A stretch of 56,368 nucleotides of DNA from an uncultured Bacteroides sp. (GTDB lineage Bacteria > Bacteroidota > Bacteroidia > Bacteroidales > Bacteroidaceae). The position numbers and the translations under genes are program-made. Shown piece after piece: positions 1 to 56,368 of the stretch. The notes below the pieces were generated by a model. It saw only the letters and a program-made list of their open reading frames with translations. It was not told the DNA's origin and made no database searches. Each line of letters begins with the position of its first letter. Within the stretch, counting starts at the first letter, position 1. The stretch lies in contig CANSEY010000028.1 in the NCBI GenBank assembly GCA_947646015.1, forward strand, positions 1-56,368, in the 5' to 3' direction.

Positions 1-132
1 GTTTCCTCTAATTTTCGGTAAAGGTACTGAATAGATTCCAACCACCGAAATTGAATGTAAGGAAAAGCAATAATCAAGCCGGTATTTTCATCATCATTTC
101 TTTACTCCCGAAATATTTGTATACAAATAAAC

Positions 133-175
133 AAAAAAGGTCCCGGTTTCTTCTCGCTTGAAGTACACCGGGACC
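133..175 (-). terminator. Intrinsic terminator of the LruC lipoprotein gene
   Basis: A 9-bp perfect stem (GGTCCCGGT at 139-147, ACCGGGACC at 167-175) lies just past the stop of the minus-strand gene. Read on the minus strand it is followed by six Ts (133-138). This is a classic Rho-independent terminator. Nothing else is recognisable in positions 1-132. Confidence 0.8.
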
Positions 176-233
176 GGATCAAATCAGAACACAAAGTCGT
201 GTCACAGTTATATATCGAAATTGTTTTTGTTTC

Positions 234-2138
234 TTAATTCTTGGGAGACTGATATCTCTTGTACCAATCTGTAGATTTTGATCCCCAAGAATCAGCCCAA
301 TTCTTGAAATAAGGATATTCCGTATCAATGTTATGCGTCTCCGTCACCGGAATGAAATTCAACATCGGAATATCGATGGCAAACGGATAAGCTCCGTCAC
401 GATCAATGTAATAGACATCCTTACTAGAACCTATCAGCGATTTGTCAGCATAAGATGTCGGTGAATATTTAGGCAGATGTACTTCCGTCCGGTTCTGTTG
501 CCCTGCCGCATATTTTACTATAATGTACGGATTATATATCTTCAGATTCTCCTTATTAAAAGTGGCCTTTTCAAAGGTTCTGGTTATCGTACATGTACCC
601 ACTTTCCCCTTAACAGCTTGTTTTACACTTGGGAATACAATAATAGAAGACGTTTCGCTCTCCACTTTTATATCCTTATCTGAAGTCACTTTACCAAACT
701 GTCCTCCATCTATCTGATAAGCAAATGCATTATCATACATCGCTCCGTCGTGTGTGGGCGTAAATGTATCCACAATCTTATTTATCATGTTATCTGCATT
801 GAAATATACAGTGCGTTTATATTCCACGATCACGTCATTCATATCATAATCGCCTCCGTTAGGCCAAATGTCTTCAAAAGCTAACGTACCTTTTACCCCT
901 TCATCCGCATCCGGTACTTCAATTGGTTTATTGTCATCCGGGATACTGGGTCTGTTCGGATTATCAATAGAACTTTCCGGAGAAGTGTCTACGTAGAATA
1001 ACAAATCACAATAACTATCATTTGCTCCATCTTCTACACCAATGATAGTTTTCCCACTCTTTTCATCTTTTACTGTAACGAAATTACTATTGTAATTAAC
1101 CAACTTTATTTCGTTATTACTAAAGTCATAAGCATTAGGAAGAATAAAAAATCCCACAGTATACCCGGCAGGGAAAGTAGTACTAGAGTTACCTTTATCA
1201 TCAAAATAGAGCAAATGGACTTTATCACCACATCGGAGGACCGGTGCTCCCCAACCATCTCCTGTTGTCAATGCCACATTGGGGAATATGATATATTTCT
1301 TCACCCCCGAATGTACATTAGCATTACCCATATCGTCTGTCCGATAAAAATAATATCCGAAAGTATTATGATATGTTGCATCTTTATTTACAAATACAAC
1401 ATCTAAAGAAGTCCCTTCTTGTGTTACTGCGATATTTGCCACATCAGGACTTATAAACAAATAAGAATTATCATAATTGTTTTTACTGAAAAATTGCTTC
1501 ATACGGCTAACAAGATCACCAATATTTTCATCGCCAACTTTCCCTACATTAGTTATATATGGAGAACGAGGTAGGCCATTCTCATCCCACGCACATAATG
1601 AGTATAAATTTAGTGTAGAATTAATAAGATATGGTGCATTTCCATTAAAATTATAAGAACGCGTTACTGCTTTAGTCTTAGCAGTAGAAGAATCCTTTTT
1701 ACTCATATCAAAACTAGCCATCCCATCTTTGATATCTAGTTTTACGCATCGGGGTACTCCCCAGCTTGATGTATACAAGTAAACAGTCTCTACAGAAGTC
1801 GGAATATTCATTTTCCCTTCATATTTTCCATTTCCATCCGTGAAAATTTTGAATAAAGCTTCAACCCCTTCTTTCTTTACCGGAACATTGTCCACTACTT
1901 CCATCGGGTCTTCATCATACACTTCAAGTAGAGCCACAAGTCCGGGGACATCATAGTTTACTGAGAGTTTCACGTCGCCACGTGTTTCAAATCCGAAATA
2001 CTCGCTAGGGTCCGGAAGAGGTTCTTTTCCATAATTAGGATCGTACAGATCTTTTTCCATACATCCAGCCAACAGCCCACCAATCAATGCTGCCGTAGCA
2101 ATAGCACCAGAAATGCCGAATAATCGCTTTTGTGTCAT
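234..2138 (-). CDS. LruC-domain (DUF4842) surface lipoprotein
   Basis: This 634-aa protein starts with a lipoprotein signal peptide whose lipobox is LLAGC, placing the lipidated Cys at residue 26. An acidic, Pro-rich spacer follows. Around residues 420-445 is the LruC signature (EDIWPNGGDYDMNDVIVEY), the acidic DxWPNxGDxDxND pattern that opens the DUF4842 region found in Bacteroidetes cell-envelope proteins. LruC proteins are thought to be surface lipoproteins. No enzymatic motif is visible and the substrate or partner is unknown. The gene is the last in a minus-strand run, 165 bp after atpG, but its own terminator and very different function suggest it is independent of the ATP synthase operon. 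The short acidic stretch after the lipidated Cys would be compatible with surface export, which is inference. Confidence 0.85.
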   Translation of the reverse strand: MTQKRLFGISGAIATAALIGGLLAGCMEKDLYDPNYGKEPLPDPSEYFGFETRGDVKLSVNYDVPGLVALLEVYDEDPMEVVDNVPVKKEGVEALFKIFTDGNGKYEGKMNIPTSVETVYLYTSSWGVPRCVKLDIKDGMASFDMSKKDSSTAKTKAVTRSYNFNGNAPYLINSTLNLYSLCAWDENGLPRSPYITNVGKVGDENIGDLVSRMKQFFSKNNYDNSYLFISPDVANIAVTQEGTSLDVVFVNKDATYHNTFGYYFYRTDDMGNANVHSGVKKYIIFPNVALTTGDGWGAPVLRCGDKVHLLYFDDKGNSSTTFPAGYTVGFFILPNAYDFSNNEIKLVNYNSNFVTVKDEKSGKTIIGVEDGANDSYCDLLFYVDTSPESSIDNPNRPSIPDDNKPIEVPDADEGVKGTLAFEDIWPNGGDYDMNDVIVEYKRTVYFNADNMINKIVDTFTPTHDGAMYDNAFAYQIDGGQFGKVTSDKDIKVESETSSIIVFPSVKQAVKGKVGTCTITRTFEKATFNKENLKIYNPYIIVKYAAGQQNRTEVHLPKYSPTSYADKSLIGSSKDVYYIDRDGAYPFAIDIPMLNFIPVTETHNIDTEYPYFKNWADSWGSKSTDWYKRYQSPKN

Positions 2139-2303
2139 AATCTATATATTTGTTTTGTTAGTTATCAAGGCTTGTTTTGTTCCCATCAAAACAATCTCAC
2201 CTCTCAAATAATTTTCAAATATATAGATTATTTAATTACCAGCCGGACAAAGCTTAAAAACGGAATACCGATTCACAAAATAGTGTTATCGTGCAATCTT
2301 TAT

Positions 2304-3200
2304 TTACTGCATAGAGCCACCCACGATATCCAATAATTCGTTGGTAATAGCCTGCTGGCGACTCTTATTATATTGCTTCGTCAAATCCTGGATCAATTCG
2401 TTCGCATTGTCCGTAGCCACCTGCATCGCCAATGTGCGTGCCGCATGTTCCGAAGCGTTCGAATCCACGGCAGCCGTAAAAAGCTTCTGGCTCAATACCG
2501 TTGGGATCAGATTGGCGATCAGTTCCTCTGCAGAAGGTTCGATAATGTAATCATTCGCTATTTCACCTCCTTGTACTTCTTCTTCCTTTTGCTTCTCTTC
2601 CTCATCCACGACCCGTGTCAGGTCAATAGGCAGATAAGTTTCGCGAAGCAGAATCTGCACGCCCATTGATTTAAAATGATGATAGATCAGTTCTACCCGG
2701 TCTATTTCTCCGGATACGTACATTTCCATTAGGCGATGTGCCAGTTCGGAAGCCTCCTGATACGATGGTTTGTCGGAAAGCGTCGGTGAAGTCTCCTGCG
2801 GTTCGAATCCCAGGCGTTTCACTGCTTCATCCACCTTCTTCCCTACCGGGAATATCAGGATATTATCCTGTCCCAGTGTACGGAACTCGCCGACCGTTTG
2901 CAGCAGCATCTTAATCACATTTGCATTAAAAGCACCACAGAGCGACGTATTCGAAGAAAAGGCAACGATTGCCACACGCTTCACTTCCCTCGCCTTGATG
3001 TAAGGAGATTCAACAGGAAGGTCGGCACTCAGGAAGTTGGTCAGAATCTTGTTAAGCTTCCTTTCGTAAGGCAGCATATTTTCAATGGCTCCTTGTGCCT
3101 TGTGTAACTTGGCAGAAGCCACCATCTTCATTGCTGAAGTGATTTTTCGGGTACTCTTTACCGAATTTATTCTGGTTTTTACTTCTTTCAGTGAAGCCAT
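2304..3200 (-). CDS. atpG: F1Fo-ATP synthase gamma subunit
   Basis: The 298-aa protein has the family N-terminus (MASLKEVKTRINSVKSTRKI) that forms one half of the central coiled-coil shaft, a Rossmann-like middle domain, and a C-terminal helix (RQQAITNELLDIVGGS) that inserts into the alpha3beta3 hexamer. Gamma couples rotation of the c-ring to catalysis at the beta subunits. The length matches the usual 285-300 aa. The family also contains a plant-type regulatory insertion in phototrophs; here only an acidic/Lys-rich insert (EEEKQKEEEV) is present near residues 195-210. It is the last gene of the atp operon and is separated from atpA by 89 bp holding a perfect 13-bp hairpin, unlike the tightly packed genes upstream. 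Confidence 0.97.
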   Translation of the reverse strand: MASLKEVKTRINSVKSTRKITSAMKMVASAKLHKAQGAIENMLPYERKLNKILTNFLSADLPVESPYIKAREVKRVAIVAFSSNTSLCGAFNANVIKMLLQTVGEFRTLGQDNILIFPVGKKVDEAVKRLGFEPQETSPTLSDKPSYQEASELAHRLMEMYVSGEIDRVELIYHHFKSMGVQILLRETYLPIDLTRVVDEEEKQKEEEVQGGEIANDYIIEPSAEELIANLIPTVLSQKLFTAAVDSNASEHAARTLAMQVATDNANELIQDLTKQYNKSRQQAITNELLDIVGGSMQ

Positions 3201-3232
3201 AACTATTTAAATTAAGAATTAAGAATGAGTGT

Positions 3233-3277
3233 GTGTCAAAAGTCAGTCCCAGTTCAGTTACTATTGACTTTTGACAC
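3233..3277. repeat. GTGTCAA hairpin element, copy A (atpA-atpG gap)
   Basis: A perfect 13-bp inverted repeat (GTGTCAAAAGTCA at 3233-3245, TGACTTTTGACAC at 3265-3277) fills the gap between atpA and atpG. Its right part (about 3237-3279) is closely similar to 40702-40742, so it is one copy of a dispersed element. It would form a hairpin in the atp mRNA. Confidence 0.75.
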
Positions 3278-3289
3278 AGCGTCTTCATT

Positions 3290-4873
3290 TTATAAATATT
3301 GTTTGGCAACCATAGCGGCAGTCTCTTCGATAGCCTTGGTCACGTTATCGTCTATCACACCGGTTCTCAGAACGTCCAGCACATCTTCCTGATGATTGAG
3401 TTGTAAAGATTCGATGAAGCTGCGTTCAAAATCCTGTACGTTTTCCAAGGGAACATCGTGGAGCAGACCGTGCGTGCCGCAATACAGAATAGCAATCTGT
3501 TGTTCTACCGGCATCGGACTATACTGAGGCTGAATCAGCAATTGTGCATTCTTACGTCCCTTGTCGATAGTCATCGCCGTAATGGGGTCCATATCACTGC
3601 TAAACTTGGAGAAGGCTTCCAGTTCACGATACTGTGCCTGGTCCATCTTCAAGGTTCCGGCCACTTTCTTCATCGCCTTAATCTGAGCGTTACCACCTAC
3701 ACGGGATACAGAAATACCGACATTGATAGCCGGACGGACACCTTGATTAAACAAGTCCGTTTCGAGGAATATCTGTCCGTCGGTAATAGAAATCACGTTC
3801 GTCGGGATATATGCCGAAACGTCTCCTGCCTGCGTCTCAATGATAGGCAGAGCTGTGAGTGAACCACCACCTTTCACGATACCTTTCAGGCTCTCCGGAA
3901 GGTCGTTCATTTCGCGTGCCACTTCTTCTTCCTTGATGATCTTTGCCGCACGTTCCAACAGACGTGAGTGCAGGTAGAAGATATCACCCGGATACGCCTC
4001 ACGTCCAGACGGACGACGAAGAATCAACGATACTTCCCGATAAGCAACTGCCTGCTTGGAAAGGTCATCATAAACCACCAGCGCATGACGGCCGGTATCA
4101 CGGAAATATTCACCGATGGCAGCTCCTGCAAACGGTGCATAATACTGCAACGCTGCCGGATCACCTGCCGTAGCGGCAACGACAATCGTGTAATCCATCG
4201 CTCCATACTCACGGAGCGTATTTACGATAGAAGCCACGGTAGAACCTTTCTGACCGATAGCTACATAAATACAGTACACCGGGTCACCTGCCAGAAAGTT
4301 ATTGCGCTGATTGATAATCGTATCAATCGCAATGGAAGTTTTTCCTGTCTGACGGTCGCCGATAATCAGCTCACGCTGTCCGCGTCCGATAGGAATCATA
4401 GCATCTACAGCTTTCAAGCCCGTCTGTAACGGTTGGTTTACCGGCTGGCGGTAGATAACTCCCGGCGCTTTGCGTTCCAACGGCATTTCATACAGTTCTC
4501 CACCGATCAGCCCTTTTCCGTCGAGCGGTTCGCCCAGCGGGTCGATGACACGTCCCAGCATGCTTTCACCTACACGGATTGAGGCGATACGCTTGGTACG
4601 TTTCACTATAAAGCCTTCCTTGATTCTGTCGGTAGGTCCCAGCAGAACGGCACCTACGTTGTCCTCTTCGAGGTTCATCACAATGGCTTTGATGCCGTTG
4701 TCAAACTCCAGCAATTCGTTGGCTTCGGCGTTCCGCAATCCGTAGATACGTACCACTCCGTCGCTTACCTGGAGCACCGTACCGATCTCGTCGAGCTGCA
4801 CGTTGGTATTGATACCTTCGAGCTGCTTGCGCAATATATCGGATACTTCGCTTACTCTTATATTTTCAGACAT
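3290..4873 (-). CDS. atpA: F1Fo-ATP synthase alpha subunit
   Basis: The 527-aa protein is the non-catalytic nucleotide-binding alpha subunit of F1. Visible family marks are the P-loop GDRQTGKTS near residue 170, the alpha-type sequence [22 protein letters not shown] around residue 385, and the conserved C-terminal helical domain. The N-terminus begins with the short helix that contacts delta. Its ATG overlaps the atpH stop by one base (TAATG at 4871-4875), implying translational coupling. It lies in the order atpF-atpH-atpA-atpG. No missing motif is seen. Confidence 0.98.
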
Positions 4874-5433
4874 TATACAATTCTCCTATTCTTATCAATA
4901 AACTGTTGTTTCACTCGTTTCAACTGCGTGGCAATGCTTGCATCGAGCCGATAATCATTGATATCGAAGATGAAGCCCCCCTCTATCGAGGGATCGATCA
5001 CAGTATCCAGTTCCATTTGGGCATGCAGAATATGTGCTGCTGCGGAACGGATCCGGTTTTCTGTCTCCTTGTCCACCGGGACTGCCGTAATCAGTTTGCC
5101 TACTCCGATGTGTTTCAGTTTCCGGTAAAGATCGAGATACATCAGGCTGATGAACTGCAAATAGCCTTCGCGCCTGTTTCGCAGAACCAGCGTGATGAAA
5201 CGGACAAACTCTCTGCTGGATTCACCGTTACCATCGGCAGCCGTACATATCAGCGCCAACTTGTCCTTTACCGACACCACAGGATTATCAAGCACTTCGC
5301 GCAGTCCCGGCTGGACACGAAAACTGTGAGACAATGTGAAGAATTCGTTGTAGAGTCTATCCTCCACACCTTTCTCCTGAGCGTATTCGATCATCGCTTT
5401 GGCATATCGCATTGAGAGTACTCCGACTTCCAT
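4873..5433 (-). CDS. atpH: F1Fo-ATP synthase delta subunit
   Basis: The 186-aa protein matches delta (OSCP-type), the peripheral-stalk subunit that ties the N-termini of alpha to subunit b. The N-terminal helical bundle ([23 protein letters not shown]) and the C-terminal motif ([22 protein letters not shown]) are typical. Its stop overlaps the atpA start, and it begins 5 bp after atpF, so all three are co-translated. Presence of delta separates this operon from the delta-less N-ATPase operons that share the atpDC-first order. Confidence 0.95.
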
Positions 5434-5438
5434 CTTCC

Positions 5439-5942
5439 TTAGTTCTTATTAGGGGTTAATACTTCATCCAGCATACGGTCGATCATTCCCATCTGGGATT
5501 CTTTGTCCTGAAGGTTCTTGCGGAGCACCTTCTCGGCGATATCGACAGAAAGCACAGCTACCTGGCGACGGATGTCGCGGATCGCTTCATCCTTCTCTAT
5601 CTGGATTTGTTGTTTCACCGCATCCAGTTCTTTCTGTGCGGCTATCTCTGCTTGCTTACGGGCCTCGTGAACAATCTTGTCACGTTCTTCCATTGCCTCC
5701 TTCAAGATTCGTCCTTGTTCCTTGTTGGCAGCAGCCACAAGCGCCTCGCCCTCTTCCTTCAAATGAGCTAACTGGGCGTTGGCTTCTCTTGCCACCTCCA
5801 AGGACTGGTCGATATAGGTTTTACGGCCTTCCACCATCTTGATGATGATGGGGAAACCGTATTTCGCTAATATCACGAACACAACCCCGAATGCGACAAA
5901 CATCCAGAACAACAGGCCACTATCAGGTAATAGTAATGACAT
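5439..5942 (-). CDS. atpF: F1Fo-ATP synthase b subunit
   Basis: The 167-aa protein has one N-terminal membrane helix ([22 protein letters not shown]) followed by a long, highly charged coiled coil rich in Ala, Glu and Lys to about residue 150. This is the architecture of the peripheral-stalk subunit b, which works as a dimer. Length is usual for the family (156-170 aa). It sits between atpE (12-bp gap) and atpH (5-bp gap). Only one b-type gene is present, so a homodimer is expected. Confidence 0.95.
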
Positions 5943-5954
5943 ATCTATTTAATA

Positions 5955-6233
<279 letters not shown>

Positions 6234-6270
6234 TTATTTTCTCGTTTATTTATTTGCTCTCTCTTCGCGT

Positions 6271-7377
6271 TTATTCTGCTTTTACTTTTGCACCTTCCTG
6301 CGCCAGTCCGATAAATACGGCCGAAAGCATGGTGAATACATATGCCTGGATGAAAGCTACCAACAGTTCAAGCGCATTCATAAAAATGTTGAACAGTACG
6401 GAAGCTACCGTCAGTGTACCGTTGAGCGCAGGTCCCATGCTTGCCGAGATAAAGATCAGGCAAGTCAGTACCAGCATCGCCATGTGTCCCGCCAGCATAT
6501 TGGCGAAAAGACGGATCATCAAGGCAAACGGTTTCGTAAAGATTCCGAAGAACTCGATGAAAGGCATCATCGGTACAGGCACTTTCAGCCACCAGGGCAC
6601 ATCCGGCCAAAAAATATCTTTCCAGTAATGTTTCGTTCCAAAGATGTTGACTGCAAGGAACGTACAGATAGCAAGCACCATAGTAATGGCAATGTTTCCC
6701 GTCACATTCGCACCACCGGGGAAGAAAGGAATCAGCCCCATGATGTTATTAATGAAAATGAAGAAAAACGCAGTCAGCAGGTACGGTGCAAACTTCCGGT
6801 AGTTGGGTCCGACACAACTCTTGATGATATCATCGTTCACCATCATGATAAACATTTCCATGAATCCGATAAAACCACCCGGCGCCAACGCTCCCTGCGG
6901 ACGCTTCCTGTACCATTGCGCCACACTCAGCACGATAACCAGCAGCAGCACACTGTTGAACAACAAAGCGAATGTCACCTTCGTAATGGAAATATCCCAC
7001 GGACGAACCTGCTCTCCGGCTGCATTATACTCCACCAGTTTGCCTTCGTACTTACTTCCTTCGGGGGCGACGGAGAGCCCTTCATAAGTGCCTCCATTCT
7101 CAGCGAGACGGGAAGAAAGGAACGTATGCCAACCTGTAGTAGAACTATAAACAATGATAGGTAATGGTATAGTAATGTGCGTTTTACCCCACGTCGTAAT
7201 ATGCCATTCGTATGAGTCGCCGATATGTCCGAACACGATCTCCTTCACATCGACCGTATTCTCTTTCTGCTCCTGCGGAGTCACATCTTCCTGTGTCTGC
7301 GCGAAGACCGGCAGACCGGCTACCAACATCAGGCAGAGCAGAAATATCGGAGCTACTATGTTACGCAACTGTTTCAT
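6271..7377 (-). CDS. atpB: F1Fo-ATP synthase a subunit with cleavable N-terminal extension
   Basis: This 368-aa protein is clearly longer than the usual ~250-270 aa a subunit. The extra part is an N-terminal signal peptide (hydrophobic run to about VAGLPVFAQ, residue 26) and about 90 mostly polar residues, followed by the membrane domain. The essential stator arginine lies in FALMIRLFANMLAGHM near residue 290. The a subunit supplies the proton half-channels next to the c-ring. An extended, signal-bearing a subunit is common in Bacteroidetes from family knowledge; the role of the periplasmic domain is unknown. Its start overlaps the upstream four-helix protein gene by 17 bp. Confidence 0.95.
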   Translation of the reverse strand: MKQLRNIVAPIFLLCLMLVAGLPVFAQTQEDVTPQEQKENTVDVKEIVFGHIGDSYEWHITTWGKTHITIPLPIIVYSSTTGWHTFLSSRLAENGGTYEGLSVAPEGSKYEGKLVEYNAAGEQVRPWDISITKVTFALLFNSVLLLVIVLSVAQWYRKRPQGALAPGGFIGFMEMFIMMVNDDIIKSCVGPNYRKFAPYLLTAFFFIFINNIMGLIPFFPGGANVTGNIAITMVLAICTFLAVNIFGTKHYWKDIFWPDVPWWLKVPVPMMPFIEFFGIFTKPFALMIRLFANMLAGHMAMLVLTCLIFISASMGPALNGTLTVASVLFNIFMNALELLVAFIQAYVFTMLSAVFIGLAQEGAKVKAE

Positions 7378-7795
7378 TTTTATTCTTATTTTTCTTTTTC
7401 CGTTTCAGGTTCACTTCAAAGGAGAAGAAGAACCACGTTTCATATATCAGATACAACAGATAGAACGAGATAAACGTCAGCAAGAAAGCCTTGGCTTCTT
7501 CGCGTACTGCCAGACAATAAATCAGCAGCAGAATCAGCGAGAGAATCATTTTTATCATCTTCATTGCCAGATACAGCAGCGACAACTTCTGCGGAGCATG
7601 CCGCCGACACGCATCGAACATATAAATACTAAACAAACCGAAGATATAGAAATATACCGGTATAAACGGATATCCTCCGAAATAATGCCCCGGCAAGGCT
7701 ATGTGTAAAATCACTGCTCCCGCTGCTCCGCTTAGTATAGCAAACAGCGTATTCAGTGCGATAAAATTCCGTTTAGTCTTACTAATGTTCACCAT
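7361..7795 (-). CDS. Four-helix membrane protein in the AtpI position of the atp operon
   Basis: A 144-aa membrane protein with about four hydrophobic segments (near residues 11-32, 42-60, 78-98 and 103-125) and a very Lys/Asn-rich cytoplasmic tail (KRKKKNKNKNE). It lies between atpC and atpB and overlaps atpB by 17 bp, so it is co-translated with the a subunit. Position and topology resemble AtpI/UncI, the accessory protein that helps c-ring assembly, or the small AtpQ/R proteins of N-ATPase operons. I cannot see clear sequence similarity to either. A function in Fo assembly is inference from context. Confidence 0.8.
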   Translation of the reverse strand: MVNISKTKRNFIALNTLFAILSGAAGAVILHIALPGHYFGGYPFIPVYFYIFGLFSIYMFDACRRHAPQKLSLLYLAMKMIKMILSLILLLIYCLAVREEAKAFLLTFISFYLLYLIYETWFFFSFEVNLKRKKKNKNKNETVA

Positions 7796-7837
7796 GTCGT
7801 TGTGTTTTTCTGCTGTATATTATCCATCTCGTCTTCC

Positions 7838-8086
7838 TTACGAGACACACACCGAAGCTGTCCCGTCACTCATTTCAACAAAACCACCCTGAATATCCAA
7901 TGTATGCTCCTCGCCGTCCATCGTGGTATAACCCAACGTTCCCGCTTTCAATGACGAGACGATCGGCGCGTGTCCCGGCAGGATAGAAAACGATCCTACC
8001 GTTCCCGGCAGTGTGACAATCTTCACTTCTCCGTCGAATACGCTCTTTTCGGGCGATACGATACTTAAATGCAATTCTTTCATCAT
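7838..8086 (-). CDS. atpC: F1Fo-ATP synthase epsilon subunit, short form
   Basis: The 82-aa protein contains only the N-terminal beta-sandwich domain of epsilon (LSIVSPEKSVFDGEV, GSFSILPGHAPIVSSLKAG). The usual C-terminal pair of helices (about 50 residues) that inhibits ATP hydrolysis is absent; the ORF simply ends after GTASVCVS. The fold kept here is the part that binds gamma and the c-ring. Start could be either of two adjacent ATGs (8086 or 8083). It follows atpD by 15 bp. Short epsilon subunits are, to my knowledge, usual in Bacteroides. Confidence 0.92.
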   Translation of the reverse strand: MMKELHLSIVSPEKSVFDGEVKIVTLPGTVGSFSILPGHAPIVSSLKAGTLGYTTMDGEEHTLDIQGGFVEMSDGTASVCVS

Positions 8087-8101
8087 GGAATGTTGTTTCG
8101 A

Positions 8102-9628
<1,527 letters not shown>

Positions 9629-9789
9629 TTATTTATATTATTCTTTCTTTACCTATCGAATTTTAGTAGCATGACAAGGAACGTTTCGCGTTTTATCTAC
9701 TTTAATCTACTATAGTAAACAGTTAAATTTAGCTTTTGTTCAATCATGCCCGATTTCTTTTTAACAAAATAGTTAAATAAACAACCGCG

Positions 9790-9797
9790 CAAATGTA
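9790..9797 (-). promoter_or_regulatory. Putative -7 box for the atp operon
   Basis: Minus-strand TACATTTG matches the Bacteroides primary sigma -7 consensus TAnnTTTG exactly. No clear -33 TTTG lies at the right distance, and the implied leader before atpD is about 165 nt. Assigned by match and position only. Confidence 0.45.
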
Positions 9798-10094
9798 GAA
9801 ACAAATTAGCATCGTTGTTCTTCCTTTTTCATTATTTGTCGTTCAATAACACTTGTTAGGCCAACAAAGACTACAAACAGACCAATATCGGAACATTCCA
9901 ATTACGATTGTATAGTAAAACAAGCCTGTTAATTATAAAATATCATTAAAACTATGACTTAACATCAAGTTTTCCCATTCAACGGTAATATTCAAACACT
10001 TAAACGAGTGATAAAATAGTAGCATATGCAACTAGTTTTATATCCGGGCACGTACATCCTATTAAACACTCCCCATTTGCCTGAAGCGGAAAAG

Positions 10095-10129
10095 TTTTCG
10101 GCAAGAAAATTATAAATTCCTTAATTTTG
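10095..10129 (+). promoter_or_regulatory. Putative promoter for the 136-aa unknown gene
   Basis: TTTTCGG (10095-10101, -33-like) and TAATTTTG (10122-10129, -7) are spaced 20 bp, as in Bacteroides promoters. Transcription would start near 10137 and give a leader of over 100 nt that includes a 23-codon frame. Confidence 0.5.
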
Positions 10130-10241
10130 CCACTTTGTTAAATGTCAGCAGAAAAAATAAGAAGCAAAAAACACTCTTCTGATAAAAAAAGAAGAAATTT
10201 GCTGCATTATTAATCCTAAAAATTATGGTAAAAAAAACCTT

Positions 10242-10652
10242 TTGGCTTTTGCCGAAAAAATCGGCAACTTTACGTTAAACGTAACAATGGTAGACAAAGC
10301 AGGCAATCCGTTGACAGTAGATGATATATCTCAATGTCACCTACCCGGATTCCCCATCTTATTTACTCAAAATGAATTACTTGAAATCCTTGCAAAAGAG
10401 ATTTTCAAGCAACAGTTTCTTTGGAAATCCGTACAGGATAAAGACATCAAAGAGTGCAACAAAGAAGAACGGATCATCAAGCAGATACCGCTGATGCCAC
10501 GCTGTCCGGATGTACTGAAAGGGCTGTTCCATTGCATCGAAATCCGCGACGAACGCTCTCCGAAGCATGCCATAGCCTATAAAAGCTGTCTGGGAAAACT
10601 GGAGGAGATGGTGAAAGACCAATGGGACGATTGGAACAGAAATCAGTCCTAA
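10242..10652 (+). CDS. Unknown protein at the head of the VirE_N cassette
   Basis: I do not recognise this protein. The open frame gives 136 aa from a TTG at 10242, or 121 aa from the first in-frame ATG at 10287 (MVDKAGNPLTVDDIS), which I consider at least as likely. It is soluble, charged, without signal peptide or membrane helices, with several Cys (CHLPGF, ECNKEE, PRCPD, FHCIE, SCLGK) not arranged as an obvious metal site. It ends with an acidic/aromatic tail (DQWDDWNRNQS). An ATG at 10225 opens a different frame and stops after 17 codons, so the start is ambiguous. It is followed after 51 bp by a separate promoter and the VirE_N/DUF3987 gene. Function unknown. Confidence 0.65.
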   Translation: MAFAEKIGNFTLNVTMVDKAGNPLTVDDISQCHLPGFPILFTQNELLEILAKEIFKQQFLWKSVQDKDIKECNKEERIIKQIPLMPRCPDVLKGLFHCIEIRDERSPKHAIAYKSCLGKLEEMVKDQWDDWNRNQS

Positions 10653-10659
10653 TAATCGA

Positions 10660-10690
10660 TTTGGTAAAAAAAGAGAAGTTCCTACCTTCG
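10660..10690 (+). promoter_or_regulatory. Promoter for the VirE_N/DUF3987 gene
   Basis: TTTG at 10660-10663 and TACCTTCG at 10683-10690 are separated by exactly 19 bp, matching the Bacteroides -33/-7 arrangement with one substitution. Predicted start near 10697 argues against the GTG at 10704 and for an ATG at 10752 or 10764. Confidence 0.6.
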
Positions 10691-10751
10691 CAGCCGGAAG
10701 CCCGTGATAACTACACCACCCGCTTCCGGCAACTTATATATTATATTTCAA

Positions 10752-13127
10752 ATGAGAAAGCACATGTACCAAGTGTCACTATTTATCAACACTTGGAGTA
10801 AAACTCCCACGACTATAACTTTTGAAGATTTTTTCGCAATGGTACGCAACGGACATTGGAAAGTGCCTACGGAAGGCCACCGCAGCTGTCTGGCAAAAGA
10901 CCGCAAACACGACGCGCAAACCATCAAAGACAGCATGGCATGTGTCATCCCCGCAGGCATATGCAAGAATGGACACGCAAAAAACAACCTTACCTCCCTG
11001 TCACTCGCACTCTGCATCGACATCGACCATACGGACGAACAGACAAAGGATATTTTCGTACGTGCCTGCCTGCTCGAATACGTACTGGGAGCGTTTATCA
11101 GCATCTCCGGCCGTGGTGTTAAGTTGTTCATTCGTATAGATATCGATGGAGTAAACGATTATCCTGCCATTTATGAAGCGACGGCAAAGCTCGTTTCCAC
11201 CGTTCTCGGCGTAGAGAACGACGGGAAATGCAAGGATATCACCCATCCCTGCTTCGGATCATACGACCCGGACGCATACTACAACGGTGACGCAAAGGCC
11301 GTCAACGACTTTCTGCCGAACGGTGCACTCACTCCGCGCGTCACCTACGCTCCCGTCACTTCCGCTCCCCGCACCACCTGCACTCCCACCTCTTTCTCCA
11401 ACGGACATCCGCCTGCGATGCCGGGTAACCGGATTTCCGCCGCTCCCTTCGTACAGTCCTACCTCACCCTCTACCCTGCCGCAACGGGCGACCGGAACGG
11501 AACCGTTTTCCGGCTCAGCTGCGCTGCCTGCAAACGCGGCATCGACCGTAACGAACTGACCACCGAATTGGTTCGCACCTTGGAAGAAGACAACTTCCGT
11601 GAGCCCGAAATCGCACGTACTGTAAAATCAGCTTACCAGAATGTAATGACTGCGGCAGAGACGGAAAGCTTCGAAAATCCTCCTTCAAATTCCAGTAAAG
11701 TCCAAAAGTCCGTTATAGGATTTTCAGAAAACGAAAATCCGGCAGAAAAGGAGGATGAAATCATCGGAGAAGAGCTCAGAGAGCAGACTCCGACCTTTCC
11801 TGACGAAATTTACGATCTCATTCCCGCCATCTTCAAGGAGTGCGTCTCCATCGCAAGAGACGAGCGTGAAAGGGACGGACTCTTGTTGTCATGTATTACC
11901 ACGATAAGCAGCATGCTCCCCAGTGTAAGCATCCGCTACAACCGACGGAATTATCAGCCCAATATCTACTGTATCGTCGTAGCTTCCTCCGGTGCCAACA
12001 AGAACCTCATCGGCTATGGCATACGCCTGCACAAGCACTATTGTGAGTATTGGGAGAAGCAGAGTCTGAAGATCGAAAAGGAATACAAGAAAGCACTCAG
12101 GGACTACACCCTCTCCTTGCAGGCGATACGCAAAAAGAATACTGCCGCCACCAACCTGCCGGACGAACCGGAGGAGCCGAAGCTGGCATTTCCGCTGATC
12201 CCTGCCGACATCAGCCGTGCACAGCTCATCACTCACCTCATCAACAACCAAAGTTGTTCTTCCTTGCTCACCAGTACCGAAGCCAGCAGCGTCAGCACAG
12301 CCCGCAACCAAGATTACGGACACTTCGACGATATCCTCTGCAAGGCATTCGAGCACGAACTGATCAGTTCGTCCTACAAGATCAACGGACGACATCCGCT
12401 GAAAGTGGAATATCCCTCCCTGTCGGCTTTTCTCACCGGCACTCCATCCAGCCTCATTTTATTCATCCCGACCATGGAGACAGGGCTGTACAACCGCTTT
12501 CTGATCAATACCTTCAGACTTCCGGCAGCATGGCAGGATGTGTTCGCGGAGGAAAAGGTGCGGGCGGACGATCTCTTCAACGAGTTGTCCATGCGCTTCG
12601 CACAGATGGCATTGTTTCTGAAAGATTCTCCTACGGAAGTAAAGCTGACAGATACACAGAAAAAAGAATTCAACCGGGTATTCACGCAACTGCTCAAAGA
12701 TACGGACCAGTTAGGTAATGATGACCTGCTGGGGGTGGTGAAACGTTATGGAGTGATAACGGCACGCATCTGCTGCATTTTCTCCGCCATCGACAAGGGA
12801 ACCATGAGAATGGAAACACCCGAAGTATACTGCTCGGACGCACATTTCAAAGCAGCGCTCGCCATCGTGCTGTGTTGCTTCGAACATAGCAAACTGGTCA
12901 GTACTTCGGTAAAAAGCTCTGCCGAAGATACGAAACCATTACAATCGCCCGATAATCTCTCGCGACTTCTGACGAAACTCAAAAAGAGTTTTTCAGCCAA
13001 AGAAGCATGTGCTTTGGGAGAGGAATTGAACCTCTCAAGAAGCACCGTTTACTACTTATTGAATAAAGGCATTAAAGCAGGGAGAATCAGCAAGTTAGGT
13101 CACGGTTCGTATATTCTGAAAATCTAA
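10752..13127 (+). CDS. BT4734/VirE_N-like and DUF3987 domain protein
   Basis: This 791-aa protein belongs to the BT4734/BF3469 family common in Bacteroides. The N-terminal part (about residues 40-200) is the VirE_N-like domain (SLALCIDIDHTD, SGRGVKLFIRID), whose pattern of acidic and Arg/Lys residues resembles archaeo-eukaryotic primase folds. The region from about 340 to 720 is DUF3987. Its P-loop position reads VVASSGANKNLIG, lacking the normal GK[ST], so ATP binding is doubtful. The C-terminus (about 750-790) looks like a winged helix (ELNLSRSTVYYLLNKG, GRISKLGHGSYIL). A role on DNA or in replication initiation is inferred from the fold. Neighbours are HU, amidase and smalltalk genes. The upstream GTG at 10704 is rejected because it lies only about 7 nt from the predicted transcription start. 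Confidence 0.85.
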   Translation: MRKHMYQVSLFINTWSKTPTTITFEDFFAMVRNGHWKVPTEGHRSCLAKDRKHDAQTIKDSMACVIPAGICKNGHAKNNLTSLSLALCIDIDHTDEQTKDIFVRACLLEYVLGAFISISGRGVKLFIRIDIDGVNDYPAIYEATAKLVSTVLGVENDGKCKDITHPCFGSYDPDAYYNGDAKAVNDFLPNGALTPRVTYAPVTSAPRTTCTPTSFSNGHPPAMPGNRISAAPFVQSYLTLYPAATGDRNGTVFRLSCAACKRGIDRNELTTELVRTLEEDNFREPEIARTVKSAYQNVMTAAETESFENPPSNSSKVQKSVIGFSENENPAEKEDEIIGEELREQTPTFPDEIYDLIPAIFKECVSIARDERERDGLLLSCITTISSMLPSVSIRYNRRNYQPNIYCIVVASSGANKNLIGYGIRLHKHYCEYWEKQSLKIEKEYKKALRDYTLSLQAIRKKNTAATNLPDEPEEPKLAFPLIPADISRAQLITHLINNQSCSSLLTSTEASSVSTARNQDYGHFDDILCKAFEHELISSSYKINGRHPLKVEYPSLSAFLTGTPSSLILFIPTMETGLYNRFLINTFRLPAAWQDVFAEEKVRADDLFNELSMRFAQMALFLKDSPTEVKLTDTQKKEFNRVFTQLLKDTDQLGNDDLLGVVKRYGVITARICCIFSAIDKGTMRMETPEVYCSDAHFKAALAIVLCCFEHSKLVSTSVKSSAEDTKPLQSPDNLSRLLTKLKKSFSAKEACALGEELNLSRSTVYYLLNKGIKAGRISKLGHGSYILKI

Positions 13128-13210
13128 TATGGACTTTCTGGACTTTACTGGACTTTGAAAGGGGAAATTCGTGACTTTTACTTCATTGTCACAAGAAAAA
13201 AACAATAAGT

Positions 13211-13292
13211 CTTATTAGCATATCGAAATTAGCTATTAGCAAAAACAAATTAGCTAATAGCTAATCGAAATATGCTAATAGCTAATTTGTTT
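13211..13292. repeat. TAGCTAAT palindromic repeat cluster
   Basis: This stretch is built from overlapping copies of TTAGCTAATAG and its reverse complement. The main inverted repeat has arms at 13244-13260 and 13276-13292 (AACAAATTAGCTAATAG against CTAATAGCTAATTTGTT, one mismatch). A further copy lies at 13211-13240. The same core (TAGCTAATCGRAATATG) recurs near 38834-38851. It lies downstream of the DUF3987 gene and may terminate transcription. Confidence 0.65.
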
Positions 13293-13320
13293 CTTCCTTA
13301 CAGACGGACGACTTATCAAG

Positions 13321-13389
13321 AAACAGATTCACGACTCATCGAAAAACAGATTCACGGCTCATCGAGAAACAGATTCACGGCTCATCGAG
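13321..13389. repeat. Three 23-bp tandem repeats
   Basis: The unit AAACAGATTCACGRCTCATCG plus two bases is repeated head to tail at 13321-13343, 13344-13366 and 13367-13389, with one or two substitutions. A partial fourth unit (AAACTTCACG) follows. The last unit runs into the 3' end of the DUF4248 gene (stop at 13375). Confidence 0.85.
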
Positions 13390-13620
13390 AAACTTCACGA
13401 TCAGCCTCACCTGTCTGCTGCTATAAGCATGATCGTTTTTTCCTTCTCCACCGCTATACATAGCGTCATAAAGTTCTTTATTATTTCTGATCCATCCCCG
13501 TAGTTTCTGCATGGCATAAATCAATGGCAAATGTGGATTGTACTTGTGAGCCAGCTCCGACTTCAAATACGGACGGATGACAAACGGTTCTTCTTCCGCT
13601 TCTTCTTTTTCTGTTTTCAT
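13375..13620 (-). CDS. DUF4248 family protein
   Basis: An 81-aa protein with the family core FVIRPYLKSELAHKYNP followed by AMQKLRGWIRNNKEL, which looks like a small helix-turn-helix (resembling a MerR/Xis-type fold). The N-terminus is acidic (MKTEKEEAEEEP). DUF4248 genes regularly sit divergently between the DUF3987 and HU genes of this cassette type, which matches the layout here. A role as DNA-binding regulator of the cassette is inference. Its C-terminal codons overlap a 23-bp tandem repeat. It reads away from HU, leaving a 278-bp control region with iterated AAGTACG motifs. Confidence 0.8.
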   Translation of the reverse strand: MKTEKEEAEEEPFVIRPYLKSELAHKYNPHLPLIYAMQKLRGWIRNNKELYDAMYSGGEGKNDHAYSSRQVRLIVKFLDEP

Positions 13621-13641
13621 ATCGTTGTTTTTAAGTTCTTT

Positions 13642-13759
13642 CGTACTTCAAATATACTAAAACATATTTGCGCACACAAGCAAACAAGTAAAATAAAATC
13701 AATCAGAAAGAAAGTAAATACATTCTGAAAGAAAGTACGACGAAGTACGATAAAGTACG
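13642..13759. promoter_or_regulatory. AAGTACG iterons in the DUF4248/HU control region
   Basis: AAGTACG occurs at 13733-13739, 13743-13749 and 13753-13759, an exact 10-bp period, so all copies face the same side of the helix. A related AAGTAAA lies 21 bp upstream of the first (13712-13718), and an inverted copy (CGTACTT) lies at 13642-13648 beside the DUF4248 -7 box. This looks like a multi-site operator. Confidence 0.6.
13649..13656 (-). promoter_or_regulatory. Putative -7 box for DUF4248
   Basis: Minus-strand TATATTTG matches TAnnTTTG and lies 29 bp before the ATG. A CTTG 21 bp upstream (13678-13681) could serve as -33. Confidence 0.45.
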
Positions 13760-13783
13760 TATTCTCATAGCTTAATAATAGGC

Positions 13784-13791
13784 TACCTTTG
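13784..13791 (+). promoter_or_regulatory. Putative -7 box for the HU-amidase-smalltalk operon
   Basis: TACCTTTG is an exact TAnnTTTG match, about 108 bp before the HU start. The three AAGTACG iterons end 24 bp upstream of it, so a bound protein would cover the -33 region. Confidence 0.5.
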
Positions 13792-13898
13792 ACACATCGA
13801 AAGAAAGAAACAGAGCTCATTCTCTCTCCCGACACTGATCGAGTGACAGCAATCAGTAATTATTAATTTATATTTTTCTAAATCTTTAATTTATCATC

Positions 13899-14408
13899 AT
13901 GGCAATACCATTTAAAAGAATGGGTCGTAAAGACCCGCGAAAAATTGACGGGGTGCTGAAGTACCACCCCCAACTGGTGACGATGGGACAAAGTGTAGAC
14001 CTTGACGGCATCGCCTACATCATGAAGGACAAGAGTTCCCTCTCCCTGGGCGACATCCAAAGCGTACTGACCAACTATGTGGAGGCAATGCGAGCGGCGC
14101 TCTTCGACGGAAAATCGGTCAATATCAGAGACTTCGGTGTATTCAGCCTATCCGCCCATACGCTGGGAGCAACCACGAAAGAAGAGTGTACGGTGAAGAA
14201 TATCAAATCTATACAGATCAACTTCCGCCCTTCCAGCAGCGTCCGCCCCAACCTGACGTCTACCCGTGCCGGCGACAAGATCGAGTTTCTCGACCTCGAA
14301 GCCCCGAAAAAGAAGAAAGGCGACGGATCAGGAGAGGACAACAACCCCGGTGGCGGTGGAAACGAAGGCGGCGGAGGCGACGAGGAAGCTCCGGACCCGA
14401 CAGTGTAA
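13899..14408 (+). CDS. HU-like DNA-binding protein with acidic Gly-rich tail
   Basis: The 169-aa protein has an HU/IHF-type domain over about residues 1-125 of the Bacteroidetes HU-HIG kind: VDLDGIAYIMKDKSSLSLGDIQSVL, then SVNIRDFGVFSLSAHT and NFRPSSSVRP, where the last resembles the HU arm. A low-complexity tail (about 130-169) follows, rich in Lys, then Gly and Asp/Glu. Such proteins bend or coat DNA. The gene starts a plus-strand operon with the amidase and smalltalk genes. The tail differs from the short chromosomal HU and may mediate protein contacts, which is inference. Confidence 0.88.
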   Translation: MAIPFKRMGRKDPRKIDGVLKYHPQLVTMGQSVDLDGIAYIMKDKSSLSLGDIQSVLTNYVEAMRAALFDGKSVNIRDFGVFSLSAHTLGATTKEECTVKNIKSIQINFRPSSSVRPNLTSTRAGDKIEFLDLEAPKKKKGDGSGEDNNPGGGGNEGGGGDEEAPDPTV

Positions 14409-14472
14409 GAAGTGGAGAGTTGAGAGTTGGTAATCAATGTACGAGGGGTTGATAGTTAGAATTAATGGCTTT

Positions 14473-14922
14473 ATGAGGAAGATTCATTTAATTGTGATTC
14501 ACTGTTCTGCAACGCGGGCAGACAAGGAGTTGACGGCTTTTGATCTGGATACGATGCACCGTCGGCGGGGATTTAACGGGACAGGTTATCATTACTATAT
14601 CCGCAAGGATGGAACAACGCATCTTACCCGTCCGGTGGAACGGATCGGGGCACATGCGAAAGGTTTTAATGCGGAGAGTATCGGAATTTGCTACGAAGGC
14701 GGCCTGGACTGCCGGGGACGCCCGGCGGACACACGGACACCGGAACAGCGGGCAGCGCTCCGGCTGCTGGTGCATCAGTTGCAAGAGAGATTCCCCGGTT
14801 GCCGGGTGTGCGGTCATCGCGACTTGTCGCCGGATCGCAATGGGAACGGTGAGATTGAGCCGGAGGAGTGGATCAAGGCGTGCCCGTGCTTTGAGGTAAA
14901 GGAGGAAAGTTATCGGGAGTAA
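14473..14922 (+). CDS. N-acetylmuramoyl-L-alanine amidase (T7-lysozyme type)
   Basis: The 149-aa protein is a stand-alone Amidase_2 domain that cleaves the bond between muramic acid and the stem peptide. Zinc ligands are visible by family pattern: His in LIVIHCSATR near residue 9, His in CGHRDLSPDRNG near residue 116, and Cys in KACPCFEV near residue 138. No signal peptide is seen, as in phage endolysins that need a holin. I chose the ATG at 14473 (MRKIHLIVIHC) because the family starts directly at this strand; an ATG at 14437 would add 12 atypical residues. It lies between the HU gene and the smalltalk peptide. Confidence 0.92.
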   Translation: MRKIHLIVIHCSATRADKELTAFDLDTMHRRRGFNGTGYHYYIRKDGTTHLTRPVERIGAHAKGFNAESIGICYEGGLDCRGRPADTRTPEQRAALRLLVHQLQERFPGCRVCGHRDLSPDRNGNGEIEPEEWIKACPCFEVKEESYRE

Positions 14923-14972
14923 TCGATCATTCGGTAATGATTCACTTAGTAATCAATCATATAAAGAGTCGG

Positions 14973-14982
14973 AAAGGAGGTG
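14973..14982 (+). promoter_or_regulatory. Perfect Shine-Dalgarno of the smalltalk gene
   Basis: AAAGGAGGTG is fully complementary to the 16S anti-Shine-Dalgarno core and ends 9 nt before the ATG at 14992. Most genes here have no such site, as is normal for Bacteroidia, so this one stands out. Confidence 0.7.
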
Positions 14983-14991
14983 TGTAGAGTT

Positions 14992-15093
14992 ATGGCAGTC
15001 AAGAGATCCCTTTGGGATACCATTTTGAAAGTAGTCATCGCGGTGGCTTCGGCAGTGCTGGGTATTGTAGGCGGTAATGCGATGAGTCTGTAA
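14992..15093 (+). CDS. Smalltalk family small membrane peptide
   Basis: A 33-residue peptide starting MAVKRSLWDTILKVV and continuing with a single hydrophobic helix (AVASAVLGIVGG) to NAMSL. Length, charged start and one membrane helix match the smalltalk family that accompanies HU and amidase genes in Bacteroides. It is preceded by a perfect Shine-Dalgarno and followed by a strong terminator. A single-helix peptide beside a signal-less amidase recalls a holin-endolysin pair, but no function is established that I know of. It is shorter than usual annotation cut-offs. Confidence 0.85.
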   Translation: MAVKRSLWDTILKVVIAVASAVLGIVGGNAMSL

Positions 15094-15122
15094 GATCAGA
15101 GAAATAACAATTTCATAAACGT

Positions 15123-15164
15123 GAGAGAGAGGATGCAGGTTCAGACTTCTGTCCTCTCTCTTTA
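15123..15164 (+). terminator. Intrinsic terminator of the HU-amidase-smalltalk operon
   Basis: GAGAGAGGA (15123-15131) pairs with TCCTCTCTC (15152-15160), followed by TTTATTTA. The position right after the smalltalk stop marks the end of the cassette operon. Confidence 0.8.
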
Positions 15165-15223
15165 TTTATAAATCTAAGTACAGTATAAACGTTGATATTC
15201 TTCCTAGAAAGAAGGAGTTATCA

Positions 15224-16168
15224 TCAGAAGTAGTAGCGCAGCCCACCCAGCAGGTTAAAGCGGGTGATTCCACAACGTTCGTCTTCTTTCAGCAGCATCC
15301 AGTCCTGTTTGGGCATACTTCCACCGATCCCGTTCAGAGTCAAGCCGAGTCCCCAATTAGATGAAAGCATGTACTCAAATCCTAATGTGGCATGAAGGCC
15401 GAATCCGGCAGCATTGTAGAAAGGATCATGATAAAGGAAAACGCCGACACCAACGCCTGATTTTAAGATCCATCTGTCAAATTTTGTACGGCTTACCCAC
15501 TCCGGAGCTATATAGGAGAACATCATATCGCCACCGGAGAATGACTTCTTGAAACCAGCATATTGAAGTCCGATTCCCATCCCACCGTTCCAGACATGTT
15601 CGTAAGCGAGCTTCCATTCAACTCCTCCTTTCGAATCTAACGCCCTACCGTTGATATCATAAATCTTGCTGATCACCCATCCATATCCGAAGCTCGCTTC
15701 AAACGTGTTGGCAGGCGCTTTTCTGCTTTCTGCATAGTCTTTAGCAATAACCAGGTCGAGATCTATTACGTCTTGTACAGGATTTGTTTTCAGTGTATCC
15801 ACACTTTTATCCGACAACCGCAGCATCAGTCCGGAAATCTGATGACAGGAACTTCCCCAAAAAGAAGGTTTCTGGTGATTAGTGATGGCGAGTCCATTGC
15901 CACCAATCTTTCCTGTAGCCTCTTGTGCAAGATGTAATACCTGATCATAACGGCAATTCGTAGAAGTACCCCGATCCACTACTGATACACGCCCGATAGT
16001 CTCGGCTGTATTGGGCACTTTTTCTCCCAAACCGATGACATAGACCGAATCTGCCGGAATAATATCCGGATAGGTTCTTACAATGTTAGTGACCACTTTA
16101 GGTGAACAGGAAGTCAGTAATAGCATAGCAGTAGCTGCCAATAGTTTAGTCTTTTTCATGTTTTTCAT
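15224..16168 (-). CDS. Outer-membrane-associated lipoprotein of unknown function
   Basis: The 314-aa protein has a lipoprotein signal peptide (LLLTSC, Cys at residue 21). The part up to about residue 150 is a small alpha/beta domain (VYVIGLGEKVPNTAETIG, HLAQEATGKIGGNGLAITNH) reminiscent of YbjQ/DUF-type lipoprotein domains. From about residue 155 to the end it becomes beta-barrel-like, with alternating aromatic and Gly residues and a C-terminal Phe (LGGLRYYF), the usual signal for outer-membrane insertion. A lipoprotein fused to a small barrel is unusual. It lies 89 bp after purT and may be read from it or on its own. Function not recognised. Confidence 0.7.
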   Translation of the reverse strand: MKNMKKTKLLAATAMLLLTSCSPKVVTNIVRTYPDIIPADSVYVIGLGEKVPNTAETIGRVSVVDRGTSTNCRYDQVLHLAQEATGKIGGNGLAITNHQKPSFWGSSCHQISGLMLRLSDKSVDTLKTNPVQDVIDLDLVIAKDYAESRKAPANTFEASFGYGWVISKIYDINGRALDSKGGVEWKLAYEHVWNGGMGIGLQYAGFKKSFSGGDMMFSYIAPEWVSRTKFDRWILKSGVGVGVFLYHDPFYNAAGFGLHATLGFEYMLSSNWGLGLTLNGIGGSMPKQDWMLLKEDERCGITRFNLLGGLRYYF

Positions 16169-16202
16169 TATTAGTTATATAAGAGGAGATGATGAGAGAG
16201 AA

Positions 16203-16236
16203 TCAAAAGCAATATTCACTATCCTTTTGCTTTTGA
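16203..16236. terminator. Hairpin downstream of purT
   Basis: A perfect 10-bp inverted repeat (TCAAAAGCAA at 16203-16212, TTGCTTTTGA at 16227-16236), extended imperfectly by GAGAGAA/CTCACTCTC, lies between purT and the lipoprotein gene. No clean U-tract follows, so it may be an mRNA end-processing hairpin rather than a terminator. Confidence 0.45.
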
Positions 16237-16256
16237 CTCACTCTCATTCTTTTTAT

Positions 16257-17423
16257 TTAGTATACCTCTACTTTCTCGGCGATTCGTTTCGCTTTATCAC
16301 GCAACGCATCCAGATCGGAGTTCAGCGGTGCATAGCAAAGTACGACTCCCATGCGACGGTTGACGCGGGTAAACGGCTTGCCGAAGATGCGCAGATAAGT
16401 GTCTTCTTCTTTCGTCACTTCTTCCATGCCACGATATTGAGGACGTTCCTGACTCGCTATCGGAGAAAGGATAACGGCACTTGCACCGATCCGCTCCTGC
16501 TTGATGCCGGGGATGGGCAGACCGAGTACGGCACGCAGGTGAAGTTCGAACTCATTCAGATTCTGCGTTCCTGCCAATGTCACCATGCCCGTATCGTGCG
16601 GACGGGGAGAAAGCTCGGAGAAGTAGACTCCGTTTTCATGGCTCAGGAAGAATTCCACTCCCCAAAGTCCGGCACCAGTCAAGGCACGGGTTACTTTTTC
16701 CGCCATTTCTTCGGCTTCTTTCAAGTGTGCAGGGTCGATGTGTGCAGGCTGGAAACTCTCACGGTAGTCACCGCCTTTCTGTACGTGTCCGATAGGAGGA
16801 CAGAACAGCGTAGGTCCGTTTTTCTGTGTAACGGTGAGCAGGGTGATTTCACTGTCGAACTTGATGAATTCTTCGATGATCAGTTCGCGGATATCGCCAC
16901 GGCTGCCACTGCATCCATATTCCCAGGCATGTTCAAGCTCGTCGGCACTCTTGACGAGAGACTGTCCTTTGCCGGAAGAAGACATCAACGGTTTGACGAC
17001 ACAAGGGAAACCGATTTTGGCGGCTGCTTCCTTCAGTTCGTCCAGTGTCTTGGCATAAAAATAGTTGGCTGTTTTCAAGCCGAGTTCTTTGGCGGCAAGG
17101 TCACGGATCGCCTTACGGTTCATCGTGAAGTTGACGGCACGGGCACTGGGCACTACCTGGATTCCTTCTTTTTCAAAGTCATAGAGACGCTCTGTGCGGA
17201 TGGCTTCTATCTCCGGAACGATGATGTCCGGATGATGTTTTTCGACAACGCGTTCCAATGCTTCACCGTCCAGCATGTCGAAGACTTCAAATTCATCGGC
17301 AACTTGCATAGCAGGTGCTCCGGCATAAGAATCACAAGCAATGACGTGTTGCCCCTTGCGCTGTGCAGAGATCACAAACTCTTTTCCTAATTCTCCGGAA
17401 CCGAGTAACAGTATTTTCTTCAT
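16257..17423 (-). CDS. purT: Formate-dependent phosphoribosylglycinamide formyltransferase
   Basis: The 388-aa ATP-grasp enzyme uses formate and ATP to formylate GAR in purine synthesis, bypassing folate-dependent PurN. The N-terminal Rossmann-like lobe ([20 protein letters not shown]) is followed by the ATP-grasp core with the phosphate loop [13 protein letters not shown] (about 150-165) and the Mg-binding [26 protein letters not shown] (about 262-290). Length matches E. coli PurT (392 aa). It appears monocistronic or leads the lipoprotein gene, with a good -7 box 28 bp upstream. Confidence 0.97.
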
Positions 17424-17450
17424 TATTTTGAGTGTTTTATGTTAGTGATG

Positions 17451-17458
17451 CAAAATTA
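17451..17458 (-). promoter_or_regulatory. Putative -7 box for purT
   Basis: Minus-strand TAATTTTG matches TAnnTTTG exactly, 27 bp upstream of the purT ATG. Confidence 0.45.
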
Positions 17459-17473
17459 GTATATTTCTTTTTA

Positions 17474-18697
17474 TTAATGACGTACCTTAGGATATTTATT
17501 GTGGAAACGGAAACCGAGTCCGAGCATCAGATAGTTGGGCGTCTGGAAGTTCTGCAAATTGTATCCGATGTGAAGAAAGGAACTGCGGGTAACGGCTATT
17601 TTCAATGCAAGAATCTGGTAAAAGCCTCTCATATCGCCACGGCTGAGCACGTTGGCTCCCATACCGACGCCAATGGTAAAATAAGGCATCACGTATTCCG
17701 CACGTCCCGAAAGTCCCAAGGCCAGCTGATGCTGAATGCCCGGTTTCAGGAACTCACGTTTAGAACTGCTGCTTCCATATTCTACAATTACATCTTCCCT
17801 ATATACATTGGCACTGCCATCATAGACACCGTCCAGTGAAGCTCCCACGCGAAACTTATAACCCAGATTATACATCGGGGTAAAATTGAATCCGGCAACG
17901 GGATACGCATTGGGAGATGCGATCTGCTTCTCTCCTACCCACACTCCCTTCCGACGCCATGACCCGAACAGCACGACATCATAACTGATATGCCGGGGAA
18001 AACGGGTGATGACAGGCTGGTAGAGTGATTTCGAGAGGTCTTCTTCCGTACGATTGAAATTGTAGACGAGTCCGATCTTGGCTCCGGCAGTATTGATTCC
18101 GGCATTCGGGAATTTAGTGTTACCATTGGAGAAGTGCGTGAAATCGCCTCCGACAATCAGATCGAAGTATCGGGAAAACGCCCAATTTATGTAAACTCCG
18201 GCATTGATATAAGCATTCATCCGTGAGCCGACCGCACCATTATAGGAATTATAATAATTGTCGTATGGCTTCCATCCGGCGGACAAACCGAAATTCCACT
18301 CATAATTGAGCGAGATACGGGGAGAGAAACGGGCAATCCGCGCTCCCTGAAATACATAGAATGAGAAAGGATCTCCCAACTGTTTTTTATCACCAAAGGT
18401 GGTAAGGGATACGCCGATACCCTGATAAGCTCCACCGTAAATACGGTCGGCACAAGTATTGGGACGAAACTTGAACGAGTATTTCAAGTGGGCGGCAAAC
18501 GATGTCTGAATCGGTTTCCAGCGTTCGTTCTCTCCTTGCAGGAAGGGATTGGTAGGAAACACATACTGCGGACGGGCTTCTATCCCCAAACGATGGATAA
18601 AACCAGAAGACTCCTGCCCTGCCAAAGGAATCTCCGGCAGGCAAAACATGATGGAACAAAGAGCGATGGTTTTCCATCTCAGGGTCTTGTTTCTCAT
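17474..18697 (-). CDS. Acyloxyacyl hydrolase / PagL-like lipid A deacylase homologue
   Basis: A 407-aa outer-membrane protein with an N-terminal signal peptide (cleavage near PLAGQ, residue 27) and beta-barrel sequence throughout. Residues about 180-215 contain FTHFSNGNTKFPNAG, which carries the His-x-Ser-Asn and PNxG pattern of PagL-type lipid A 3-O-deacylases (acyloxyacyl hydrolase family). The protein is about twice the length of PagL (about 170 aa), with a second barrel-like half (about 220-400). The position after the PNxG motif reads GIN where I expect the catalytic Glu, so activity is uncertain. It may act on lipid A or be a structural homologue. It lies 36 bp after the CAT gene on the same strand. 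Confidence 0.7.
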   Translation of the reverse strand: MRNKTLRWKTIALCSIMFCLPEIPLAGQESSGFIHRLGIEARPQYVFPTNPFLQGENERWKPIQTSFAAHLKYSFKFRPNTCADRIYGGAYQGIGVSLTTFGDKKQLGDPFSFYVFQGARIARFSPRISLNYEWNFGLSAGWKPYDNYYNSYNGAVGSRMNAYINAGVYINWAFSRYFDLIVGGDFTHFSNGNTKFPNAGINTAGAKIGLVYNFNRTEEDLSKSLYQPVITRFPRHISYDVVLFGSWRRKGVWVGEKQIASPNAYPVAGFNFTPMYNLGYKFRVGASLDGVYDGSANVYREDVIVEYGSSSSKREFLKPGIQHQLALGLSGRAEYVMPYFTIGVGMGANVLSRGDMRGFYQILALKIAVTRSSFLHIGYNLQNFQTPNYLMLGLGFRFHNKYPKVRH

Positions 18698-18733
18698 AGT
18701 GCCGTCATTGTTAGTCTTCAGTTCCTGACGGTT

Positions 18734-19357
18734 TCATAAATCAAGGGTCTCAATAAACTTGGCAACATGATAACCATCCATCAGTCCGTGATGACAAGTG
18801 ACGGAAATAGGGAGCATCAGCTTCTCTCCTTCCCGAAAGTATTTTCCGGTAGATATTTTGGGGACGCTATCGCCCGAACGCATGTTCGTAGGGTGTTTCA
18901 TATCTGTAAAGGCCAGCCATGGGACAGCCGAATAGTGAATGGCGTTGGGATGGAAAGTTCCTCCTTTGTTCAGTCCGGTGGTGGCTTGCAGCCGCTCCAT
19001 TTCGGTTTTCGCCTTACGGATAAAGGTGAGCTCATCGGGATCGTACTCAAAGGCGGCAAAAGAAAAAGTATGATCGGCACGCCCTACTGTCGCTTCGGGA
19101 AGAAGACTGTCATAGCAGACTACCTTGTCGCCCTCGATGCGGTAGCGGAATTCCTCGACTTTGCTTGCGGCAGTGATGATACGATGTAATAGTAAAAGAG
19201 AAAAGGAGACGCCTTTATCTTTAGCCTCCTGATAAGAACGGGTACAGTCTACATGGACTGTCACTCCGAAAAAGGGATCATCGAATGCGCTGAAATGTTC
19301 AAAATGCTCTTTTCTGTTCCATGTTGCAATGTCAATGATCTTTTCTATCTGATTCAT
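18734..19357 (-). CDS. Chloramphenicol acetyltransferase (CAT type A family) homologue
   Basis: The 207-aa protein matches the CAT trimeric acetyltransferase family over its full length: N-terminal MNQIEKIIDIATWNRKEHFEHF, middle HPNAIHYSAVPWLAFTDM, and the catalytic HHGLMDGYH near residue 189. CAT transfers acetyl from acetyl-CoA to the chloramphenicol 3-hydroxyl. Chromosomal relatives in Bacteroides may use other substrates. There is no IS, integron or att-like flank, and base composition looks like that of the neighbours, so recent acquisition is not evident. It forms a likely operon with the PagL-like gene. Confidence 0.85.
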   Translation of the reverse strand: MNQIEKIIDIATWNRKEHFEHFSAFDDPFFGVTVHVDCTRSYQEAKDKGVSFSLLLLHRIITAASKVEEFRYRIEGDKVVCYDSLLPEATVGRADHTFSFAAFEYDPDELTFIRKAKTEMERLQATTGLNKGGTFHPNAIHYSAVPWLAFTDMKHPTNMRSGDSVPKISTGKYFREGEKLMLPISVTCHHGLMDGYHVAKFIETLDL

Positions 19358-19384
19358 CCTAAATACTCTTTTTATTATAAGTAG

Positions 19385-19569
19385 TGACTAAAAGTCGGCA
19401 GTATCTTAAATCTCCTCCTTCGGGAAGGAGGAGTGGTCGAAGACCGAGGTGGTAGGTGAATACGTAAATCAATGATAACAAAAATGTTATATGTTTACCT
19501 ACCACCTCCCCCTACGGGTACTCCTCCTTCCCGAAGGAGGAGATTTAAGATAGTACTGACTTTTAGTCA
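19385..19569. repeat. 185-bp palindromic MITE-like element, copy 1
   Basis: Left end TGACTAAAAGTC and right end GACTTTTAGTCA are perfect terminal inverted repeats, and the arms stay complementary for about 75 bp through TCTCCTCCTTCGGGAAGGAGGA and GGTGGTAGGT. A second, diverged copy is at 43605-43803. No ORF is inside. It fills the 340-bp gap between the CAT and DUF4301 genes. Confidence 0.85.
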
Positions 19570-19697
19570 GCCTCTCAGATTTTGCTTTTACTTAATTAGT
19601 AATTATAATGATTGGGAGAGACATTTGTCTGTATCTGCCATTCGGACGACCGCGGAGGAGGAAGAATGACAGACTGGACCCAATCTTGTTTTAAATC

Positions 19698-21215
19698 CTA
19701 CTGATGCTGCTCGCGCAACAGGTCGTTCACCGTTTTCACCGGATTGAAAGTGGTAAGAGGAACTTCTACGAATACTGTGTTCCAGTCGCTCATCGCACCA
19801 TTCCATAAACCGGGGAGTTCAAGCGCTTTCAGGTCTTTTCCGTTCTTTGATTTATAAGAAATGAAGCCAGTTGCTTTATCTACATATTTCACCAGGTCGA
19901 ACTTGTGACCTTTATAATCGCGTACGGCACAAACCAAGTCTACCGGATTGAAGTGCGTACCCTTTTCGAACATTTCCTTTTTGGCAGGATCGTTCATGTC
20001 AATCTGAGAGCTTTCGAGGATTTGCAGGGAGATAGTTCCGTCACTGTTATAAGCAAGGAACGGACCGCCACCCGGCTCACCTACATTCTTCACCATACCG
20101 CATACACGCATCGGACGGTTCAGTTTGTTCTTCAGGTAGATCACCAGTTCGGCATCTTCGAGGTTCTTCGTTTCGGGATTCTTGCAGAAAAGTTGTTTTT
20201 GCAGGAATTGGAGAATTTCCATGATTTGCTCGTGCGTATACTTTCCGCTGTCGAGCAGTTCGAGGTATTCAAATGCCTTTTTCTGCAAGGACACAAGTAC
20301 GCCGGCAATCAGTTTTTTATAAGTAACGGTGTCGGCTTTCAGTTTATCGGGTACTACGTTGTCGATATTCTTGATGAAGATAATGTCGGCGTCGAGATCG
20401 TTCAGGTTCTCGATCAGTGCACCGTGACCACCCGGACGGAACAGGAGTTTGCCGTTGTCGCGGAACGGTTGGTTGTCCATATCGGCAGCGATGGTATCGG
20501 TATTCGGTTTCTGTTCGGAGAAGGTGATGTAATAGTCTACTCCGTAGCGTTTGCCAAATGCTTCGGCTTTCTCTTCCACCAGCTTCTTGAAGAGTTCACG
20601 GTGTTCGGTAGAGACGGTGAAGTGTACGTTGACTTTTCCACTCTTTCCGGCTGCATACATAGCGCCTTCGGCAAGATGTTCTTCCAGTGGAGTACGTGAA
20701 CCTTCGGGATATTTATGGAATTTAAGCAGACCTTTCGGAAGTGCTCCGTAGTTGAGTCCGGCAGTTTCGAGAAGGGCAGCTACTACAGCTTTGTAATTAC
20801 CTTCTTCCATCAGCCCCGGAATATCTTTTCCGGCTGTACGCTGACAAGCTACATTCAAGTCGTCGAAGAAAGCAAAATCCCTGATTCCGTCGAAGAATGC
20901 CTGCTCAAACTTTGTAGTAGGTTTGTCATACTCTGCGGACAGAAACTCGAACAGATTCTTGAACATACGACTGGCAGCGCCCGAAGCAGGAACAAACTTC
21001 ACGATGATTTTATCCGTATTCTTATAAGCATCCCATGCAGCCAGATATGCGTTCTTTTCTTCTGCGTCAGGAGCCAATATGCCTTTTTCTATGGAAGCGG
21101 CAGCATCCAGTTTCAAATAAGGAAAACCCGTCTGGAAGCAAGCCAGCTGTTCTGCTATCTGCGCCTCCGTGATGCCTTTCTTGGCAAGCAACTCTTTGTC
21201 CTGTGTCGTTATCAT
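19698..21215 (-). CDS. DUF4301 family protein
   Basis: A 505-aa cytoplasmic protein, recognisable as DUF4301 by its N-terminus (TTQDKELLAKKGITEAQIAEQL), the motif VPASGAASRMFKNLFEF near residue 75, and FRPGGHGALIENLNDLDADIIFIKNIDN near residue 260. The last segment and the ASGAASRMF loop recall nucleotide-sugar pyrophosphorylase-like folds, where GxxSRM-type loops bind NTP, but the family has no assigned reaction. No signal peptide or membrane helix. It is divergent from relA, with 106 bp between the two start codons. Confidence 0.88.
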   Translation of the reverse strand: MITTQDKELLAKKGITEAQIAEQLACFQTGFPYLKLDAAASIEKGILAPDAEEKNAYLAAWDAYKNTDKIIVKFVPASGAASRMFKNLFEFLSAEYDKPTTKFEQAFFDGIRDFAFFDDLNVACQRTAGKDIPGLMEEGNYKAVVAALLETAGLNYGALPKGLLKFHKYPEGSRTPLEEHLAEGAMYAAGKSGKVNVHFTVSTEHRELFKKLVEEKAEAFGKRYGVDYYITFSEQKPNTDTIAADMDNQPFRDNGKLLFRPGGHGALIENLNDLDADIIFIKNIDNVVPDKLKADTVTYKKLIAGVLVSLQKKAFEYLELLDSGKYTHEQIMEILQFLQKQLFCKNPETKNLEDAELVIYLKNKLNRPMRVCGMVKNVGEPGGGPFLAYNSDGTISLQILESSQIDMNDPAKKEMFEKGTHFNPVDLVCAVRDYKGHKFDLVKYVDKATGFISYKSKNGKDLKALELPGLWNGAMSDWNTVFVEVPLTTFNPVKTVNDLLREQHQ

Positions 21216-21241
21216 AATATCTAATTTTATTAATTGATGCC

Positions 21242-21249
21242 CAAAAATA
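21242..21249 (-). promoter_or_regulatory. Putative -7 box for the DUF4301 gene
   Basis: Minus-strand TATTTTTG fits TAnnTTTG, and TTCGGC about 20 bp further upstream could be a -33 element. It lies 26 bp before the start codon. Confidence 0.4.
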
Positions 21250-21321
21250 CAAAATGTTATTTACTTCTTGCCGAATAACCGGGAAAAAAACTAATTTTAC
21301 GTCGAATTAACAAGATTGAAT

Positions 21322-23538
21322 ATGGACGACTTTTTTACATCAGAGGAAAAGAAGGAGCTTTTTTCACTCTACAGGCATCTGTTGCAATCTGCCGGAGATA
21401 CGATTTTCTGGAGGGATTGCCAAAAATTAAAGAAACATCTTATCAAAGCTGCCCAGTGTAACGGGCTGCAACGCAATAACTTCGGGATGAATCCCGTCAT
21501 CAGAGATTTACAAACGGCAGTTATCGTAGCCGAAGAAATTGGCATGAAAGGTTCGTGTCTGATCGGCATCATGCTTCACGAAATAGTGAAGGCACATATC
21601 CTGTCTATCGAAGAAGTGAATGCCGAATATGGCGAAGATGTGGGAAGTATCATCAAAGGCCTGGTGAAAACAAACGAACTGTACTCCAAAAGTCCGGCGA
21701 TCGAATCGGAGAATTTCCGCAATCTCCTGCTCTCTTTTGCCGAAGATATGCGCGTCATCCTGATTATGATCGCAGACCGTGTGAATATCATGCGCCAGAT
21801 CAAGGATACAGGCAACGAGGAAGACCGGGTGAAAGTGGCGAACGAAGCTGCTTACCTGTATGCTCCGCTGGCACACAAGCTGGGACTTTACAAGCTGAAA
21901 TCGGAATTGGAAGATTTGTCGCTGAAATATACGCAGCGGGAAACTTACTATTATATAAAGGAGAAGCTCAACGAGACGAAAGCATCCCGCGACAAGTATA
22001 TCGCTTCTTTCATCGATCCTATCCAGAAGAAGGTAAAGGAAGCCGGACTGAAGTTCGACATCAAGGGACGTACCAAATCCATCCATTCCATCTGGAACAA
22101 GATTCAGAAGCAAAAGACTCCGTTTGAAGGTATATATGACTTGTTCGCTATCCGTATCATTCTGGATTCCGAACCGGACCCGGCCAAAGAAAAGCAGGAA
22201 TGCTGGCAGGTCTATTCTATCGTAACGGATATGTATCAGCCGAACCCGAAACGTCTGCGGGACTGGCTCTCGATTCCAAAGAGCAACGGTTATGAATCGT
22301 TGCACATCACTGTGATGGGTCCGGAAGGCAGATGGGTGGAAGTACAGATCCGTACCCGCCGGATGGACGAGATCGCCGAACGGGGACTCGCCGCACACTG
22401 GAGATACAAAGGTATCAAAGGGGAAACAGGACTGGACGAATGGCTGACTTCGGTACGTGAAGCGCTTGAAAATGCGGATAACGACTCACTGAAAGTAATG
22501 GATCAGTTCAAGATGGACCTTTACGAAGATGAGGTATTCGTATTCACGCCTAAAGGAGATTTATTCAAACTTGCCAAAGGAGCTACCGTGCTCGATTTCG
22601 CATTCCATATCCATAGCAAACTGGGATGCAAGTGTATCGGTGCGAAAGTAAACGGCAAGAATGTACAGCTCAAGCAGAAGCTGAACAGCGGTGATCAGGT
22701 AGAAATCATGACGTCGAATACCCAGACTCCCAAACAAGACTGGCTCAACATCGTTACGACTTCCAAAGCCCGCACCAAGATACGGCAGGCACTCAAGGAG
22801 ATGGTAGCACGCCAGCATGATTTCGCCAAAGAGACACTGGAACGGAAGTTCAAAAACCGGAAGATGGAGTATGACGAAGCCACCATGATGCGTCTGATCA
22901 AGCGACTGGGCTTTAAGAACGTGACAGAGTTTTATCAGAAGATTGCTGACGAGACATTGGATGTCAACGACATTCTGGATAAATACCTTGAACAGCAGAG
23001 ACGGGACAATGACACGCACGACGAGATTGTGTATCGTAGTGCCGAAGGATATAATTTGCAGGCAACTCAGGAAGAACCTAGCTCAAAAGAAGATGTACTG
23101 GTCATTGATCAGAATCTGAAAGGACTGGAATTTAAACTGGCCAAATGCTGTAACCCGATCTATGGGGATGATGTATTCGGATTTGTGACCGTGAGCGGAG
23201 GTATCAAGATTCACCGGTCAGACTGTCCGAATGCCAATCAGATGCGTGAACGGTTCGGATACCGGATTGTTAAAGCGCGTTGGGCAGGGAAGTCAGTCGG
23301 TACGCAGTATCCTATCACGTTGCGCGTAGTAGGTCATGATGATATCGGCATTGTTACCAATATTACTTCTATCATTTCCAAAGAGAATGGAATCAGCCTG
23401 CGTTCCATCGGAATCGATTCCAACGACGGACTATTCTCCGGAACGCTTACAGTCATGGTGGGTGATACCGGACGACTGGAAGCACTGATCAAAAAGTTAC
23501 GGACAGTGAAGGGAGTCAAACAGGTAAGCAGAAACTAA
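21322..23538 (+). CDS. relA: RelA/SpoT homologue with degenerate hydrolase site, likely (p)ppGpp synthetase
   Basis: The 738-aa protein has the long RSH layout: an HD-like region (about 30-190), synthetase domain (about 240-350: GRTKSIHSIWNK, YDLFAIRIIL, GYESLHITVMGP and EVQIRT), TGS (about 403-465, DEVFVFTPKGD), a helical/zinc-finger-like part with AKCCNPIYGDDVFG, and ACT (from about 664). In the HD region the usual LLHDxxED is IMLHEIVKA and the ADRxHN motif is ADRVNIM. Several Mn-binding and catalytic residues are therefore missing while synthetase motifs look intact, which indicates a RelA-type enzyme. An upstream TTG (21316) is less likely than the ATG. A strong terminator follows. Confidence 0.93.
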   Translation: MDDFFTSEEKKELFSLYRHLLQSAGDTIFWRDCQKLKKHLIKAAQCNGLQRNNFGMNPVIRDLQTAVIVAEEIGMKGSCLIGIMLHEIVKAHILSIEEVNAEYGEDVGSIIKGLVKTNELYSKSPAIESENFRNLLLSFAEDMRVILIMIADRVNIMRQIKDTGNEEDRVKVANEAAYLYAPLAHKLGLYKLKSELEDLSLKYTQRETYYYIKEKLNETKASRDKYIASFIDPIQKKVKEAGLKFDIKGRTKSIHSIWNKIQKQKTPFEGIYDLFAIRIILDSEPDPAKEKQECWQVYSIVTDMYQPNPKRLRDWLSIPKSNGYESLHITVMGPEGRWVEVQIRTRRMDEIAERGLAAHWRYKGIKGETGLDEWLTSVREALENADNDSLKVMDQFKMDLYEDEVFVFTPKGDLFKLAKGATVLDFAFHIHSKLGCKCIGAKVNGKNVQLKQKLNSGDQVEIMTSNTQTPKQDWLNIVTTSKARTKIRQALKEMVARQHDFAKETLERKFKNRKMEYDEATMMRLIKRLGFKNVTEFYQKIADETLDVNDILDKYLEQQRRDNDTHDEIVYRSAEGYNLQATQEEPSSKEDVLVIDQNLKGLEFKLAKCCNPIYGDDVFGFVTVSGGIKIHRSDCPNANQMRERFGYRIVKARWAGKSVGTQYPITLRVVGHDDIGIVTNITSIISKENGISLRSIGIDSNDGLFSGTLTVMVGDTGRLEALIKKLRTVKGVKQVSRN

Positions 23539-23580
23539 GCACTCTATGCTAACAGCAAATCTGTTGACAGTTTTTTAATA

Positions 23581-23625
23581 AAAAGACTGGCATTATCTCC
23601 GTCAGGATAACGCCAGTCTTTTTAT
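23581..23625 (+). terminator. Intrinsic terminator after relA
   Basis: AAAAGACTGGC (23581-23591) pairs with GCCAGTCTTTT (23612-23622), with further pairing of ATTATC/GATAA inside and T-rich sequence after. The symmetrical A/T flanks would let it also serve the convergent MFS gene. Confidence 0.85.
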
Positions 23626-23668
23626 TTATGATAGACAATCATGTCGCGGAAATAGTGCGCGAAACGAT

Positions 23669-24826
23669 TTATCTCACTTTCTTTCTCTTATAATATGGAT
23701 ATGTAACCAATATAAATAAAATCAAAGCGATCACAGCTACCACCTGTCCTGTATAGAGCATCTTATCCGCTTCCAAATCGAAGTAACACGCAACAGCTAT
23801 TCCGGATGCAAATCCGACTTCGCTGGCCAACAGGTGAGTGGTATTTGCCGTACCCCGCTGACAATGATGAGACAGTTTCACGAACATGACCAGAAATTCC
23901 GGCATCACCAACCCCAGTCCCAAACCCAAGAGTATGGAAGGTACGCCTACCGGAAAACCGGAGGCCAGCAGAGTGATGGCTACAATCTCCAGTATGATGC
24001 CGACGAGCACCAGCCGCAGAGTTTTTTCTTTCAGAATAAACAGACGCGCCAGCAACAGGGAGGCAAGATATCCGATGCCTGTACCGACAAAGAACGGTAC
24101 AGGGATTCCACTGCTTCCCAATACGGAATCGTTAAGGAAACGGTGTACAAGCGGAATCAACAACCCCGGAACGAAGGTAATCAGAATCATATTGATGGCA
24201 GGCACCCATCCCCGCAACAACAAAAAGCGGTCGAAGGAATAAAGCTTGGTCACGATCGGTGCACGGAAAGGCACATATACTCCGGATACCATCAAAACAC
24301 CCGCTGCTCCGGTAATCACCGACACGGACAACAGATTCTTAAAGGAATAACTCTGATAGAGCCAGACGCCCAGAACAATACCTATAATCATCCCCAAACG
24401 TGCCATCCAGGAGAAGCTGACATTTCCGGCACTACGAAGTGTGGCGTTCGTTATGTCAATGGCTAATGTGATTCCTGCGGTGGTAGCAATTCCGAAAGCC
24501 AGTCCCTGTACGGTGCTCAACAAGATGAGTTCCGTGATGTTCGTCACAAAAGCATATCCTGCCGTTGCTGCCACCATCGTGGCAAAAGAGAACATGCATA
24601 CGTACTTACGCTTATAAGCATCTACGAGATAAGCATGGAACGGACCGATAAGGAACATTCCTAAAGTGAAAAAAAGAAAGATCACTCCTGTCTGTGCCAC
24701 CGGTACTCCGAGACGGTCTGCCATCTCAACGGAAAGTACCGGAAACAAGATATACAAGGAGATAAACAACAGCAAATTAGCTACGCATATCCGCATAAAA
24801 TGAACTGTCCACAATTTAACTGCCAT
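23669..24826 (-). CDS. MFS transporter
   Basis: The 385-aa integral membrane protein has about 12 hydrophobic segments, typical of the major facilitator superfamily. A loop between helices 2 and 3 has AYLVDAYKRKYV, corresponding to the MFS motif A region, though it is weak. The substrate cannot be told. It is 8 bp downstream of panB on the same strand, so the two are co-transcribed; a link to pantothenate or a related metabolite is possible but only by context. Confidence 0.88.
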   Translation of the reverse strand: MAVKLWTVHFMRICVANLLLFISLYILFPVLSVEMADRLGVPVAQTGVIFLFFTLGMFLIGPFHAYLVDAYKRKYVCMFSFATMVAATAGYAFVTNITELILLSTVQGLAFGIATTAGITLAIDITNATLRSAGNVSFSWMARLGMIIGIVLGVWLYQSYSFKNLLSVSVITGAAGVLMVSGVYVPFRAPIVTKLYSFDRFLLLRGWVPAINMILITFVPGLLIPLVHRFLNDSVLGSSGIPVPFFVGTGIGYLASLLLARLFILKEKTLRLVLVGIILEIVAITLLASGFPVGVPSILLGLGLGLVMPEFLVMFVKLSHHCQRGTANTTHLLASEVGFASGIAVACYFDLEADKMLYTGQVVAVIALILFILVTYPYYKRKKVR

Positions 24827-24834
24827 ATACTGTT

Positions 24835-25656
24835 TTAATATTGTTCCTTCTCGTTAGGGAAGTCGCAATTCTTCACGTCGGATACGTAACGGCTGATAGC
24901 GTCAGTCATCACCGTATACAGGTCTGCATAACGACGTAAAAAGCGAGGACGGAATCCGTTGTTCATTCCAAGCATATCCTGAATGACCAATACTTGTCCG
25001 TCAACATGACCACCGGCACCAATACCTATAATAGGTATCGTCAGTTCGGAAGCCACACGTTCTGCAAGAGTAGCCGGTATCTTTTCGAGTACGATGGCAA
25101 AGCAGCCTGCCTCTTCGAGAAGATGAGCATCACGAATCAGCTTTTCAGCTTCGTTGTCATCTTTGGCACGTACCGTGTAAGTACCGTATTTATTAATAGA
25201 CTGAGGCATCAGTCCCAAGTGTCCCATCACCGGAATACCCGCACTGATGATACGCTTCACCGTATCGATGATTTCTTCTCCGCCTTCCAGTTTCAAAGCA
25301 TCGGCATGGCTTTCCTTCATAATGCGGATGGCAGAAGCAAGACCTTCCATTTCGTTACCTTGATAGGAACCGAAAGGCATGTCTACTACGACCATAGCGC
25401 GTTTTACGCCACGTACTACTGATTTAGCGTGATAAATCATCTGATCGAGAGTAATAGGCAATGTAGTCACATTACCCGCCATCACGTTCGAAGCGGAGTC
25501 GCCTACCAAAATTACGTCCATTCCCGCACCATCTACGATCTGTGCCATTGTGTAATCATAAGAAGTAAGCATAGATATTCTTTCGCCTCTTTGCTTCATT
25601 TCAACCAGGCGATGAGTAGTCACCTTTCTTGTGTCATCTGATATATAACCAGCCAT
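24835..25656 (-). CDS. panB: 3-methyl-2-oxobutanoate hydroxymethyltransferase
   Basis: The 273-aa enzyme adds a hydroxymethyl group from 5,10-methylene-THF to alpha-ketoisovalerate, giving ketopantoate, the first step of pantothenate and CoA synthesis. Family marks are [30 protein letters not shown], with the Mg-binding Asp, then [19 protein letters not shown] and [24 protein letters not shown]. Length is typical (264-275 aa). It leads a two-gene operon with an MFS transporter and has a good -7 box upstream. Confidence 0.97.
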
Positions 25657-25720
25657 GTTTCTTAAATTTTAAATTAAAACTAGAAATTAAATAAGGCGTC
25701 AACGCCATCAAAAATTGCGG

Positions 25721-25728
25721 CAAAGTTA
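25721..25728 (-). promoter_or_regulatory. Putative -7 box for panB
   Basis: Minus-strand TAACTTTG matches TAnnTTTG exactly, 64 bp upstream of the panB ATG. Confidence 0.45.
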
Positions 25729-25838
25729 TAACATTTCTTTCATAAGTGAGAAAGAAAAAGAAAAAATCCTTTCAAACACCTCCCCAAGTCAATGAGAAGG
25801 CGGCCAAAAAGACAAATTAAGAAGATAATAAGAAAGAA

Positions 25839-26486
25839 CTAACGGTGCAAGGCCAATAAGTGTTCAAAGGTCATTTCCGAAAAGTCATCTATTATATAAT
25901 GTGCTTTTCCGGTGATGGCCTCTCTTGTATTGGTAGTGGCAAGACCGATAACAGTGGCACCGGAAGTCATTCCGGCTTGCAGACCGTGGAAGGAGTCTTC
26001 GAACACGTACGAGTTTTCGGGAGTAGCACCGAATATTTCCATACCGAGCAGGAAACAGTCGGGAGCGGGTTTAGAACGGGCAAACATTTCTCCGGTCAGG
26101 ATGCGGTCTACCATTCCTTTAAATTCGGGATGGGCGTTATAGACGTTTTGCATCTTCTCTTCGTTGGAGCTGGTTACAACGGCTATTTTTGCTCCGTGTT
26201 TACGAAGATCGGCAATAAAAGCTTCTACACCGGGGATGTACTCATAGGACATGCTTTTCTCATAAATATTGAGTCCGGCCGTAATCTCTTGTTGAGCTTC
26301 GGGGAGGTCCGAGAAATATTTCTCGTAAATCTGGGTCAGCGTCTGTCCCTTGATGCGACGGCCGAAGTCTTCTTCATTCAGATATTTACGTCCTTGTTCA
26401 TCCCAGAAAACAGTGTACTGTGTTTCCGTATCCATGATGACACCATCAAAATCGAACAGTGCCGCAATTGTCTTTGTTGTATCCAT
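25839..26486 (-). CDS. HAD-superfamily phosphatase/phosphoglucomutase-like protein
   Basis: The 215-aa protein has the HAD motif I LFDFDGVIMDTE (nucleophile Asp near residue 13), a helical cap, motif II VVTSSNEEK, motif III Lys in ARSKPAPD and motif IV YVFEDSFHGLQAG. The DxDGVxxDTE form and the C1-type cap are those of beta-phosphoglucomutase-like phosphatases that act on small sugar or nucleotide phosphates. The true substrate is not deducible. The gene is single and divergent from the MATE gene, 151 bp away. Confidence 0.9.
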   Translation of the reverse strand: MDTTKTIAALFDFDGVIMDTETQYTVFWDEQGRKYLNEEDFGRRIKGQTLTQIYEKYFSDLPEAQQEITAGLNIYEKSMSYEYIPGVEAFIADLRKHGAKIAVVTSSNEEKMQNVYNAHPEFKGMVDRILTGEMFARSKPAPDCFLLGMEIFGATPENSYVFEDSFHGLQAGMTSGATVIGLATTNTREAITGKAHYIIDDFSEMTFEHLLALHR

Positions 26487-26576
26487 ACGTAATCTTTCTT
26501 TTTACCTAAAACGTTAAACCTTGTGTATTGAATTGTGCAAAGTTCCGAATAATCATCGAATCAGGCAAATAATTCG

Positions 26577-26584
26577 TACCTTTG
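26577..26584 (+). promoter_or_regulatory. Putative -7 box for the MATE exporter
   Basis: TACCTTTG is an exact TAnnTTTG match 53 bp upstream of the MATE ATG. A matching -33 box is weak. Confidence 0.45.
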
Positions 26585-26637
26585 CCCCACTTAAAAAAAC
26601 GTAACATTCGTTTTCATCCAACAATCCATACGAGCGC

Positions 26638-28008
26638 ATGAGCAAAAACGATCCGCACATATTAGGAAAAGAAAGCATCGGTAAGCTACTGTTGCAATAC
26701 TCCATTCCCGCTATCATCGGGATGACAATCACGTCTATCTATAATATCATCGACAGCATCTTCATCGGTCACGGTGTGGGTGCGATGGCTATTGCCGGAC
26801 TGGCGGTGAGCTTTCCTTTGATGAATCTGGTCGTTGCTTTCTGTACACTCGTTTCGGCGGGTGGTTCTACCATCGCTTCTATTCGCCTGGGACAGAAAGA
26901 TATGAAAGGGGCTACGGAGATTCTGTCACATACGCTGATGCTCTGTATCACAAATTCTTTCTTTTTCGGTATCCTGTCTTTTATCTTTCTTGATGATATA
27001 CTGACTTTCTTTGGTGCCAGTCCCGACACACTGCCTTATGCACGGAGTTTTATGCAGGTGATTTTATTGGGAACTCCCATCACATACACGATGATCGGCC
27101 TGAATAATGTGATGCGTGCCACCGGATATCCGAAGAAAGCGATGCTTACTTCTATGGTAACGGTAGTAGCAAATATCATCCTCGCTCCTATCTTTATCTT
27201 TCACTTTGAATGGGGAATGCGGGGAGCGGCTACAGCAACGGTCATCTCACAGCTGATCGGAATGGTATGGGTGGTGAGCCACTTCTGCAAGAAAGACAGT
27301 ACGGTGCATTTTGAGGGAAAGGTCTGGAAAATGAAAGGAAGGATTGTAGAGAGTATTTTCGCTATCGGCATGTCTCCTTTCCTGATGAATGTCTGTGCTT
27401 GTGCCATCGTTATCGTGATTAATAATAGTTTGCAGGAACATGGAGGCGACATGGCTATCGGTGCTTACGGAATCATCAACCGGTTGCTGACGCTTTATGT
27501 CATGATCGTATTGGGACTGACGATGGGCATGCAGCCGATTGTAGGCTACAACTTCGGAGCACAGAAGATAGACCGGGTGAAACAGACGCTAAAGCTGGGA
27601 ATTATTTCCGGTGTAGTGATTACAAGCAGTGGCTTTCTGATTTGCGAGTTTTTCCCTCATGCAGTATCGGCAGTCTTCACGGATAGTGATGAGTTAATCG
27701 GACTTGCGGTGGACGGTCTTCGGTTGACTGTACTTATGTTCCCGTTTGTAGGAGCACAGATTGTAATCGGTAACTTCTTCCAAAGTATAGGCAAAGTAAA
27801 AATAAGTATTTTCCTTTCGTTGACGCGGCAGTTGCTTTATTTGCTGCCTTGCCTGTTGTTATTCCCGCATTGGTGGGGACTGAAGGGAATATGGATCAGT
27901 CTGCCGGTATCGGACTCTTTAGCATTTATTACGGCAGTTATCAGTCTGATGATTTATATAAAGAAAGTATCGAAAGAACATCCGATAGCAGATAAAGTGG
28001 CGGAATAA
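26638..28008 (+). CDS. MATE family efflux transporter
   Basis: The 456-aa membrane protein shows twelve hydrophobic helices in two similar halves and the MATE-type sequences SIYNIIDSIFIGHGVGAMAIAGLAVSFPL near residue 35 and GLTMGMQPIVGYNFGAQKIDRV near residue 300. MATE proteins export organic cations or drugs by Na+ or H+ antiport. It is a single gene, and the next gene is convergent. Nothing identifies its natural substrate. Confidence 0.93.
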   Translation: MSKNDPHILGKESIGKLLLQYSIPAIIGMTITSIYNIIDSIFIGHGVGAMAIAGLAVSFPLMNLVVAFCTLVSAGGSTIASIRLGQKDMKGATEILSHTLMLCITNSFFFGILSFIFLDDILTFFGASPDTLPYARSFMQVILLGTPITYTMIGLNNVMRATGYPKKAMLTSMVTVVANIILAPIFIFHFEWGMRGAATATVISQLIGMVWVVSHFCKKDSTVHFEGKVWKMKGRIVESIFAIGMSPFLMNVCACAIVIVINNSLQEHGGDMAIGAYGIINRLLTLYVMIVLGLTMGMQPIVGYNFGAQKIDRVKQTLKLGIISGVVITSSGFLICEFFPHAVSAVFTDSDELIGLAVDGLRLTVLMFPFVGAQIVIGNFFQSIGKVKISIFLSLTRQLLYLLPCLLLFPHWWGLKGIWISLPVSDSLAFITAVISLMIYIKKVSKEHPIADKVAE

Positions 28009-28054
28009 AGCAAAAAGGACGCTATGCTAAAAGATATATCAGTATGAAAAATAT

Positions 28055-28130
28055 TTAGGCACGAATACACGGATTAAGATTACTTCTGCAATGAATGCAT
28101 CTCATAAAAGCCGCGTTAATCCGTGCCTAA
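28055..28130. repeat. Inverted repeat between convergent MATE and ABC permease genes
   Basis: TTAGGCACG plus GATTAA on the left (28055-28077, with an 8-base interruption) is complementary to TTAATCCGTGCCTAA at 28116-28130. It may end transcription from both sides. The sequence CACGAATACACGGATTAA resembles dispersed Bacteroides intergenic repeats, from memory. Confidence 0.5.
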
Positions 28131-28145
28131 AAGATAATAATATTC

Positions 28146-30461
28146 TTATTCGCTCTTTATACTTTTCACCGGATTCTCATTGGCGATGTGCCACGCTTTC
28201 AACACAACGCAAACTACGATCAGCAATAAGACAAACAGCGCCGTACCCACAAACAATAACGGGTTCATATAAATCTGTTCGGCAAACTGGTCAAGCCATG
28301 CCTTTCCAACGAAATAGGAAACAATGGTACCAATCAATATGGAGGAAGCGGAGACATACAGAATCTCGCGTATCAACAGACGCAAAATATGAGAGGCTTC
28401 GGCTCCATTCACTTTCCGGATGGCTATTTCTTTGCTTCGACGTTGCGTTTCATCATTCACATATCCGATCAATCCCATTATTACAATCAGCAGAATAAAG
28501 CTTGAAGTGATCCAGACTGAATTACGGAAACGATATACACTCTTGTATATATCCTTTATCATACCGTCTACAGAACTGAAATGCAAGGCTACATTCGGAA
28601 ATGTCTTATCGGCAAACTCGTTCAGACGTTTCAGATTTTCATCATACGGCTCTTTCAAACGGACATCAAATACATGATTGGCATTCTCCGATCCTATCAA
28701 GACAATAGGTGCCTGAGTTGAAAAGAAGCTATAGTTGCGGACATCCCGGAAGACACCGACAATCGTACCCTGTATATCATTCAGTTTCTTTCCTACCGCC
28801 CCATCTGTCCATTTCATCAGACGTACCAACTCTTCATTCACCAATAAATCGTCCTGTTTCTTAAGAGTGCTGCCTTCGATAATCTTTATTCCCATTACTT
28901 CGGGATAGTTATAACTGCAATAATTAAAGTTAAGTGTAGCGATTCTTTTACCGTCATTACTCATCAGTCCGCGTGTCCAGTACTGTCCGATTACTCCGCT
29001 TGTGGCAACAGCCACTCCCTCTACCATAGGCTGGCGACGCAGTTCATCGGTGACATGCTCTACCGTTTCTTTCGGCAACCAGGTTCCTGCCTGAACCAGT
29101 CCCGGAACGTTTATTCCCATATCGCGGCTCATCAGATGGTTGTATTGCAGGAGCGTTACCAGCAGCAGTCCCAAAACAAAGGAGACACCTGTGAACTGTA
29201 TAAACAATAACGAACGTTTCCAACCCGTTTTACCATCAGAGTAACGACGGAACACCTGCGTGACTGGTATACGCGAAAACAGCCGTCCCGGTATGCCACC
29301 TGCCAAAAGGAAAAGTATCACAATCGTAAGCAAAGGCACCCATAGTGTCTCCCACGCAAAAAGTGAGGACAGACGGACAGAAAGCAAATCTTCGATTATT
29401 TCATGTGCGTTGACTATCAGCAGAAGGCTAAGAAGTACGGAAAAGATAACAAGGATTCCTGTTTCTGCCAAAAACATGCCGAAGATATTTCCGGAACTGG
29501 CACCACTGCATTTATGTACTCCTACTCCTTTGGCACGACGGCTTAGGGTGGCAATAGATATCAGCATATAATTCATGATGGCCACAAAGAAGATAGCGAA
29601 TCCCAGAAAGCCATATATGATCAAACGCTTCTGCACATCGGAAGATATCAAATGATACTTCACCAATGGGATGACACTGAAATTCATTTTCCAGTCATCA
29701 TACTGGGCAGGAGTGTATTTCTCGATTACCCGTTGGATGTTGTCATTCACCTTGTCAATATCCGCAGCATTACGCAGGCGAAGAAACGTGTAAAAGACAT
29801 CATTTCCCTTCCAGCCATATCCTCCCTGATATCCTCCATCCCGATGGATGGAGACAACAAAGTCGTGAGTGAGCACCGTATTCTCCGGCATATCCTTGTA
29901 TACACCACGAATAGTAAAATCATTTTGCCTGTCTGCTTTAAGAATTTTACCGATAGGGTCCGCATCTCCAAACGTTTCACGGGCAAAATGCTCTGACACA
30001 AACACACTTCCCGGCATGATCATATCTTTCGGGTTCCCTTTTAAGACAGGGATACCAAAAGTCTGGAAGAAACAAGTATCAGCGTATATATAGTTAACAT
30101 CCGATAATAATTTGTCTTCGTAATATATACTCATCCCTTGTCCGGTGAGGACACAACTGGCAAACTCTATTTCTTCGGGCATATCCTGCGCCAAAGTAGA
30201 TGCAACCACATCAAAAAGTGTGTAATCATAATTGTTGCCGTCGTCTCCCATTGTCTCCCCCGTGCTAAGGTTAGTGGTCAGGCAACGTGCAATAGCCAGT
30301 CGTTCCGGTTCCGGATAGCAACGTTCATAACTCAATTCAAACGCAATCTGCGAAAAGAGTAAAATACCAATAGTAAGTCCCAGCGAAAGAGAAATTATCC
30401 TGATGATATTTGTGCCGCGTTCGCGCAGTAAGGTTCGGATGCTATAATAGATTTGTCTCAT
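28146..30461 (-). CDS. MacB/FtsX-type ABC transporter permease
   Basis: The 771-aa protein starts MRQIYYSIRTLLRERGTN, the short amphipathic lead seen in Bacteroidetes FtsX-type permeases, then a first membrane helix (about 22-42), a large extracytoplasmic MacB-PCD-like domain, three helices (about 280-400), a second large soluble domain and three further helices near the C-terminus, with the conserved RRSKEIAIRKVNGAEA loop. It is clearly paralogous to the other permease of the operon. Mechanotransmission-type transporters of this class move lipoproteins, peptides or drugs or transmit envelope signals. It is the third gene of a sigma-54-controlled operon and ends in the shared ENPVKSIKSE. Confidence 0.9.
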   Translation of the reverse strand: MRQIYYSIRTLLRERGTNIIRIISLSLGLTIGILLFSQIAFELSYERCYPEPERLAIARCLTTNLSTGETMGDDGNNYDYTLFDVVASTLAQDMPEEIEFASCVLTGQGMSIYYEDKLLSDVNYIYADTCFFQTFGIPVLKGNPKDMIMPGSVFVSEHFARETFGDADPIGKILKADRQNDFTIRGVYKDMPENTVLTHDFVVSIHRDGGYQGGYGWKGNDVFYTFLRLRNAADIDKVNDNIQRVIEKYTPAQYDDWKMNFSVIPLVKYHLISSDVQKRLIIYGFLGFAIFFVAIMNYMLISIATLSRRAKGVGVHKCSGASSGNIFGMFLAETGILVIFSVLLSLLLIVNAHEIIEDLLSVRLSSLFAWETLWVPLLTIVILFLLAGGIPGRLFSRIPVTQVFRRYSDGKTGWKRSLLFIQFTGVSFVLGLLLVTLLQYNHLMSRDMGINVPGLVQAGTWLPKETVEHVTDELRRQPMVEGVAVATSGVIGQYWTRGLMSNDGKRIATLNFNYCSYNYPEVMGIKIIEGSTLKKQDDLLVNEELVRLMKWTDGAVGKKLNDIQGTIVGVFRDVRNYSFFSTQAPIVLIGSENANHVFDVRLKEPYDENLKRLNEFADKTFPNVALHFSSVDGMIKDIYKSVYRFRNSVWITSSFILLIVIMGLIGYVNDETQRRSKEIAIRKVNGAEASHILRLLIREILYVSASSILIGTIVSYFVGKAWLDQFAEQIYMNPLLFVGTALFVLLLIVVCVVLKAWHIANENPVKSIKSE

Positions 30462-30473
30462 TGTCGTTCCGGT

Positions 30474-31157
30474 TTATGCCGTTACACTTGCCACTACACT
30501 ACCGTCAAACAGATGTACGGTACGATGTGCGAAACTCGCATCGTGCTGTGAGTGCGTTACCATGATAATGGTGGTTCCCTCCTTGTTCAGTTCTGTCAGC
30601 AGGTTCATTACTTCCGCTCCATTCTTGGAATCCAGATTACCGGTAGGCTCATCGGCAAGGATAAGCTTTGGATTAGTCACTACCGCACGGGCAATTGCCA
30701 CACGTTGTTGCTGACCGCCGGAAAGTTGTTGCGGGAAGTGTTTGGCACGGTGACTGATATTCATCCTTTTCAGGATGTCTTCTACCATGCGGCGGCGTTC
30801 GGAAGATTTGATACCAAGATAGGTCAGCGGAAGTTCTACATTCTCAAAGACATTCAGTTCGTCTATCAGGTTAAAACTCTGAAATACAAAGCCCAGTTTG
30901 CCTTTGCGGACGCCGGTACGTTCCTTTTCTTTCAGTCCGGCAACTTCTTCTCCCAGTAATCGGTAAGAACCTTCGGTTGGGTTATCCAATAAACCAAGAA
31001 TATTCAGTAAGGTGGACTTGCCACAGCCCGAAGGTCCCATAATGGCAACAAACTCTCCTTCCTTTACTTCAAGGTTCACGTGATTTAATGCAACTGTCTC
31101 TACTTCGGTAGTACGGAATACTTTACTAATGTTTTCAATCTGTATCATCTTGTTCAT
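30474..31157 (-). CDS. ABC transporter ATP-binding protein (LolD/MacB type)
   Basis: The 227-aa ATPase has Walker A GPSGCGKSTL (about residues 41-50), Q-loop FQSFNLIDEL, signature LSGGQQQRVAIARA, Walker B LILADEPTGNLDS and the H-loop VTHSQHD. The DEPTGNLD form and LSGGQ variant are those of the MacB/LolD/FtsE class that partners with FtsX-type permeases. It sits between two paralogous permease genes and probably energises a heteromer of both. It is 12 bp upstream of the second permease gene. Confidence 0.95.
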   Translation of the reverse strand: MNKMIQIENISKVFRTTEVETVALNHVNLEVKEGEFVAIMGPSGCGKSTLLNILGLLDNPTEGSYRLLGEEVAGLKEKERTGVRKGKLGFVFQSFNLIDELNVFENVELPLTYLGIKSSERRRMVEDILKRMNISHRAKHFPQQLSGGQQQRVAIARAVVTNPKLILADEPTGNLDSKNGAEVMNLLTELNKEGTTIIMVTHSQHDASFAHRTVHLFDGSVVASVTA

Positions 31158-31188
31158 TTATTATGTTGTTATACTTTTTATTTCTTCT

Positions 31189-33498
31189 TTATTCGCTCTT
31201 TATACTATTGACCGGGTTTTCATTGGCAATCTTCCATGATTTCCAAAGTACGCATGCCACAATGACTGCCAGATTTGCAATTGCTATCAGAAGATAGGCA
31301 GCCCAACTGAGCGGAACATGTTCGGCAAACAAATCCATCCACATACCATTGACGTACCATGCTGCTACCACTCCGATTAAAACTGCAACAACAGCTACAT
31401 AAAGCACATCTTTCACCAGCAGTTCCAAGATTCCGGTTGCTTCAGAACCATTCACCTTGCGTATGGCTATCTCCTTGGAACGACGGCGGACCTCATCCGT
31501 AGTGTAGCCTATCAATCCCATCAACATCACAAAAAACATTGTTATTGCCGCCAGCATCGTAGCATTACTGAAAACACGAACAGAGTTATAATTCTCTTTG
31601 ATCATCTGTTGCATCGACCGAAATTCGATAGTCTTATCAGGAAATGCACTCTCCATCTCCTTATTCAGTTTGAGAAGATTCTCGGCAAAAGGTTCTTTCA
31701 ACCGGACATGGATACAATCACCAAACCTCTTGGTGTGCATAAGCAGCAACGGTTGTTGCGGGCTGGTAAAACTTCCGATGCGATAATCTTTCATCACGCC
31801 CACTACCTTACATACGTATCCCGAATTATAAACCGTACGATTCAGTATATTGTTTCCCCAATGCATCCACTCGGCAAAAGTCTCATTGACGACTGTCTCA
31901 TCGTCACCACGGGGCATACGTCCCTCCTTCAGAACCATCCCCATCATCTTCGGATAATCATCCGGAACACTGCAATAACGGGATGAAAATAGTGACTGTC
32001 CGCTTTCATCATTAATAATCGTTCCACTATATCCGTAGACAGGATGATAAGTGGCACTGGACACGGATTCCACATAAGGCATATTCCGGAAAACATTCAA
32101 GGCATAATTTCCTTTTTCTTCCTCACCGAAGCTGGCATTGGCCACCACTACACGCTTTGGATTATAACCCAAATCTTTATTCAAGATATAATAATATTGC
32201 ATCATCACCACATACATCAGTCCGCAAATAAATGCTACACCGGCAAACTGGATAAACAGCAACGGTCGTTTCCAGCCCTTTTTACCTTCCGTGTATCGGC
32301 GGAATACCTGAGTAACGGGTATCCTTGCAAACAGTCGTCCCGGCAATACCCCACCCACAACGAAAAGTACAGCCACCGTTAATAAAGGTACCCAAATACG
32401 ATCCAAGCTGAACAAAGCGCTTAACTTGACAGCTGCCGTATCTTCAAAGAAATCCTGAAAATTCAATAAGATCAATCCCATCAGGATCAGGGCAAACAGA
32501 ATGATAATCGCTGTTTCCCAAAGAAACATACTCAATATGGTCATGTTTCCTGCCCCATTGCATTTATGCACACCGACCGCTTTCGCCCGATAGGAAAGTG
32601 ATGAAACAGAAATCAACACATAATTCAATGAAGCGATGAAAAGAATAGTAATACCCAGAATAGTCATGATGTTCCGCATCCGCCTTACATCTTTATTGTC
32701 ACGGTATACATCACGGATGGGCTTTACAAAAGCGGTATATCCAACCACTTTTTGATCTTCCGCAGGACGATACTTCTGTATCATTGCGTCTATCCGGGCA
32801 TTCACTACCGACTTATCGGCTCCGGGACGAAAACGGATGAACGCCAGCCAGCTGTCGCCGCCTCTCCATGAGTAATTTCCCCATTTACGGCTCCATATCG
32901 ACGGCAGAGAAATCACCGCTTCAGGCCTTACCGTCGCATTCTCCGGTATATCAGCATAGGTGCCTTTTACCGTAAGTTCTATCTCTTTACTGTATGAGAT
33001 AACCTTGCCTATCGGATTCTCTGTGTCGAACATCTTTCGTGCCAAACGGTCACTCAGGTAAACTACATCTTTTTGGGCTAAATCTTTCACCGGAGTTCCG
33101 CTTAAGACCTCGATTCCCATCGTCTGGAAAAAGAGGGAATCTGCCGCCAGCTTTCTGACTTCAAAACGGACACTACCATGATAGAGAGGATCATTCACCC
33201 AAAGGCAGTAACTGGTAGCCGCCTCCACTTCTTTGGGAAAGTTTTCAAGAATTGCACCCGCTACCGGTCCGCAATTTTGATCTTGCGGTTCGAGTTGTTC
33301 GCCATTCATCGTAAAGATGGAAAAGACTTGATATAAGTTTTCATAATCCTTAAAGCATTTATCAAAGCTCTGCTCAAAAGCCACGCGAGCAAATAATAAA
33401 ATACTCATTGTCAGCCCAAGCCCTAAAGAGATGACCTTGACAACATTGGAACTACGCCCCCGCAACAAAGTTCGAATGACATAATAGATTTGTCTCAT
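31189..33498 (-). CDS. MacB/FtsX-type ABC transporter permease, first gene of the operon
   Basis: The 769-aa permease starts at the ATG at 33498 (MRQIYYVIRTLLRGRSSN). The frame extends 19 codons further upstream, but that part would run across the predicted sigma-54 transcript start and the downstream Met matches the paralogue exactly. Layout is as for the third gene: one N-terminal helix, a large soluble domain, three helices, a second soluble domain and three helices, with the loop RRRSKEIAIRKVNGSEA. The two permeases share ends (ENPVNSIKSE). No adaptor or TolC gene is in this operon. Confidence 0.9.
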   Translation of the reverse strand: MRQIYYVIRTLLRGRSSNVVKVISLGLGLTMSILLFARVAFEQSFDKCFKDYENLYQVFSIFTMNGEQLEPQDQNCGPVAGAILENFPKEVEAATSYCLWVNDPLYHGSVRFEVRKLAADSLFFQTMGIEVLSGTPVKDLAQKDVVYLSDRLARKMFDTENPIGKVISYSKEIELTVKGTYADIPENATVRPEAVISLPSIWSRKWGNYSWRGGDSWLAFIRFRPGADKSVVNARIDAMIQKYRPAEDQKVVGYTAFVKPIRDVYRDNKDVRRMRNIMTILGITILFIASLNYVLISVSSLSYRAKAVGVHKCNGAGNMTILSMFLWETAIIILFALILMGLILLNFQDFFEDTAAVKLSALFSLDRIWVPLLTVAVLFVVGGVLPGRLFARIPVTQVFRRYTEGKKGWKRPLLFIQFAGVAFICGLMYVVMMQYYYILNKDLGYNPKRVVVANASFGEEEKGNYALNVFRNMPYVESVSSATYHPVYGYSGTIINDESGQSLFSSRYCSVPDDYPKMMGMVLKEGRMPRGDDETVVNETFAEWMHWGNNILNRTVYNSGYVCKVVGVMKDYRIGSFTSPQQPLLLMHTKRFGDCIHVRLKEPFAENLLKLNKEMESAFPDKTIEFRSMQQMIKENYNSVRVFSNATMLAAITMFFVMLMGLIGYTTDEVRRRSKEIAIRKVNGSEATGILELLVKDVLYVAVVAVLIGVVAAWYVNGMWMDLFAEHVPLSWAAYLLIAIANLAVIVACVLWKSWKIANENPVNSIKSE

Positions 33499-33535
33499 GA
33501 TTATATAATATATTCCTATTTTTCTTAATGATGCT

Positions 33536-33552
33536 ATGCAGATAACGTGCCA
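33536..33552 (-). promoter_or_regulatory. Sigma-54 (-24/-12) promoter of the ABC operon
   Basis: On the minus strand TGGCACGTTATCTGCAT reads as -24 TGGCAC, five bases, -12 CTGCA. The invariant GG (33551-33550) and GC (33539-33538) are separated by exactly ten bases. Only one base differs from the TGGCAC-N5-TTGCA consensus. The start would be near 33526, 28 nt before the permease ATG. Confidence 0.8.
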
Positions 33553-33608
33553 CAATAGTGAGGATACTCATTTTCAATCATTTATAGTTATCGGTCATAT
33601 CATCTACT

Positions 33609-33644
33609 GTCTAATAATTAGACACATGCGTCTAATTATTAGAC
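33609..33644. promoter_or_regulatory. Paired palindromes: candidate enhancer for the sigma-54 activator
   Basis: GTCTAATAATTAGAC (33609-33623) and its exact reverse complement GTCTAATTATTAGAC (33630-33644) are centred 21 bp apart, two helical turns. Each arm is itself palindromic apart from its central base. They lie about 85-120 bp upstream of the predicted sigma-54 start, where NtrC-type activators bind. The regulator at 35452 is the obvious candidate. Confidence 0.65.
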
Positions 33645-33753
33645 AAAGACAATCGTATTTCCTTTCTCAGTGGAAAGTATGCATTAATGCCTATTTATTG
33701 TTCCATTTTTCTTATTTCGCCCAAGCAATCGCCCATATCTCAACTGAAAACTC

Positions 33754-33761
33754 TATCTTCG
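33754..33761 (+). promoter_or_regulatory. Putative -7 box for the phosphoesterase gene
   Basis: TATCTTCG fits TAnnTTTG with one change and lies 34 bp before the ATG. Confidence 0.4.
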
Positions 33762-33795
33762 CATCAAGTTTTCAATTAAATAAATTATTCTATTT

Positions 33796-34599
33796 ATGGT
33801 AAACAAGAATTTATACACTCTCCTGGTCTGCCTGCTTCTGGCCGGATGCGATCTGATAGACTACCACCCCTACGATGTACGTATCAGTGGAGAGACAGAC
33901 GTAAATGCTCATAACATTGAACAAATAGAAGCTAAGTGCAAAGGAAAGACAACCATCCGTTTTATCACGATGGGCGATTCGCAGCGATGGTATGATGAGA
34001 CAGAAGACTTTGTAAAAGAGGTCAATAAGAGAGATGATATCGATTTCGTCATTCACGGAGGAGATATGAGTGACTTCGGGCTGACCAAAGAGTTTCTTTG
34101 GCAGCGGGACATCATGAACGGACTGAAAGTGCCTTATGTCGTCCTTATCGGGAATCATGACTGCCTGGGTACCGGAGCAGAAACTTATCAGGCTGTTTTC
34201 GGACCTACCAACTTCTCATTCATTGCGGGCAATGTGAAATTCGTCTGCCTTAATACCAATGCGCTGGAATATGATTATTCGGAGCCTATTCCCAATTTCG
34301 GTTTTATGGAACAGGAACTGACGGACAGGGCGGATGAGTTTGAAAAAACCGTAGTCAGCATGCATGCACATCCTTTTGCAGATGTGTTCAATGATAATGT
34401 AGCGAAGCCGTTCCAGTACTACATCACCCAATATCCGGGACTACAGTTCTGCACGGCCGCCCATAATCACGGATTCGATGACAGAATCCTTTTTGATGAC
34501 GATGTGCATTATATTGTCAGCGACTGCATGAAAAGTCGCAGTTATCTGGTATTTACTATAACCCCGGAAAAATACGAATATGAACTGGTTGAATACTAA
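33796..34599 (+). CDS. Calcineurin-like metallophosphoesterase lipoprotein
   Basis: The 267-aa protein carries a lipoprotein signal (LLLAGC, Cys at residue 18) and then the metallophosphoesterase motifs in order: GDSQ (about 58), GGDMSD (about 84), GNHD (about 110), HAHP (about 192) and AAHNHG (about 217). The first motif has Ser-Gln where GDxH is usual, so one metal ligand is altered. The domain hydrolyses phosphomonoesters or diesters in many substrates; here it would act in the periplasm or on the surface. It is divergent from the ABC operon and overlaps or abuts the next gene. Confidence 0.88.
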   Translation: MVNKNLYTLLVCLLLAGCDLIDYHPYDVRISGETDVNAHNIEQIEAKCKGKTTIRFITMGDSQRWYDETEDFVKEVNKRDDIDFVIHGGDMSDFGLTKEFLWQRDIMNGLKVPYVVLIGNHDCLGTGAETYQAVFGPTNFSFIAGNVKFVCLNTNALEYDYSEPIPNFGFMEQELTDRADEFEKTVVSMHAHPFADVFNDNVAKPFQYYITQYPGLQFCTAAHNHGFDDRILFDDDVHYIVSDCMKSRSYLVFTITPEKYEYELVEY

Positions 34600-35383
34600 A
34601 TATATGATCCGCGCAGGAGTACTGACTATGCTTCTACTCTTCCCCAGCCTGCTTTCGGCTACTTGCAAGCCAGATACAATTATCAGGAACTATAAACCCG
34701 ACTCGCTGAAACTGGCAATTAAGGCAGATTCTATCATAGCCTTTCATGAGGGTGATTCTGCATTCACAATAGTCAAAGCAGACACAGTACTTCCTTATAT
34801 TGCCGAACCGGTTCTTCGCACCGGCTACGACAGACGTGTACATCGCTTCCGCAAAAACTGGGAACGCATCATTCCGACCCACTCTAAAATACAATATGCC
34901 GGAAATATGGGATTACTCTCCTTCGGCACCGGATGGGATTACGGAAAACGAAATCAGTGGGAAACTGACCTGTTGCTCGGATTTATCCCGAAGTATTCGT
35001 CCAAGAAGGCAAAAGTGACCATGACACTGAAACAGAACTATATGCCCTGGAGCATCAACCTGGGGAAAGGATTCTCTACCGAGCCGCTTTCCTGCGGACT
35101 ATATCTGAATACCGTATTCGGCAATCAGTTCTGGGTCAGCGAACCGGAACGTTATCCGAAAGGATACTATGGTTTTTCAAGCAAGGTGCGTATCCATGTT
35201 TTCATGGGACAACGGCTGACCTATGATATTGACCCTAACCGCCGATTTCTGGCAAAGTCCGTGACTTTCTTCTACGAGATAAGTACATGCGATCTTTATC
35301 TGATCAGTGGTGTAACAAATAGCTACCTCCGTCCCCGTGATTATCTGAGTTTATCATTCGGATTAAAGTTCCAATGGCTATAA
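34580..35383 (+). CDS. Outer-membrane beta-barrel-like protein of unknown function
   Basis: A 267-aa protein with a hydrophobic signal sequence (MIRAGVLTMLLLFPSLLSA); the start is either the ATG at 34580, overlapping the previous gene by 20 bp, or the ATG at 34604 just after its stop. After a polar N-terminal third, from about residue 105 the sequence alternates aromatic and small residues (MGLLSFGTGWDYGKRNQWET, YLSLSFGLKFQW) like an eight-stranded barrel, ending in an aromatic-rich C-terminus. No catalytic motif. Coupling to the phosphoesterase suggests a shared envelope role, which is inference. Confidence 0.7.
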   Translation: MNWLNTKYMIRAGVLTMLLLFPSLLSATCKPDTIIRNYKPDSLKLAIKADSIIAFHEGDSAFTIVKADTVLPYIAEPVLRTGYDRRVHRFRKNWERIIPTHSKIQYAGNMGLLSFGTGWDYGKRNQWETDLLLGFIPKYSSKKAKVTMTLKQNYMPWSINLGKGFSTEPLSCGLYLNTVFGNQFWVSEPERYPKGYYGFSSKVRIHVFMGQRLTYDIDPNRRFLAKSVTFFYEISTCDLYLISGVTNSYLRPRDYLSLSFGLKFQWL

Positions 35384-35397
35384 ATTCAAATCCGAAT

Positions 35398-35429
35398 TTT
35401 GAATTATGAATTACTTTTTCGTAAGTTTG
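35398..35429 (+). promoter_or_regulatory. Promoter of the sigma-54 activator/kinase operon
   Basis: TTTG at 35398-35401 and TAAGTTTG at 35422-35429 are separated by 20 bp, a full match to the Bacteroides -33/-7 pattern. The start codon follows 22 bp after the -7 box. Confidence 0.62.
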
Positions 35430-35451
35430 TAGCGTACAAACCAATTCGGAC

Positions 35452-36795
35452 ATGAGTAAATCAGGAACCATCATCATTGTAGACGATAATAAAGGGGTGC
35501 TGACAGCGGTACAAATCCTTTTAAAAAACTACTTTTCGAAAGTCGTCACACTGTCGTCACCGGTCACACTGACCACTGCGATACGAGAGGAAACACCGGA
35601 AGTGGTACTATTAGATATGAATTTCACTTCGGGCATCAATACCGGCAATGAAGGATTGTTCTGGCTGCACGAAATAAAGAAAGTACGACGGGAGCTTCCT
35701 GTCGTACTTTTTACTGCTTATGCGGATATTGATCTCGCTATCCGGGGAATCAAAGAAGGTGCTTCGGACTTTATCGTCAAGCCCTGGAATAATCAGAAAC
35801 TGGTAGAAACACTACAGGCTGCCGCCTCATCCGCACAGCAAGGACGTAAGACAGGAAACAAAAAGGAACCGGTCAACACTCCGGCACTCTATTGGGGAGA
35901 AAGCAAGTCTATGCAACAACTCCGAACACTGATCGAAAAGGTAGCCTCCACAGACGCCAATATCCTGATTACCGGTGAAAACGGAACAGGAAAAGAAATG
36001 CTTGCCCGTGAAATTCACGCTCTTTCCAACCGCAGGCAACAGGAAATGATTGCTGTGGACATGGGAGCAATCACCGAATCTTTATTTGAAAGCGAACTCT
36101 TCGGGCATGTGAAAGGCTCTTTTACCGATGCGCATACCGACCGGACAGGAAAGTTTGAGGCTGCCGATCACAGCACATTGTTTCTGGATGAAATAGGAAA
36201 CCTCCCCTATCACCTGCAAGCCAAACTATTGACGGCTATCCAACGAAGAAGTATCGTGCGAGTGGGAAGTAACACTCCGATTCCTATTGACATCCGTCTG
36301 ATATGCGCCACCAACCGGAATTTGCAGGAAATGGTAGACCGGGAAGAGTTTCGGGAAGACTTACTCTACCGTATCAACACCATTCATATAGAAATCCCTC
36401 CTTTGAGAGAACGGAAAGAAGATATTGTCCCTCTTGCCGAAAGATTTATCATCCGCTTCTGCAAGCAATATGATAAGGAACCGATGAAATTCAGTCCGGC
36501 AGCAAAGGAAAAGCTTACCGCGCATCCCTGGTACGGCAATATCCGCGAATTGGAGCACGCAATCGAAAAGGTGGTCATCATTAACGACGGGTTGCAAATC
36601 CCTGCGGAATTGTTCCAGTTATCCTCCCGAAAGACAGAAACTTCCGAGAAGAATATTTCCACCTTGGAAGAGATGGAAGTACAAATGATACGGAAAGCGC
36701 TGGATGCTTGTGCAGGAAATCTTTCGGCAGTAGCTGCGCAACTGGGAATTACCCGACAGACTCTCTATAACAAGATGAAAAAATTCGGATTATGA
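35452..36795 (+). CDS. Sigma-54-dependent NtrC-type response regulator
   Basis: The 447-aa protein has an N-terminal receiver domain (phospho-acceptor Asp in VVLLDMNF, about residue 55), an AAA+ domain with Walker A GENGTGKEM (about 174-182), the sigma-54 contact loop GSFTDA (about 223-228, where GAFTGA is canonical), Walker B LFLDEIGN and the R-finger region, and a C-terminal Fis-type helix-turn-helix (NLSAVAAQLGITRQTLYNKM). It opens the sigma-54 open complex after phosphorylation. Its stop overlaps the kinase start (ATGA). The sigma-54 promoter at 33536-33552 of the nearby ABC operon is the likely target. Confidence 0.96.
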   Translation: MSKSGTIIIVDDNKGVLTAVQILLKNYFSKVVTLSSPVTLTTAIREETPEVVLLDMNFTSGINTGNEGLFWLHEIKKVRRELPVVLFTAYADIDLAIRGIKEGASDFIVKPWNNQKLVETLQAAASSAQQGRKTGNKKEPVNTPALYWGESKSMQQLRTLIEKVASTDANILITGENGTGKEMLAREIHALSNRRQQEMIAVDMGAITESLFESELFGHVKGSFTDAHTDRTGKFEAADHSTLFLDEIGNLPYHLQAKLLTAIQRRSIVRVGSNTPIPIDIRLICATNRNLQEMVDREEFREDLLYRINTIHIEIPPLRERKEDIVPLAERFIIRFCKQYDKEPMKFSPAAKEKLTAHPWYGNIRELEHAIEKVVIINDGLQIPAELFQLSSRKTETSEKNISTLEEMEVQMIRKALDACAGNLSAVAAQLGITRQTLYNKMKKFGL

Positions 36796-38108
36796 ACCGG
36801 ATTCTACAACAAGTAGCCAACCAATATTGGTTCAGGGTATCACTGACGGTCATTTGCTGTCTGGCGACTATCTGTTTGGGCGTGCATCAGTCTTATGTCT
36901 GGTTCAGCGTCAGTGCCTGTCTGCTGATCTTAAGTATCATCTGGCAAGTCCGGCTTTATCGCCTGCACATCAAGCAGGTGCTCTTCATGATCGATGCGTT
37001 GGAGAATAATGACAGTGCCTTCCGTTTCCCCGAAGAGTCCGGTACTCCCGAGAGTAAACAGATCAATCGGGCACTCAATCGGGTGGGCCACATTTTATAT
37101 AATGTAAAAGCGGAGACTGCCCAACAGGAAAAGTACTACGAACTGATTCTTGACTTTGTCAGCACGGGATTGCTGGTGCTCAATGATAACGGAGCGGTCT
37201 ATCAGAAAAACAAAGAAGCACTCCGGCTTTTGGGACTGAATGTATTTACCCATGTCCGCCAGTTGAGTAAAGTAGATGCTACACTGATGGAGAAGATAGA
37301 AAATTGTTGTTCCGGAGATAAGCTGCAAGTGGTGTTTCACAATGAACGGGGAACGGTCAATCTGTCTATTCGCGTGTCAGAAATCAATGTACACAAAGAA
37401 TATCTGCGCATCCTTGCACTGAATGATATTAATATTGAGCTGGACGAAAAGGAGATAGATTCATGGATTCGCCTGACCCGAGTACTGACTCATGAGATCA
37501 TGAACTCCGTGACTCCCATCACTTCGCTCAGCGATACGCTTCTCTCGATGGTGGAGGACAAAGACGAAGAGATCAGCCACGGACTGCAAACCATCAGTGC
37601 CACGGGAAAAGGGCTGCTTGCTTTCGTAGAATCCTACCGCAAATTCACACGGATACCGACTCCGGAACCTTCATTGTTTTACTTGAAAGCATTCATCGAA
37701 CGAATGGTGGAACTTGCCCGCCATCAGAATCCTTGTGACCACATCACGTTCCATACAAAGATCGATCCTGCCGACCTGATCCTGCATGCAGATGAAAATC
37801 TGATTTCGCAAGTAGTCATTAATCTTCTGAAAAATGCGATTCAGGCAATCGGTGATCAGCCGGACGGACAAATCGACATTCAGGTTTATTGCAACGAAAC
37901 GGAAGAAGTGCTGATTGAGATTAAGAATAACGGTCCCGTCATTCCACCGGAAATAGTGGAGCACATTTTTATCCCTTTCTTCACTACCAAAGAAGGAGGC
38001 AGCGGAATCGGACTAAGTATTTCGCGTCAGATCATGCGGCTTTCGGGTGGAAGCCTCACGCTGTTACCGGACAACAAGGAAACGAAATTCATATTAAAAT
38101 TCAAATAA
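36792..38108 (+). CDS. Membrane sensor histidine kinase of the sigma-54 system
   Basis: The 438-aa kinase has two close N-terminal membrane helices (about 14-32 and 36-52) with almost no periplasmic loop, so it probably senses within or near the membrane. A cytoplasmic PAS-like region follows (about 105-210), then the phospho-acceptor box LTHEIMNSVTPI (His about residue 237) and an ATP-binding domain with N box LLKNAIQAIGD and G boxes GSGIGLSISRQIM. It is translationally coupled to the response regulator and followed after 11 bp by the Crp/Fnr gene. Confidence 0.95.
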   Translation: MNRILQQVANQYWFRVSLTVICCLATICLGVHQSYVWFSVSACLLILSIIWQVRLYRLHIKQVLFMIDALENNDSAFRFPEESGTPESKQINRALNRVGHILYNVKAETAQQEKYYELILDFVSTGLLVLNDNGAVYQKNKEALRLLGLNVFTHVRQLSKVDATLMEKIENCCSGDKLQVVFHNERGTVNLSIRVSEINVHKEYLRILALNDINIELDEKEIDSWIRLTRVLTHEIMNSVTPITSLSDTLLSMVEDKDEEISHGLQTISATGKGLLAFVESYRKFTRIPTPEPSLFYLKAFIERMVELARHQNPCDHITFHTKIDPADLILHADENLISQVVINLLKNAIQAIGDQPDGQIDIQVYCNETEEVLIEIKNNGPVIPPEIVEHIFIPFFTTKEGGSGIGLSISRQIMRLSGGSLTLLPDNKETKFILKFK

Positions 38109-38119
38109 CAGACCAGCCT

Positions 38120-38788
38120 ATGACACCTGCACTCACCAATAACCCATTATTCCGGGGGATTACTCCGGAGAAGTTATCCGCCAATCTGGAAGAGATCAGT
38201 TTCCACACCCGTTCTTATAGAAAAGGAGAAATACTGGCACGACAGGGAGATGTGTGCAACCGTCTCGTGATACTGACCAAAGGAAGTGTCCGTGGTGAAA
38301 TGATTGACTATTCCGGAAGACTCATCAAAGTAGAAGACATTGCCGCACCAAGGGCCCTTGCCCCTCTTTTCCTTTTCGGAGAAGAGAATCGCTTTCCGGT
38401 AGAAGTGACCGCCAACGAACCGACGGAAGTAATCGAAATCCCCAAAGCCAGCGTACTGGAACTTTTTCGTAGGAACGAGCAGTTTTTGGAGAATTATATG
38501 AATCTATCCGCCAATTATGCCCGTACCCTATCGGATAAGCTTTTCTTTATGTCCTTCAAGACTATCCGGCAAAAGATAGCATCTTATCTGCTACGGTTAT
38601 ACAAACAGCAGCAACAGCTACAGATCACCCTCGACCGCTCGCAACAGGAACTGAGCGATTACTTCGGTGTCTCCCGTCCTTCTCTGGCACGTGAACTGTC
38701 GCACATGCAGGAAGACGGTATGATCATAGCCGACCGGAAACAGATTACTATCTTACAGAAAGAATGGCTGATCCGGCTGATTCAATGA
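38120..38788 (+). CDS. Crp/Fnr family regulator, HcpR-like
   Basis: The 222-aa regulator has a cyclic-nucleotide-type sensor domain (about 10-130) with a long dimerisation helix (about 130-155) and a C-terminal winged helix (ELSDYFGVSRPSLARELSHM, about 175-195). The N-terminal Cys cluster of Fnr is missing, so it is not an Fe-S Fnr; heme binding, as reported for P. gingivalis HcpR, is possible. It lies 11 bp after the kinase gene and 198 bp before hcp, whose promoter holds a TGTAAC palindrome. Regulation of hcp by this protein is inferred from that pairing. Confidence 0.85.
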   Translation: MTPALTNNPLFRGITPEKLSANLEEISFHTRSYRKGEILARQGDVCNRLVILTKGSVRGEMIDYSGRLIKVEDIAAPRALAPLFLFGEENRFPVEVTANEPTEVIEIPKASVLELFRRNEQFLENYMNLSANYARTLSDKLFFMSFKTIRQKIASYLLRLYKQQQQLQITLDRSQQELSDYFGVSRPSLARELSHMQEDGMIIADRKQITILQKEWLIRLIQ

Positions 38789-38808
38789 CCAAGAGTTCAC
38801 TCCGGTTT

Positions 38809-38863
38809 CATTATAGCTAATCTTGTTTTCATTATAGCTAATCGGAATATGATTATAGCTAAT
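38809..38863. repeat. Three 13-bp direct repeats at 21-bp period
   Basis: (C/G)ATTATAGCTAAT occurs at 38809-38821, 38830-38842 and 38851-38863, an exact 21-bp period (two helical turns). It lies just after the regulator stop and about 40 bp upstream of the hcp operator. The core TAGCTAAT is shared with the cluster at 13211-13292. Confidence 0.75.
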
Positions 38864-38901
38864 TTAATTTAGCTCATAGCATCCGATTTTTTTTCGCCCA
38901 A

Positions 38902-38917
38902 TGTAACATTGGTTACA
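38902..38917. promoter_or_regulatory. Palindromic operator at the hcp promoter
   Basis: TGTAACATTGGTTACA has perfect 6-bp arms (TGTAAC / GTTACA) with a 4-bp spacer. Its length and symmetry suit a Crp/Fnr dimer. It overlaps or abuts the -33 region of the putative hcp promoter. The adjacent HcpR-like regulator is the likely ligand. Confidence 0.65.
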
Positions 38918-38939
38918 AACTTACCTCAAACTTTCCCCC

Positions 38940-38947
38940 TACTTTTG
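38940..38947 (+). promoter_or_regulatory. Putative -7 box for hcp
   Basis: TACTTTTG fits TAnnTTTG, 39 bp before the hcp ATG and 22 bp after the operator palindrome. Confidence 0.5.
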
Positions 38948-38986
38948 CGTTCATAATCAAATAAGACTAATTAAAACGTAAAAGTT

Positions 38987-40618
38987 ATGAGTATGTTCTG
39001 TTATCAATGTCAAGAGACCGCAATGGGTACAGGCTGTACCTTAAAAGGAGTATGCGGAAAAACATCCGAAGTGGCTAACCTGCAAGACCTGCTGCTCTTT
39101 GTAGTACGAGGAATCGCCGTGTACAACGAACATCTGCGCCGGGAAGGACATCCTTCTGAAGAAGCAGACAAATTTATCTACGATGCCCTGTTCATCACCA
39201 TCACTAACGCCAATTTTGACAAAGCGGCCATCATCAGAAAAATAAAAGAAGGATTACAACTGAAAAAAGAACTCGCCAGCAAAGTAACCATTGCAAATGC
39301 TCCCGACGAATGTCTTTGGGATGGAAATGAAGATGAGTTTGAAGAGAAAGCCAAGACAGTAGGAGTACTTCGCACACCCGACGAAGACATCCGTTCGCTG
39401 AAAGAACTGGTACATTACGGACTGAAAGGTATGGCGGCTTACGTTGAGCATGCGCATAACCTTGGATACCAGTCGCCGGAAATCTTCGCCTTTATGCAAA
39501 GTGCACTGGCCGAGCTCACCCGTAATGATATTACGATGGAAGAATTGGTTCAGCTTACTCTGGCAACAGGCAAGCACGGAGTTTCCGCCATGGCACAACT
39601 GGATGCCGCCAATACAAACAGCTACGGAAATCCGGAAATATCGGAAGTGAATCTAGGTGTCCGCAATAATCCCGGTATCCTTATCAGCGGTCATGACCTG
39701 AAAGACCTCGAAGAATTGCTGGAACAGACCGAAGGAACAGGTATAGACATTTACACTCACAGTGAAATGCTCCCCGCACATTATTATCCCCAACTGAAAA
39801 AATACAAGCATCTGGCAGGAAACTACGGAAATGCCTGGTGGAAACAGAAAGAAGAGTTTGAAAGTTTCAACGGACCGATCCTGTTTACCAGTAACTGCAT
39901 CGTTCCTCCGCGTGCCAACGCTTCTTACAAAGACCGTATCTACATCACCGGAGCCTGCGGATTGGAGGGAGCACACTACATCCCCGAACGCAAAGACGGA
40001 AAACCGAAAGATTTCTCCACACTGATTGCACATGCTAAGCAATGTCAACCGCCGACGGCCATCGAAAGCGGAACGTTGATCGGAGGTTTTGCCCATGCAC
40101 AGGTAGTGGCTTTGGCGGATAAGGTAGTAGAAGCCGTGAAAAGCGGAGCGATTCGCAAGTTCTTCGTTATGGCAGGATGTGACGGACGTATGAAGAGTCG
40201 TGAATATTATACCGAATTTGCCGAAAAACTTCCGAAAGATACAGTCATACTGACTGCCGGTTGTGCTAAATACAGATACAACAAACTGGCTTTAGGTGAC
40301 ATTAACGGCATTCCCCGCGTATTGGATGCAGGACAATGTAACGACAGCTACTCACTGGCTGTCATCGCACTGAAACTGAAAGAAGTATTCGGATTGGACG
40401 ATGTCAACAAACTTCCTATCGTATATAACATCGCATGGTACGAACAGAAAGCGGTGATCGTATTGCTGGCATTGCTGGCACTGGGAGTGAAGAATATTCA
40501 TCTGGGACCTACTCTTCCAGCCTTCCTTTCACCGAACGTAAAAAATGTATTGATCGAACAATTCGGAATCGGTGGCATCAGTACCGCAGACGAAGATATT
40601 ATGAAGTTCTTGTCATAA
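38987..40618 (+). CDS. hcp: Hybrid cluster protein (hydroxylamine/NO reductase)
   Basis: The 543-aa protein has the N-terminal cluster motif with Cys at residues 5, 8, 17 and 23 (C-x2-C-x8-C-x5-C), as in class I Hcp of strict anaerobes. Ligands of the hybrid Fe-S-O cluster are visible in [41 protein letters not shown] and DAGQCNDSY. Hcp reduces nitric oxide to nitrous oxide and hydroxylamine to ammonia and protects against nitrosative stress. No partner reductase gene (hcr) is adjacent. The Crp/Fnr gene upstream and palindrome in the promoter suggest NO-responsive control. Confidence 0.97.
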
Positions 40619-40671
40619 ACACAAGACGTATATACATTCTAAGCCTTAACTATTAAATATAAAAAGGAGGG

Positions 40672-40742
40672 GTGTCAATAGTAACTAAATTGGGGCTGAT
40701 TAAAAGTCGGTCCTAGTTTAGTTACTATTAACCTTGACACAG
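40672..40742. repeat. GTGTCAA hairpin element, copy B
   Basis: GTGTCAATAGTAACTAAA on the left pairs with TTTAGTTACTATTAACCTTGACAC on the right (40719-40740 plus flank), with a 5-base bulge. The right half matches the copy in the atpA-atpG gap (3237-3279). It lies between the convergent hcp and permease genes, where it could act as a terminator. Confidence 0.75.
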
Positions 40743-40765
40743 TCCTGACTATTTCAAGAACAGAG

Positions 40766-41950
40766 TCAATCGTCCTTCGGTAATATCAAATTGAGAAGTA
40801 CTCCGACCAAAGCGGCCAGTCCGATGCCGGATAATGAAAAGTCTCCCCACGTGAGAACAGCTCCGCCAATACCGACAGTCAATGTCAGAGAGACAATGAT
40901 GATGTTTCTTGTACGGCTCAGATCAATGCAGTTATTCACCAGATTACCTATTCCGGCACAAGCGATGGTTCCGAACAGCAAAAGCATAATTCCCCCCAGT
41001 ACCGCACTTGGAATGGATTTCAGCAACGCACTGATTTTACCGACAACGGAGAATAAGATAGCGGATATGGCAGCAATCCGGATGACTTGCGGATTGGTGA
41101 TCTTCGTTAATGACATCGCACCCGTCACCTCCGAATAAGTCGTCACTGGAGGACCGCCGACCAATCCGGCAAAGCAGCAAGCCAGCCCATCGCCCAACAA
41201 CGTACGATGCAGACCGGGGTCTTTCACGAAGTCTTTTCCTGTAACTGTATTGACTACGTATACATCTCCGATATGCTCTATCACCGGAGCAATAGCTACC
41301 GGAATCATAAACAGTATCGGCTCCCATGAGAACTTGGGAAACACGAACTGCGGCAGCCCGATCCATGCCGCATCCCTGACACCGGACAAATCCAGATCAT
41401 AGAAAAGCCATGCCGCCAGATAACCGACAATGATACCGCAAAAGATAGGAATCAACTTCAAAAGTCCTTTCGCTTTCATCGAGACAACGACTGCCGTAAC
41501 CAGCGACAACAAGGCCAGCACCCAGTTCTCCTTCGCCATATTTACTCCTGTCCCCGCGAGTGACAAACCGATCAGAATAATAACCGGCCCAATGACCACC
41601 GGAGGAAACAGACGTTCAATCACCCTCACCCCTTGCCATTTGACCAACGCGCTCATTACAAAATAAACCAATGCGACGCCCACCATTCCGGACAGAGTGC
41701 CCGCTAATCCGTAAAGTTCTGTCGCTTTTATTATCGGAGCAATAAACGCAAAACTACTTCCTAAAAAGATAGGCACTTTCCCTCGAGTAACCGCATGAAA
41801 AATGAGTGTACCAATGCCGGCTGTGAACAAGGCGGTGGAAGGGTCAAGCCCCACTAAAAGCGGCACGAGTACCGTAGCTCCGAAAGCTACAAACAAGAAT
41901 TGTACTCCTACCACTCCTTTCCGTAAAGGAGTAAGATTGTTTGAATCCAT
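40766..41950 (-). CDS. Uracil/xanthine permease family transporter
   Basis: The 394-aa membrane protein belongs to the NCS2 nucleobase symporter family: GVQFLFVAFGATVLVPLLVGLDPS, the helix 3 QH-type position reads FLGSSFAFIAPI, and PVAIAPVIEHIGD in helix 8 carries the conserved Glu, followed by LGDGLACCFAGLVGGPPVTTYSE, the family signature in helix 10. UraA-type proteins take up uracil with protons. Length is a little below E. coli UraA (429 aa). Substrate preference between uracil and xanthine is inferred as uracil from the motif details, not proven. Confidence 0.92.
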   Translation of the reverse strand: MDSNNLTPLRKGVVGVQFLFVAFGATVLVPLLVGLDPSTALFTAGIGTLIFHAVTRGKVPIFLGSSFAFIAPIIKATELYGLAGTLSGMVGVALVYFVMSALVKWQGVRVIERLFPPVVIGPVIILIGLSLAGTGVNMAKENWVLALLSLVTAVVVSMKAKGLLKLIPIFCGIIVGYLAAWLFYDLDLSGVRDAAWIGLPQFVFPKFSWEPILFMIPVAIAPVIEHIGDVYVVNTVTGKDFVKDPGLHRTLLGDGLACCFAGLVGGPPVTTYSEVTGAMSLTKITNPQVIRIAAISAILFSVVGKISALLKSIPSAVLGGIMLLLFGTIACAGIGNLVNNCIDLSRTRNIIIVSLTLTVGIGGAVLTWGDFSLSGIGLAALVGVLLNLILPKDD

Positions 41951-41975
41951 AAGTATGATGTAGATTAATTGAGTG

Positions 41976-41983
41976 CAAAATTA
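41976..41983 (-). promoter_or_regulatory. Putative -7 box for the uracil permease gene
   Basis: Minus-strand TAATTTTG matches TAnnTTTG exactly, 25 bp upstream of the ATG. Confidence 0.45.
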
Positions 41984-42060
41984 ATCTTTTTAGACAATTT
42001 AACTACCTTTTTTCACAAAAATACATCCAAAAAGACTCTTTATTTGTTTTAAATAATGTG

Positions 42061-42068
42061 TAACTTCG
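42061..42068 (+). promoter_or_regulatory. Putative -7 box for the K+/H+ antiporter gene
   Basis: TAACTTCG differs from TAnnTTTG by one base and lies 50 bp before the ATG. No well-placed -33 box is seen. Confidence 0.35.
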
Positions 42069-42118
42069 CACGGTGAGACCTATTACGACACATTTAATAA
42101 CTTAATAATATATTGCCT

Positions 42119-43591
42119 ATGATATTTACAGCAGAAAACACCCTACTAATTGGTTCTATCTTACTTTTCGTAAGCATCGTTGTCGGAAAAACAGGATATC
42201 GCTTCGGAGTGCCCACCTTATTACTGTTCCTCGTAGTAGGAATGTTGTTCGGAAGTGACGGACTCGGACTCCAGTTTCATGACGCAAAAGATGCGCAATT
42301 CATCGGTATGGTTGCTTTAAGCATCATCCTGTTTTCGGGAGGTATGGATACGAAATTCAGAGAAATCAAACCCATTTTAGGTCCAGGTATCGTGCTTTCT
42401 ACCGTCGGAGTTCTACTAACCGCTCTTTTCACCGGATTATTTATCTGGTGGCTGTCCGGAATGAGCTGGACGAATATCTATCTGCCTATCACCACGTCAT
42501 TGCTACTGGCATCTACCATGTCCTCTACGGACTCGGCTTCGGTGTTCGCCATCCTGCGTTCGCAGAAGATGAATCTGAAACACAACCTCCGCCCCATGCT
42601 GGAGCTGGAAAGTGGAAGTAACGACCCGATGGCATACATGCTCACCATTGTCCTGATACAGTTTATCCAATCGGCAGGTATGGGAGTCGGGGCTATCGCC
42701 GCTTCTTTCATCATTCAGTTTATAGTCGGCGCGGCTGCCGGATACGTGCTCGGAAAACTGGCTATCCGTATGCTGAACAAGCTCAACATCGACAATCAGG
42801 CGTTGTATCCTATCCTGTTGCTGGCGTTTGTTTTCTTCACCTTCTCTATCACTGATTTACTGAAAGGAAATGGTTACCTTGCCGTATATATCGCAGGTAT
42901 CATGGTAGGAAACAACAAGATCATGCACCGCAAAGACATTTATACGTTCATGGACGGACTTACCTGGTTGTTCCAGATCATCATGTTCCTCTGCCTCGGA
43001 CTTCTCGTTAATCCTCATGAAATGCTGGAAGTTGCAGCAGTAGCACTATTGATCGGTGTCTTCATGATTGTGATCGGTCGCCCGTTAAGTGTGTTCCTCT
43101 GTTTGCTTCCGTTCCGGAAGATTACAATGAAATCGCGGCTGTTCGTCTCCTGGGTAGGATTGCGTGGAGCAGTTCCCATTATCTTCGCCACTTATCCGGT
43201 GGTTGCAGGAGTCGAAGGATCGAATATTATCTTTAATGTCGTATTCTTCATCACAATCGTTTCACTGGTAGTGCAGGGAACAACGGTTTCTTTCGTTGCC
43301 CGCCTGTTACATCTGTCCAAACCGCTGGAAAAGACGGGGAATGATTTCGGAGTGGAACTTCCGGAAGAGATTGATACAGACCTCAAAGATATGACTATCA
43401 CACAGGAAATGCTGGAAGAGGCAGATACGCTGAAAGATATGAATCTCCCCAAAGGCACGCTGGTAATGATTGTGAAACGTGGGGATGAGTTCCTGATACC
43501 GAACGGAACGCTGAAACTGCATGTGAACGATAAATTGCTGCTCATCTCCGAAAAGCCCAAAGAGGACGAGGAAGCCAACAGCGAATCCTGA
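42119..43591 (+). CDS. Potassium/proton antiporter (CPA1, NhaP2/CvrA type)
   Basis: The 490-aa protein has a 12-13 helix Na+/H+ exchanger domain to about residue 390, including STMSSTDSASVFAIL and ELESGSNDPMAYMLTI, the latter with the conserved Asp of CPA1 transporters, and GLRGAVPIIFATYPVV. A cytoplasmic C-terminus (about 415-485) resembles a TrkA-C/RCK_C ligand-binding domain (GTLVMIVKRGDEFLIPNGTLKLHVNDKLLLI). That layout is typical of NhaP2/CvrA, which expels K+ in exchange for protons. The ATG at 42119 is chosen over the TTG at 42113. Confidence 0.9.
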   Translation: MIFTAENTLLIGSILLFVSIVVGKTGYRFGVPTLLLFLVVGMLFGSDGLGLQFHDAKDAQFIGMVALSIILFSGGMDTKFREIKPILGPGIVLSTVGVLLTALFTGLFIWWLSGMSWTNIYLPITTSLLLASTMSSTDSASVFAILRSQKMNLKHNLRPMLELESGSNDPMAYMLTIVLIQFIQSAGMGVGAIAASFIIQFIVGAAAGYVLGKLAIRMLNKLNIDNQALYPILLLAFVFFTFSITDLLKGNGYLAVYIAGIMVGNNKIMHRKDIYTFMDGLTWLFQIIMFLCLGLLVNPHEMLEVAAVALLIGVFMIVIGRPLSVFLCLLPFRKITMKSRLFVSWVGLRGAVPIIFATYPVVAGVEGSNIIFNVVFFITIVSLVVQGTTVSFVARLLHLSKPLEKTGNDFGVELPEEIDTDLKDMTITQEMLEEADTLKDMNLPKGTLVMIVKRGDEFLIPNGTLKLHVNDKLLLISEKPKEDEEANSES

Positions 43592-43604
43592 TGTTTATAG
43601 GGAC

Positions 43605-43803
43605 TGACTAAAAAGTCAATAGTATCTCCAATTCCCCTCCTTTCGGAAAGGAGAGGTGGCTGAAAGCCGGGGTGGTAGGTAAAATAAGGTTTATTCCTAT
43701 TCTATTGTAAACAACAGAGTTATGTGTTCACCTACCACCTCCCCCTACGGGGACTCCTCCTTCCCGAAGGAGGAGAGTTAAGATACTACCGACTTTTTAG
43801 TCA
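43605..43803. repeat. 199-bp palindromic MITE-like element, copy 2
   Basis: Ends TGACTAAAAAGTC and GACTTTTTAGTCA are terminal inverted repeats, and the arms contain CTCCTTTCGGAAAGGAG, GGTGGTAGGT and their complements, as in the copy at 19385-19569. No ORF is inside. It sits between the antiporter and acyl-CoA synthetase genes. Confidence 0.85.
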
Positions 43804-43810
43804 GCCCCAT

Positions 43811-43836
43811 TTAAGGTACTACCAACTTTTTAGTCA
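43811..43836. repeat. Duplicated right end of the MITE-like element
   Basis: TTAAGGTACTACCAACTTTTTAGTCA-like sequence repeats the final 26 bases of copy 2 (43776-43803) with few changes, 7 bp after its end. It looks like an incomplete second element or a tandem terminal duplication. Confidence 0.65.
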
Positions 43837-43903
43837 GCTTTTCCTCCCCCGTTAATTAACCGTAAAACTTAATTGTAAACTTCGGTTTCCGTTAATGAAA
43901 TGT

Positions 43904-43911
43904 TATTTTTG
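43904..43911 (+). promoter_or_regulatory. -7 box for the acyl-CoA synthetase gene
   Basis: TATTTTTG matches TAnnTTTG. It lies inside the extreme 5' part of the open frame, so the ATG at 43895 cannot be the true start and the ATG at 43943 is preferred. Confidence 0.5.
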
Positions 43912-43942
43912 CGCAATTTTAAATCAAATGTGCAAAAATCGA

Positions 43943-45607
43943 ATGGAACAAGAACATCAGTTCATTGATTATATTGAACAGAGCATCATTAAAAACTGGG
44001 ATAAAGATGCATTGACAGACTACAAAGGAATCACGCTTCAATATAAGGATGTAGCGCGCAAGATAGCCAAGTTTCACATTGTATTGGAAAGTGCCGGTAT
44101 CCAGCCAGGAGATAAAATAGCAGTCTGCGGCCGGAACAGTGCCCATTGGGGAGTCACCTTCTTAGCCACTATCACTTACGGAGCCGTCATCGTTCCTATT
44201 CTGCATGAGTTCAAAGCGGATAATATTCATAATATCGTCAATCACTCCGAAGCCAAATTACTCTTTGTCGGCGATCAGGCATGGGAAAATCTGAATGAAG
44301 ACGCAATGCCGCTACTGGAAGGTATCGCTTCACTCACCGATTTCACTGCATTGGTATCGCGCAACGAGAAACTGACTTACGCCTTCGAACACCGGAACGC
44401 TATTTACGGTCAGCGTTATCCGAAGAATTTCCGCCCCGAACATATCTGTTACCGGAAGGACCGTCCGGAAGAACTGGCTATCATCAATTATACCTCCGGC
44501 ACTACCGGATATTCCAAAGGAGTCATGCTCCCCTACCGCAGTATTTGGTCGAACGTGACATACTGTTTCGAGATGCTTCCCGTGAAAGCGGGCGATCACA
44601 TCGTTTCCATGCTTCCGATGGGTCATGTATTCGGCATGGTATACGATTTCTTATATGGTTTCTCTGCCGGAGCGCACATTTACTTCCTGACACGTATGCC
44701 GTCTCCGAAGATTATTGCGCAGTCTTTTGCAGAAATAAAGCCAAGAGTGATCTCCTGTGTACCTTTGATTGTAGAGAAAATTATCAAAAAAGATATTCTT
44801 CCGAGAGTGGACAGCAAAATCGGTAAACTATTGCTTAAAGTGCCCATTGTAAACGATAAAATCAAATCGTTGGCGCGGCAGGCTGCTATGGAAATCTTCG
44901 GTGGGAACTTCGATGAAATCATTATCGGTGGTGCTCCTTTCAATGCCGAAGTAGAAGCGTTCCTCAAAAAGATAGGCTTTCCCTACACCATCGCTTACGG
45001 TATGACCGAATGTGGCCCGATTATTTGCTCCAGCCGTTGGGAAACACTGAAACTGGCTTCCTGCGGCAAGGCAACCACCCGAATGGAAGTCCGCATCGAC
45101 TCGCCCGACCCTAAAACACATGCCGGAGAAATCGTATGCAGGGGAATGAATATGATGCTGGGATATTATAAAAATCCGGAAGCGACGGCACAAATTATTG
45201 ATGCCAACGGATGGCTTCACACGGGTGATTTAGGAACAATCGACGACGAAGGATATGTGACAGTTCGCGGTCGTAGCAAGAATCTGCTTCTGACTTCCAG
45301 CGGACAGAATATCTATCCGGAAGAGATAGAAAGCAAACTGAATAATATGCCTTATGTTGCCGAGTCACTGATCGTTTTGCAGCACGACAAGTTGGTCGCA
45401 CTGATTTATCCGGACTTTGACGATGCTTTTGCCCATGGCTTGCAACAGGCCGATATCATAAAAGTTATGGAAGCCAATCGTGTTGAACTGAATCAGCAGC
45501 TTCCCAATTATTCTCAGATAAGCAAAGTCAAAATCCATTTCGAGGAATTTGAAAAGACTGCGAAGAAATCAATCAAACGCTTTATGTATCAGGAAGCAAA
45601 AGGATAA
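43943..45607 (+). CDS. AMP-forming acyl-CoA synthetase (FadD-like)
   Basis: The 554-aa enzyme of the ANL superfamily activates a carboxylic acid, probably a long-chain fatty acid, as acyl-adenylate and then acyl-CoA. Motifs are the AMP-binding loop NYTSGTTGYSKGVMLP (about 190-205), YGMTECGPII (about 352-361), GWLHTGDLGTID (about 430-441) and the hinge VRGRSKNLLLTSSGQNIYPEEIE. The final catalytic Lys lies near KTAKKSIKRFMY at the C-terminus. Start chosen from the promoter position. No signal peptide. It is a single gene followed by a bidirectional terminator. Confidence 0.92.
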   Translation: MEQEHQFIDYIEQSIIKNWDKDALTDYKGITLQYKDVARKIAKFHIVLESAGIQPGDKIAVCGRNSAHWGVTFLATITYGAVIVPILHEFKADNIHNIVNHSEAKLLFVGDQAWENLNEDAMPLLEGIASLTDFTALVSRNEKLTYAFEHRNAIYGQRYPKNFRPEHICYRKDRPEELAIINYTSGTTGYSKGVMLPYRSIWSNVTYCFEMLPVKAGDHIVSMLPMGHVFGMVYDFLYGFSAGAHIYFLTRMPSPKIIAQSFAEIKPRVISCVPLIVEKIIKKDILPRVDSKIGKLLLKVPIVNDKIKSLARQAAMEIFGGNFDEIIIGGAPFNAEVEAFLKKIGFPYTIAYGMTECGPIICSSRWETLKLASCGKATTRMEVRIDSPDPKTHAGEIVCRGMNMMLGYYKNPEATAQIIDANGWLHTGDLGTIDDEGYVTVRGRSKNLLLTSSGQNIYPEEIESKLNNMPYVAESLIVLQHDKLVALIYPDFDDAFAHGLQQADIIKVMEANRVELNQQLPNYSQISKVKIHFEEFEKTAKKSIKRFMYQEAKG

Positions 45608-45640
45608 CACATCCTTTCAAAACCATACTCAATAAAAACA

Positions 45641-45681
45641 AAAACGGTGAACAGGTATCAAAACTCTGTCCACCGTTTTTT
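45641..45681. terminator. Bidirectional terminator between acyl-CoA synthetase and GH97 genes
   Basis: AAAACGGTGAACAG (45641-45654) pairs with CTGTCCACCGTTTT (45666-45679) with one mismatch, flanked by T-runs on both strands. It serves the convergent genes on both sides. Confidence 0.75.
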
Positions 45682-45762
45682 CAGTCTAACCTAACCAACT
45701 TAATTTTATCTTGTTATCCTCCGACAATCTCTCTACTTTAACAACCTCACTTATTACCCTCA

Positions 45763-45804
45763 CCTATTACTTATTACCTATTACTTACTACCTATTACTT
45801 TTTA
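45763..45804. repeat. Three 14-bp tandem repeats at the GH97 3' end
   Basis: CCTATTACTTATTA, CCTATTACTTACTA and CCTATTACTTTTTA run head to tail at 45763-45804. The GH97 stop codon (45788-45790) and last codons lie within the repeats. Confidence 0.8.
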
Positions 45805-47803
45805 TAAACGAAACAGCCTGCCCGCCTCCGGGAGCCATCCGTATACTCAACGTATTTTCAGATGTTACAATCTGTTCCGTAATCTTATAATCGGTAGGAT
45901 TCGTTTTCCAGTCAGCCTTTTCGCCATCCGCATAGATGACGGCCTTATACTGCTTACCCGGTTCCAGGAAGTCCAGTTTTACTTCTAAAGTACGGGGGCT
46001 TTCATTGGTAGCTGCTCCCAGGAAATAATTGCCTTTTGCTTTACGTACCACTGCAATGAACTCTCCCGGTTCACCTGCCAGTGCTTTCGATTCATCACAA
46101 TCCGGATCAAAATCACGGAAGAACTGGAATGCCGGATGTCCTTCATAATGCTCGATCATATCCGAAGCCATCTGCAAAGGAGAATACAGGATTACCCAAT
46201 TAGCCAGTTGTTTAGCCAGTGTCGTATTCACACGGCTATTGCCTTTATCCTGATCGTTCCACTTCTGTCGGCGCGGAGAATCCTTCGTTTTCAAGAACAG
46301 AATATCAAAAGTTCCCGGCGTATAATCCATCGGACCGGACAGCAGGCGGGTGAACGGTAACATCACGTGATGAGAAGGAGGATTGCCTTCACTCCACGCA
46401 TTCCATTCCATGCCTCTTGCCCCCTCGCGTGTCATCATATTCGGCCATGTACGACGGATACCGGTATCTTTGATCGGTTCGTGTGCATCCAGAGTCATTT
46501 GATGACGGGCGGCAGTTTCCACTACCCGTTGATAGTGATTGACACCGTATTGGCTATGATGCAGATATCCGTCCGGAAATGCGCCTGCATATCCCGTCTT
46601 CAGGAGGTGGATACCATGATCGGTATACCATTGCATGGCATGATCCATCTGACGTTCATAGTTAGGAATATTCCCTCCGGTCTCATGATGTCCCATGATT
46701 TCAACGCCTTTCTCTTTGGCATAACGTACGATTTCATCAATATCGAAATCCGCGTATGGCTTGGTGAAATCAAAGCTCTGCATACCGCCCCAACTCTCCC
46801 AACCTTCGTTCCAACCTTCGAACAGGACAGCTTCGATATGATTGGCCGCGGCAAAATCTATGTATTTCTTTGCATTGGCAGTAGTAGCTCCGTGACGTTC
46901 GTCCATCTTCCAGGTCTCTACGCCGAGGTGCATCCCCCACCACACTCCTACATATTTCAGCGGACGAATCCAGTCCGTAGTTTCCAGTACGCAAGGATCA
47001 TTCAGATTCAGAATGAGTGAAGAGTTGATCAAACCGACAGCTTCCGGTGCGATCTGTATGGTGCGCCATGAGGTCGTGAAGTGATTTCCCTTACGCGCCT
47101 TAATGCCGTCAGGCCACGGGGCAAGTTCCGCTTTCAATGTATAATGGCCGATTTGCTTCAGAGTCATTTCCGGAAAATCATACAAAGCGGCTTCGTGTAT
47201 ACTTCCGTAAACTCCATCCGCAGTCTTGAATGTGAAAGGTGTATTAGCCGTTTCCACTTCGGAAATCGGTTGTTGTTGATAGAGTAGTTCATATGTTTCG
47301 GCACTGGCGGGAATCGACCACGAAGTTCCGTCACGATGGAAACGGAAAGTAGTCAGTTCGTCGGTAATCAATAAAGAATCTACAGTCGGCACCGTGTATT
47401 CATAGCGGAAACCGATTCCATCATCAAATACACGGAAACGGAGTGTCAGTTGTACCTGATCTTCATTTGTCAGGCTGACTGCCATTTCGTTATAATGATT
47501 CCGGTTCTTTTTGTTTTCTCCCCACGGCTGTGTCCAAGTTTCATCTTCACTGCTGAAAGTCGTGTTCTTCACCTGAAAACCTTCTGCCAGAATGATGCCG
47601 TTAGCCGCCGTAAAGCCCATGGCTGAATTTTCTATCAAGAGGGAGTCATCCACCGACACATTATAAAACGGTTTGCCGTTTTCGTCTACCGTCAATGTCA
47701 TCTTGATATGTCCGTCCGGTGACTGGACCTCTGTTTTCGGGCTACTACAGGCATAGCATCCCAGCACACACAGAAAAGCTCCAACTAAATGTTTTACTTT
47801 CAT
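45788..47803 (-). CDS. GH97 family glycosidase lipoprotein
   Basis: The 671-aa protein has a lipoprotein-type signal (VLGCYACSS; Cys 16 or 19), an N-terminal GH97 beta-sandwich (about 30-290), a TIM barrel (about 290-560) with EAVLFEGWNEGWE, VEIMGHHETGG, LDAHEPIKDTGIRRTWPN and MTREGARGMEWN, and a C-terminal all-beta domain. Glu residues at the HHE, HEP and GMEW positions agree with the inverting alpha-glucosidase branch (SusB-like), not the retaining alpha-galactosidase branch with an Asp nucleophile; this assignment is from memory of the family. No SusC/SusD pair is adjacent, unlike most polysaccharide utilisation loci. Confidence 0.93.
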   Translation of the reverse strand: MKVKHLVGAFLCVLGCYACSSPKTEVQSPDGHIKMTLTVDENGKPFYNVSVDDSLLIENSAMGFTAANGIILAEGFQVKNTTFSSEDETWTQPWGENKKNRNHYNEMAVSLTNEDQVQLTLRFRVFDDGIGFRYEYTVPTVDSLLITDELTTFRFHRDGTSWSIPASAETYELLYQQQPISEVETANTPFTFKTADGVYGSIHEAALYDFPEMTLKQIGHYTLKAELAPWPDGIKARKGNHFTTSWRTIQIAPEAVGLINSSLILNLNDPCVLETTDWIRPLKYVGVWWGMHLGVETWKMDERHGATTANAKKYIDFAAANHIEAVLFEGWNEGWESWGGMQSFDFTKPYADFDIDEIVRYAKEKGVEIMGHHETGGNIPNYERQMDHAMQWYTDHGIHLLKTGYAGAFPDGYLHHSQYGVNHYQRVVETAARHQMTLDAHEPIKDTGIRRTWPNMMTREGARGMEWNAWSEGNPPSHHVMLPFTRLLSGPMDYTPGTFDILFLKTKDSPRRQKWNDQDKGNSRVNTTLAKQLANWVILYSPLQMASDMIEHYEGHPAFQFFRDFDPDCDESKALAGEPGEFIAVVRKAKGNYFLGAATNESPRTLEVKLDFLEPGKQYKAVIYADGEKADWKTNPTDYKITEQIVTSENTLSIRMAPGGGQAVSFIKSNR

Positions 47804-47894
47804 AGTATAATCGTCTGTTTATATATAATACAGTTCAGAAAGGAGAAACACTTAAATGTATGCCGTTTTTCTTTCTTCGGATGCAAAGAAAAAG

Positions 47895-47902
47895 TATCTT
47901 TG
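47895..47902 (+). promoter_or_regulatory. -7 box for the OmpR-type two-component operon
   Basis: TATCTTTG is an exact TAnnTTTG match, 20 bp before the ATG at 47923. Longer upstream starts (47860) would lie before the transcript begins. Confidence 0.5.
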
Positions 47903-47922
47903 CATCTAAACAATGTAGATTT

Positions 47923-48597
47923 ATGGCAAAGATACTATTAGCAGAAGATGAAGTCAATATCGCCTCCTTTATCGAACGGGGACTGAAAGAGTTCGGACAT
48001 TCGGTAACAGTCTGTCATGACGGAAATACGGGTTGGAGAATCCTTCAGGAAGAACCTTTCGACCTTGTAATCCTGGATATTATCATGCCGAAAATAAACG
48101 GGCTCGAACTTTGCCATCTCTATCGGCAGATGTTCGGTTACCAAGCACCGGTCATTATGCTGACGGCTTTAGGCACTACGGAAGACATTGTAAAAGGACT
48201 GGATGCAGGAGCAGACGATTATCTTGTCAAGCCTTTCAGTTTTCAGGAACTGGAAGCACGTATCAAGGCGCTGCTGCGACGAAACAAGGAGACTGTAACC
48301 AATCAACTGACTTGCGACAATCTGGTATTGGACTGTAACACCAGACGGGCGAAAAGAGGTGATGCGGATATCGATCTCACCGTAAAAGAATACCGTCTGC
48401 TCGAATATTTCATGACTCACCAAGGGGTAGCCTTGTCGCGCATTACGCTGCTCAAAGACGTATGGGACAAGAACTTTGATACGAATACCAACATCGTAGA
48501 CGTATACGTCAATTATCTACGGGTAAAGATAGACCGTGACTTCGACAAGAAACTGATTCATACGGTAGTAGGATTAGGATATATCATGAATGCCTGA
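47923..48597 (+). CDS. OmpR/PhoB-family response regulator
   Basis: The 224-aa regulator has a receiver domain (MAKILLAEDEVNIASFIERG, phospho-Asp in LVILDIIMPK, Lys in DYLVKPFS) and a winged-helix DNA-binding domain (DLTVKEYRLLEYFMTHQGVALSR, NIVDVYVNYLRVKID). The start was chosen at MAKILLAEDE, since the open frame extends 21 codons across the promoter. It is followed by its kinase gene after 23 bp. By location next to a metal RND pump it resembles CusR/CzcR. Confidence 0.95.
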   Translation: MAKILLAEDEVNIASFIERGLKEFGHSVTVCHDGNTGWRILQEEPFDLVILDIIMPKINGLELCHLYRQMFGYQAPVIMLTALGTTEDIVKGLDAGADDYLVKPFSFQELEARIKALLRRNKETVTNQLTCDNLVLDCNTRRAKRGDADIDLTVKEYRLLEYFMTHQGVALSRITLLKDVWDKNFDTNTNIVDVYVNYLRVKIDRDFDKKLIHTVVGLGYIMNA

Positions 48598-48620
48598 ACA
48601 TCCATCAAATAAATCCGTGT

Positions 48621-49952
48621 ATGAAAATAGGTTCTAAAATAGCTCTCTTCTATACGTTGCTCAGTGTACTGACAACTATCATCATTATTGCCGTATTCTA
48701 TCTTTTCAGCACACAGTTTATCAATAAACTCTATGCCTCCTACCTTCGTGAAAAAGCATATCTGACCGCACAAAAGCACTGGGAGAAAGACGAAATAGAC
48801 GAACAGAGTTACCAGATTATCCAGCGCAAATATGACGAACTCCTGCCCGAAGCTCATGAGATTCTTTTAAATATGGACAGTCTCTCCGAAGTCCGTGACA
48901 CACTGAACAAATATCTGACCCAGCATCAGCAGGCACTCCTGATAGCCGGTGAAGACAGCATTCCTTTTTCTTTTAAATACAAAGACCAGTTGGGAGCCGC
49001 CCTTTATTATCCCGATAATGAAGGGAATTTCATCGTCCTAGTCATGTCCCGGAATGTGTACGGTGCAGAAATCAAAGAACACCTCTTGCTTCTCTCCATC
49101 TTTCTGGTTTTATTCAGTTCCATCCTGATTTATTTAGTCGGGAAAATCTATTCCGGCCGTATTCTTATCCCCCTGCAGCATATACTGAAGGAGCTGAAGA
49201 GGATACGAGCCAACAGTCTGAACCGCCGGTTAAAGACGACCGGAAACAACGATGAACTGGAAGACATGATCAAAACACTGAATAGCATGCTCGACCGTCT
49301 GGACAGTGCTTTTAAAGCTGAAAAGTCCTTTGTCAGCCATGCTTCGCATGAACTGAACAACCCCATAACCGCCATACAGGGAGAATGTGAAATCAGTCTG
49401 CTGAAAGAAAGAAGTACCGGAGAATATATCGAAGCCCTGCAACGAATCTCATCCGAAAGCAAGCGAATCTCCAATCTGATCCGCCATCTTCTTTTCCTTT
49501 CACGTCAGGATGAAGAGCTCATAAAAAGCAATATGGAGGCAATGTCTCTGCCGGATATGCTGAATGACTTAATAAAAATGAACGAACGAATCCGTTTCCA
49601 TCATCAAGAAACAGGTAAGGCTTCCACTGTAAAGGCCAATCCTTATCTGCTCAAAATAGCTTTAAAGAATATCATCGATAATGCCTGCAAATATTCTGAA
49701 AAGGAAGTAGACATTACGCTCAGCCAAAAAGATCAACACCTCGTTCTTGAAATAAAAGATCAGGGCATCGGCATTCCTCCGGAAGAAATAGAACATATAT
49801 TCCAGTCTTTCTATCGAGGCAGCAACACACATGACTATGCAGGTCAGGGCATCGGCCTCAGCCTGACGCTGAAAATAGTATCTGCCTACAACGCCAGACT
49901 GGAAATATCTTCGGAAATAGAAAAAGGAACAAAAGTACGGGTGATCTTCTGA
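48621..49952 (+). CDS. Sensor histidine kinase (CusS-like)
   Basis: The 443-aa kinase has a first membrane helix (about 7-27), a periplasmic domain of about 120 residues, a second helix (about 155-175), a HAMP-like linker, the dimerisation box SHASHELNNPITAI (His near residue 240) and an ATPase domain with N box KNIIDNACKYSE, G1 DQGIGIPPEE and G2 GQGIGLSLTLKI. The topology is that of CusS-type metal sensors. No obvious His/Met metal cluster is visible in the periplasmic part, so the signal is unknown. It ends 97 bp from the convergent RND operon. Confidence 0.93.
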   Translation: MKIGSKIALFYTLLSVLTTIIIIAVFYLFSTQFINKLYASYLREKAYLTAQKHWEKDEIDEQSYQIIQRKYDELLPEAHEILLNMDSLSEVRDTLNKYLTQHQQALLIAGEDSIPFSFKYKDQLGAALYYPDNEGNFIVLVMSRNVYGAEIKEHLLLLSIFLVLFSSILIYLVGKIYSGRILIPLQHILKELKRIRANSLNRRLKTTGNNDELEDMIKTLNSMLDRLDSAFKAEKSFVSHASHELNNPITAIQGECEISLLKERSTGEYIEALQRISSESKRISNLIRHLLFLSRQDEELIKSNMEAMSLPDMLNDLIKMNERIRFHHQETGKASTVKANPYLLKIALKNIIDNACKYSEKEVDITLSQKDQHLVLEIKDQGIGIPPEEIEHIFQSFYRGSNTHDYAGQGIGLSLTLKIVSAYNARLEISSEIEKGTKVRVIF

Positions 49953-50049
49953 TTCAACCGACTTTTGTCCCTTCCTCACTTCTACCTACTGAAAACGAAA
50001 TTAAAATTTAATCTATGCCGTTTCTTTCATAGAAAGAATAGAAAATGAA

Positions 50050-53000
50050 TTAGATACGTCTTTGCAATAATTTTCCGTTTTTATCATATAGCATTCGTTC
50101 ATACACTACTTCCACAATCAGCGGGAAGATGAACAGGGCGAAGAAAGTCGCTCCTATCAATCCGCCGATAATGACAATCGCCAACGGACGCTGTGATTCC
50201 GAACCGATACCATGACTCATAGCCGCAGGCAACAGACCGATAGCTGCCATAGCCGCTGTCATTATCACAGGGCGGATACGTGAACGGACTCCTTCTTTAG
50301 TGGCCTCCTGTAAGGGCGAACCCAGTTTTAGATTTGCCTTGATATCGGAAATCATAATAACGCCATTCTGTATGCAGATACCGAACAAAGCGATAAAACC
50401 GATACCCGCCGATATAGAGAAATTGAAGCCCGTTATCAGAAGGGCTGCGATACCTCCCACGGCAGCAAACGGTACATTCAGCAATACCAGTCCTGCATCT
50501 CTGGCATTGGAGAAGAGAATAAACAGAATAATGAAAATAATGGCAATGCTGATAGGAACTACCTGCGCCAGACGTTTCGAAGCACGCTGCTGATTCTCAA
50601 AATCACCCGTCCATTTCAAAGAATATCCTGCCGGTAAATGGACGGAAGCATTTACCTTTTTCTGCGCTTCGGCAACTGCCGTACCCATATCCCGTCCTCT
50701 CACCGAGAACTTGACAGCACAGAAACGGGCATGGTTGTCACGGAAGATCAATAATGGTCCTGTGATTGTGGTGATATCTGCCAGTTCCTTAATAGGTACC
50801 ATCGTTCCGTCCATCGCCGGAACCAGTATCTTACCTATCTCCTCTTCATTCTGACGGAACTCTTCACTATACCTCACCATGATATTGAATTTCCGTTCGT
50901 CCTCATACAACAGCGAAGCTGACTTCCCGCCAATAGCCATTTCAATGATAGACTGAACATCCTCCTTAGCCACTCCATAACGTGCCAACTGACGCTCATT
51001 CAGTTCGATACGAAGTTCCGGCTGGCCGATATTGCGAATCACTCCCAAGTCCTCAATTCCCTGCACGGTATTTAATATCTTATCAATCTGAACGGCCAGT
51101 TTTTCCGATTCGTACAAGTCTTTACCGAACACTTTCACCGCAATAGAGCCTTTTACACCGGAGGCCGCTTCTTCCACATTATCCGTAATCGGCTGCGAAA
51201 AGTTAAAGTCAATGCCGGGATAAACGGATAAATCTTCCTGCATCTTGTCGATAAGCTGCAGTTTGGTCAGCTTGCTTTCCCAGTCTTTCTCCGGATAAAT
51301 ATCTACATGAAACTCAATATTATAAAATCCGGTTGCATCCGTTCCGTCGTTGGGACGTCCGGTTTGAGACAATACCTGCCTCACTTCGGGGAAGGTCAAT
51401 AGTTTCTTTCTCATCTTATTTGCCAGCGTTACGGATTCATCCAGCGATATACTTTGCGGCAGCGTAGCACGGATGTAGATCGAACCTTCGTTGAGCTGAG
51501 GAAGAAACTCCGTCCCAAGGAAGGAGAAAAGCCATAAACCGACTCCTGCAACCACAGTTGCCAGTCCGATAGTCAGCTTACGATGGGCATAGAAAGTATC
51601 AAAAAGAGCCGTACACTTTTGATTGATGAAATGGACAAAGCGATTGTTCTTTTCGCGTACATTCTTTTTCAGCAACATGGACGACATGACGGGAACCAGC
51701 GTTAATGTGAAAATAAGCGCACCCAGCAAAGCAAAACCCAATGTATATGCCAAAGGTGAGAACATTTTTCCTTCCACTTTCTGAAAAGAGAAGATAGGAA
51801 TCAAAGCGGTAATGATGATCAGTTTGGAGAAAAATACCGCTTTTGCCTTATCCTTGGCGGTGTGACGGATCAGTCCCATCTTGGACATCACATTGAATGC
51901 GGGCATTCCCACCTCTTTCGCCTTCTTGTCCAAAGCGACAAACACACCTTCCACCATCACCACTGCCCCATCGATAATAATACCAAAGTCAATGGCCCCC
52001 ATAGAAAGCAGATTGGCAGACATCCCCATCACGCGTAAACAAATAAATGCGAATAACAAAGCTAATGGAATAATCACCGCAACAATCACGGTTGTCCGCC
52101 AATCTGCCATGAAGATTAACACAATAAACGTAACCAACAATATTCCTTCAATCAGATTATGGGTCACCGTTTTTACCGCCAGGTTCACCAAGTCCTCACG
52201 GTCGTAGAACGGTATTATCCGTACATCTTCAGGAAGTACATTCTGATTCAATTCTTCTATCTTATCTTTCAGATTTGCAATGACTTCACCGGGGTTCTCC
52301 CCTTTACGCATCACTACAATTCCCTGAACGACATCGTTCTCATCCATTCGTCCCACTTGTCCGAGGCGGGGCAGGCAGGATTCGTGAACATCTGCCAGGT
52401 TCTTTACGAGAATCGGCGTTCCGTTGATGTTCTTCACTACGATGTTTCGCAATTCATCCAGGTCGTTTATCAAACCGATTCCCCGGACTACGTATGCCTG
52501 AGAACTTTTCGTGATGACATCTCCTCCTACATTGATATTACTCTTGGCTATCGCGTCATAAAGTTCGAGAGAGGTAATTCCGTAATTAATCAACTGATGA
52601 GGATTCACGCTCACTTCGAATGTCTTCACCTCGCCACCGAAACTGACGATATCAGCTACACCTGATACCGAACGGAGATTTCGTTCGATCACCCAGTCCT
52701 GAATCGTTTTCAAATCGCGTACACTACGTCTGTCACTGCGCAGGGTGTAGCGATAGATTTCTCCGGTAGGTCCGTACAAAGGCTGTACTTCGGGAGTCAC
52801 GCCTTCGGGCAGATCGGCATCATTCAGCAAATTGTAGACTTGCTGACGGGCTGTAAAGTCATCAACACGATCTTCGAACATTACATTGATCACAGAAAGT
52901 CCGAAAAGAGTGGTCGAACGAATATCCGTTTTTTTCTGTACGGGATTCATGGCTATCTCAATGGGAATCGTGATAAATTTCTCCACCTCTTCCGCACTAC

Positions 53001-53175
53001 GGCCCGCCCATTGCGTGATGATCGTCACTTTTGTATTCGTTACATCCGGAAAGGCATCTATCGGCGTATGTTTGAATGAGACGGCTCCGGCTATAACGGC
53101 AATCACCGTACAGAAGAATATAAAGAACTTATTCTTCAGCGAGAAGGCTACTATATTATCTATGAATTTATGCAT
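50050..53175 (-). CDS. CusA/CzcA-type heavy-metal RND efflux pump
   Basis: The 1041-aa inner-membrane pump has 12 predicted helices and two large periplasmic loops. The N-terminus AFPDVTNTKVTIITQWAGRS, then ARQQVYNLLNDADLPEGV, is that of HME-RND pumps, and GAIDFGIIIDGAVVMVE (about 390-406) carries the Asp-Asp-Glu set of CzcA for proton-coupled transport. It takes metal ions from periplasm or cytoplasm to the outer-membrane channel. Cu/Ag versus Zn/Co/Cd specificity is not fixed; the DFG-DG-E motif favours CzcA-like divalent metals. It is the last gene of the operon, 15 bp after the adaptor. Confidence 0.95.
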   Translation of the reverse strand: MHKFIDNIVAFSLKNKFFIFFCTVIAVIAGAVSFKHTPIDAFPDVTNTKVTIITQWAGRSAEEVEKFITIPIEIAMNPVQKKTDIRSTTLFGLSVINVMFEDRVDDFTARQQVYNLLNDADLPEGVTPEVQPLYGPTGEIYRYTLRSDRRSVRDLKTIQDWVIERNLRSVSGVADIVSFGGEVKTFEVSVNPHQLINYGITSLELYDAIAKSNINVGGDVITKSSQAYVVRGIGLINDLDELRNIVVKNINGTPILVKNLADVHESCLPRLGQVGRMDENDVVQGIVVMRKGENPGEVIANLKDKIEELNQNVLPEDVRIIPFYDREDLVNLAVKTVTHNLIEGILLVTFIVLIFMADWRTTVIVAVIIPLALLFAFICLRVMGMSANLLSMGAIDFGIIIDGAVVMVEGVFVALDKKAKEVGMPAFNVMSKMGLIRHTAKDKAKAVFFSKLIIITALIPIFSFQKVEGKMFSPLAYTLGFALLGALIFTLTLVPVMSSMLLKKNVREKNNRFVHFINQKCTALFDTFYAHRKLTIGLATVVAGVGLWLFSFLGTEFLPQLNEGSIYIRATLPQSISLDESVTLANKMRKKLLTFPEVRQVLSQTGRPNDGTDATGFYNIEFHVDIYPEKDWESKLTKLQLIDKMQEDLSVYPGIDFNFSQPITDNVEEAASGVKGSIAVKVFGKDLYESEKLAVQIDKILNTVQGIEDLGVIRNIGQPELRIELNERQLARYGVAKEDVQSIIEMAIGGKSASLLYEDERKFNIMVRYSEEFRQNEEEIGKILVPAMDGTMVPIKELADITTITGPLLIFRDNHARFCAVKFSVRGRDMGTAVAEAQKKVNASVHLPAGYSLKWTGDFENQQRASKRLAQVVPISIAIIFIILFILFSNARDAGLVLLNVPFAAVGGIAALLITGFNFSISAGIGFIALFGICIQNGVIMISDIKANLKLGSPLQEATKEGVRSRIRPVIMTAAMAAIGLLPAAMSHGIGSESQRPLAIVIIGGLIGATFFALFIFPLIVEVVYERMLYDKNGKLLQRRI

Positions 53176-53190
53176 ACTATTCTCTGATTT

Positions 53191-54285
53191 TTAATCCGCA
53201 TTCAAAGCATTATACACTAACAATACATTATTATTCAGTACCCTGTCTCCTTCGGAAAGACCGGAACGGACATAACATTCCTTGCTCAACTGTTTGTAAA
53301 CGTCTACTTCCTTTATCTTCAGACGCTGGTCAGGCTCTACTGTGACCACATAATTCTTTCCTCCCTCGAACACCAGCGCATGGGAGTCGATACGAGGCAT
53401 GGAAGTATCTTCCGCTTTACACTTCACGCTCACGTTTGTAAACATACCCGGCTTCAGCAGGTAATCCTCGTTTTTCAGTTTGATGCGTACGCTCATTGTC
53501 TTGCTTTCACTGTCCAGCAGATGATAGACCTTGTCGATCGTACCTGTAAATGTCCTTTCCGGATATGCCAAAGTCGAGATACGGACATCAGCTCCCTCGG
53601 AAACCTTACTAATATCACTTTCATACACATCCGCCATCACCCATACATCGGACAGACCGGAAATCGTAAACAGCGCATCCCCCTGGTCGGGGCGCAGCTG
53701 CATATCCCTGCTAATCTGCTTTTCCACAATAAAGCCTGATACGGGAGATTTGAGCTGATAAAAAGCATTTCCGGAGAAGTGATAAATGGAGAATATTTCT
53801 TTGATTCGTCTTTCTTCCGCTTCCGCACTTGCCAGTTCCTGCTTGGCCTGAAGTACATCTTTATCCGATGCCATGCCGGAAGTGTACATATCCTGTGTAG
53901 CATCCATGTTCCGCCGGGCCAGCAAAAGTTGTTGTTCAGCTTCTTTCAATTGTTTCTCATAATCCGCCACTTCCCCGCTACGGATCACTGCCAGCACTTC
54001 TCCTTTGTGAACAAAGTCTCCTATTTCGGCACGCAGTTCCGTCACGGTTCCTCCGAACATCGGATACACATTTGCCACCTGATCCTGATTGAAAGTGACC
54101 CGTCCATTCAATGTCAGTTCATCTACCACTTCACAGACGTGCACGGTATCGACGGATACGATTCTCAGCAGGCTGTCCGTCAGGCATAGTGTAGTCGGTT
54201 CTACTTTGGGTTGTTCTCCTTTTCCGGAGCATGCTCCCAAAAGGCTGCCAAACAATATACAAGGAAGAAATTTATTCCAGTTCAT
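53191..54285 (-). CDS. RND efflux periplasmic adaptor (CusB/HlyD type)
   Basis: The 364-aa membrane-fusion lipoprotein starts best at the ATG at 54285 (MNWNKFLPCILF), giving a lipobox LLGAC at Cys 19; the upstream ATG at 54327 would add 14 atypical residues and bury the signal. It has a split barrel-sandwich domain (TVTELRAEIGDFVHKGEVLAVI), a coiled-coil hairpin (about 95-150, EKQLKEAEQQLLLARRNMDATQD) and beta-barrel domains (ISTLAYPERTFTGTIDKV). It bridges CusA and the TolC channel. It lies between the TolC and RND genes. Confidence 0.92.
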   Translation of the reverse strand: MNWNKFLPCILFGSLLGACSGKGEQPKVEPTTLCLTDSLLRIVSVDTVHVCEVVDELTLNGRVTFNQDQVANVYPMFGGTVTELRAEIGDFVHKGEVLAVIRSGEVADYEKQLKEAEQQLLLARRNMDATQDMYTSGMASDKDVLQAKQELASAEAEERRIKEIFSIYHFSGNAFYQLKSPVSGFIVEKQISRDMQLRPDQGDALFTISGLSDVWVMADVYESDISKVSEGADVRISTLAYPERTFTGTIDKVYHLLDSESKTMSVRIKLKNEDYLLKPGMFTNVSVKCKAEDTSMPRIDSHALVFEGGKNYVVTVEPDQRLKIKEVDVYKQLSKECYVRSGLSEGDRVLNNNVLLVYNALNAD

Positions 54286-54340
54286 AGTCTTTGATAATTT
54301 ATGGATTGTGATCTTTAATCGTTTCATATTGGTCGGTTTA

Positions 54341-55603
54341 TTAGTAGTTCAATACATTTTGTCCGACAACTGTATTCAGGTTTTCCATAGCGAGAAATAC
54401 GTTTTTCTTTATCTCGTATAGTTGGATACAGGTTTCTTTATAGCTGTCATAATAGTCGATAAATTCCAGCAGGCTGATATTCTTTCTGGTGAAATTCTCA
54501 TTGACTCCTGTGATCAATTTCTCGAAGTTACGTTCCAGGTCCATATTAGTGGATTGATAGAGTTGAGTCGCTTTCTCCAGAGACGTATAAGCGGTGAAGA
54601 GTTCCATATCGGCACGATTAGCGGCATATTCCTGCTGCACTCCCGCCTGCTGGATACTGAAGCGGGCTGCTTTGATATTTCCCTGATTACGGTTGAAGAT
54701 AGGTACGGACAGGCTTACTCCTATCGCGAAATAGTCATTGATAAAGTTTCCTACACGGTCATAATTCCCTTTCACAGAGAACTCGGGAAAGGCCATTGAC
54801 TTCTGTAGTTTCAGATTTGCACGGGAGGCATTCACTGTGCTTCGGGCGATCTTTTGGTCGGGCCGTTCATTGATGATTGCTTTCAGGTCTGCAAATGATA
54901 ATTGCGACAGGTCCAGTTGTTGCAGTACTTCTTCGTCTAATGAGAGTTGAACTTGTGTATCTTCCGGAAGGTTCAGTAATAAATTCAGTTCTCCCCTGGT
55001 AGTCAGTAAATCATTCTCCCGTTCGTTCTTCTCTTTCCTCAAGGAGAAGAGCATGGATTCCAGACGGGAAATTTCCATTAAAGAGATGTTTCCCTTTTCC
55101 TGCTGAATTTTCATTCCGCCCAAAAGTACTTGCAGGGAATTTACTTCCTTTTCATAGATGGCAATGGACTTAGAAAGAAAGTAGACTTCTACAAACTTTT
55201 CATTCAATTCCTGACGGAGCGTCCGCATTACTTCTTCAAACTGGTATTCAGCTATTTCCTTATTGATTTTTTCCAGCCGGACTTGCTTGTTCCGCTGACC
55301 GGCAAGATGGATCACCTGTTCTATTTCAACAACAGCTTCCCCTTCTTTTCCAAAATCAAAATACTTCCCGTTCAATCGGTTGTAGACATTCTGTTCCAGC
55401 GAAATGACCGGATTTTCAAACAATTTGGCTTGTAATACCTGCGCCTGTGCCATGTCGATATTGTACTGCTCGGCTATCAACGATAAATTGCGCTCTAAAA
55501 AACGCTGCTCTGCTTCTTTCAGTGTCAATGTGCCTGCAACCTGTTGCGCACACATCTTTCCTGCCAATAGAAGAAATAGTAAAAATAAAAATGCTCTGTT
55601 CAT
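54341..55603 (-). CDS. TolC-family outer-membrane efflux channel (CusC/CzcC type)
   Basis: The 420-aa protein has a signal peptide (cut near KMCAQ, residue 20) and two long alternating helical hairpins with repeated TolC features (EAEQRFLERNLSLIAEQYNIDMAQAQVLQAKLFENPVI, and DYFAIGVSLSVPIFNRNQGNIKAARFS). It forms a trimeric outer-membrane duct. No second Cys after the signal suggests a lipid anchor. It is the first gene of the operon, 55 bp before the adaptor's open frame, and is divergent from a thioredoxin gene. Confidence 0.92.
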   Translation of the reverse strand: MNRAFLFLLFLLLAGKMCAQQVAGTLTLKEAEQRFLERNLSLIAEQYNIDMAQAQVLQAKLFENPVISLEQNVYNRLNGKYFDFGKEGEAVVEIEQVIHLAGQRNKQVRLEKINKEIAEYQFEEVMRTLRQELNEKFVEVYFLSKSIAIYEKEVNSLQVLLGGMKIQQEKGNISLMEISRLESMLFSLRKEKNERENDLLTTRGELNLLLNLPEDTQVQLSLDEEVLQQLDLSQLSFADLKAIINERPDQKIARSTVNASRANLKLQKSMAFPEFSVKGNYDRVGNFINDYFAIGVSLSVPIFNRNQGNIKAARFSIQQAGVQQEYAANRADMELFTAYTSLEKATQLYQSTNMDLERNFEKLITGVNENFTRKNISLLEFIDYYDSYKETCIQLYEIKKNVFLAMENLNTVVGQNVLNY

Positions 55604-55637
55604 CGCAATCTTTTTGTTACCTTAATTTGTTTTCCGA

Positions 55638-55645
55638 CAAAAGTA
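55638..55645 (-). promoter_or_regulatory. Putative -7 box for the RND operon
   Basis: Minus-strand TACTTTTG fits TAnnTTTG, 34 bp upstream of the TolC gene start. Metal-responsive OmpR-type sites could lie upstream, but I see no clear direct repeat. Confidence 0.45.
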
Positions 55646-55788
55646 CAACTCTGCAACGGTAGAGGCTGGATAAAAGCGATTATAAGGCTCTCATTTCAGA
55701 TTAGAATTTGATTAGAAAATATCTAGGGAAAGGAAAAATTGTAAACACAACAGGAAGAATGGCTATCCCTCTTTCTCTACCATACCCC

Positions 55789-55796
55789 TATCTTTG
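55789..55796 (+). promoter_or_regulatory. -7 box for the thioredoxin-fold gene
   Basis: TATCTTTG matches TAnnTTTG exactly and lies 40 bp before the ATG at 55837. It also shows that the upstream in-frame codons from 55708 are not translated from this promoter. Confidence 0.5.
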
Positions 55797-55836
55797 CAAA
55801 GTAGAAATAAATAATGAATCATTAAAAACAGGAAAT

Positions 55837-56196
55837 ATGAAAATTATAGATTTAACCAAAGAAAGCTTTGTTGAGAAAGTTGCTGATTATCAATCTTATC
55901 CGGATAATTGGGAATATAAAGGGGATAAACCTTGTTTAGTCGATTTTCATGCTCCATGGTGTGGTTATTGCAAGGCATTATCACCCATATTGGACCAATT
56001 AGCAGAAGAATATAAAGGGAGACTGGACATTTATAAAGTAGACGTCGATCAGGAAGAGGAACTGGAAAGTGCATTCAAGATTCGGACAATTCCCAACCTT
56101 TTGCTTTGCCCGGTGAATGGCAAACCGATAATGAAACTCGGTACAATGAATAAGGTTCAATTGAAAGAGTTTATAGAAACGACTCTATTTTCATGA
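55837..56196 (+). CDS. Thioredoxin-fold protein with CGYC active site
   Basis: The 119-aa cytoplasmic protein has the thioredoxin fold with PCLVDFHAPWCGYCKALSPIL (active site Cys-Gly-Tyr-Cys about residues 40-43), the buried acid in VDVDQEEEL and the cis-Pro loop RTIPNLLL. Classical thioredoxin has CGPC; Tyr in place of Pro usually makes the protein a poorer reductant, closer to disulfide-exchange proteins. No signal peptide is seen from the chosen start. The open frame extends 43 codons upstream, but these lie before or across the promoter. It may serve redox defence near the metal efflux genes, which is inference. Confidence 0.9.
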   Translation: MKIIDLTKESFVEKVADYQSYPDNWEYKGDKPCLVDFHAPWCGYCKALSPILDQLAEEYKGRLDIYKVDVDQEEELESAFKIRTIPNLLLCPVNGKPIMKLGTMNKVQLKEFIETTLFS

Positions 56197-56240
56197 TAAA
56201 ATAGAATATAGAGTACTCACATTACTACTTTTCTTACTGA

Positions 56241-56288
56241 AAAAGTCCGAATCCCAATTGCTTTTTGCAATTTAAAGGTTCGGACTTT
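56241..56288 (+). terminator. Terminator after the thioredoxin-fold gene
   Basis: AAAGTCCGAA (56242-56251) pairs with TTCGGACTTT (56279-56288), with an inner ATTGC/GCAAT helix and T-rich sequence following. A-rich sequence before it would let it work on both strands. Nothing else is recognised in the last 80 bp. Confidence 0.7.
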
Positions 56289-56368
56289 CTATTTTCAGAT
56301 TTAACAGATAGCACTTATCATTTATGCAGCAACCTATCTGTCCCCGGAACAACTTTTCCCATCGACCA

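Follow-up and report, generated by a model that had tools for sequence, protein, structure and literature searches.

Within positions 10242–15170 of the window, by which we mean the whole 56,368-nt stretch of DNA analysed here, there are six genes, several repeat arrays and a strong terminator. All parts of the cassette named at this place in the original prediction are present, and the features of the locus are as follows:

10242–10652, + strand: 136-aa open reading frame of no known family (121 aa from the likely start ATG at 10287)
10704–13127, + strand: putative primase-helicase gene, from Pfam matches, an AlphaFold model and PDB comparison (likely start ATG at 10752 or 10764)
11684–11729, + strand: arm A, the intragenic half of an inverted repeat pair, in sequence encoding a disordered linker
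13114–13159, − strand: arm B, the inverted second half, spanning the stop codon, with three AAAGTCCA words on the − strand
13213–13292: 21-bp TATTAGC-type repeats, partly palindromic
13300–13393: 23-bp tandem array of 3.7 copies
13375–13620, − strand: gene for an 81-aa DUF4248 protein (match at 9.7e-20)
13732–13791, + strand: AAAGTACGAC-type triple repeat, then a TAnnTTTG box, both upstream of the HU gene
13899–14408, + strand: gene for an HU-HIG protein with an acidic, Gly-rich tail, from a profile match
14437–14922, + strand: gene for a T7-lysozyme-type amidase lacking an evident signal peptide (start probably at ATG 14473)
14992–15093, + strand: gene for the 33-aa single-helix peptide smalltalk (DUF6486; NF033879, 4.8e-13)
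15123–15168, + strand: intrinsic terminator

By reading, the listed starts of the primase, 136-aa, amidase and smalltalk reading frames look too early; for smalltalk the probable start is 14992. Neither a tRNA nor an RNA family above its gathering score was found in the window. The strong terminator of the original prediction is confirmed by a fold of −21.3 kcal/mol (z −3.76) at 15123–15168; a simple terminator scan with loops of up to 8 nt does not list this site and returned 3 sites versus 6.0 in shuffles. The sequence TAnnTTTG is the Bacteroides promoter consensus. The evidence for promoters belonging to the set is weaker. Six such boxes lie between 9700 and 15300, and three of them precede the 136-aa gene, the HU gene and, in reversed orientation, the DUF4248 gene; the number of boxes over L002 is near chance (4 found versus 2.2 expected).

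We know of no function assigned to the VirE_N/DUF3987, DUF4248, HU, amidase and smalltalk families, though they recur together in Bacteroides. This recurrence was borne out when synteny was checked: gene order is kept across Bacteroides, and DUF4248, HU and amidase genes are jointly present at 27 of the 34 non-redundant fused primases that have any partner gene. The cassettes often adjoin polysaccharide genes in Bacteroides chromosomes. Compared with B. faecis, dN/dS is 0.04 for the HU gene, 0.06 for DUF4248, 0.07 for the amidase, 0.14 for the primase-helicase, 0.19 for the 136-aa frame and 0.42 for smalltalk (over 37 codons from an upstream GTG), and the cassette is best read as being kept in chromosomes under purifying selection. 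In the available part of PMC10434189, genes of such cassettes appear in expression tables only; going by locus numbers there, B. thetaiotaomicron VPI-5482 probably has a cassette at its atp locus. The 136-aa gene, which had been suggested to belong to the set, is present in three of the 99 Bacteroides genomes, counting its own, and although it adjoins this module each time, its distribution marks it as a likely local, lineage-specific passenger and not a core part. The DUF4248 gene does lie divergently from the HU gene on the − strand, as the prediction of a divergent small regulator-like gene had it, but its identity as a regulator found no support: the model is mostly helical and matched no known fold, and sequence and fold searches for a helix-turn-helix regulator gave nothing convincing. 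In P. gingivalis, deletion of a DUF4248 gene leads to hyperpigmentation and oxidative-stress tolerance, and the genes flanking it differ from those of the cassette, according to the available text of PMC6231650.

The proposal that VirE_N/DUF3987 and HU are DNA-handling parts can be supported and extended. The large gene product has, in order, a BT4734-like primase domain, PriCT-1, a disordered linker, a predicted MCM-like AAA+ domain (DUF3987) and a C-terminal winged helix, with profile matches at E 6.7e-34 for BT4734-like_N (117.3 bits, above the Pfam cut-off of 22.4), 4.9e-18 for PriCT_1 and 4.7e-67 for DUF3987. Motif I, hhhDhD/E as given in the accessible portion of PMC5862659, is present, and D85 and D87 are invariant in 14 sequences. 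The primase is of the archaeo-eukaryotic type (AEP), with primase activity predicted. PDB comparison also gave a weak structural match of the primase to RepB' (3h20, E 0.043), and the NCBI model for CAPP_B matched below threshold (49 bits, the cut-off being 200). The HU protein matches HU-HIG (PF18291) at 7.9e-18, with 65.1 bits against a cut-off of 26.2, and HU_rel at 2.5e-21.

Many of these primase genes contain two inverted blocks, with matches of about 14–48 nt roughly 1.4 kb apart, one in the stretch coding for the disordered linker, the other at the stop codon; both contain short words in tandem. The pair in the window, which was absent from the features first listed for this DNA, scores 19, the maximum of 200 dinucleotide shuffles being 13. 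Arm pairs are present in 32 of 64 non-redundant fused primases and in none of 162 control ORFs. L158, a shorter primase gene not counted among the 64, has a pair that scores 15 but lies elsewhere, which shows that chance can give scores above 13; three fused primases that are pair-less at threshold (L127, L079 and L045) retain eroded words. The words, assigned together with their register by eye, have the form NNNNCA, mostly stand three in tandem and are better conserved than the spacers. The letters of the arms differ between modules and are matched between the two blocks of one module. Joint variation is illustrated by L059 and L099, between which nine changes are joint and identical, none joint and different, four in arm A only and five in arm B only; the corresponding counts over 183 highly redundant pairs, from which poorly alignable pairs were skipped and which serve as examples only, are 456, 229, 801 and 550. 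Among close pairs only, word variation is indirectly associated with PriCT-1 and the recognition helix; across all 595 pairs the top-ranking segment is residues 681–689 (0.387) and the recognition helix comes fifth (0.25), so the winged helix is only a candidate reader of the words. Some modules clearly have an inverted partner word after the last word, but overall this is hardly above shuffled sequence (mean mismatches 2.06 versus 2.46, 33 modules). Judged by titles and abstract openings, no description of the paired arms was found in the literature.

We hypothesize, with a confidence slightly above even, that the cassette is a replicon module embedded in the chromosome. Its origin or initiator-binding site would be bipartite and private to the module, and the module is best read as related to satellite-like islands. 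Its core would be a self-contained initiator, in which an AEP-type primase is fused to PriCT-1, the MCM-like AAA+ helicase and the C-terminal winged helix. This initiator probably recognises the NNNNCA words in both inverted blocks of its own gene, and the linker-coding block, between PriCT-1 and the helicase, together with the stop-codon block would form a bipartite origin and/or an autoregulatory site. Tandem, replicon-specific words adjoin the putative initiator gene in the pair-bearing half of the fused primases, the window included, and each module may have letters of its own, just as plasmid incompatibility groups have their own iterons. HU, as an organiser of DNA, would work together with smalltalk, as a small peptide in the membrane; DUF4248 may be a small accessory factor, and the T7-lysozyme-like amidase may serve lysis or the envelope as an optional part. 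Against the replicon module stand the 32 of 64 fused primases that have no arm pair at threshold, among them eight of the 34 with partner genes, and the fact that the arms also match outside the words (61% on the inner side), which is more than simple binding sites need. Likewise, neither an extrachromosomal form nor excision or replication was observed.

Several known systems share parts of this layout. In phage lambda, iterons lie inside the initiator gene O, in the part coding for a flexible linker, as arm A does in the cassette, but lambda has one block, whereas the cassette has a second, inverted block at the stop codon. The ssi sites of RSF1010 are placed in inverted orientation, as the arms are, but close together. 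With its ssiA/ssiB and RepB', RSF1010 resembles the cassette in that primase start structures adjoin iterons, and differs in that three separate proteins are involved, as far as described in the available text of PMC4234260. The same text describes pRN1 ORF904, which like the cassette protein combines an AEP primase, a helicase and a winged helix in one polypeptide, and an essential non-coding element just behind ORF904, the sequence of which varies between relatives while its structure is kept. The cassette likewise has an element at the 3' end of the gene with letters differing between relatives and structure kept. However, the pRN1 element is a local stem-loop of 100 nt, whereas the cassette halves are 1.4 kb apart, one of them intragenic, and each holds tandem words; the cassette helicase is MCM-like DUF3987 and not superfamily 3. 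PICMI satellites carry an integrase, an AlpA-type regulator and a DUF3987 primase, according to the part of PMC10803314 at hand; the window module shares the DUF3987-type primase, lacks integrase and AlpA, and has HU, DUF4248, smalltalk and amidase instead. CAPP_B primase-polymerases share the VirE_N catalytic domain and occur in Bacteroidetes, but the cassette contains no Cas gene and its primase is fused to a helicase (compared with the accessible sections of PMC8211822). The iterons described in the available part of PMC7145576 are those of a phage satellite initiator that belongs to another family.

The idea of a domesticated phage or satellite module survives in part: the primase is common to integrase-bearing islands, but the window module is without an integrase. 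No integrase or AlpA Pfam family was found among the cassette genes, and three integrase seeds gave no match within 9 kb of the module. Outside Bacteroides, an integrase lies beside three of four examined relatives, two of the three with restriction or BREX genes; the fourth (L135) has none in the stretch examined. Two of these relatives, L126 and L170, resemble PICMI satellites, and the arm pair of L170 scores only 12. The check for mobility and variable insertion found the atpD–OMP interval to be variable, with other genes in both comparable genomes (B. congonensis and G012) and hence no clean empty site; seven other stretches examined (L180 and L182–L187) gave no atpD match. Among 153 pattern matches in IMG/VR viral contigs, four are relatives. 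'Phage' records with module parts (MT83xxxx) were rejected as phage evidence, being UNVERIFIED faecal scaffolds.

It is unlikely that the cassette is instead a host defence module, in which primase and HU would recognise or copy invading DNA and which would be kept for immunity and not for its own replication. The primase domain is matched by the PADLOC models for CRISPR-associated PrimPol (1.5e-31) and reverse-transcriptase defence VirE-PriCT (1.3e-21), two relatives carry the restriction or BREX cargo mentioned above, and expanded Bacteroidetes HU proteins have been proposed in the literature to pre-empt invasive elements. The homology, however, is confined to the primase domain, the cargo shows that islands carry defence and not that this engine is defence, and the private paired words are left without explanation.

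The original prediction had viewed amidase and smalltalk as a holin–endolysin pair. The amidase does look like a cytoplasmic endolysin-type enzyme without a signal peptide, the latter judged by reading only: it matches Amidase_2 (1.7e-17), the lysis amidase family phrog_822 (1.1e-52) and, over residues 17–134, T7 lysozyme (E 1.2e-22), belonging to the same sequence family as the latter but having, by reading, an additional acidic, EF-hand-like loop ahead of the C-terminal motif. A domesticated lysis module, in which a DNA-level trigger frees the amidase and a holin-like smalltalk for abortive infection or envelope remodelling, would also fit the 50–55% identity of the amidase to annotated Bacteroides phage endolysins and the short hydrophobic helix of smalltalk, encoded upstream of the amidase in one module group and on the amidase strand in 41 of 41 linked cases. 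We nevertheless consider it quite improbable, since smalltalk is not specific to an endolysin: an Amidase_2 match lies within 1.5 kb of 41 of 87 smalltalk genes (19 genomes) and is lacking at 46, one of 88 matches, in G024, having been dropped as below the family cut-off despite an amidase match within that distance. HU, by contrast, lies on the same strand no more than 800 nt away at 28 of the 39 amidase-less loci where smalltalk was re-found, overlapping it by 4 nt in L203 and L217; the other 11, some near contig ends, have no HU within that distance. These figures come from 40 of the 46 loci, the others being two in the window's own genome (HU known), two at contig ends and two in G022; among the 40, smalltalk was not recovered at L229, which has HU, and L193 shows amidase fragments by profile. 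In the window's genome, for which the HU list is complete, HU lies within 1.5 kb of all five smalltalk genes and amidase within 1.5 kb of two; across genomes the HU count is at least 22, a lower bound that was not used. Moreover, amidase modules without profile-detected smalltalk exist (L044, L048 and L083). The smalltalk–HU linkage thus weakens holin–endolysin as the core of the set.

The arms could also be recombination sites, through which the 1.4-kb helicase segment is inverted, giving phase variation of the primase, or exchanged. Perfect inverted matches of up to 48 nt (L056) and joint arm changes between some relatives, such as L059 and L099, are what conversion or crossing over would give. 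This is very unlikely, however: among the matches listed, there is no inverted state and no opposite-strand N- and C-terminal matches lie side by side, the cassette genes include no recombinase family, the inverted state would merely truncate the protein, and the word grammar is left without explanation. That the arms, complementary in the transcript and with arm B often spanning or touching the stop codon, pair in the messenger and control how the primase transcript is translated or degraded is highly improbable, as there is no wobble bias (45 G-U-compatible transitions versus 60 incompatible ones in 33 modules), tandem words are unnecessary for pairing, and the words are better kept than the spacers.

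For the replicon module, the per-module word provides a concrete DNA site and gives unexplained Bacteroides cassettes a testable function, and the question of smalltalk is redirected from the amidase to HU. If the blocks are an origin, dominant gut bacteria would harbour the modules as hidden replicons or satellites, and the layout with paired blocks in the gene would be a new origin architecture. A wider scenario, possible but doubtful, is that Bacteroides chromosomes hold dispersed small replicons that carry a private origin code twice, mirrored, in the initiator gene, and that the blocks covary with the reading domain, so that many could coexist without cross-talk. A trigger, perhaps phage infection, might then lead to local origin firing or satellite escape; HU and smalltalk would tether the newly made DNA to the membrane, and the amidase would release it.

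The two arrays behind the primase gene, at about 13213–13393, were also missing from the original list. Such 18–25-bp arrays were rejected as a general origin feature: they occur in eight of 34 modules, one of 30 partner-less fused primases and four of 151 controls, and are therefore enriched, not general. An array similar to the 21-bp repeats is found in B. faecis (L042), for which the 23-bp array is not listed, so the latter is variable.

The primase-helicase gene of the cassette carries two inverted blocks, arm A (11684-11729) in the linker-coding stretch and arm B (13114-13159) at the stop codon, with an inverted-repeat match score of 19 against a best of 13 in 200 dinucleotide shuffles. 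The first hint came from tandem-repeat scans, in which many primase genes proved to contain short repeats that recur, inverted, immediately 3' of the stop codon, and a direct search followed. Primases of fused length (in the window, BT4734-like primase, PriCT-1, linker, a predicted MCM-like AAA+ domain and C-terminal winged helix) were reduced to a non-redundant set of 64 whose proteins differ from one another by more than 10%. A pair scoring at least 14 is present in 32 of these 64, the other half falling below, compared with 0/162 further ORFs, all 500 codons or longer, in the same stretches (maximum 13); this threshold was set with the primase scores already known and the control scores not yet. 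The placement is constant: in all 34 genes of a slightly different set, block A ends 1355-1449 nt upstream of the stop codon and block B starts anywhere from 44 nt before to 36 nt after it. No third comparable copy occurs in the fetched stretch of 19 modules examined. L158, a shorter primase gene that is not among the 64, scores 15 at another position, which is attributed to chance. The pair also occurs outside Bacteroides, with TTTGCAAA-like words, in four loci from other Bacteroidetes, uncultured Bacteroidales among them (L124, L126, L129 and L135). No report of such blocks was among the papers listed by the literature searches, which covered papers accessible without subscription. In the Bacteroides ilei primase gene (L123), this position holds a word array of different appearance, with several GGTACC-centred repeats running across the stop codon. 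Another BT4734-type primase gene (L078, 7458-9557) has GATGTAGGGG repeats at its 3' end; an inverted set lies about 70 nt 3' of the stop codon, and an integrase is nearby.

Each block consists of tandem words of the form NNNNCA (register set by eye), whose four variable letters are module-specific (AGGACA, ACGACA, CTGCCA, GGTCCA, GGGTCA, CTCTCA, AGTCCA and others). A scan of 33 modules gave three words in 21, two in eight and four in four, at distances that are similar within groups, mostly 8 and 8-9, 9 and 7, or 11-13 and 6 nt; those of the window are 10 and 8. Since the distances are mostly not multiples of three, the words of 28 of the 33 modules do not all share one reading frame. The conserved feature is therefore the DNA, within a stretch coding for a linker predicted to be disordered (model pLDDT below 50 at residues 298-338). 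Agreement between arms is 493/570 positions in words, 162/241 in spacers, 364/594 on the inner side and 165/586 (about chance) on the outer flank, figures usable as a ranking only because the words were picked by eye and the blocks found by similarity.

A replication-type protein with module-private words both within the linker-coding stretch and at the 3' end of its own gene most likely represents an initiator with its own binding sites. We hypothesize that the initiator would recognise the private words in its own gene and that their inverted placement might provide one priming or loading site per strand. In phage lambda, the initiator gene carries iterons in its linker-coding stretch. Unlike in lambda and in pRN1, the nearest studied case, the module blocks are two, mirrored and 1.4 kb apart. 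In pRN1, an essential element poorly conserved in sequence and conserved in structure lies just 3' of the initiator gene, and the initiator has the same three activities as are predicted from sequence for the module protein (PMC4234260). Alternatively, though with low probability, the blocks could be recombination sites, as perfect matches reach 48 nt and the arms change jointly between some relatives. L059 and L099 differ by nine joint identical changes, none jointly different, four A-only and five B-only, whereas L099 and L107 (proteins 86% identical) show two changes made identically in both arms, including one within the third word, and a single A-only change. Other relatives differ mostly in one arm (L053 and L060, seven A-only). 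However, the cassette has no recombinase and no inverted locus is among the matches listed. Action by RNA pairing is disfavoured by the absence of a wobble bias (45 G-U-compatible vs 60 incompatible transitions between the arms). The DNA-handling role in the original prediction is supported by the replication-type protein and extended by the paired words in its gene; binding, replication, excision and any host benefit are putative.

The cassette lies between two chromosomal genes:

8102-9625, minus strand: ATP synthase beta gene (atpD), one flank
10242-15170: 136-aa ORF (no family), primase-helicase, divergent DUF4248, HU-HIG, T7-lysozyme-type amidase, smalltalk, strong terminator
15224-16168, minus strand: 'OMP' gene, the other flank; weak barrel match below the cut-off, name used for convenience

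The window is contig C28 of a draft genome (74.7% complete) close to Bacteroides faecis, and copies of the primase are 98-99% identical in an uncultured Bacteroides and 93% in B. faecis MAJ27. The gene set is maintained and not in decay, since dN/dS against B. faecis is 0.14 for the primase, 0.19 for the 136-aa ORF, 0.06 for DUF4248, 0.04 for HU, 0.07 for the amidase and 0.42 for smalltalk (37 codons, counted from an early GTG). The 136-aa gene, previously considered a possible member, is present in three of 99 genomes (its own included), every time at this locus, and is read as a local passenger. Similarity of the window to B. congonensis and a second genome (G012) ends at about 10040 and starts again at about 15216-15223. 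In both, atpD and OMP are still near each other, and the interval holds other DNA: one genome encodes surface proteins there together with an integrase and a VapC-like protein, the other has fimbria-like genes (names by sequence reading). The cassette therefore occupies a variable chromosomal site; neither a cleanly empty site nor a target duplication could be delimited in this comparison.

The fetched loci were scanned with profiles derived from the genes of the window; genomes were covered at one per species. At least one partner gene accompanies 34 of the 64 fused primases (DUF4248 in 33, HU in 30, amidase in 29, smalltalk in 24), absences being upper bounds because some loci, such as L055 and L067, stop at contig ends. 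DUF4248, HU and amidase occur together in 27 of the 34, and two orders predominate: primase, HU, smalltalk/amidase, DUF4248 (11/27) and primase, reversed DUF4248, HU, amidase/smalltalk (9/27), with DUF4248 in the same direction in four and other orders in three. Polysaccharide-gene seeds match within 9 kb in 26/65 listed loci and in 20/22 with the primase-HU-smalltalk-amidase-DUF4248 layout, where some loci are counted more than once because they carry several names and, of the export, glycosyltransferase and UpxY/NusG-type seeds, the last alone is Pfam-confirmed, the others being named by sequence reading. PD-(D/E)XK proteins (PDDEXK_2 seed; Pfam) lie in or near modules in 8/65 rows, duplicates included, and gave no PADLOC match. 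A 98%-identical relative (L041) has an extra 32-bp array of 3.7 copies 3' of the primase (8093-8212), for which the window has no listed counterpart, indicating that this intergenic stretch turns over fast. Long tandem arrays are found in the B. gallinarum module (L079, the same locus as L137), with a 49-bp unit in about 29 copies (12661-14064) and a 44-bp unit in about ten (10513-10975).

The amidase and smalltalk had been proposed to form a holin-endolysin pair. Of 87 smalltalk hits (19 genomes), 41 have an Amidase_2 match no more than 1.5 kb away, in every case on the strand of the smalltalk gene. For the remaining 46, 40 loci were fetched and smalltalk was re-found in 39, of which 28 have a same-strand HU gene within 800 nt; in L203 and L217 the two genes overlap by four bases. 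In the window genome, HU lies within 1.5 kb of 5/5 smalltalk hits and amidase of 2/5. HU is thus a frequent partner of smalltalk and the amidase is not required, which weakens the proposed pairing and leaves the amidase as a plausible optional lysis part. On contigs C1, C9 and C11 of the window genome, HU-smalltalk pairs occur in stretches where neither DUF3987 nor Amidase_2 has a match, which suggests that these two genes form a smaller, separate unit.

The comparison outside Bacteroides covered four relatives. L126 combines the paired blocks with a tyrosine integrase and an HTH_17 protein, and L129 with a tyrosine integrase and the three type I restriction components. The IMG/VR contig L170 has the pair at the usual place, with a score of only 12, together with an integrase, HTH_17 and BREX genes, and L135 has the pair and no integrase readable in its stretch. 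PICMI satellites comprise an integrase, an AlpA-type regulator and a DUF3987 primase (PMC10803314), an outline that L126 and L170 resemble. The Bacteroides cassette has the engine in common with these elements; it mostly has no integrase nearby, L048, L078 and L168 being the modules with one in the fetched stretch, and carries HU, smalltalk, DUF4248 and amidase. The P-loop of the window primase (around residue 412 of the model) reads GANKN, other aligned primases being mostly GxGKG- or GGGKG-like; the lysine is retained. The amidase (14473-14922) has an EF-hand-like acidic loop, DRNGNGEIEPEEW, ahead of its C-terminal KACPC motif, with Pfam EF-hand matches below the cut-off, and the tail of the HU-HIG protein is acidic and glycine-rich. 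Between DUF4248 and HU lie GTAC-containing words in an operator-like layout, unlike the arm words: three AAAGTACG-type copies (13732-13791) precede the promoter box of HU, and an inverted copy (13645-13656) precedes DUF4248.
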